Source of the DNA: a virus
Length of the DNA stretch: 24,883 bases
Reading direction: 5' to 3' (one strand)
IMG/VR virus record: IMGVR_UViG_3300008954_000257
Coordinates: 1 to 24,883 of that record
In this document: in pieces, positions 1-24,883 of the stretch
Position numbering within the stretch: position 1 is the stretch's first letter
Layout of the letters: each line of letters opens with the position of its first letter
The notes under the pieces: generated by a model
Databases searched by the model: none
What the model was told of the DNA's origin: nothing
Seen by the model: only the letters and a program-made list of their open reading frames with translations
Position numbers and translations under genes: made by a program

Positions 1-33
1 GAAAATATTTAAAGTAAATAAGGAATTATAACA

Positions 34-45
34 TTATACTTATAT
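34..45 (+). promoter_or_regulatory. Candidate phage promoter motif, copy 1
   Basis: TTATACTTATAT lies 12 bases before a small ORF with a good ribosome binding site. It carries the ATAYTTAT core shared by ten intergenic copies in this window. The promoter role is inferred from position and recurrence. Confidence 0.5.
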
Positions 46-57
46 TAAAGAGGTTTT

Positions 58-153
58 ATGAAATACGCTTTCTGTATACCAATATACAACACAATAAGTG
101 GTAGATTATTACCACAATTAAGAATAAATCATTTGAAGGAATTATACATTTGA
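58..153 (+). CDS. Small ORF, 31 residues, function unknown
   Basis: ATG at 58 follows an AAAGAGG Shine-Dalgarno sequence with suitable spacing and reads 31 codons to TGA at 151. The predicted peptide is slightly basic (ending HLKELYI) and has no recognised motif. A promoter-like motif (34-45) lies just upstream and another (154-165) starts directly after the stop, so the ORF fits neatly as its own short transcription unit. The short length means it could be chance or a leader peptide. I do not recognise a family. Confidence 0.4.
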   Translation: MKYAFCIPIYNTISGRLLPQLRINHLKELYI

Positions 154-165
154 TTATATTTATAT
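154..165 (+). promoter_or_regulatory. Candidate phage promoter motif, copy 2
   Basis: TTATATTTATAT is located between the 31-residue ORF and the gene at 184, and shares the ATAYTTAT core. Transcription would start a few bases before the AAGGA ribosome binding site at 172-176. Confidence 0.5.
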
Positions 166-183
166 ACAAACAAGGAAAACATT

Positions 184-387
184 ATGTGGCGAGTAGTTAA
201 ACAATTATTACCAAATCCTCAATTAGGCGACCCAGCTTGGGCACAAAGAAATACTTATGTTGCCAAGTTAAGTGGTAGTGCAGACCAAGTATGGGAATAT
301 ACTACTCAAGCAGCAGCAACAAGTAAGATGAACGAGTTAAGTGGTTCAGATGGCACTGGCAGAAAATATAAAGTTATACTCGTTTAA
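184..387 (+). CDS. Hypothetical small phage protein, 67 residues
   Basis: ATG at 184 is preceded by AAGGA at 172-176, and the frame is open to TAA at 385. The protein is small, basic and aromatic-containing, with a Trp near the N-terminus, a middle NTYVAKLSGS segment and a basic GRKYKVILV end. There is no signal peptide, membrane segment or cysteine. It sits ahead of the coiled-coil pair and the sheath gene, so a virion or virion-assembly role is possible, but that is only inferred from position. I do not recognise the family. Confidence 0.7.
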   Translation: MWRVVKQLLPNPQLGDPAWAQRNTYVAKLSGSADQVWEYTTQAAATSKMNELSGSDGTGRKYKVILV

Positions 388-388
388 T

Positions 389-400
389 TGATACTTATAG
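389..400 (+). promoter_or_regulatory. Candidate phage promoter motif, copy 3
   Basis: TGATACTTATAG begins right after the stop of the 67-residue gene and lies 29 bases before the start of the coiled-coil gene pair. It has the shared ATAYTTAT core. Confidence 0.5.
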
Positions 401-429
401 TAATACAGTTATAATAGGAGACCTTAGTT

Positions 430-723
430 ATGGCAAATGAAGAAACACAAGTAGTAGAAGAACAAACTTCTAATGAAACACCACTTTCTGAAAGTGAAAA
501 AGAACAAATTCAAGAGATTGTAGAAATGAATCAACAAATTCAACAAGCTCTTGGTAGTTTAGCAATGAGAAAAATTCAACTTGAATCACAAGAAGCTCAG
601 TTGAAATCACAACTTGCAACTAATTCACAAAAAGAGACAGAATTTGCACAAAAAATTGAATCTAAATATGGTGTAGGTTCACTTGATGTGCAACGTGGTG
701 TATTTGTACCTTCTGAACAATAA
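430..723 (+). CDS. Coiled-coil protein A, 97 residues
   Basis: ATG at 430 is preceded by AGGAG at 416-420. The protein is acidic and rich in Gln and Glu, with a long predicted coiled coil from about residue 20 to 78 and a C-terminal motif KYGVGSLDVQRGVFVP. The next gene encodes a protein of the same design ending KYGPGQLDPESGVFTP, so the two are tandem paralogs. The stop TAA (721-723) overlaps the next ATG by one base, implying translational coupling. The layout resembles prefoldin-like coiled-coil proteins found near tail genes in marine T4-like phages, but the function is unknown to me. No enzyme motif is visible. Confidence 0.8.
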   Translation: MANEETQVVEEQTSNETPLSESEKEQIQEIVEMNQQIQQALGSLAMRKIQLESQEAQLKSQLATNSQKETEFAQKIESKYGVGSLDVQRGVFVPSEQ

Positions 724-998
724 TGGCAGACGATATTAAATTCACAGAAGAGGAAATGAAATCTCTTCGTGACTTACAAGATAGTTACACACAAAAACAA
801 GCTGAATTAGGTCAAGTTTCAGTTCAAAGAATCTTACTAAATCAACAAATGGAGAATTTAGACCAAAGACAGTCTCAATTAGAGACAGAATACGCTCAAA
901 TTCAACAAACAGAACAAGATTTAGTAAAACAACTTAACGAAAAGTACGGACCTGGACAATTAGACCCTGAAAGTGGCGTTTTTACACCTAATAATTAA
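723..998 (+). CDS. Coiled-coil protein B, 91 residues, paralog of protein A
   Basis: The start ATG at 723 overlaps the stop of the preceding gene (TAATG), so expression is probably coupled. The protein is almost entirely heptad-like (about residues 8-70) and rich in Gln, Glu and Leu. It ends with the same signature as its upstream neighbour: KYG, one residue, G, two residues including LD, then GVF and Pro. A small helical assembly partner, perhaps a heteromer with protein A, is a reasonable inference. It lies directly before the sheath transcription unit. Function is not established. Confidence 0.8.
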   Translation: MADDIKFTEEEMKSLRDLQDSYTQKQAELGQVSVQRILLNQQMENLDQRQSQLETEYAQIQQTEQDLVKQLNEKYGPGQLDPESGVFTPNN

Positions 999-1019
999 TA
1001 AATTTGTTTAAATAATTCT

Positions 1020-1037
1020 CTAAAATGTAGATTTTAG
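1020..1037 (+). repeat. Short AT-rich inverted repeat, possible weak terminator
   Basis: CTAAAAT, a 4-base GTAG loop and ATTTTAG form a perfect 7-bp stem just after the coiled-coil genes and before the sheath promoter motif. It contains only one G-C pair and no clear T run, so it would be a weak terminator at best. Confidence 0.35.
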
Positions 1038-1047
1038 GAAATTTACC

Positions 1048-1059
1048 TTATATTTATAA
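1048..1059 (+). promoter_or_regulatory. Candidate phage promoter motif, copy 4 (sheath)
   Basis: TTATATTTATAA lies 57 bases upstream of the sheath start and is identical to copy 6 at 4355. The opposite strand of this copy contains TATAAATA, the T4 late promoter core, but all genes run rightward. Confidence 0.55.
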
Positions 1060-1116
1060 TGGAATAAGTACATTTTTATTTGTAACGTCTTTTAAGTAAG
1101 ATTTAGGAGAAAAAAT

Positions 1117-3546
1117 ATGGCAGAACGAATTGTGTCACCAGGTGTCTTTACTCGTGAAAGAGACCTTTCATTTCTTCCAGTAGGAATAGGTGAAATTGGT
1201 GCAGCAATAATAGGTCCTACTAAAATAGGCCCTGCATTTACACCAACCCAAGTTACCACATATCAAGAATTTGAGGAAATGTTTGGTGGTGAAGATGCAA
1301 AATTTTATACACCATACACAGTAGAACAATATCTACGTAGTGCTGGTGTAGTAACAGTAGTTAGAGTATTAGGTTTAGGTGGATATGCAGTTGATACTAT
1401 TAGATTAGGTTCGTTTGAATCTGCTTCAGCAACTACTTCATCTTTAGCTATCCTAGCACCATCATTAGGTACTGCAGCTGATACAGATTTGAGTGCGGCC
1501 ACATTAAGTGGTAGTCAATCCGTTAATACCAATTCAAGTTTCACACTTGTTGTAAGTGGTAGTAGTGTTACTGCAGAAACTTACTCACTTTCGTTTGATA
1601 CTGGTAGTGCAAACTTCGTTGATAAAGTAATATCTTCAGACCCACAATCTACAAAGTCTGGTGGTAGTACATCTTCAGTATATGTTTATAAAGTATTTAA
1701 ACAAAAAGCTTCAACATTAAATAATATAGCTTCAGCGTCTGTTACAGTAGGTAATGCTGGTAATAATAGATTAAATTTTGAAGGTGTTACCTCATTTGAT
1801 AGTAATGGTAATGCTTCATCATTTACCGGTAACAAAGATTATATGTTTGGTAGAACACCTTACATTCAGTCTCAGTTAATTAACAGTACAAGATATAATT
1901 TATTTAGAGTTTATACACGCTCACATGGTACAGATGTAAACACAACTTATAAAATCAGAGTTGTAGATGTTAAACCAGATACAGATATAGCAGGTTCAGA
2001 TTATGGTACATTTGCTTTACAAGTTGTTAAACACGGTGATGAGATAATTTTAGAAGAGTATTCTAATTTAACACTTGACCCAGATTCATCAAACTTCTTT
2101 GCTAAGAGAATTGGTGATAGATGGACCGAAATAGACTCAGATGGTAAACTTACTCATTATGGTGATTATCCAAACTTGAGTAAATATGTTCGTGTTGGTG
2201 ATTTCGCTGATATGGAAAAAGATGGTGTGTTTAAGTTTCCAAAGAACGTTGTTCCAATGGGTCACGCAGCATTAAGAAACCCAGTTCCGGGTGGCACTGC
2301 TATACCAGCAGTTCAATTTAAAACAGACCAAACAAACACAAATGGTACTTTTGATTCAAGTGTTGCATTTGGTATTGATTTGATTAGTGATTACATTAAA
2401 ACAGACAACGAACAATATCTATCTCCAATCCCAGTTGGTTCAGGTAATGGTAATAATGTTACTATGTCTCTTGAAGACCAATCTGGTAATGCAGATGCTA
2501 GTGTATTAGGTGATACATATTCAGATGCTAGTGAAAATATAACACTAACTTTATCTGCAATAGGACAAAGAAAGTTTGCTGTTCCATTCCAGTTCGGTTT
2601 TGATGGTCAAAACCCAGCTAGAAATTATAAAACAGGTGCTGACATTGTTTCAGGTAATACAATGGGATTTGATTTATCAAGTGCTCCAAAGAGTGGTTCA
2701 GTAGCTTACAAAAGAGCTATTAATTCAATCTCTAATCCAGATGAGTTTGATATCAACTTGTTAGCAACACCCGGTGTAATTCATGGTTTACATTCAAGTG
2801 TAACAAATCACGCAATATCTAAAGTTGAATCAAGAGCAGATGCAATGTATGTAATGGATTCAGCAGGATATAGTGATTCAATTCAAACTGTAACTAGTAC
2901 AATCAAAACTCTTGATACAAATTATGCAGCAACATATTATCCTTGGGTAAAGATAGCTCCAAGAGATACATCAAGACCAGTTTGGGTTCCACCATCAGTA
3001 GTATTACCAGGTGTAATATCTTATACTGATAGAGTAGCTCACGAATGGTTCGCACCAGCAGGTCTGAATCGTGGTGGTTTGACTACAGTATTAGAAGCTA
3101 AAACAAGATTGACTCATTCAGAAAGGGATGACCTTTATGAAAACAGAATCAATCCAATCGCTTCTTTCCCAGGTCAAGGTGTAGTGGTATTCGGACAGAA
3201 AACACTACAATCTAAACCATCAGCGTTAGATAGAATCAATGTTCGTAGATTATTGATTGCATTGAGAAAGTTCATTGCATCATCTTCAAGATACTTGGTA
3301 TTTGAACAAAATACACAAGCATTAAGAAATCGTTTCTTGAACATTGTCAATCCTTACCTAGAACAAGTTCAGTCCAATAGTGGATTAAGTGCGTTCAGAG
3401 TAGTAATGGATGACTCTAATAATACACCTGATGTTGTTGATAGAAATCAATTAGTTGGACAAATCTTTATTCAACCTACGAGAACTGCAGAGTTTATCGT
3501 ACTTGACTTTGTTGTTCAACCAACAGGAGCAACATTTCCTGAATAA
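1117..3546 (+). CDS. Tail sheath protein (gp18-like)
   Basis: This is the contractile sheath subunit that polymerises around the tail tube and contracts during infection. The N-terminus has the typical SPGVFTRERD start followed by a segment with AAIIGPTKIGPAFTP. The C-terminal third is the conserved sheath core, with NPIASFPGQGVVVFGQKTL, then RRLLIALRKFIA, and the final segment FIQPTRTAEFIVLDFVVQPTG. At 809 residues it is longer than T4 gp18 (about 659). The extra length seems to lie in a Ser/Thr/Asn-rich segment (about residues 105-255), probably a surface-exposed insertion. AGGAG precedes the ATG. It is a monocistronic unit, bounded by a promoter motif at 1048 and a strong terminator at 3578, which fits a very highly expressed structural gene. 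Confidence 0.95.
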   Translation: MAERIVSPGVFTRERDLSFLPVGIGEIGAAIIGPTKIGPAFTPTQVTTYQEFEEMFGGEDAKFYTPYTVEQYLRSAGVVTVVRVLGLGGYAVDTIRLGSFESASATTSSLAILAPSLGTAADTDLSAATLSGSQSVNTNSSFTLVVSGSSVTAETYSLSFDTGSANFVDKVISSDPQSTKSGGSTSSVYVYKVFKQKASTLNNIASASVTVGNAGNNRLNFEGVTSFDSNGNASSFTGNKDYMFGRTPYIQSQLINSTRYNLFRVYTRSHGTDVNTTYKIRVVDVKPDTDIAGSDYGTFALQVVKHGDEIILEEYSNLTLDPDSSNFFAKRIGDRWTEIDSDGKLTHYGDYPNLSKYVRVGDFADMEKDGVFKFPKNVVPMGHAALRNPVPGGTAIPAVQFKTDQTNTNGTFDSSVAFGIDLISDYIKTDNEQYLSPIPVGSGNGNNVTMSLEDQSGNADASVLGDTYSDASENITLTLSAIGQRKFAVPFQFGFDGQNPARNYKTGADIVSGNTMGFDLSSAPKSGSVAYKRAINSISNPDEFDINLLATPGVIHGLHSSVTNHAISKVESRADAMYVMDSAGYSDSIQTVTSTIKTLDTNYAATYYPWVKIAPRDTSRPVWVPPSVVLPGVISYTDRVAHEWFAPAGLNRGGLTTVLEAKTRLTHSERDDLYENRINPIASFPGQGVVVFGQKTLQSKPSALDRINVRRLLIALRKFIASSSRYLVFEQNTQALRNRFLNIVNPYLEQVQSNSGLSAFRVVMDDSNNTPDVVDRNQLVGQIFIQPTRTAEFIVLDFVVQPTGATFPE

Positions 3547-3577
3547 GTTTGACTTATAAAATAATGTAGCGTATAAT

Positions 3578-3606
3578 AAAAACCCCCACTTCGGTGGGGG
3601 TTTTTT
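3578..3606 (+). terminator. Strong intrinsic terminator with UUCG tetraloop
   Basis: CCCCCAC and GTGGGGG form a perfect GC-rich stem closed by a C(TTCG)G tetraloop, flanked by an A run upstream and six T downstream (3601-3606). It separates the sheath gene from the tube gene. The A run makes it potentially bidirectional. Confidence 0.95.
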
Positions 3607-3639
3607 GTTTATATGAAAATTATTAAAAATTTGATTGAA

Positions 3640-3651
3640 TGATATTTATTA
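3640..3651 (+). promoter_or_regulatory. Candidate phage promoter motif, copy 5 (tube)
   Basis: TGATATTTATTA is identical to copy 7 (5356) and lies between the sheath terminator and the tube start. It overlaps an upstream in-frame ATG (3639), which argues that this ATG is not the start codon. Confidence 0.5.
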
Positions 3652-3683
3652 TAGAAGAATTAATTAGATACAGGAGAATTTTA

Positions 3684-4169
3684 ATGGCTACATTAGACCC
3701 TTCAGAAATTATGTTTACTCCGTTTGAGCCGAAAACAAAAAATCGGTTCATTATGTATATTGAAGGTGTACCGGCATATTTAATCAAGGCAGCTAACAGA
3801 CCTCAGATACAGTTTGAGGAAATTATTCTTGACCATATCAATGTCAAACGATATATTAAAGGTAAAGGAGCTTGGCAGCCGATTGATATAGTACTTTATG
3901 ACCCAGTTGTCCCAAGTGGTGCACAAGCAGTTATGGAATGGGTTAGATTATCACACGAATCAGTAACAGGTCGTGATGGTTATTCAGATTTTTACAAAAA
4001 AGATGTAACTTTTAATATGTTGGGTCCAGTAGGTGATGTAGTTGAAGAGTGGACATTAAAAGGTACATATATAGAAACAGCTAATTTCGGTGATTTAGAT
4101 TATGCAACAAGTGACCCAGCTGAAATTACATTAACACTTAAATATGATTACGCAATCTTACAATACTAG
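3684..4169 (+). CDS. Tail tube protein (gp19-like)
   Basis: This is the major tail tube subunit, forming the inner conduit within the sheath. The protein starts MATLDPSEIMFTPFEPKTK and contains FIMYIEGVPAYLIKAANRP, typical of T4-like tube proteins, followed by a beta-rich body and the ending LTLKYDYAILQY. I chose ATG at 3684 because AGGAG lies at 3672-3676. The in-frame ATG at 3639 overlaps the promoter motif and would add a 15-residue extension absent from the family. The resulting 161 residues match the usual length (T4 gp19 is 163). Its position after sheath and before the chaperone-like gene is the standard order of contractile-tail clusters. Confidence 0.93.
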   Translation: MATLDPSEIMFTPFEPKTKNRFIMYIEGVPAYLIKAANRPQIQFEEIILDHINVKRYIKGKGAWQPIDIVLYDPVVPSGAQAVMEWVRLSHESVTGRDGYSDFYKKDVTFNMLGPVGDVVEEWTLKGTYIETANFGDLDYATSDPAEITLTLKYDYAILQY

Positions 4170-4178
4170 GAGTTTAAA

Positions 4179-4334
4179 ATGAGTGATTGGATAGTAGCAA
4201 ATTGGGAATACATTTTGGTCGTTATTTACGCTTTAGAAAAAATCGTTAAAATGACACCAACCAAGTATGACGATATCATTTTCGATATGGTTCTTAAACC
4301 TATCAAAGACAAGGTAATGCCTGGTAAAAAATAA
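4179..4334 (+). CDS. Small single-span membrane protein, 51 residues (holin-like?)
   Basis: ATG at 4179 has AGGAG at 4168-4172, overlapping the tube gene's TAG stop, so it is probably co-translated with the tube. The reading frame ends at TAA 4332. The N-terminal half (about residues 4-24, WIVANWEYILVVIYALEKIV) can form one membrane helix. A motif KMTPTKYDD and a basic tail (KPIKDKVMPGKK) follow. A single helix followed by a TPT-K-x-DD motif recalls small holin-like phage membrane proteins, but I know this only as a resemblance. An alternative is a small tail-associated membrane protein. It was missed by length thresholds but has strong start signals. Confidence 0.75.
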   Translation: MSDWIVANWEYILVVIYALEKIVKMTPTKYDDIIFDMVLKPIKDKVMPGKK

Positions 4335-4354
4335 TTGTTATTCACGTACAAAGG

Positions 4355-4366
4355 TTATATTTATAA
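4355..4366 (+). promoter_or_regulatory. Candidate phage promoter motif, copy 6
   Basis: TTATATTTATAA lies 40 bases upstream of the gp26-like gene and is identical to the sheath copy at 1048. Confidence 0.55.
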
Positions 4367-4405
4367 TTGGTTTTAAACTATAATAATCTCACATAGGAGT
4401 CATTT

Positions 4406-5152
4406 ATGGCTGATTACAAATTCCCTACAGAGATGGTAGATTTACCATCTAAAGGGTATTTCTACTTTGATGGTCATCCCTTATCTAGTGGTAAAGTAGA
4501 GATAAAATATATGACTGCGAAAGAAGAAGATATTCTTACTTCACAAAATCTAATACAACAAGGTACAGTTATAGACAAGTTATTGGAATCACTAGTAGTA
4601 GATAAATCTGTTAAGTTAGATGATTTACTTATTGGTGATAAGAATGCTATAATGGTAGCCGCTCGTGTTCTTGGATATGGTAAAGATTATCAATTTACTT
4701 ATGACGGTGAAGAACAATCAGTTGATTTATCAAAACTTGAACCAGTTAAATTAGATTTCAGTAAATTTACTCGTGGTAAAAATGAGTTTGAGTTTAAATT
4801 ACCAACTTCAGAACGAATAATTACTTTTAAATTACTTACAGGTAGTGATGAAAAAAAGATAGATGTAGAAGCAAAGGCTAGAGAAAAAATTTCAAAAACA
4901 CAAACATCTGAATTAACAACTCGTCTTAAACATATGATATTATCAGTAGATGGTAATAGTGAAAAATCACATATTAACAACTTTGTTGATAATGAGTTTT
5001 TATCAAGAGATTCCTTAGCTTTTAGAAAGTATTTATCTGAAATCACACCTGACATGGATATGACTACAAAGATAGTTGATTCAGAAGGGAAGGAGACAGC
5101 AGTGGTGATTCCAATCACCGTTCGATTTTTTTGGCCTTCCGTCGGAGTATAA
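4406..5152 (+). CDS. gp26-like baseplate hub protein, possible tail assembly chaperone (short product)
   Basis: The 248-residue product matches the T4-like baseplate family (Pfam T4_baseplate, gp26-type). It begins FPTEMVDLPSKGYFYFDGH, then LSSGKVEIKYMTAKEEDIL, and has a helical core with DLLIGDKNAIMVAARVLGYG. AGGAG at 4395-4399 supports the start. It ends RFFWPSVGV. Immediately before this end there is a run of seven T (5126-5132), and a conserved-looking reading frame continues in the +1 frame to 5342 without a start codon of its own. The gene lies between the tube and the tape measure, the place where tailed phages usually carry a frameshifted tail assembly chaperone pair (lambda G/GT). 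So this may be the short form of such a pair. The family assignment is strong, the chaperone role is inferred. Confidence 0.88.
   Translation: MADYKFPTEMVDLPSKGYFYFDGHPLSSGKVEIKYMTAKEEDILTSQNLIQQGTVIDKLLESLVVDKSVKLDDLLIGDKNAIMVAARVLGYGKDYQFTYDGEEQSVDLSKLEPVKLDFSKFTRGKNEFEFKLPTSERIITFKLLTGSDEKKIDVEAKAREKISKTQTSELTTRLKHMILSVDGNSEKSHINNFVDNEFLSRDSLAFRKYLSEITPDMDMTTKIVDSEGKETAVVIPITVRFFWPSVGV
5126..5132 (+). promoter_or_regulatory. Putative ribosomal frameshift site (seven T)
   Basis: In the gp26 frame the codons are TTT TTT TGG. A +1 slip on TTT-T (or a -2 slip) moves ribosomes into the frame GGC CTT CCG TCG GAG TAT AAA that encodes the gp51-like extension. The tRNA can re-pair perfectly with TTT after slipping. 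A homopolymer sequencing error is the main alternative. Confidence 0.6.
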
Positions 5153-5342
5153 ACTTAGAATACACGAAGAAATATTTCAAATAATATTGAACTCAAAAGG
5201 AGGCTTTACTTTTAGTGAAGTCTACGACCTCCCCATATATCTCAGAACTTTTTATTTAAAACGTTTACAAACGTATTATAAAAAAGAAGCTTCTGAGATG
5301 CAAAAAGAAATGAACAAACATAAAAGTACATTCAAACGATAA
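5133..5342 (+). CDS. gp51-like C-terminal extension reached by frameshift
   Basis: This frame is +1 relative to the gp26-like gene. It encodes 69 residues with clear protein character, GLPSEYKLRIHEEIFQ, then KGGFTFSEVYDLPIYLRTFY and a charged helical tail ending KSTFKR. It is the type of sequence that follows gp26 in T4-like marine phages (sometimes named gp51, from memory). The frame has a TGA at 5106-5108. Between that and 5187 (a TTG within the domain) there is no ATG, GTG or TTG, so independent initiation cannot produce the complete domain. The simplest reading is a fusion with the gp26-like protein through the seven-T run, giving about 311 residues. By position it could be the T part of a G/GT-type chaperone that recruits tube subunits. 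Confidence 0.7.
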   Translation, partial: GLPSEYKLRIHEEIFQIILNSKGGFTFSEVYDLPIYLRTFYLKRLQTYYKKEASEMQKEMNKHKSTFKR

Positions 5343-5355
5343 TTTTACATATAAT

Positions 5356-5367
5356 TGATATTTATTA
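5356..5367 (+). promoter_or_regulatory. Candidate phage promoter motif, copy 7
   Basis: TGATATTTATTA is identical to copy 5. It heads the long unit from 5402 to about 13088, within which no further intergenic copy is seen. Confidence 0.5.
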
Positions 5368-5401
5368 TTGAGTTATAACAAATAAATTAATGGAGATTTT
5401 G

Positions 5402-5677
5402 ATGTCTAAATATAAAAAAGCCAGTGAACGTATTGTAGAAGATTTCGTATCTGCTCTTTTTAGTGCTATAGGTAAAGGATTAAGTCCAGCTATTTTAAAA
5501 GGTCTAAAGAGAAAAGACCCTAAATTTGGAAATCTTTTAAGTGATTTAGAAAAATCTCGTGAAAAAGTCAATTCATACGTAAAACAAAGAACTGGCAAAT
5601 CAACATTATCAAAATCTGATATCAAAGCCATAAATAGAGGCGAACGACCTTCTTGGGCAAAAAAAATATCTAAATAG
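5402..5677 (+). CDS. Hypothetical small basic protein, 91 residues
   Basis: ATG at 5402 is chosen over the in-frame ATG at 5390 because TGGAG at 5391-5395 forms the ribosome binding site and itself overlaps the upstream ATG. The protein is basic and mostly helical, with an N-terminal amphipathic region (SERIVEDFVSALFSAIGKGL), a Lys/Arg-rich middle and a tail ending RPSWAKKISK. It contains no cysteine and no membrane segment of convincing length. It lies between the chaperone-like gene and the tape measure, so a tail assembly role is plausible. I do not recognise the family. Confidence 0.75.
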   Translation: MSKYKKASERIVEDFVSALFSAIGKGLSPAILKGLKRKDPKFGNLLSDLEKSREKVNSYVKQRTGKSTLSKSDIKAINRGERPSWAKKISK

Positions 5678-5685
5678 GAAATTAA

Positions 5686-6960
5686 ATGGCTAAAGAACGT
5701 GCAAGGTCACCTGTTACTGGTCGATTTATGAAACAGAGTCAACTTGATTTAGCTACAAAAGCAAATGAAGTTGCTAATAAACAATTAGATACTGAAAAAC
5801 AACTTGGTAAATTGTTCAGTTCTGGACTCAGATTAACAAAATCCAGATTGAGTAATGAAGAGGATATTCACGCGTCATTAGTGGGTCAAAGAGATTTAAC
5901 AAAAGAACAAGTTGATAATTATGACGAACTAGCTAAGAAATCTCAAGAAACAGCTGATGCTATTGAAGATTTAGCCCCTGGAATGGTTTCTTTTGCAAAG
6001 GGAGCTGAACAAACTGCAATGAGTATGCAAGCTTTATTAGGCCCAATCGGTATAGCGATCGCAGTATTCATTTCAATTTATAAAGTAGTTACAGGTGTAG
6101 CAAAGAAAATAGCAGAAACAAGAAAAGATTTAGGTGTTTCTGCAATAGAAGCAGTTAAATTAGAAGCAGCGTTTTTTGGATTAGAAAAAGTAGCAGCGTT
6201 ATCAGGTTTAGAAGCTGAAGATTTAAAAGAGTCTTTTAAAGCCGCAAGAGATAATTTAGGTGCTACTACAGATGAGGCGTTAGGTCTTAGTCTTAATTTA
6301 GCTAAAGTTGCAATGCAAAGTGGTACTACAGCTGACCAATTAACACAAGTACTTTCTGTAATGGAATCAGTATCAGGTGCTAGTAGAGAAGCTCTGTTAG
6401 CTCAGATTGAAATAAATAGACAACTTATAGGTTCAGCTGGATTAGCCCCCGCAGATATATTTAGAGATATCGCTGAGAATGCTGAATTTTTCGCTCAATT
6501 TGCTAAAGATGGTAGTCAAAATTTAATTGGAGCTGGTGTAGCTGCAAGAAAGTTAGGATTAGATATGAGTGTTCTAGCAGGTACAGCAGAATCATTACTT
6601 GATTTTGAATCTTCTATTGAAAAACAATTAGAAGCTTCATTGTTACTAGGTAGACAAATCAATCTTGATAAAGCTCGTCAATTAGCTTTTAATAATGATA
6701 TTGAGGGAATGCAACAAGAAATACTAAGAGCTGTTGGTGGTGAAGCTGAGTTTAACAGAATGAATGTTATACAGAGAAAGGCTTTAGCTGATAGTGTTGG
6801 TGTGAATGTAGAACAATTATCAAGATTAGTTAGAAATAATCAAGCTTCAACTGTTGGTGCTGCAGCAGGTGCAGCAAGTATAGGTGAAAATACATTTAGT
6901 GACCCAGAATCTCATAGATTATTAGGTAAAATCTATGGTGAACTTTCAACAAGAGATTAA
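5686..6960 (+). CDS. Probable tail tape measure protein
   Basis: The 424-residue protein is almost entirely helical, with a charged N-terminal 90 residues, one hydrophobic segment at about residues 115-138 (LLGPIGIAIAVFISIYKVVT) and a long Ala-rich helical body containing a LEAAFFGLEKVAALSGLEAE segment and repeated xLA/LG turns. These are features of tape measure proteins, which fix tail length and are ejected ahead of DNA. It lies after the chaperone-like gene and before baseplate/hub genes, the conserved order. T4's counterpart gp29 has about 590 residues, so this tail may be shorter. Sequence identity to gp29 is not obvious to me. AGGAA overlapping the upstream stop precedes ATG 5686. Confidence 0.65.
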   Translation: MAKERARSPVTGRFMKQSQLDLATKANEVANKQLDTEKQLGKLFSSGLRLTKSRLSNEEDIHASLVGQRDLTKEQVDNYDELAKKSQETADAIEDLAPGMVSFAKGAEQTAMSMQALLGPIGIAIAVFISIYKVVTGVAKKIAETRKDLGVSAIEAVKLEAAFFGLEKVAALSGLEAEDLKESFKAARDNLGATTDEALGLSLNLAKVAMQSGTTADQLTQVLSVMESVSGASREALLAQIEINRQLIGSAGLAPADIFRDIAENAEFFAQFAKDGSQNLIGAGVAARKLGLDMSVLAGTAESLLDFESSIEKQLEASLLLGRQINLDKARQLAFNNDIEGMQQEILRAVGGEAEFNRMNVIQRKALADSVGVNVEQLSRLVRNNQASTVGAAAGAASIGENTFSDPESHRLLGKIYGELSTRD

Positions 6961-6962
6961 GA

Positions 6963-9137
6963 ATGTCAATAGTAAGTCAAAATTCAAAATTATCTCGAAA
7001 CAACCGTGATGGGTTTAGTGGTGAAAGAGACCCTTTATCACCATCAGAACAAGCTGATATAAATCGCAGTAAAATACCAGGTTTTGCAACACAAGAACAA
7101 ATATTAGCAGAGATTAAAAAACCAAAATCTGTGAGTATATTGAATATTTTTGATAGTAGTCCTCAAGATAATATTAAAAACGTTGACTTTTTTCAAAATA
7201 TTTATGCTAAAGGTTTTACTCTTAAAAAGACTATTAAAAATACAGATTTTATTGTTGATAATAAAGTAGTAAATAACGATACTACATTTCCTCAAAGTGT
7301 ACCTCAACAGTTTATAGATTTAAGGGGTAATAAAACAATAGAATTTACACCAAATAATAGAGCACCTATAACTAATATAGTTGAGTCGAGATTATTAAAC
7401 TTACATAATCAAAACAATTTTTTAGATAATTATTATTCAAAACTAAAAAATCCAAACAGTAAATTAGGTATCAGAAATAATGATAAATTTGGATTTGACC
7501 AACCATTTATAATTAGAGACATAGGTAATCAATGGGGTATTGATAAAGTTGATTTTGATAATACAGGTTTCTTTGGTACGGCAGGTGCAGTTGTTAGATT
7601 AGGTTTGAATGTTTTAGATGAATTAGGTGGTGTGGTAATTGGTAGAGACCCATCAGTATATGCAAGTAGAGCTTTAGCTGACTTAGGTAGAACAGCAAAG
7701 TTTATTGCTTCTACTCGTGGAGCTGGTTTTTTATTAAAACAACAAATATTAAAAAGAGAAAACCCACAAACAGTAAGAACTGATGTAAAATATGGTATCA
7801 CTAACGATATAACAAAGTATTTAGAAGATATACAAAGATATGACCCATTGTCTTTAGCGAGCCAACCTGGTATAAGATTTTTACAAAAAGACATAAATGC
7901 AAAAAGTCCTTTTCCTGTAATACAACATTTTGGTTTAGATAACTTGAAAGAGGATATAAGAAACAAATTAACTGAAGAAGTAAAAGAACTAATTGATAAT
8001 ATAAGAGAGTACAATGTTACTATAGATTCAAGACTCAACTTACCTACTGATAGGTTGTTAAATGCAATAGCACCAGTCGGTGAAGTTATTAAAGATATTG
8101 CATCACGTGGTGTTAATTATTTAAAAGATATAGGTGCGAAAATAGGATTATCAAAATTAAGTGATTTAACTTCAGGTTTTAGTCTACCAGATGTACCAAA
8201 TCCATTTAATAATTTTGATAATCCAAATCAAGGCGAAACTCTTTCAAATCTAGCAAAAAAAGTAGGGGCTGTTGGTAAAAATATACAATCAGCGGCACAG
8301 GCTTTTGGTGAAGTATTACCAAAATTATCAATAGACAAATCCAAATCTCAAGCGTATAAAATAGACCCATCAGCTTTTGCAGACTTAAATGTTGATAAAG
8401 TAAATTTAATACCATATGGCACTAGAGATAAAGCAAAATATAAATCAGGTGGGTTGGATTTAACTGAAGAAAACTTAGACTTTATACCATTTAGATTTGT
8501 TGATATGGATGGTTACCATATTGTGTTTAGAGCAATATTAAGTGGGATAACAGATACGTTTACACCAGAGTATAGTTCAGATAGATACATAGGTCGTCCA
8601 GACAACGTTTATGTTTATCAAGGCACAACTCGTGAAATTAGTTTTACTTTTGACGTATATCCAAAATCTGCTGAAGAGTTACCTGTTTTGTGGGAAAAAA
8701 TGAATTATCTTGCAGGGTTAACATATCCTGATATAGCCGCTGGTCAATATGGTCAAGCAATGGTAGCTCCGTTTTGTAAATTAACAATAGGTCAAATGTA
8801 TACAGATGCACCAGGTTATTTAAGTGGTTTGACTTATGCAGTTCAAGACAGTAGCACTTGGGAAACAACTTTTGCAAAATTACCAAAATACATACAAGCT
8901 AGTTGTACATTTATTTATATCGGTGACAGATTACCAACTAAAAATCAAAAACATTTTGATTGCCCTTGGATACCAGAAGAAGGTTATGTAGGCAGTAGCA
9001 TGAACAATAAAATTGGTGTGTTTAGACGTGGTGAAGAGGCAGCTAGAGATGCATTTTCAAACGCTTATAGGTCAAGAGTTACTGACGTTGGTAATATAAG
9101 TAAAGAAACAGCTAACAAAATCTTAAACATAAAGTAA
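6963..9137 (+). CDS. Large baseplate/tail-tube initiator-like protein
   Basis: The 724-residue protein has a long N-terminal part, about residues 1-480, rich in Asn, Asp and Lys and without a recognised fold, with an amphipathic helical section at about 230-260 and 340-400. The C-terminal 220 residues look like a tube-like structural domain, DLTEENLDFIPFRFVDMDGY, then YIGRPDNVYVYQGTTREISF and the segment ELPVLWEKMNYLAGLTYP. In contractile tails such domains occur in the tube initiators (T4 gp48/gp54) or the adaptor between tape measure and hub (Mu gp43 type). Its place, directly after the tape measure and before a LysM protein and a hub-type protein, supports this. Start ATG 6963 is 3 bases after the previous stop. 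Exact equivalence is uncertain. Confidence 0.6.
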   Translation: MSIVSQNSKLSRNNRDGFSGERDPLSPSEQADINRSKIPGFATQEQILAEIKKPKSVSILNIFDSSPQDNIKNVDFFQNIYAKGFTLKKTIKNTDFIVDNKVVNNDTTFPQSVPQQFIDLRGNKTIEFTPNNRAPITNIVESRLLNLHNQNNFLDNYYSKLKNPNSKLGIRNNDKFGFDQPFIIRDIGNQWGIDKVDFDNTGFFGTAGAVVRLGLNVLDELGGVVIGRDPSVYASRALADLGRTAKFIASTRGAGFLLKQQILKRENPQTVRTDVKYGITNDITKYLEDIQRYDPLSLASQPGIRFLQKDINAKSPFPVIQHFGLDNLKEDIRNKLTEEVKELIDNIREYNVTIDSRLNLPTDRLLNAIAPVGEVIKDIASRGVNYLKDIGAKIGLSKLSDLTSGFSLPDVPNPFNNFDNPNQGETLSNLAKKVGAVGKNIQSAAQAFGEVLPKLSIDKSKSQAYKIDPSAFADLNVDKVNLIPYGTRDKAKYKSGGLDLTEENLDFIPFRFVDMDGYHIVFRAILSGITDTFTPEYSSDRYIGRPDNVYVYQGTTREISFTFDVYPKSAEELPVLWEKMNYLAGLTYPDIAAGQYGQAMVAPFCKLTIGQMYTDAPGYLSGLTYAVQDSSTWETTFAKLPKYIQASCTFIYIGDRLPTKNQKHFDCPWIPEEGYVGSSMNNKIGVFRRGEEAARDAFSNAYRSRVTDVGNISKETANKILNIK

Positions 9138-9141
9138 ACAA

Positions 9142-9435
9142 ATGAAACGATACAATAACACAATAGTAAAAAGAGACAAGTCAGGTATACGAGTATTTGG
9201 TACTACATATTACCCAACAATAGAGATATCAGATTCAGACCAGTTTATTTACCCAAAAGATGGTGATAGATTAGATTCTTTAGCTTATAAATATTACGGT
9301 GATACAACTCTTTGGTGGATTATAGCTAAAGCAAATGGTATCAAAGGTAAAGTTGCTCTTTCTACAGACGAATTAGTTAGAATTCCAGGAAATATATCAA
9401 AGATACTACAAGACTTTAATAAAATAAACAGATAA
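9142..9435 (+). CDS. LysM-domain baseplate protein (gp53/gpX-like)
   Basis: This 97-residue protein has an N-terminal strand region (GIRVFGTTYYPTIEISDSDQ) and a LysM fold at about residues 36-85, with the diagnostic DRLDSLAYKYYGDTTLWW followed by IIAKANGI and LVRIPGN. Small LysM proteins in contractile tails (P2 gpX, T4 gp53, Afp7) sit at the baseplate hub-wedge junction rather than acting as peptidoglycan hydrolases. The gene lies 4 bases after the previous stop and 8 bases before the hub-type gene, in the expected tape measure - LysM - hub order. No strong Shine-Dalgarno sequence is visible, so coupling to the upstream gene is likely. Confidence 0.85.
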   Translation: MKRYNNTIVKRDKSGIRVFGTTYYPTIEISDSDQFIYPKDGDRLDSLAYKYYGDTTLWWIIAKANGIKGKVALSTDELVRIPGNISKILQDFNKINR

Positions 9436-9443
9436 TAATAGTT

Positions 9444-12400
9444 ATGATTCAACTCGAACCAATACCATTACTGATTCAACAAAGATTATTCGAGAAAATG
9501 AGAGTTTTGAGTAATCACAAAACTTCACCAGGTAGAGTAAAAAACTCATCTAATAATAATCTCACATTTGATAAAATGGCTACACGTACATCATTTTTAC
9601 GTATGACTTCAGGACAATTAAATCCAGTTATATTAATGGGAGGAAAAATTAAAGATGATGGTACACTACCAGTTGGTTATAATGAAATATATGGACCAAG
9701 AACTTATAATGTACCAGATACAAAATTAAAGGATTATGCATCAGATTTATATAATGCAGGTGATTTTAGTGTATATAGTGAAAGTCAGTTAGACACTATC
9801 ATTGAAAGGGGTATGACTAAAGATTCAAGTAGAAGAACATTAAATAAATTAAAAAGACCAACACCAGGTTTGAAATCAGCTGATATATCGTTTAAAGGTG
9901 GTGTTAGAGCTTTACGTGAAGCAACTGTGCAATGGACGTGCTGGGATTGGGATGAATTAGACTTATTAATGCCTCATTTTTTATCACATGGTAAAACTGT
10001 TATGTTGGAGTGGGGCTGGATATATGATAAAGGGTCTCTACTTGATTTAAGCAAATTTATTGAAGAAGATTCAGTTGGTAATAAATTTATTTCAGCTGAT
10101 GCATTTGATAACTATAAAAACATAGTTTTAGAGTCAAAAGGTGATATGGATTTAATGGTAGGAATCATTAAAAATTTTGAATTTACTACAAGAGCAGATG
10201 GTGGGTTTGATTGTCAAACTATTTTAACAAGTGTAGGTGCTAGTATTCTTGACAATCCAGAACCAAATCAAGCAGCAACAGACCCTAATACCAAATATAA
10301 TATTTCTTTAGATGACGATAATGAAAAAACATTACAAAAATTGACAAAAGCAACTGGTGAGTCAGGTACAGACGCAGACGAAAGAGGTGATAAAAATAGT
10401 TTAATCAAACTTAATTCTACAGTAACATTAAAATCATTTATTAAAAATATCGACAGATATATTGCTCAAAATGCAATAAACAATGGTGAGTTAGCTGGTA
10501 ATATAGCATATATTGCAAACAAATATTTGTTACAAGCGTCTAAAATAAACACCAATTTGGAAACGTTCAAAGGTACAAAAAGAATGGGCGGAATTATTGG
10601 TGAACGTAAAGACATTCAAAAATCAGATGAATTAACAGAAAGAAGTGATACTAAATTTTGGGTTCGTTGGGGTTGGTTTGAAGATAATGTATTATCAAAG
10701 TTTTTATCAGTTACTTCTAACCCAAATACTCGTTTATCACACTCAGGAAAAATCGTTACAGCTTTTAGGTCAGTTGAAAAAGTAGAAATAAACGGTAGAG
10801 AAACTGGTAAGTATCAAAGTGTTCAAATTAAAAACCATCCTAATCTCGTAACTGTAAATATCAATCATTACATACTCCCTGGTCAATTTAATCCAGTTCA
10901 AGAGAGGATATTTGAATATGAAGGTAAGCCATATGATTTGAAAGGTGATGAAAAGTATATTAGAAAATTAGCAAGCACTATCAATGGTAATTTTTACCCA
11001 TTTAGTACTAGTGTTAAAACTAAAATTGGTACACGTGATGTATTTTCAGATACAATAACTGCACAAAATATTATGGAAAAAACTAAACCATCATCTGGAT
11101 TTGATGATACATTTTCACCCGGAGAACGAAAAAGAGAAAAAATAGGTACAGAAGATGTATTCAAATCTTTACCAGGTGAAACTGGTAATTTAAGAAATAT
11201 GTTAGTCAACACTAAAATATTAAAACAAGCTTTTGGTGTTGATACTGAATTGACAGCAGAACCAATAAATGTTGTAGAAGCTATTGAAACTGTATTTACT
11301 TTATTAAATCAAGAATTAAATTTTTGGAATTATCAATTAGTGGTAGATTCAAAAGAAACATTTAGAGCAAAAATAATTGATAATCAAGTTACTTCTATAG
11401 ATTTGAATAAAAAACCAAGTCAATTAAGAACACAAGAACAAAATAATGAATTATTTACAGAAGATAGCCGAGAACCTGGTGTGTTTTATTTTCCTGTTTG
11501 GCAAACAAATAGTATAGTAAAAAGTCAAAACGTTACTGCTAAAGTCCCTAATGCTATGGCATTATCCACGATGTATGGTGGTAATATGGACCAGTTGCAA
11601 GATTTTTTAAATCCAGGTAGTAGTTTTGCTACTAAAGAAGGTGTTGCATTAGCAGGTTTATATAATAGTCAAGATGATGTTCATTTAGGTAAATTAAATA
11701 TAGCATTATTAAATAATCACCAAGACATAGGTGTAAGGCACGAAGTGGGTATAGATGATGCTAATAGTCGTATCACTCTTGAGGGTGGTAAAGAAGATAA
11801 AGTATTTGATTATATACTCAATAATTCTAAAAAGATAGAAGAGGTTTATGAAGATAAACTAAAAAAGATTAAGGATGGGATGAGAGATTCAGAAGTAGAA
11901 TTAGCTTTAGAAGAGTATGATGATAGTATACCACCACCATTTGTAAATAATTTAACAAATGGAGAAATAGCATCTATTTTAGAACATGATTTGTATTCGG
12001 GAAATAAGAGTGTTGTTATGTTAGACAGATTACAATCAATTTATGATGAAGAAGGTAGATTAAAAACTGAATATATTCAATCAGTATCATATTTGACAAC
12101 TCAATATGGACAATCTCGTACAGCAGAAACACCATTGTTGATACCTTTAGATTTAGAATTAGAAATAGATGGTATAGGTGGTATATATCCGGGTAATTCA
12201 TTTCATTCAAGTTATTTACCTGTAAAATATCAAGACTATACAGTTTTTCAAGCATTTGATGTGAATCATAAAGTTGATAGTTCTGGTTGGAGTGTTACGT
12301 TATCTGGTGCTATGAGAGCATCATTAAAAACTATTTTTACCGAAATAGATAATTTTATTACTAAAAATTCAAATCAAATACGGAATTATGTTAATAAAGC

Positions 12401-12467
12401 AAAGAATGATTTAAAGGAACGACAAAACCGAGCTATTCAAGCATTAGGAAACGTGCCGAATCTTTAA
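9444..12467 (+). CDS. Baseplate hub-type structural protein, 1007 residues
   Basis: The N-terminus contains KMATRTSFLRMTSGQLNPVI and then a segment with GLKSADISFKGGVRALREAT, WTCWDWDELDLLMPHF and KTVMLEWGWIYD, a pattern I associate with large baseplate proteins of marine and environmental myoviruses. The C-terminal region (LEIDGIGGIYPGNSF, VFQAFDVNHKVDSSGW, VTLSGAMRAS) resembles the end of hub proteins of the gpD/gp27/gp44 class. Middle parts are lysine-rich and unassigned. It follows the LysM gene as expected for a hub. I keep ATG 9444 because the N-terminal 45 residues look family-like (QQRLFEKMRVLSNHK), although its ribosome binding site is weak and ATG 9576 is an alternative. No lysozyme motif is evident. 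Confidence 0.65.
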   Translation: MIQLEPIPLLIQQRLFEKMRVLSNHKTSPGRVKNSSNNNLTFDKMATRTSFLRMTSGQLNPVILMGGKIKDDGTLPVGYNEIYGPRTYNVPDTKLKDYASDLYNAGDFSVYSESQLDTIIERGMTKDSSRRTLNKLKRPTPGLKSADISFKGGVRALREATVQWTCWDWDELDLLMPHFLSHGKTVMLEWGWIYDKGSLLDLSKFIEEDSVGNKFISADAFDNYKNIVLESKGDMDLMVGIIKNFEFTTRADGGFDCQTILTSVGASILDNPEPNQAATDPNTKYNISLDDDNEKTLQKLTKATGESGTDADERGDKNSLIKLNSTVTLKSFIKNIDRYIAQNAINNGELAGNIAYIANKYLLQASKINTNLETFKGTKRMGGIIGERKDIQKSDELTERSDTKFWVRWGWFEDNVLSKFLSVTSNPNTRLSHSGKIVTAFRSVEKVEINGRETGKYQSVQIKNHPNLVTVNINHYILPGQFNPVQERIFEYEGKPYDLKGDEKYIRKLASTINGNFYPFSTSVKTKIGTRDVFSDTITAQNIMEKTKPSSGFDDTFSPGERKREKIGTEDVFKSLPGETGNLRNMLVNTKILKQAFGVDTELTAEPINVVEAIETVFTLLNQELNFWNYQLVVDSKETFRAKIIDNQVTSIDLNKKPSQLRTQEQNNELFTEDSREPGVFYFPVWQTNSIVKSQNVTAKVPNAMALSTMYGGNMDQLQDFLNPGSSFATKEGVALAGLYNSQDDVHLGKLNIALLNNHQDIGVRHEVGIDDANSRITLEGGKEDKVFDYILNNSKKIEEVYEDKLKKIKDGMRDSEVELALEEYDDSIPPPFVNNLTNGEIASILEHDLYSGNKSVVMLDRLQSIYDEEGRLKTEYIQSVSYLTTQYGQSRTAETPLLIPLDLELEIDGIGGIYPGNSFHSSYLPVKYQDYTVFQAFDVNHKVDSSGWSVTLSGAMRASLKTIFTEIDNFITKNSNQIRNYVNKAKNDLKERQNRAIQALGNVPNL

Positions 12468-12479
12468 CAGGTTTAGATA

Positions 12480-13088
12480 ATGGCAACAAAACAACAAATA
12501 CAAAACATTAAAACAAACGTTGAACGAACAATTCAAGGTTTACGGACAAATCTAAAAGAGTTTAGATTTCAAGATACGAATGGTTTTGTTAAACCAGATA
12601 CATTGTATTCAGTTTATTACACACTAAACAAAAAAGAAATATATTTAACAGGTATCACCAGTACTACTAATTCAAGAATTATAAGACCTATAAAACAAAA
12701 AACTTTATTTGGTACTTATTCCAATTTAGATACTATAGATAGAGAATCATATCCAAAACCATCACAAAAAACACCATCAGAATCAGACTACAGAATAGGT
12801 GAAGTAACAAGATATTTTACACAAAAAGCTAATGATAAAACACAACCTATTTTTGAAATAAACAAAGAAACTTTTGATAATCAAAATAACTTATATAATT
12901 ACACAAGTTTTATTTGGGTTATAAGTGGTCTGAAACAAGATGTTGAAAGAGACAATACTAGAACAATTAGAGATTTGGAAAAAGATTATCCTGGTATTTC
13001 AACAGTTTTATTCCCTTTACAACTTTGGACACCACCTAAAGATTCAAAAGAAGACTTAGAAAATAAATTAAGTCGTTTAAGAAAATAA
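12480..13088 (+). CDS. Hypothetical tail-associated protein, 202 residues
   Basis: ATG 12480 lies 12 bases after the hub-type gene. The protein has a helical basic N-terminus (about residues 1-30), a central beta-type segment with YSVYYTLNKKEIYLTGITS and NSRIIRPI, and a helical charged C-terminus. No catalytic motif, cysteine or membrane segment is visible. As the last gene of the long tail transcription unit it is probably a structural or baseplate-associated component, but this rests on position only. I do not recognise the family. Confidence 0.72.
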   Translation: MATKQQIQNIKTNVERTIQGLRTNLKEFRFQDTNGFVKPDTLYSVYYTLNKKEIYLTGITSTTNSRIIRPIKQKTLFGTYSNLDTIDRESYPKPSQKTPSESDYRIGEVTRYFTQKANDKTQPIFEINKETFDNQNNLYNYTSFIWVISGLKQDVERDNTRTIRDLEKDYPGISTVLFPLQLWTPPKDSKEDLENKLSRLRK

Positions 13089-13090
13089 CA

Positions 13091-13102
13091 AAATACTTAT
13101 AG
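13091..13102 (+). promoter_or_regulatory. Candidate phage promoter motif, copy 8
   Basis: AAATACTTATAG begins 2 bases after the preceding stop and lies 16 bases ahead of the polymerase-like gene. It has the ATAYTTAT core, but the first bases differ from the other copies. Confidence 0.45.
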
Positions 13103-13118
13103 TATATAAAGGTTATAA

Positions 13119-14396
13119 ATGATAATAGAAAATAAGAATCAGTTATCTGATTTCTTAAAAGGTTATAGTTCTCAAAACAGTATTATCATTCCAATACAAA
13201 ACGATGAAAACAAACATCCTATACAAGATGGGTTATGTTTGCTTTATGTTCAGTTATGGGATGAGACAGAGTATATCTTGCCCTTTAATCATAGTGAAAC
13301 TCTCAATATAGACATTCCTGATTTAAATTCAAACACTACAAAATACACTTTAAATAAAAAACAATTATCTCATTTAATCTCAATCAACAATGTTGTTGAT
13401 ACTAATCTATTGACTTATGGTGAAGAAAACGTTCCGTTATCTTTAGAAGAAATCACTACGAATGCTCATAACTTCTTTCAGATGAAATATTATAAAAAAT
13501 CTGATATAAACAGAATTATTCCTGTATTGAAACATTTAGATTATTGTAGACAGGTAAGTAAAGTTATGAAAGATAAAATAGAAAAATATGGTGATACTGT
13601 CAATATGTCATACAATAATGAAGTACTTGACAATCTAACTTACATAGAATCAAATGGTATTAAGTCAGTTGAAGGTATGAAATATACAGAATACAATTTA
13701 TATACATCAACAGGCAGACCATCAAACAGATTTGGTGGCACTAATTTTGCTGCACTAAATAAAAAAGATGGTAGTAGAGAACAATTTGTAAGTAGATTTG
13801 GTGGTGATGGTGTTTTAGTAGAAATGGACTTTGATGCTTATCATTTAAGATTGATTGCAGACAAGATTGGTTACGAATTTCCTCAAGGTTCAGTACACGA
13901 ACATATGGCTAAGTTCTATGGTGTTGATTATGAAGAAGCTAAAAAACTTTCATTTCAATATTTATATGGTTATGTTCCTCCTGAAGTAACAGAAATCAAT
14001 CCATATTTTGAAAAAGTTAGTGAATATATTAGTCAATTATGGTATGAGTTTAAAGACAGAGAATTTATTGAGTCCGATATTTATATGAGAAAGATATTCA
14101 AATCTAATTTGAGTGAAATGAATGCAAATAAGTTGTTTAATTACACAATTCAACTTATGGAAACTGAAAACAATATGAGAGTGTTAAACAAACTAATACC
14201 TCAGATTGAAGAATACGATAGTAAGTTAGTGTTGTATTCTTATGATAGTTTTTTACTTGACTTTAATATGAAAGATGGTTTAGGTTATCTAAAAAAAGTA
14301 AAAGATGTTTTAGAGCAAGAAGGTAAATATCCAGTTAAAGTTAGTTGGGGTTTGAATTATCACGAGATGAAAGATATTACAAGGAAATTTGTATGA
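13119..14396 (+). CDS. Divergent family A (Pol I-like) DNA polymerase
   Basis: Template-directed DNA synthesis is the likely role. The C-terminal half carries the family A landmarks in order: STGRPSN at residues 197-203 (compare TGRLSS), motif A VEMDFDAYHLRLIAD with Asp237 in the metal-binding place, SVHEHMAKFYG matching the DIH region, motif B EEAKKLSFQYLYG with Lys275, Phe279 and Tyr283-Gly284, an NYTIQLMETENN helix matching the IQGTAAD region, and motif C LYSYDSFLLDF with Asp376. Departures are His in place of the motif A Glu, loss of the motif B Arg, and YDS instead of HDE. The N-terminal 120 residues (LLYVQLWDETEYILPF) recall a degraded 3'-5' exonuclease fold without catalytic acidic motifs. 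At 425 residues it is short. AAGG at 13109-13112 precedes ATG 13119. Its TGA overlaps the next ATG. Confidence 0.82.
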   Translation: MIIENKNQLSDFLKGYSSQNSIIIPIQNDENKHPIQDGLCLLYVQLWDETEYILPFNHSETLNIDIPDLNSNTTKYTLNKKQLSHLISINNVVDTNLLTYGEENVPLSLEEITTNAHNFFQMKYYKKSDINRIIPVLKHLDYCRQVSKVMKDKIEKYGDTVNMSYNNEVLDNLTYIESNGIKSVEGMKYTEYNLYTSTGRPSNRFGGTNFAALNKKDGSREQFVSRFGGDGVLVEMDFDAYHLRLIADKIGYEFPQGSVHEHMAKFYGVDYEEAKKLSFQYLYGYVPPEVTEINPYFEKVSEYISQLWYEFKDREFIESDIYMRKIFKSNLSEMNANKLFNYTIQLMETENNMRVLNKLIPQIEEYDSKLVLYSYDSFLLDFNMKDGLGYLKKVKDVLEQEGKYPVKVSWGLNYHEMKDITRKFV

Positions 14397-16453
14397 ACCA
14401 GAAAATGGATTTTGACGACATACTTATAGAATGGGGTTATAGAGTTCACAATGGTCAACCTAATCCAAAAGACACTAATCATTTGTACCACTTATCTCAA
14501 ATATTATATGAGAATGGGTGGCCTTATAACGTTGTTGAAGGTTTAGTGCAAAATTTACTTGAACAAGATTCTGAACGTGAAAAGTTGATGAAGAAAGTTA
14601 TCAAGTATAAAGACAAAGAAGGTAACGACAGAGAGATAACTGTAGGTGGTGCATTAAAACAAGGTGAAGAACACCCAGCTTATAAACAAGCTAAACAAAT
14701 GACGGATACTGGTGATAAACCTAAAGGTGATAAAGTAGACGAACCAAGTGATTTTGATAGAAACACTAATCAGAACAAAGATGTTGACCCAGACTACACA
14801 AGAGATAGTGGTGATGTTTCACAAGACACTAAAGTAGCAATAGAAAAACTGAATGATAAGAGATTTGGTGTAGCAGCAAAGACTGAAACTTCATTAAGAA
14901 AAGGTTACATAGGTCAGGTAGATGCTGACAATATGAAACAATTTCAATCTGAAATGGATGATTTTTTACAAGAACCAACAAAAGAAAAAGCAGAAACTTT
15001 AGTCGAAAAATATAAATTATCACAAAATCAAAATGGTAAAAAATTATATGTAGGTATAATAGCAGGTAATGGTAGAAAAATATTAGGTGAAGGTAATGAA
15101 AAAGGAACCCATCTTGTCAATAAACTAAGTGATGTACTGAATAAATTTGTACCTTTAAAAGAAAAGGGTGATGTACAAAGAAATGCACAAAATAAATTAC
15201 AAAGTGCTTCTAAACCAGAACTCAAAACAGTAAGAAAATCAGATGACCCAGGTGTTAAAAAATTATTTTCTAATCCACCATATAATAGATTAAAAGAAAG
15301 ATTTCATCAAGTTTTTGGACCAGTAGGTGAAGACGGTAATTTATTAAGACCTAGTAGTGAACACTCTGCATCTTACTTCAAACAATCTGTCGATGAAAAT
15401 TCATCTTTAGATAAAACTATTGAAGCTTTGAAAGAGTTAGAACAACAAGGCACAGCTTCACCAGAAGTTAGAAAAGCATTAGAAGACCATAAAAAAAGAA
15501 TGAATGACATATCAGAAAATTTTGATACTATGAGTCAAGAAGAAAGACAAAAACAAGTAGAACAAAGTTATTCAGATATGGCTAGAGAGATGCATAAAGC
15601 TGACCCTGATATTGCTAGAGGTTTAATGAAAAATATGGCTGAGATGGCTCTGTATGATACAGAACTAGCTGCCGGTGATGAAGTGTACTTACCTTCAGAC
15701 GGTTCATTCCCTTCAGCTGACAAGATGAGAGTTGATAGAGATGGTAAAGGTGTTGTTGAAAAAGTAGCAGGTGTTTCTGTAAAGTTTGGAAAAAACGGTG
15801 CTGTATATGGATTCCCAGGTGAATCTGCTCAATATCAAAAGTTTCATTCAGATGAAGATAAAAGAACCTATATGAGAAATAGAGTAGGTCATAAAGGTCA
15901 TGCTCTAGGTGTGAGGGATGACTTAGTTGATGATAAAGATAAGTTTGATAAAATGGTAGATGAAAGTGGTCTAAGTAAAGTCATTAAAAATTCAGAAGTA
16001 GTAAGAACTAAATTATCAGAAATCAGTAAACAAATTGATGAAGCTCGCAGTAAGATTGAAGATGAAAATGGTAAATATTCTATAAAAGATTTAGTAAGTA
16101 TTAGAAAAGAGTTAGAAGATTTAAATTCACAAATGAAAAGTGTATTAGAAGAAAATATAGATGCAAAAGAACTTGAAAATATTATGGGTAGGTCTAACGC
16201 AAGAGAATTTATGAAAGGTGCTTCTCAGTCATTAAATATAATCTCAATGGCTTCAGTATTAAATACATCAGATGGATTATCTGTTTTAGAACACAATCAT
16301 CAAACTATTGACAAAGATGGACTACATTCAGAAACAGACAAAGGTACACCTAATCTCAAAGACTGGAATTTTCAATTCAGAGCTTTCGATAGTAGAGGTG
16401 GTGGTTTACTATGTGGTTTTGTTGGTGGTGATTCACCACCTGGGGAAATATAA
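14393..16453 (+). CDS. Unidentified large protein with coiled-coil region, 686 residues
   Basis: ATG 14393 overlaps the polymerase stop (ATGA) and has AAGGA at 14380-14384. An upstream in-frame TTG at 14345 is not needed. The N-terminal 75 residues form a compact helical domain (DFDDILIEWGYRVHNGQPNP, then HLYHLSQILYENGW) that I have seen heading large proteins of marine myoviruses. Next come KEGNDREITVGGALKQGEEH and an acidic, Asn/Asp-rich linker (about 95-140). The middle is charged, and about residues 520-600 form a coiled coil. The C-terminus is Gly-rich (RGGGLLCGFVGGDSPPG). There are no enzyme motifs. It could be a virion component or a replication-linked scaffold; coupling to the polymerase gene suggests co-regulation, not a proven shared function. 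Confidence 0.75.
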   Translation: MNQKMDFDDILIEWGYRVHNGQPNPKDTNHLYHLSQILYENGWPYNVVEGLVQNLLEQDSEREKLMKKVIKYKDKEGNDREITVGGALKQGEEHPAYKQAKQMTDTGDKPKGDKVDEPSDFDRNTNQNKDVDPDYTRDSGDVSQDTKVAIEKLNDKRFGVAAKTETSLRKGYIGQVDADNMKQFQSEMDDFLQEPTKEKAETLVEKYKLSQNQNGKKLYVGIIAGNGRKILGEGNEKGTHLVNKLSDVLNKFVPLKEKGDVQRNAQNKLQSASKPELKTVRKSDDPGVKKLFSNPPYNRLKERFHQVFGPVGEDGNLLRPSSEHSASYFKQSVDENSSLDKTIEALKELEQQGTASPEVRKALEDHKKRMNDISENFDTMSQEERQKQVEQSYSDMAREMHKADPDIARGLMKNMAEMALYDTELAAGDEVYLPSDGSFPSADKMRVDRDGKGVVEKVAGVSVKFGKNGAVYGFPGESAQYQKFHSDEDKRTYMRNRVGHKGHALGVRDDLVDDKDKFDKMVDESGLSKVIKNSEVVRTKLSEISKQIDEARSKIEDENGKYSIKDLVSIRKELEDLNSQMKSVLEENIDAKELENIMGRSNAREFMKGASQSLNIISMASVLNTSDGLSVLEHNHQTIDKDGLHSETDKGTPNLKDWNFQFRAFDSRGGGLLCGFVGGDSPPGEI

Positions 16454-16860
16454 TGAGAACACAACTACTCTGTACATTTACTAAAAGAAATCATTTCAAA
16501 GAAACGATTGATGTTATCATTGCTTGTAACGAAATCGTGTTTGATAAAATTTATGTGTTTCAAAATGAAAATGACCATCATCAACTAATCTGTACTTATA
16601 ATGTAGAGTATGATGAAGATGCTATACAAGATGTACCAGATACAATTTCATTACATAGAAAGAAACAAAGTAATACACTTTATACAATCAATGCTCTGAA
16701 TGATTTAATTCGTGAATTGAATGGTGGTAAATTAGATAAGTCATTTCCAATAGATTGGAACAATTATAGAAACTCTTTACTGCTTACAAATGAATCGGGA
16801 CTCAATAAAATACCTACAAGAATTTACTCAATAGTAGATGTAAAAACTTGGAATATATAG
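16453..16860 (+). CDS. Hypothetical conserved-looking protein, 135 residues
   Basis: ATG 16453 overlaps the preceding TAA by one base, so it is probably translationally coupled. The protein starts MRTQLLCTFTKRNHFKETID, has FDKIYVFQNENDHHQLICTY, then ISLHRKKQSNTLYTINALND and SFPIDWNNYRNSLLLT. An alpha/beta fold of small size is likely. I recall similar unnamed proteins in marine T4-like phages near replication genes, but know no function. It lacks resemblance to T4 RegA, which also lies in this part of T4-like genomes. It is the last gene before the gp32 unit. Confidence 0.78.
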   Translation: MRTQLLCTFTKRNHFKETIDVIIACNEIVFDKIYVFQNENDHHQLICTYNVEYDEDAIQDVPDTISLHRKKQSNTLYTINALNDLIRELNGGKLDKSFPIDWNNYRNSLLLTNESGLNKIPTRIYSIVDVKTWNI

Positions 16861-16889
16861 CAAAAAAAATTTTATTTAGGGTATATATA

Positions 16890-16901
16890 TTATACTTATA
16901 A
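16890..16901 (+). promoter_or_regulatory. Candidate phage promoter motif, copy 9 (gp32 unit)
   Basis: TTATACTTATAA lies in an AT-rich gap 61 bases before the ssDNA-binding protein start and shares the common core. A hairpin lies just downstream (16905-16922). Confidence 0.55.
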
Positions 16902-16904
16902 TTG

Positions 16905-16922
16905 AATCAGGTTATACTGATT
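16905..16922 (+). promoter_or_regulatory. Hairpin in gp32 leader, possible autogenous translational operator
   Basis: AATCAG, loop GTTATA and CTGATT form a perfect 6-bp hairpin. It is followed by about 40 bases of A-rich, apparently unstructured leader containing TTAACAAATTAACAC and the AAGGA site. T4 gp32 represses its own mRNA by nucleating on an upstream pseudoknot and spreading over an unstructured leader, and this arrangement is similar. The loop bases GTTA could pair with TAAC at 16929-16932, although the geometry is tight. Confidence 0.4.
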
Positions 16923-16962
16923 AAAAATTAACAAATTAACACTTAAAAATAAGGAATAAAAA

Positions 16963-17718
16963 ATGGATTTAAACGCAATCAAAAACCGTCTTAATCAACT
17001 TCAAGCAACAAATACAAGAACATCAAACTTATGGAAACCATCACCTGGTTCTCAGATAGTTAGAATTGTTCCGTATAAGTTCAATACAGATAATCCTTTT
17101 ATCGAGTTATATTTTCACTATGGCTTAGCTAATAAAAACTATCTATCACCGATATCTTTTGGAAGACCAGACCCGATTGAAGAGTTCGCACAGAAACTAA
17201 AATCAACTGGTTCAAAAGATGATTATCGTCTAGGTAAAAAAGTAGAAGCTAAAATGAGAACTTATGCTCCTGTTGTTGTTCGAGGTGAAGAATCACAGGG
17301 TGTAAGATTTTGGGGATTCGGTAAAACAGTTTATCAAGAATTACTTTCAATAATCGCTGACCCAGATTATGGTGATATTACAGATGCTGTTAGTGGTCGT
17401 GATATTGCTGTAGAGTTCAAAACAGCTGAAGAGACGGGTAAATCCTTTCCATCAACAACAATTAGGGTTAAACCTAATCAAACTCCAATTACAGAAGATG
17501 CATCGTTGTTAGAAACAATCAAAGAAACTCAGAAGAATATTACTGAGATTTATCAAGAGCGTTCGTATGAAGAACTAACAGAAGCTCTTAGTGAATATCT
17601 AAGTGGTACTTCAGAGGAAGAAGAACCAGTTACTGAAACTAAAGAAACGGTTTCTGAAACAAAATCTTATGATTCAAAGAAAACATCAGATGCATTTGAT
17701 GACTTATTCAATAGCTAA
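16963..17718 (+). CDS. Single-stranded DNA-binding protein (gp32-like)
   Basis: It coats ssDNA during replication and recombination and works with the recombinase and helicase encoded next. The N-terminus has a basic, helical segment like the T4 B domain (MDLNAIKNRLNQLQATNTRT) followed by WKPSPGSQIVRIVPYKFNTD. The core shows YFHYGLANKNYLSPISFGRP and RGEESQGVRFWGFGKTVYQE. The C-terminus is acidic and ends DAFDDLFNS, the usual partner-recruiting tail. The 251 residues contain no cysteine, so the zinc-binding ribbon of T4 gp32 is absent. AAGGA at 16952 precedes the ATG. It heads a block with uvsX, exonuclease and helicase. Confidence 0.92.
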   Translation: MDLNAIKNRLNQLQATNTRTSNLWKPSPGSQIVRIVPYKFNTDNPFIELYFHYGLANKNYLSPISFGRPDPIEEFAQKLKSTGSKDDYRLGKKVEAKMRTYAPVVVRGEESQGVRFWGFGKTVYQELLSIIADPDYGDITDAVSGRDIAVEFKTAEETGKSFPSTTIRVKPNQTPITEDASLLETIKETQKNITEIYQERSYEELTEALSEYLSGTSEEEEPVTETKETVSETKSYDSKKTSDAFDDLFNS

Positions 17719-17727
17719 ATGAAAACC

Positions 17728-17763
17728 TGTGGGTGGTTCTCTTACGACAATCACCCACATTTT
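17728..17763 (+). terminator. Stem-loop terminator or attenuator between gp32 and recombinase genes
   Basis: TGTGGGTG and CACCCACA form a perfect 8-bp stem, extended by a G-T and two T-A pairs, with a 10-base loop and four T directly after it (17760-17763). It starts 10 bases after the gp32 stop and ends just before the next ribosome binding site. Partial termination would give more gp32 than downstream proteins. Confidence 0.75.
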
Positions 17764-17777
17764 AATTGGAGAAAAAT

Positions 17778-18872
17778 ATGTCTACAAGAGACGAATTAGC
17801 TGGTGTCTTAGCGGACACTTTAAATAAACAATTCAAGGATATGAAAGTTGCATATTTCTTGGATGGTACAGATACAACACCTACTGATATTAAAGATTTT
17901 GTATCTACTGGTTCGACAATGTTAGATTTAGCAATATCTAACAAACCCAATGGTGGTATAGCTGTTGGTAGAATTACTGAAATTAATGGTTTAGAATCAA
18001 GTGGTAAATCACTACTTGGAGCTCATACGTTAGCTGAAACTCAGAAAAAAGGTGGTGTAGCTGTTTATATAGATACTGAAACAGCAGTTAGCACAGAATT
18101 TCTATCTGCTATTGGTGTCGATGTAGAAAGTATGTTATATCTACATTTGGAAACTGTAGAAGATATTTTTGCAGCTATCGAAGAGATTGTTGCAAAAGTT
18201 CGTGAATCAGACCAAGATAGATTGGTTACAATCTTAGTTGATTCTCTTGCTGCTGCTTCTACGAAAGTCGAGATGGAAGCTGACTTCGATAAAGATGGTT
18301 GGGCTACATCAAAGGCAATCGTAATATCAAAAGCTATGAGAAAAATAACTCAGATGATTGGAAGAGAAAAGATAGCTCTTGTGTTCACAAATCAACTCAG
18401 ACAAAAACTTGGTGTTATGTTTGGTGACCCGTGGACAACAAGTGGTGGTAAAGCTCTTCCATTTCACGCCTCAACTCGTATTAGATTAAAGAATACCGGA
18501 CAGATTAAAGACAAGAAGAACAACAATATTGGTATAAAGATGAGAGCTCAAGTCATAAAAAACAGACTTGGTCCTCCTATGAGACATGCTGATTTTGAAT
18601 TGTACTTTGAAACTGGAATCGATGATTACGGTAGCTGGTTAAAAGTTATGAAAGAACATAAACTTGTAAAACAAGGTGGTGCTTGGTATACTATGAATGA
18701 CCATCAAGGTAATGAACTAAAGTTTCAGTCTAAAGATTGGAATGAACAATTAGAAGACGAAGAATTTAGGGAATATTGTTATAATATGATTTGTGATAAA
18801 ATCATTCTTAAATACGAAAAGAACTTTGGTATTGATGACGTGGTAGTAGAAGAGGAAATGAGTGAAGAATAA
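17778..18872 (+). CDS. RecA/UvsX-family recombinase
   Basis: This is the ATP-dependent strand-exchange protein for recombination-dependent replication and repair. Walker A is GLESSGKS at residues 71-78 and Walker B is LVTILVD ending at Asp155. Other RecA-core features are VYIDTETAV (about 97-105) and a KIALVFTNQLRQKLG segment containing the L2-type QxR region. I chose ATG 17778 because GGAG at 17767-17770 provides the ribosome binding site; the upstream in-frame TTG at 17766 overlaps that site. The 364 residues compare with 391 for T4 UvsX. The acidic C-terminus (VVEEEMSEE) is typical of RecA-like proteins. The next gene starts inside its last codons, so the two are coupled. Confidence 0.93.
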   Translation: MSTRDELAGVLADTLNKQFKDMKVAYFLDGTDTTPTDIKDFVSTGSTMLDLAISNKPNGGIAVGRITEINGLESSGKSLLGAHTLAETQKKGGVAVYIDTETAVSTEFLSAIGVDVESMLYLHLETVEDIFAAIEEIVAKVRESDQDRLVTILVDSLAAASTKVEMEADFDKDGWATSKAIVISKAMRKITQMIGREKIALVFTNQLRQKLGVMFGDPWTTSGGKALPFHASTRIRLKNTGQIKDKKNNNIGIKMRAQVIKNRLGPPMRHADFELYFETGIDDYGSWLKVMKEHKLVKQGGAWYTMNDHQGNELKFQSKDWNEQLEDEEFREYCYNMICDKIILKYEKNFGIDDVVVEEEMSEE

Positions 18873-19875
18873 GTATCTATCTATTTTTGATGAAATCAAG
18901 AAAAAAGGTGGTTCACTTGACGACGGCAAACCCGATGATAAAGTGCTAATAGTAGATGGCTTAAATACTTTTATAAGAGTATTTTCAGTTATACCAACTA
19001 CTAATGATGATGGAATTCACATTGGTGGAATAGTTGGTTTTCTACGAAGTTTGGGTTTTACAATTAATATGTTTAGTCCCACTCGTGTTATCATAGTATT
19101 TGATGGCAAGGGTGGGTCTAGTCGTCGCAGAAAACTATATCCAGAATATAAGAAGACTCGTAAGTCAAAATACAGAGTTAACAGGTCATATGATTTTGCT
19201 TCTCAAGAAGATGAGAAACAGAATATGGTAATGCAACTACAAAGAATTGTTGAGTATTTAGAAACATTACCTGTTACGGTTATGTCATATGACAACATAG
19301 AAGCTGATGATACTATTGGTTATCTATGTAGACAAGTTTTAACTGAATCTGAAATAACAGTTATGTCTACTGATAAAGATTTCCTTCAGTTAGCAAATGG
19401 TAGAATAAAAATATGGAGTCCTACTAAAAAGAAATTATATAATGAACAAGCTGTATTAGATGAATATGGTATTTCATCTCATAATTACATTTGGTACAGA
19501 GTATTAGATGGTGATAAATCAGATAATATATCTGGTGTTAGAGGTTTAGGTCTAAAAACTATTAAAAAAAAATTACCTTTTTTAGAAGAAAGTAGAATAG
19601 TTAATATAGACGAGGTATTATCAGAATTACCAGATTCAAAAGATGTTATAGAATTGAATTATAAACTAATGCAATTATCTGATGTAGATATTTCAGGTTC
19701 AACAAAAACAAAAATTGTAAATAGTGTAAGACAACCAATAAATAGGTTAATTAAATATAAATTTCAGAAAATGTTTTTAGAAGATAAAATGTGGTCCGCG
19801 TTACCTAACCTTAATAGTTGGTTATTAACTACATTTAATCAATTAAACAAATATGCTGAGAAGACACATGAATGA
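18862..19875 (+). CDS. 5'-3' exonuclease / flap endonuclease (T4 RNase H-like)
   Basis: It probably removes RNA primers and 5' flaps from lagging-strand fragments. The catalytic layout of the PIN/FEN family is complete: VLIVDGLN (Asp32), VIIVFDGKGGSSRRRKLYPE (Asp81 with the basic clamp, then YKKTRK), NIEADDTIGYL (Glu147, Asp149, Asp150), MSTDKDFLQL (Asp171, Asp173), LDGDKSDNISGV (Asp218, Asp221), and a helix-hairpin-helix GVRGLGLKT at 225-233. It uses a GTG start at 18862, preceded by AGAGG, and overlaps the end of the recombinase gene by 11 bases. Its length of 337 residues is close to T4 RNase H (305). Confidence 0.92.
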   Translation: MKNKYLSIFDEIKKKGGSLDDGKPDDKVLIVDGLNTFIRVFSVIPTTNDDGIHIGGIVGFLRSLGFTINMFSPTRVIIVFDGKGGSSRRRKLYPEYKKTRKSKYRVNRSYDFASQEDEKQNMVMQLQRIVEYLETLPVTVMSYDNIEADDTIGYLCRQVLTESEITVMSTDKDFLQLANGRIKIWSPTKKKLYNEQAVLDEYGISSHNYIWYRVLDGDKSDNISGVRGLGLKTIKKKLPFLEESRIVNIDEVLSELPDSKDVIELNYKLMQLSDVDISGSTKTKIVNSVRQPINRLIKYKFQKMFLEDKMWSALPNLNSWLLTTFNQLNKYAEKTHE

Positions 19876-21235
19876 AACACTAACACAATTTGGAACATCA
19901 TTTCAAGCTAAAATTATTGCATCACTATTACGTGATATGAAATTTCTACAGACTATTAATGATATTCTTCAACCAAATATGTTTGATTCAGATTCAAATA
20001 AGTGGTTAGTTAAAACCATACGTGATTATTATTATGAATATAAAAAACAACCTACACTTGAAGTTATAAAATATAAAATAGATGAGATAGATAATGATGT
20101 TTTAAAAGTTGGAGTTATAGATAAATTACGAGATGTTTGGAAACATATTGAAGCAACTGATTTAGAATTTGTTCAGGAGAGAACACTTGATTTTTGTAAG
20201 AATCAAACACTTAAAAATGCTATTTTAGATTCAGTAAACCTTTTAGAAAATAAAGATTATGACGGTATAAAGTCTATCATAGATGAAGCAATGAAAGCAG
20301 GTACGACACGGGATTTAGGTCACGATTATATTTTGTCATTAGAACATAGACTTGAACAATCAGCAAGAACAACGACACCAACACCTTGGGATATTATAAA
20401 TGAAATTATGGATGGTGGTCTCGGTCAAGGTGAACTTGGAGTCGTAGTCGCACCGGCCGGTATAGGTAAATCTTGGACATTACAAGCTATCGGCGCGGGA
20501 GCATTGAAACAAAACAAAACTGTAATACATTATACTCTTGAGTTAAATGAGAATTATGTTGGATTAAGATATGATAGTATTTTCACTGGTGTTACAACAG
20601 CAAATATTAAATATTATAAAAGTGAAGTCAAAGAAAAGTTAGAAAAACTTCCAGGTAAATTATTGATAAAGTATTTTGCTACTAAGTCAGCTAGTGTACA
20701 GACACTCGGAGCTCACTTAAAACAAATAGAATTGAGTGGGTTAAAACCTGACTTAGTACTTGTAGACTATGCTGATATAATAATGCCGACAGGACATTTT
20801 AGAGAAAAAAGACATGCACTTGGTAACATCTATGAAGATTTAAGAGGATTAGCTGGTGAATTAGAAGTTCCTATCTGGACTGCTTCACAGGCAAATCGTT
20901 CTGCTCTTGAAGAGGATGTGATTGGTGCTGATAAAGTAGCTGAAGATTATAGTAAAGTTATGACTGCTGATTTTGTTATGAGTATGAGTAGAAAAGTAGA
21001 AGACAAGATTGCTAATACAGGTAGATTTCACGTGATTAAAAATAGATTTGGTATTGATGGTGTAACTTATCCGTCTACGATAAATACTAATATTGGTCAA
21101 ATACAAATTTTTGAAGGTAGTAGTCAGTTCGGAAAAGATGCACAAAGTAAGATGAATAATAGTGATGAGTTCTTGAGAAAAGAGTTAGCGAACAAGTACA
21201 AAGATATGGAAAAAAAAGTTGAAGGATTTGAATAA
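19868..21235 (+). CDS. DnaB-family replicative helicase (gp41-like)
   Basis: This is a hexameric 5'-3' helicase that unwinds the fork. The N-terminal 150 residues form a helical domain. The RecA-like motor follows with GLGQGELGVVVAPAGIGKSW (Walker A, residues 195-202), HYTLELNENYVGLR, LVLVDYADII (Walker B, Asp300), TASQANRSALEED (Gln sensor) and a basic VIKNRFG segment near the arginine finger. I prefer ATG 19868 (GAGAAG upstream, overlapping the exonuclease stop) over ATG 19853, which lacks a binding site. At 455 residues it is close to T4 gp41 (475). No primase domain is fused and no primase gene is in this window. Confidence 0.92.
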   Translation: MNETLTQFGTSFQAKIIASLLRDMKFLQTINDILQPNMFDSDSNKWLVKTIRDYYYEYKKQPTLEVIKYKIDEIDNDVLKVGVIDKLRDVWKHIEATDLEFVQERTLDFCKNQTLKNAILDSVNLLENKDYDGIKSIIDEAMKAGTTRDLGHDYILSLEHRLEQSARTTTPTPWDIINEIMDGGLGQGELGVVVAPAGIGKSWTLQAIGAGALKQNKTVIHYTLELNENYVGLRYDSIFTGVTTANIKYYKSEVKEKLEKLPGKLLIKYFATKSASVQTLGAHLKQIELSGLKPDLVLVDYADIIMPTGHFREKRHALGNIYEDLRGLAGELEVPIWTASQANRSALEEDVIGADKVAEDYSKVMTADFVMSMSRKVEDKIANTGRFHVIKNRFGIDGVTYPSTINTNIGQIQIFEGSSQFGKDAQSKMNNSDEFLRKELANKYKDMEKKVEGFE

Positions 21236-21260
21236 AAAATCAAATCAAGTCAAATATATA

Positions 21261-21272
21261 TTATATTTATGA
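21261..21272 (+). promoter_or_regulatory. Candidate phage promoter motif, copy 10 (reductase)
   Basis: TTATATTTATGA is located in the 76-base gap before the ribonucleotide reductase gene and carries the ATAYTTAT core. Confidence 0.5.
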
Positions 21273-21311
21273 GTGTTACAGGGAATAGATTTTAAAGGGA
21301 GTATATATTAA

Positions 21312-24300
21312 ATGGAAAAATTTCAGTTATCAGAAAAGTTTATACATAAGTACAAAAGAAAAAAAGCACCTTTTGGGTTTAATGGTCTTGGTGAACTCGT
21401 TTATATGAGAACCTATTCAAGAATTAAAGAAGATGGAAAAAATGAAAGATGGTGGGAAACCGTTCAAAGGGTTGTAGAAGGAACATATTCAATGCAAATG
21501 AATTGGATTAGTTCTCATCAATTAGGTTGGAATCCTTGGCAAGCACAAAAGTCAGCACAAGAAATGTATGATAGAATGTTTAATATGAAGTTCTTACCAC
21601 CAGGTCGTGGTTTATGGGCTATGGGAACACCAATCACCGAAGAAAAGAAGTTATATGCAGCATTAAATAATTGTGCTTTTGTTTCTACTTCTACAATAAA
21701 AGACGATTATTCAAAACCATTTTGTTTCTTAATGGATGCATCAATGTTAGGAGTTGGTGTAGGTTTTGATACAAAAGGTGCAGGTGAGATTATAGTTAAA
21801 GGTGTAAATTGGGATAGAAATCAAGAAATGTTTACTATACCTGATACAAGAGAGGGTTGGGTAGAATCTCTCAGATTATTATTAGAAAGTTATTTTCATG
21901 GAACTGCACCTGTTGGATTTGATTATTCAGAGATAAGAGAAGCTGGAGAACCAATCAAAGGTTTTGGCGGAGTTAGTTCAGGACCTGACCCATTAAAAGA
22001 AGTACACGAAGATATTGTAAAAGTATTAGAAAATAATGTGGGTGAACCAATCACAGTAACTACAATCGTGGATATAATGAACCTAATTGGTAAATGTGTT
22101 GTTGCCGGTAATGTTAGAAGAACAGCGGAAATTGTGTTCGGTGATCCACATGATGAAGAATATTTAGATTTAAAGAATTATAAAGTAAATAAACACAGAG
22201 AAACTTATGGTTGGACTTCAAACAATTCGATATTTGCAGAACTTGGTATGGATTATACAGAAGTAGCAAAACGTATTGTGGATAATGGTGAGCCAGGTTT
22301 AGCGTGGTTAGACAATATGAGACATTATTCTCGTATGAAAAATGGTGGAGATGATAAAGACCATAGAGTTGCAGGCGGAAATCCTTGTATTGTTGGTGAA
22401 ACATTAGTAGCAGTAGCTGATGGTAGAAACGCGGTTCCAATTAAAGATTTAGTAGATACTCAATATCCAGTTTATTCGGCCGATGGAAATGGAAAAGTAG
22501 TTATCAAACAATCAATTAAAACTTGGAAAACAAAAGAAAATACAGAAGTATGGAAACTTACTTTGGATGATGGTTCTACTTTATTAGCAACACCGGATCA
22601 TAAAATTATGCTACGAAGTGGTGAATATAAAGAACTTAGAGATTTACAAAAAGATGAATCAGTATTTCCATTTAATAGTTTTAGTAATAAAGGTTATAGA
22701 AATATACGAGGTACTGGTAAAAGAGCGAGTGGTATAAGGCAGTATAGATTGATTACTGAAAATGAACTTGGTTATATGCCTAACGCCAAAGAGTATGCTA
22801 TTCATCATATAGATTTTGATAAGACAAATGATAGGTGGGATAATTTAGATGTTATGACTCAATCAGAACATAGTAGATTACATAGATTAGATAAGAATCC
22901 TATGCATAATCCAGAATATGTAGAAAAGATGAAAGAAACTACTCGTATTAACGGCGGCCGCCACGGTGACCGGAATAGTATGTACGGTAAGAAGCATAAA
23001 GATTCTACATTAAAATCTATTGGTAAAAAGTCAAAAGAAAATTGGGAAAATCAACGAGATTTTATGATTGAATCTATTAAAAATGGTATGACTGATGAAG
23101 TTAGACAATATATCTCAAACAAAAGAAAAGAAAGAACAGTATGGGTTGATTGGAATTGTCCAGTGTGTAATGAATATAAGACACTTACAGAATATCAAGC
23201 ATCCAAAAGAAAAACTTGTAGTTATTCTTGTTCCAATGTTAAAAGAGGAATGGTCAATCAAGGTATTTGGAATCACAAAGTTGTATCGGTTGAATTTTAT
23301 GGATATGAAGATGTTTATGATATGACTGTTGAAGATACACATAATTTTGGTGTGATAACGTCTACAAAAGACGACACATATTTAGATTCATCTGGTTTGT
23401 TTATCCATAATTGCCTAGAGCAAAGTTTGGAAAGCTACGAACTTTGCTGTCTTGTAGAAACATTTCCAAACAATCACGATGATTTTGAAGATTATAAAAG
23501 AACACTTAAATATGCGTATTTGTATGCAAAATCAGTAACACTCGGTAGAACACATTGGAGTGATACAAACAGAGTGATGTTAAGAAATCGTAGAATTGGA
23601 TGTAGTGTAAGCGGCGTTGCTCAGTTTATCACAAACAGAGGTTTAGATGAATTAAGAAATTGGTTGGAGAACGGATATGATGTTATCCAAGATTGGGATG
23701 AAATGTATTCAGATTGGTTTGCAATACCGAAGTCGAAAAAAACGACTTCAGTCAAACCAAGTGGAACTGTATCATTATTAGCTGGCGCGACACCAGGTTT
23801 ACATTATCCTGAGAGTAGATTTTATATAAGACGAATTAGACTATCTAAACATTCAGAATTATTAGAACCACTAAAGAAAGCAGGTTACAAAATAGAACCA
23901 ACATTTGGTTCAGAAGATACAACAATGGTTGTTGAAGTTCCAGTAGATGTAGGAGAGGGAATTAGAACAGCATCTGAATTATCTATTTGGGAACAATTCT
24001 CATTGGCATCATTTATGCAAAGACATTGGGCAGACAATCAAGTAAGTTGTACGGTTACATTTGACCCTGAAACTGAGGGAAATCAAATAACAAACGTATT
24101 AAATTATTTTCAGTATCATTTAAAAGGTATTTCACTATTACCAAGACTCGATAGTGGTGCATATCCACAAATGCCATATGAAGCTATAGATGAAAAAGAG
24201 TATAATAAACAAGTTAAGAAACTTGGTAGACTTACATTCGGTGTAATCAAAAATGAAGAAGCAGAAATCGACCGTTTTTGTAATAACGATAGCTGCGAGG

Positions 24301-24347
24301 TAGTTCCTGCTACAGGAGATAATGATGACCAAGAATATGCTAATTAA
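21312..24347 (+). CDS. nrdJ: Class II (adenosylcobalamin-dependent) ribonucleotide reductase, intein-containing precursor
   Basis: After splicing the enzyme reduces ribonucleotides to deoxyribonucleotides using a cobalamin-generated thiyl radical. Extein landmarks fit the monomeric Lactobacillus-type enzyme: FLPPGRGLWAMGTP, NNCAFVSTS (Cys121, redox pair), GGNP directly joined after splicing to CLEQSLESYELCCLVETF, and SVKPSGTVSLLAGATPG. Cys701 (radical site) and Cys712 (redox pair) are 11 residues apart, as are Cys408 and Cys419 in that enzyme. The C-terminus has FCNNDSCEVV, matching the C-x4-C reductant relay. The exteins total 669 residues, a little shorter than the bacterial enzyme (739). 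GGGAG at 21297 precedes ATG 21312. It needs host cobalamin and no partner subunit. Confidence 0.95.
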   Translation: MEKFQLSEKFIHKYKRKKAPFGFNGLGELVYMRTYSRIKEDGKNERWWETVQRVVEGTYSMQMNWISSHQLGWNPWQAQKSAQEMYDRMFNMKFLPPGRGLWAMGTPITEEKKLYAALNNCAFVSTSTIKDDYSKPFCFLMDASMLGVGVGFDTKGAGEIIVKGVNWDRNQEMFTIPDTREGWVESLRLLLESYFHGTAPVGFDYSEIREAGEPIKGFGGVSSGPDPLKEVHEDIVKVLENNVGEPITVTTIVDIMNLIGKCVVAGNVRRTAEIVFGDPHDEEYLDLKNYKVNKHRETYGWTSNNSIFAELGMDYTEVAKRIVDNGEPGLAWLDNMRHYSRMKNGGDDKDHRVAGGNPCIVGETLVAVADGRNAVPIKDLVDTQYPVYSADGNGKVVIKQSIKTWKTKENTEVWKLTLDDGSTLLATPDHKIMLRSGEYKELRDLQKDESVFPFNSFSNKGYRNIRGTGKRASGIRQYRLITENELGYMPNAKEYAIHHIDFDKTNDRWDNLDVMTQSEHSRLHRLDKNPMHNPEYVEKMKETTRINGGRHGDRNSMYGKKHKDSTLKSIGKKSKENWENQRDFMIESIKNGMTDEVRQYISNKRKERTVWVDWNCPVCNEYKTLTEYQASKRKTCSYSCSNVKRGMVNQGIWNHKVVSVEFYGYEDVYDMTVEDTHNFGVITSTKDDTYLDSSGLFIHNCLEQSLESYELCCLVETFPNNHDDFEDYKRTLKYAYLYAKSVTLGRTHWSDTNRVMLRNRRIGCSVSGVAQFITNRGLDELRNWLENGYDVIQDWDEMYSDWFAIPKSKKTTSVKPSGTVSLLAGATPGLHYPESRFYIRRIRLSKHSELLEPLKKAGYKIEPTFGSEDTTMVVEVPVDVGEGIRTASELSIWEQFSLASFMQRHWADNQVSCTVTFDPETEGNQITNVLNYFQYHLKGISLLPRLDSGAYPQMPYEAIDEKEYNKQVKKLGRLTFGVIKNEEAEIDRFCNNDSCEVVPATGDNDDQEYAN
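22386..23411 (+). mobile_element. Intein with HNH homing endonuclease in the reductase gene
   Basis: The element is 342 residues. It starts CIVGETLVAVADGRNAVPIK (block A, Cys1), has block B LLATPDHKIML (TxxH, His72), block F YDMTVEDTHNFGVI and ends SSGLFIHN, with Asn342 followed by extein Cys. All splicing residues are present. The endonuclease part contains an HNH motif, AIHHIDFDKTNDRWDNLDV then QSEHSRLH (about residues 138-166), NUMOD3-like segments (NPMHNPEYVE, NSMYGKKHKDS) and a Cys pair set C-x2-C (258-261) and C-x3-C (278-282) suggesting a zinc ribbon. It sits between Pro and the catalytic Cys, an invariant site that escapes loss by mutation. The endonuclease appears intact, so the intein may still be mobile. 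Confidence 0.93.
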
Positions 24348-24368
24348 AAATTTCACATACCCGACAAA

Positions 24369-24402
24369 ACAGGCAGTTGACGCACCTGTAAAAAAATGCG
24401 TC
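24369..24402 (+). repeat. Two overlapping inverted repeats before the TonB receptor gene
   Basis: ACAGG (24369-24373) pairs with CCTGT (24385-24389), and GACGCA (24379-24384) pairs with TGCGTC (24397-24402). The stems are mutually exclusive. TTGACG at 24377-24382 could be a -35 box but no convincing -10 is seen. The phage ATAYTTAT motif is absent from this gap. Confidence 0.4.
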
Positions 24403-24431
24403 TTAACTAAAACAAAATGAGGAGAACGTTT

Positions 24432-24883
24432 ATGAATAAACGCAATCTAATCTCATTAGTAATGACCATGCTAATGCCAATGTTCATTTATGGACAAAGT
24501 GTTAGTGGTACAGTTGCTGATGAGAACGGCAATCCATTACCTGGAGCAAATGTAGTTGTAGAAGGAACTGATTTAGGTGCAGCTTCTTTGGAAGATGGTA
24601 CTTATTCGATTAAAATCGGAGAAGGTTCTTACACACTTACAGCTTCTGTTATTGGATACGCATCGTCTGCTAAATCTATTGATGTTAGTGGTGATGTAAC
24701 TCTCAACTTTGGACTAGTAGTTTCAGCAGTTGAGATGTCCGCACTTGAAGTTCTTGCTTCAAGAGCTGATGAAAAAACACCTGTTGCATACACGACAGTT
24801 AGTAAAGAAGAAATGGAACTTCGTCTTGGTAGTCAAGACATTCCAATGGCTTTGAATACTACACCAAGTGTATATGCAACTCA
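24432..24883 (+). CDS. TonB-dependent outer-membrane receptor, N-terminal part (cut by window end)
   Basis: ATG 24432 has a strong GAGGAG site at 24419-24424. The visible 150 residues start with a signal peptide (about 1-21, MNKRNLISLVMTMLMPMFIY, cleavage near GQS), followed by a carboxypeptidase-regulatory-like beta domain at about 22-100 (SGTVADENGNPLPGANVVVE, GYASSAKSIDVSG), a linker with a possible TonB-box region (ALEVLASRADE) and the start of the plug domain (EKTPVAYTTVSKEEM, DIPMALNTTPSVYAT). Such proteins import bulky substrates across the outer membrane using TonB. This layout is typical of Bacteroidetes and Marinimicrobia. It is unusual in a phage, looks less AT-rich than its neighbours, and may be a host-derived gene. 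The barrel is beyond the window, so substrate and intactness cannot be judged. Confidence 0.9.
   Translation, partial: MNKRNLISLVMTMLMPMFIYGQSVSGTVADENGNPLPGANVVVEGTDLGAASLEDGTYSIKIGEGSYTLTASVIGYASSAKSIDVSGDVTLNFGLVVSAVEMSALEVLASRADEKTPVAYTTVSKEEMELRLGSQDIPMALNTTPSVYAT

What the first reader, a model, noticed from the sequence alone, without database searches (positions are those of the whole stretch)
4406..5342. Apparent programmed frameshift joining gp26-like and gp51-like products in the tail assembly chaperone position
The gp26-like frame ends at 5152, but a conserved-looking 69-residue sequence (GLPSEYKLRIHEEIFQ and onward) continues in the +1 frame. It has no start codon between its upstream TGA (5106) and a TTG well inside the domain (5187). 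The two frames meet at seven T (5126-5132), an ideal site for a +1 or -2 slip. The gene sits between tube and tape measure, where most tailed phages use a frameshifted chaperone pair (lambda G/GT, Mu -2). T4-like gp26/gp51 are not usually discussed in those terms, so this may unite them with G/GT. A homopolymer sequencing error would also explain the frame change.
Basis: partly seen in the sequence, partly recalled or inferred. Interest (0 to 1): 0.8.

Follow-up and report, generated by a model that had tools for sequence, protein, structure and literature searches.

The report
Plus-one frameshift in phage tail chaperone
A marine phage makes a short and a long version of its tail-assembly chaperone from one gene, apparently by ribosomes slipping one base forward at a run of T, and in hundreds of relatives a small RNA hairpin just before the slip site is conserved in a way that suggests it sets the direction of the slip.

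Summary
The T4 gp26-like gene (4406-5152) runs into a 70-codon +1-frame extension (5130-5339, stop 5340-5342) at CGA TTT TTT TGG. In a first survey 196 of 202 relatives carry a +1 extension, under purifying selection in that frame only (pN/pS 0.12); over half of distinct relatives have no start codon in that frame before it. Synonymous re-pairing after a +1 slip on a Phe codon is possible in 153 of 153 distinct members; -2 fails in 28. The N part resembles a tail-assembly chaperone in predicted fold and position. Best reading: programmed +1 ribosomal frameshift giving short and long chaperones. That T4 gp26/gp51 are such a pair is already published (Vladimirov 2022), and cyanophages, a pelagiphage and KVP40 have a -1 arrangement at the same FF motif. 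New here: the +1 form of this family in a large uncultured lineage, and a hairpin ending 3-7 nt before the slip codon, enriched in +1 clades, replicated in held-out loci and depleted in the -1 clade, as 70S biochemistry predicts. Main rival: hairpin-stimulated transcriptional slippage. No protein evidence exists.

The parts
4406..5152 (+). Tail assembly chaperone, short form (TAC-N; T4 gp26-like), 248 aa
   Evidence: PHROG_150 baseplate hub 1e-11; AlphaFold pLDDT 89, best Z in the PDB re-alignment is HK97 tail assembly chaperone 2OB9, Z 4.3 over 97 residues
5101..5122 (+). Upstream hairpin: core GGTGAT (5104-5109), loop TCCA, ATCACC (5114-5119); up to 9 pairs including G-U, 3' arm ending 3 nt before the slip codon
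   Evidence: Stem strength above synonymous recodings in the clade, z 10.1; registers, covariation and held-out replication
5123..5125 (+). CGA codon, predicted in the E site at the shift
   Evidence: Position relative to the slip codon; geometry as in the reporter of Huang 2018
5126..5132 (+). Slip site, seven T; predicted +1 slip of P-site tRNA-Phe from UUU 5126-5128 to UUU 5127-5129
   Evidence: Invariant TTT in 134 distinct clade members while the codon before it varies; re-pairing count
5130..5342 (+). +1-frame extension (TAC-C), 70 codons plus stop; fusion 311 aa
   Evidence: pN/pS 0.12 in the +1 frame only; conserved in 196 of 202 relatives; helical model pLDDT 81
3684..4169 (+). Tail tube protein (gp19-like), context upstream
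   Evidence: PHROG_4542 4e-27
5402..5677 (+). Small unknown ORF between chaperone and tape measure
   Evidence: ORF with SD-like GGAG; no confident family hit
5686..6960 (+). Tape-measure-like protein, 424 aa, context downstream
   Evidence: Weak Pfam TMP_3 match 8.7e-4, below the curated cut-off; position

Best explanation
One gene makes two tail-assembly chaperones. Most ribosomes read 4406-5152 and stop (TAC-N, 248 aa). A fraction slip +1: with CGA in the E site and tRNA-Phe on UUU 5126-5128 in the P site, the tRNA re-pairs one base forward on UUU 5127-5129, and translation goes on at 5130 in the +1 frame to 5339, giving a 311-aa TAC-NC. An mRNA hairpin that refolds behind the ribosome (5101-5122) favours the forward slip and opposes a backward one. 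By analogy with lambda G/GT, the common N part coats the tape measure and the rare C extension recruits tail-tube subunits. Shown by comparison: the two-frame gene, selection on the extension in the +1 frame, the slip-site constraint, selection for the hairpin. Inferred: frameshifting in vivo, its efficiency, the effect of the hairpin and the chaperone role.
For: 196 of 202 first-survey relatives and 85 of 89 in a second set have the +1 extension. Extension pN/pS is 0.12 in the +1 frame against 2.4 and 1.3 in the others. The periodicity of conservation switches frame at the TTT. Of 155 distinct members, 86 have no ATG, GTG or TTG upstream of the extension. +1 re-pairing is possible in 153 of 153, -2 in 125. 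Hairpin against synonymous recoding: z 10.1, 6.0 and 2.4 in three +1 clades and -3.2 in the cyanophage -1 clade; signs hold after thinning to 80% identity (4.4, 4.3, 2.3, -1.8); held-out set z 8.3, thinned 6.4. Covariation at synonymous Thr third positions, G-C to C-G. 70S biochemistry: an upstream hairpin next to the E site stimulates +1 and attenuates -1 (PMC6321510). Predicted fold resembles the HK97 chaperone. Eight frameshift-type genomes scanned have one copy of the gene each; T4, without frameshift, has two.
Against: No proteomic, ribosome-profiling or reporter data. A start codon lies upstream of the extension in 69 of 155 distinct members (21 with ATG), so separate initiation is not excluded for every member. 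The hairpin is weaker in the wider clade and the SP-15 clade (about half pass the threshold). The sequences are related, so z values overstate independence; in the held-out set a control position also gave a weak excess (z 2.1, thinned 3.6). The HK97 match is modest (Z 4.3). No slow A-site codon and no properly spaced internal Shine-Dalgarno was identified.
Confidence: 0.8

Rival explanations
1. Hairpin-stimulated transcriptional slippage: RNA polymerase drops one U in the T run while the nascent hairpin sits at the RNA exit channel, and normal translation of the shortened mRNA gives the fusion.
For: Roseiflexus IS630 uses such a stem-loop to make transcripts lacking one base, which is the +1 direction (PMC5009743). 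The window has a hairpin followed by seven T.
Against: The run is broken in many members that keep the +1 extension: TTTCTTT, TTCTTT, TTTCTATTC, TTTTTA. LR756508 has a 7-bp hairpin but no homopolymer. The hairpin core lies 6 nt from the run, so the 9-bp hybrid would be heteropolymeric when the hairpin reaches the exit channel (inference).
Confidence: 0.12
2. Separate translation of the C-domain from an internal or non-standard start, by re-initiation near the frame-0 stop.
For: In the window TTG 5187 lies in frame; 69 of 155 distinct relatives have a start codon upstream of the domain. Mel-JY01 is annotated with two overlapping genes.
Against: 86 of 155 have no ATG, GTG or TTG upstream of the domain, including the window, where TTG 5187 would cut off the conserved FFGLPSEYK...EEIFQ part. 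Slip-site and hairpin conservation would be unexplained. T4 keeps a C domain fused to an N part in gp51.
Confidence: 0.06
3. -2 ribosomal frameshift, as in phage Mu, giving one extra Phe.
For: Reaches the same frame; in the window itself TTT TTT allows perfect -2 re-pairing.
Against: Synonymous re-pairing after -2 fails in 28 of 153 distinct members, after +1 in none. An upstream hairpin is expected to oppose backward slips (PMC6321510).
Confidence: 0.05
4. Sequencing or assembly error in the homopolymer; in truth one continuous frame.
For: Homopolymer runs are error-prone.
Against: Same two-frame structure in over 200 contigs and several isolate genomes, also where the run is interrupted.
Confidence: 0.01

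Closest known systems
Lambda gpG/gpGT tail assembly chaperones (and HK97 gp13, P2 E/E', Mu gp41/42)
   Same: Position before the tape measure, short ORF with a frameshifted C extension; predicted fold best matches the HK97 chaperone
   Different: +1 instead of -1 or -2; no sequence homology shown; upstream hairpin as the putative stimulator
T4 gp26 (short) and gp51 (long), PF12322 / PHROG_150
   Same: N part belongs to PHROG_150; gp51 is the same kind of N part plus a C domain
   Different: T4 has two divergent genes and no frameshift; here one gene with a +1 frameshift
gp26 genes of T4-like cyanophages (S-PM2), pelagiphage HTVC008M, phiM12, KVP40
   Same: Single orthologous gene with an out-of-frame C extension starting at the same FF motif
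   Different: -1 at U UUU UUY, and no upstream hairpin (depleted in the cyanophage clade)
prfB (RF2) +1 frameshift, CUU UGA
   Same: +1 P-site slip with a duplex just upstream of the E site; the immuto site CTT TGG looks alike
   Different: Intramolecular hairpin in place of the Shine-Dalgarno duplex; no stop codon in the A site
Roseiflexus IS630 stem-loop-mediated transcriptional slippage
   Same: Stem-loop 5' of a slippery run giving access to the +1 frame
   Different: There the stem-loop is adjacent to T5C5 and RNA polymerase slips; here it is spaced, with runs broken in many members

Membership tests
Long-tailed-phage tail assembly chaperone (G/GT type) | Gene between major tail protein and tape measure | tested here: met
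   Tube 3684-4169 upstream, TMP-like 5686-6960 downstream; same order in immuto, SP-15, LIS04
Long-tailed-phage tail assembly chaperone (G/GT type) | Short ORF whose 3' end overlaps an out-of-frame extension | tested here: met
   196 of 202 relatives; pN/pS 0.12
Long-tailed-phage tail assembly chaperone (G/GT type) | Chaperone fold | tested here: inconclusive
   HK97 gp13 is best in the VIA list, Z 4.3, rmsd 4.2, 97 aligned; Foldseek E 1.1
Long-tailed-phage tail assembly chaperone (G/GT type) | Two products made in a set ratio, absent from the virion, binding tape measure and tube | not testable with these tools
   Needs proteomics and binding assays
T4 gp26/gp51 family (PHROG_150, PF12322) | Sequence membership of the N part | tested here: met
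   PHROG_150 E 1e-11; PF12322 not reached by the window protein but by SP-15, GXN1 and LR756511 homologues
T4 gp26/gp51 family (PHROG_150, PF12322) | C extension homologous to the gp51 C-terminus | tested here: inconclusive
   Window clade to cyanophage/KVP40 extensions prob 70, E 4e-5; those to gp51 prob 96.5, E 7e-10; direct comparison prob 6. LR756508 fusion aligns through the junction to PHROG_150 21-273 of 282
T4 gp26/gp51 family (PHROG_150, PF12322) | Two separate genes, as in T4 | tested here: not met
   One copy in immuto, Mel-JY01, SP-15, LIS04, LR756508, LR756511, Atu_ph07, PA5oct; two in T4
Programmed +1 ribosomal frameshift | P-site codon can re-pair in the +1 frame in all members | tested here: met
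   153 of 153 distinct members with an identified site
Programmed +1 ribosomal frameshift | Frameshift product detected | not testable with these tools
   No expression data
prfB-type +1 site | Shine-Dalgarno sequence immediately upstream of the slip codon and stop codon in the A site | tested here: not met
   Nearest AAGGAG is at 5090-5095, some 30 nt from the slip codon; A-site codon is TTT

The most novel reading that the evidence does not exclude
A natural family in which a cis-acting mRNA hairpin just upstream of the E site drives +1 frameshifting in bacteria, and in which presence or absence of that hairpin at one orthologous slip site goes with the direction of the shift: +1 with hairpin, -1 without.
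Probability: 0.5. Interest if true: 0.78.

Novelty: new variant of a known kind. Interest (0 to 1): 0.6.

Why it matters
T4 was named in 2016 as the exception to G/GT-type frameshifting (PMC5009743). Its gp26/gp51 family contains +1-frameshifted, -1-frameshifted and two-gene forms of one chaperone, so the change of decoding mode at a fixed place in a gene can be followed in evolution. The upstream hairpin would be a natural counterpart of an effect that I found only for designed reporters, with a clear prediction: the hairpin sets the direction. It also adds a missing long chaperone to the annotation of many uncultured phages and several isolates.

Tried and rejected
Downstream stimulatory structure: none conserved (alifold nearly empty; mean z -1.0 to -1.4 against -0.8 for a control region). 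Internal Shine-Dalgarno next to the slip site: none; an AAGGAG stretch lies about 30 nt away. A joint alignment of all distant members was too diverged for a collection scan. Foldseek in PDB gave no significant match by E-value; the C-domain had no significant structural match in BFVD. Direct comparison of the C-domain with T4 gp51 was not significant. The idea that the hairpin replaces Shine-Dalgarno because the host does not use it was dropped for the window, about half of whose genes carry SD motifs, unlike immuto. Vladimirov 2022 could not be read.

Full report
Observation. The window holds a T4-type contractile tail cluster: sheath 1117-3546, tube 3684-4169, the gene in question 4406-5152, a small ORF, and a tape-measure-like ORF 5686-6960. 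The gene ends in CGA TTT TTT TGG CCT TCC GTC GGA GTA TAA. The +1 frame is open from 5109 to the TAA at 5340-5342, and its first ATG, GTG or TTG is TTG 5187. A +1 slip gives a 311-residue fusion.

It is conserved. Eighty close relatives keep both frames; CGATTTTTTTGGCCT is the same in all but one, L071, where it is CGATTTTTATGGCCT. Across 202 loci, 196 have a +1 extension of at least 90 nt past the frame-0 stop and 5 a -1 extension. For 177 nt the chance per frame is 0.7%. A second set of 89 loci gave 85 with +1; a few of these contigs recur from the first set. Members include isolates: Flavobacterium phage immuto (AGC TTT CTT TGG), Microcystis phage Mel-JY01 (AAC TTT TTT TGG), Bacillus phage SP-15 (GAA TTT TTT CAC), Listeria phage LIS04 (GAG TTT TTT AGT), Streptococcus phage GXN1 (GAA TTC TTT CGT), Rhodothermus phage RM378 (TCC TTT TTT TGG), and the 484-kb metagenomic LR756508 (AAC TTT CTA TTC).

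It is translated in the +1 frame. In the region past the frame-0 stop, 55 distinct sequences of the window clade give pN 0.079, pS 0.664, ratio 0.12 when read in +1, and 2.4 or 1.26 in the other frames. Column entropies show the conserved codon positions switching from frame 0 to +1 at the TTT. Of 155 distinct members 86 have no ATG, GTG or TTG in that frame before the domain. For most members the whole domain can therefore be reached only through the upstream gene or a non-standard start.

Direction. In clade A (window, immuto, Mel-JY01 and others) a synonymous re-pairing after a +1 slip on the first codon exists in 132 of 132 distinct sequences; for the second codon, or for -2, in 111. In the SP-15 clade a +1 slip on one of two Phe codons works in 21 of 21, -2 in 14. 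The codon before the first TTT varies while the TTT is invariant in 134 of 134. Hence +1, most likely on the first UUU in the window; in the SP-15 clade mostly the second. A few SP-15-side members with TTA TTT AAT CCC were not assigned a site and are not in these counts.

Relation to T4. T4 gp26 and gp51 are paralogues: both match PF12322 and PHROG_150; gp51 is the gp26-like part plus about 45 residues. They are two divergently transcribed genes. S-PM2, HTVC008M and phiM12 have one gp26 gene with a -1 extension that matches the C-terminal end of PHROG_150. KVP40 has the same arrangement, as do Agrobacterium phage Atu_ph07, Pseudomonas phage PA5oct and LR756511. In 79 of 80 relatives of S-PM2 a -1 extension follows NNT TTT TTC; the remaining one was not located. 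All begin at the same FF motif. The C domain links up in two steps: window clade to cyanophage extensions (hhalign probability 70, E 4e-5), cyanophage extensions to T4 gp51 (96.5, 7e-10); the direct step is not significant. The LR756508 fusion aligns across the junction to PHROG_150. E-values of single pair comparisons are optimistic.

Chaperone role. The N part was modelled with pLDDT 89. The highest match in the PDB re-alignment is the HK97 tail assembly chaperone 2OB9, Z 4.3, rmsd 4.2, 97 residues; Foldseek alone gives E 1.1. The match is modest but came out on top without being sought, and agrees with position and gene structure. The C part is a helical domain, pLDDT 81.

The hairpin. Between about 25 and 4 nt before the slip codon the window can form AGTGGTGAT-TCCA-ATCACCGTT (5101-5122), with a core of six pairs. 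In 46 distinct sequences of its clade all have a comparable stem, against 37% in recodings that keep the protein. The 5' arm slides by whole codons among three registers while the 3' arm stays put. Stem strength with the 3' arm ending at positions -8 to -4: z 10.1 (window clade), 6.0 (wider clade), 2.4 (SP-15 clade), but -3.2 in the cyanophage -1 clade. After thinning to 80% identity: 4.4, 4.3, 2.3 and -1.8. The same test on 55 new contexts gave z 8.3, thinned 6.4; a control position gave 2.1 and 3.6 there, so the null is not perfect. In 20 sequences chosen by the protein motif PMTV only, the third positions of two codons (mostly Thr and Thr) pair G-C in 8, C-G in 6 and A-U in 1; covariation score 0.204 against 0.139 shuffled, 3 of 500 shuffles as high. 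That helix has only one pair with changes on both sides, so the covariation rests on few events, but these are mostly synonymous.

Mechanism. In a 70S system an upstream hairpin next to the E site stimulates +1 shifting at CUU UGA and attenuates -1 shifting, more so if more stable; the reporter had CGC in the E site (PMC6321510). The window has CGA in the E site and the stem just upstream of it. The enrichment in +1 clades and depletion in the -1 clade are what this predicts. No downstream structure was found.

Rivals. A nascent-RNA stem-loop can also make RNA polymerase drop one base, giving the same frame (PMC5009743 on Roseiflexus IS630). For the window alone this cannot be excluded; for the family it is disfavoured because the T run is interrupted in many members that keep the extension, some of them with the hairpin. 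Separate initiation, -2 shifting and sequencing error are less likely for the reasons given above.

Known or new. That T4-like phages have these chaperones is published (Vladimirov 2022, known here only through the citing papers PMC10885494 and PMC12846349); the second cites it for poly-T -1 signals in T4-like phages. I found no report of the +1 form in this family, nor of a natural upstream hairpin stimulating +1, in the held library, which lacks most subscription papers. I rate it a new variant of a known kind.

Noticed in passing
21312-24347: Ribonucleotide reductase large subunit (class II-like) interrupted by an intein with an HNH endonuclease domain.
   Followed up: partly
24417-24881: Start of a protein with a carboxypeptidase-regulatory-like domain, as in TonB-dependent receptors, at the contig end; unusual on a phage contig, perhaps a moron or a contig-end artefact.
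   Followed up: no
430-723 and 723-998: Two adjacent, apparently paralogous 91-97 aa proteins before the sheath gene, without family matches.
   Followed up: no
5686-6960: Tape-measure-like ORF of only 424 aa, against about 1000 aa in phage immuto, implying a short tail or a split tape measure.
   Followed up: no
5090-5095, and the same region in L003-L183: Purine-rich AAGGAG / GAGGAGG stretch roughly 22-36 nt before the slip codon in many members, Shine-Dalgarno-like but outside known stimulator spacing.
   Followed up: no
L332 (CP070664.1 2764006-2769758): A WOR-3 MAG assembled as a chromosome carries a member of this family with TTTTTTTGG and a +1 extension, possibly a provirus.
   Followed up: no
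L203, L206-L208, L212-L213: SP-15-side members with TTA TTT/TTC AAT CCC AGT in place of TTT TTT; the +1 slip there may use CCC A instead of a Phe codon.
   Followed up: no
L001 4629-4877; L085 3719-3940; L083 3776-4012: Deposited annotations miss the fusion: small hypothetical ORFs or nothing are annotated where the extension lies in immuto, SP-15 and Mel-JY01.
   Followed up: yes

Follow-up and report, generated by a model that had tools for sequence, protein, structure and literature searches.

The locus

The window analysed here is the whole of IMG/VR virus record IMGVR_UViG_3300008954_000257, a fragment of 24,883 bases. It carries a gene for a 425-aa protein followed by a set of T4-type replication genes (Table 1). 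A sequence-only reading had described the product as a highly divergent family A DNA polymerase, and its coordinates, frame and residue numbers (D237, D376, K275, F279, Y283-G284) proved exact.

Table 1. Polymerase gene, predicted domains and motifs, and neighbouring genes (window positions, or residues of the 425-aa protein where marked aa)
Feature	Position	Strand	Remarks
divPolA1-type family A DNA polymerase (predicted)	13119..14396	+	425 aa; translated in this frame
Exonuclease-like domain, predicted inactivated	aa ~1-130
Thumb remnant (predicted)	aa ~136-180
Palm and fingers (predicted)	aa ~181-425
Approximate site of the thumb deletion	13659..13703	+	15-residue linker, IESNG (aa 176-180) to TSTGRP (aa 196-201); ~120 residues in E. 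coli Pol I
Motif A, D237-F-D-A-Y-H242	13827..13844	+	Pol I counterpart D705-Y-S-Q-I-E710; all 43 homologues have D237 and H242
Motif B, Y271-EEAK275-KLSF279-QYLY283-G284	13929..13970	+	R754 replaced by Y271; K, F, Y and G kept
Motif C, Y375-D376-S377	14241..14249	+	HDE in Pol I; position 377 is S or A
Variable ORF between polymerase and d2	14345..16453	+	no family match; listed TTG start inside the polymerase gene
d2, 135-aa partner candidate	16453..16860	+	ferredoxin-like predicted fold; linked to the polymerase
gp32-like ssDNA-binding protein	16963..17718	+	PF08804, 4.7e-13
UvsX/RecA recombinase	17766..18872	+
5'-3' exonuclease, T4 RNase H type	18862..19875	+	PF02739, 1.7e-33
DnaB-like replicative helicase (gp41)	19853..21235	+

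Profile matches place gp32, UvsX, the exonuclease and gp41 in this order beside the polymerase, as had been proposed. The related marine loci share the order polymerase, variable ORF, d2, gp32, UvsX, exonuclease, gp41 and ribonucleotide reductase, much of which is also retained in Flavobacterium phage vB_FspM_immuto (hereafter immuto), Mel-JY01 and LR756508. The variable ORF evolves fast and differs in length among relatives. The TTG listed as its start falls within the polymerase gene, giving an overlap of 52 bases, so that the true start is probably a downstream ATG.

Some observations concern the flanks of the block. The relative G006 differs from the window in having a thymidylate synthase gene (L183:1665-2354; PHROGs 8.6e-53) inserted directly upstream of the polymerase gene. 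The ribonucleotide reductase ORF of the window (21312-24347) encodes 1011 aa and its G006 homologue 668 aa; the longer product contains an apparent intein of ~300 aa or more (NPC/IVGETLV... to ...LFIHN/CLEQ, with slashes at the junctions), including an HNH-like homing endonuclease segment. Further on, a TonB-dependent-receptor-like ORF (24417-24883; SusC/RagA N-terminus, 5e-14) runs off the window end. In related T4-like contigs (L207:944-3751; L210:1015-3816) the corresponding place, which has ribonucleotide reductase on one side and gp43 on the other, is taken by a full ORF of 933-935 aa that includes CarboxypepD_reg and TonB Plug domains. A receptor-like outer membrane gene is unusual in a phage replication region.

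Homology to DNA polymerase I

Searches of Pfam, NCBIfam and PHROGs gave no confident match for the 425-aa protein. Its best PHROGs match (E 0.0016) is of unknown function, the PHROGs DNA polymerase profile reached only E 0.057, and phmmer against PDB sequences returned only Taq polymerase (E 0.05). The Pfam model PF00476 did not match at its gathering score. However, the immuto homologue lies above that cut-off (42.7 bits vs 34.3), which links the clade to the PF00476 family; the window sequence is too divergent for the model.

In a profile-profile comparison by hhalign of 20 homologues with 12 family A polymerases, a probability of 97.5% and an E-value of 6.5e-12 were obtained, and all three motifs (A, B, C) fell into register. 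In E. coli numbering, D237 pairs with D705, H242 with E710, Y271 with R754, K275 with K758, F279 with F762, Y283/G284 with Y766/G767, Y375-D376-S377 with H881-D882-E883, and R200 with R668; the same register makes N845 and Q849 the equivalents of N341 and Q345. The alignment thus bears out the departures noted earlier from the sequence, namely a His for the motif A Glu, a missing motif B Arg and YDS in motif C.

An AlphaFold2 model built from thirty aligned sequences has a mean pLDDT of 86.9 and a pTM of 0.85. Its top Foldseek match is the Klenow fragment (E 3.7e-16), and VIA-align superposes residues 1-417 of the model on residues 302-875 of the Bst Pol I chain (Z 26.8, rmsd 4.0, 383 residues). 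The top 50 structural matches listed are without exception DNA polymerases. In a separate structural search the first matches were viral PolA predictions. Neither of the outcomes that were to refute the sequence-only reading was seen: a palm fold is predicted, and D237 and D376 pair with the metal-site aspartates D705 and D882. We conclude that the homology to Pol I is real and that the predicted Pol I fold extends over nearly the full length. The resemblance to the E. coli, Bst and Taq enzymes runs along the whole chain (Z 24-27) at 15-20% identity, the spacing between motifs A and B and between motifs B and C being shorter in the phage protein.

Thumb deletion and loss of exonuclease acids

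A feature overlooked in the sequence-only reading is the state of the thumb, which in Pol I grips duplex DNA. The distance from the start of IESNG to the start of TGR is 22 residues in the 425-aa protein (176 to 198) vs 126 from IERNG to TGR in E. coli Pol I (540 to 666), so that, to judge from these anchors, ~104 thumb residues are missing.

The absence of a proofreading domain with catalytic acids had also been claimed. The acids are indeed lost; an exonuclease-like domain is nevertheless present. VIA-align matches aa 1 to ~130 with the exonuclease domain of Pol I, and the anchors YILPFNH and VDTNL align with YIPVAHD and FDTML of Pol I. In the family alignment, a conserved DxE is missing where Pol I has FDTET, as is an aspartate where it has NLKYD, these positions being placed by sequence anchors rather than by superposed coordinates. 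The domain is thus predicted to be retained in an inactivated form.

Conservation of the active site

Residues R200, D237, K275, F279, Y283, G284, Q345 and D376 are invariant in the 43 aligned homologues, and N341 is kept in 42 of them, with one Ser. The set includes immuto gp001, Mel-JY01 and LR756508, which are 27-35% identical to the window protein, and overall identity falls to ~28% in the set. The departures from Pol I are equally fixed: all 43 have H242 for E710, Y271 for R754 and Y375 for H881, and position 377 (E883 in Pol I) is always S or A. In Pol I, mutagenesis shows E710, R754 and the glutamate of HDE to be important. Pairwise dN/dS of the polymerase gene is 0.10-0.17 (NG86; for the most distant pairs dS approaches saturation), and the gene is therefore under purifying selection.

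The divPolA1 family and its spread

Such polymerases have been described before. The family name divPolA1 was given in Virol J 2024;21:200 (PMC11348598) on the basis of immuto and 13 other phages. According to that article, the palm of these proteins is intact, the thumb truncated and the exonuclease inactivated; they occur second to a regular polymerase in a conserved replication neighbourhood, and they are viewed there too as active polymerases with a lost exonuclease. In the survey that it reports, few phages have two DNA polymerases. In our literature search the name divPolA1 occurred only in this article and its preprint, and biochemistry on divPolA1 was not found.

The window protein is a further member. 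It matches the founder, immuto gp001, by tblastn with E 1e-55, 91% coverage and 32% identity, and shares with it the palm catalytic residues, the thumb truncation, the loss of exonuclease acids and the position upstream of the same replication genes; a regular polymerase is encoded in immuto and in relatives of the window. The two differ only in sequence, gp001 also being without the short C-terminal extension (MKDITEKF-type) of the window protein. Of the published members we used immuto for comparison; LR796625 and MK892584 are two further published divPolA1 genomes. The divPolA2 proteins of Rheinheimera phage Barba18A and relatives, compared here through their description in PMC11348598, are likewise second, thumbless family A polymerases beside a family B polymerase, but have an unrelated N-terminal domain and a variable gene neighbourhood.

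In a tree of palm sequences, all short copies form one clade (100/100 support) on a long stem of 1.87 changes per site; the root is a midpoint root and the deep order is unresolved. The window copy is monophyletic with the immuto founder. The full-length PolA of immuto, gp199, falls outside, with other PolAs, and an origin of divPolA1 by duplication of that gene is unsupported. A scan of viral contigs, with patterns built on one protein, yielded 251 tblastn-confirmed relatives, the best 80 of which were kept. The family thus extends well beyond the 14 genomes published. The invariant substitutions, the wide marine spread, the linkage to d2 and the DnaG-type primases of relatives are apparently new with respect to the text of PMC11348598.

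A second polymerase and a primase in relatives

T4-like phages are expected to replicate with gp43, a family B enzyme and thus of a different polymerase family from the window gene. The relatives were searched for a family B gp43 and a primase. Of 17 related marine records, 9 gave a match to PF00136 (family B), as did the complete genome of Mel-JY01 and LR756508 (484 kb). The marine and Mel-JY01 PolBs have intact motifs A (DLDITSMYPS) and C (YIDTDS), and the exonuclease I motif was recognised in most marine ones; the LR756508 ORF examined showed no motif C. In G006, PolB lies just downstream of the same replication block, whose last gene is ribonucleotide reductase. Instead of PolB, immuto has a separate 777-aa PolA (gp199). 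No PolB was found in G002 (101 kb) and G004 (88 kb), both fragments, and no second polymerase in the window, where absence is uninformative for the whole phage. Three relatives encode a DnaG-type primase of ~313 aa, namely G002, immuto (gp091) and, by a weak match, Mel-JY01.

Pfam clamp models detected no clamps in related phages, although PHROGs profiles identify a processivity factor as well as a clamp loader in the relative G005. The idea that the polymerase tail and the gp43 tail might both bind gp45 is kept only as a weak lead: marine gp43 ends in ...(S/T)(I/M/L)ERFF and the window protein type in ...MKDITEKF(V/I), a slight likeness confined to I/M and Phe at similar spacing. The LR756508 copy ends in MDDLGF, the immuto and Mel-JY01 copies are without tail, and some members end in Leu.

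The linked 135-aa protein

Among 50,697 phage records, d2 and the polymerase occur in exactly the same six, which represent three independent lineages. In IMG/VR, where 28 loci of d2 have over 2.2 kb of upstream sequence, the polymerase is present in 27, the exception having only 2.6 kb upstream; conversely, d2 is found at every compared polymerase locus with more than ~2.4 kb downstream. Of the two proteins, d2 is the more conserved. No family in Pfam, PHROGs or NCBIfam matches it with confidence. Its model (pLDDT 90.2) has a ferredoxin-like N-terminus, and the fold search, with a best Z of 5.9 and a Foldseek E of 0.14, returned no relative beyond this generic arrangement.

Possible roles of divPolA1

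We propose, with a probability of about 60%, that divPolA1 is an accessory DNA polymerase, active but of low processivity and without proofreading, for gap filling or for recombination intermediates. It would be a catalytically competent, thumbless second polymerase in a recombination and replication module, beside gp32, UvsX, the 5'-3' exonuclease and gp41. A separate gp43-type family B polymerase would copy the bulk of the genome, and divPolA1 would carry out short synthesis, filling gaps after primer removal or extending intermediates made by UvsX, possibly past damage. The DNA grip of the thumb may be replaced by that of gp32, of the linked 135-aa protein or of other replisome proteins. 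In favour of this proposal are the predicted fold, the metal, primer and nucleotide residues, the loss of exonuclease acids, the thumb deletion, purifying selection, the linkage and the second polymerase of relatives, from which we infer activity, substrate, partner and role.

Three roles had been considered in the sequence-only reading: a replicative enzyme, a specialised translesion or repair enzyme, and a repurposed fold. That the protein stands in for gp43 as the replicative polymerase could be suspected, since the gene heads the replication block and the window has no other polymerase. Relatives with the same gene order, however, encode an intact family B polymerase, in G006 just past the end of the block, and a replicative enzyme would here have to work without proofreading and without a thumb; we regard this role as extremely improbable. 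A specialised or repair function is the best remaining of the three, and a repurposed fold is less likely, the metal, primer and template residues checked being invariant or nearly so. Alternatively, the protein might be a scaffold with little or no catalytic activity, keeping the Pol I fold for primer-template binding or replisome organisation; some replicative polymerases do contain inactive polymerase halves. In favour of a scaffold, E710, R754, H881 and E883 have given way to fixed His, Tyr, Tyr and Ser/Ala, the thumb is gone and the exonuclease domain is inactivated; the changes at E710, R754 and E883 and the loss of the thumb also count against the accessory polymerase proposed above. 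Site conservation alone is no proof of catalysis. Yet a scaffold would need neither the metal aspartates nor the O-helix Lys, Phe and Tyr, R200, N341 and Q345, all fixed or nearly so at such low identity, and we consider it unlikely.

It is also doubtful that divPolA1 is dedicated to translesion synthesis or to relaxed substrates, that is, damaged templates or ribonucleotides, the latter because the steric-gate Glu is His. The lack of proofreading, the altered sugar-gate and triphosphate-binding positions and the coexistence of a high-fidelity polymerase would fit, but no lesion-specific feature was identified in the polymerase, and loss of R754 predicts weak binding of any nucleotide. A Ser in motif C and a sugar gate other than Glu recall single-subunit RNA polymerases, such as that of T7, which belongs to the same superfamily and has HDS as motif C. 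A primase or small RNA polymerase is nevertheless very improbable: the DnaG-type primases of three relatives weaken a priming role, and every one of the top structural matches listed is a DNA polymerase. More speculatively, and in our view with little likelihood, divPolA1 and the linked 135-aa protein might form a two-part enzyme for UvsX-driven, recombination-dependent replication, in which the small protein takes the place of the lost thumb and E710H, R754Y and HDE-to-YDS alter substrate choice towards tolerance of ribonucleotides or lesions.

In marine T4-like phages divPolA1 probably matters, and its fixed departures from Pol I, together with the small protein linked to it, provide testable handles on a thumbless, apparently non-proofreading family A polymerase that would work alongside gp43.
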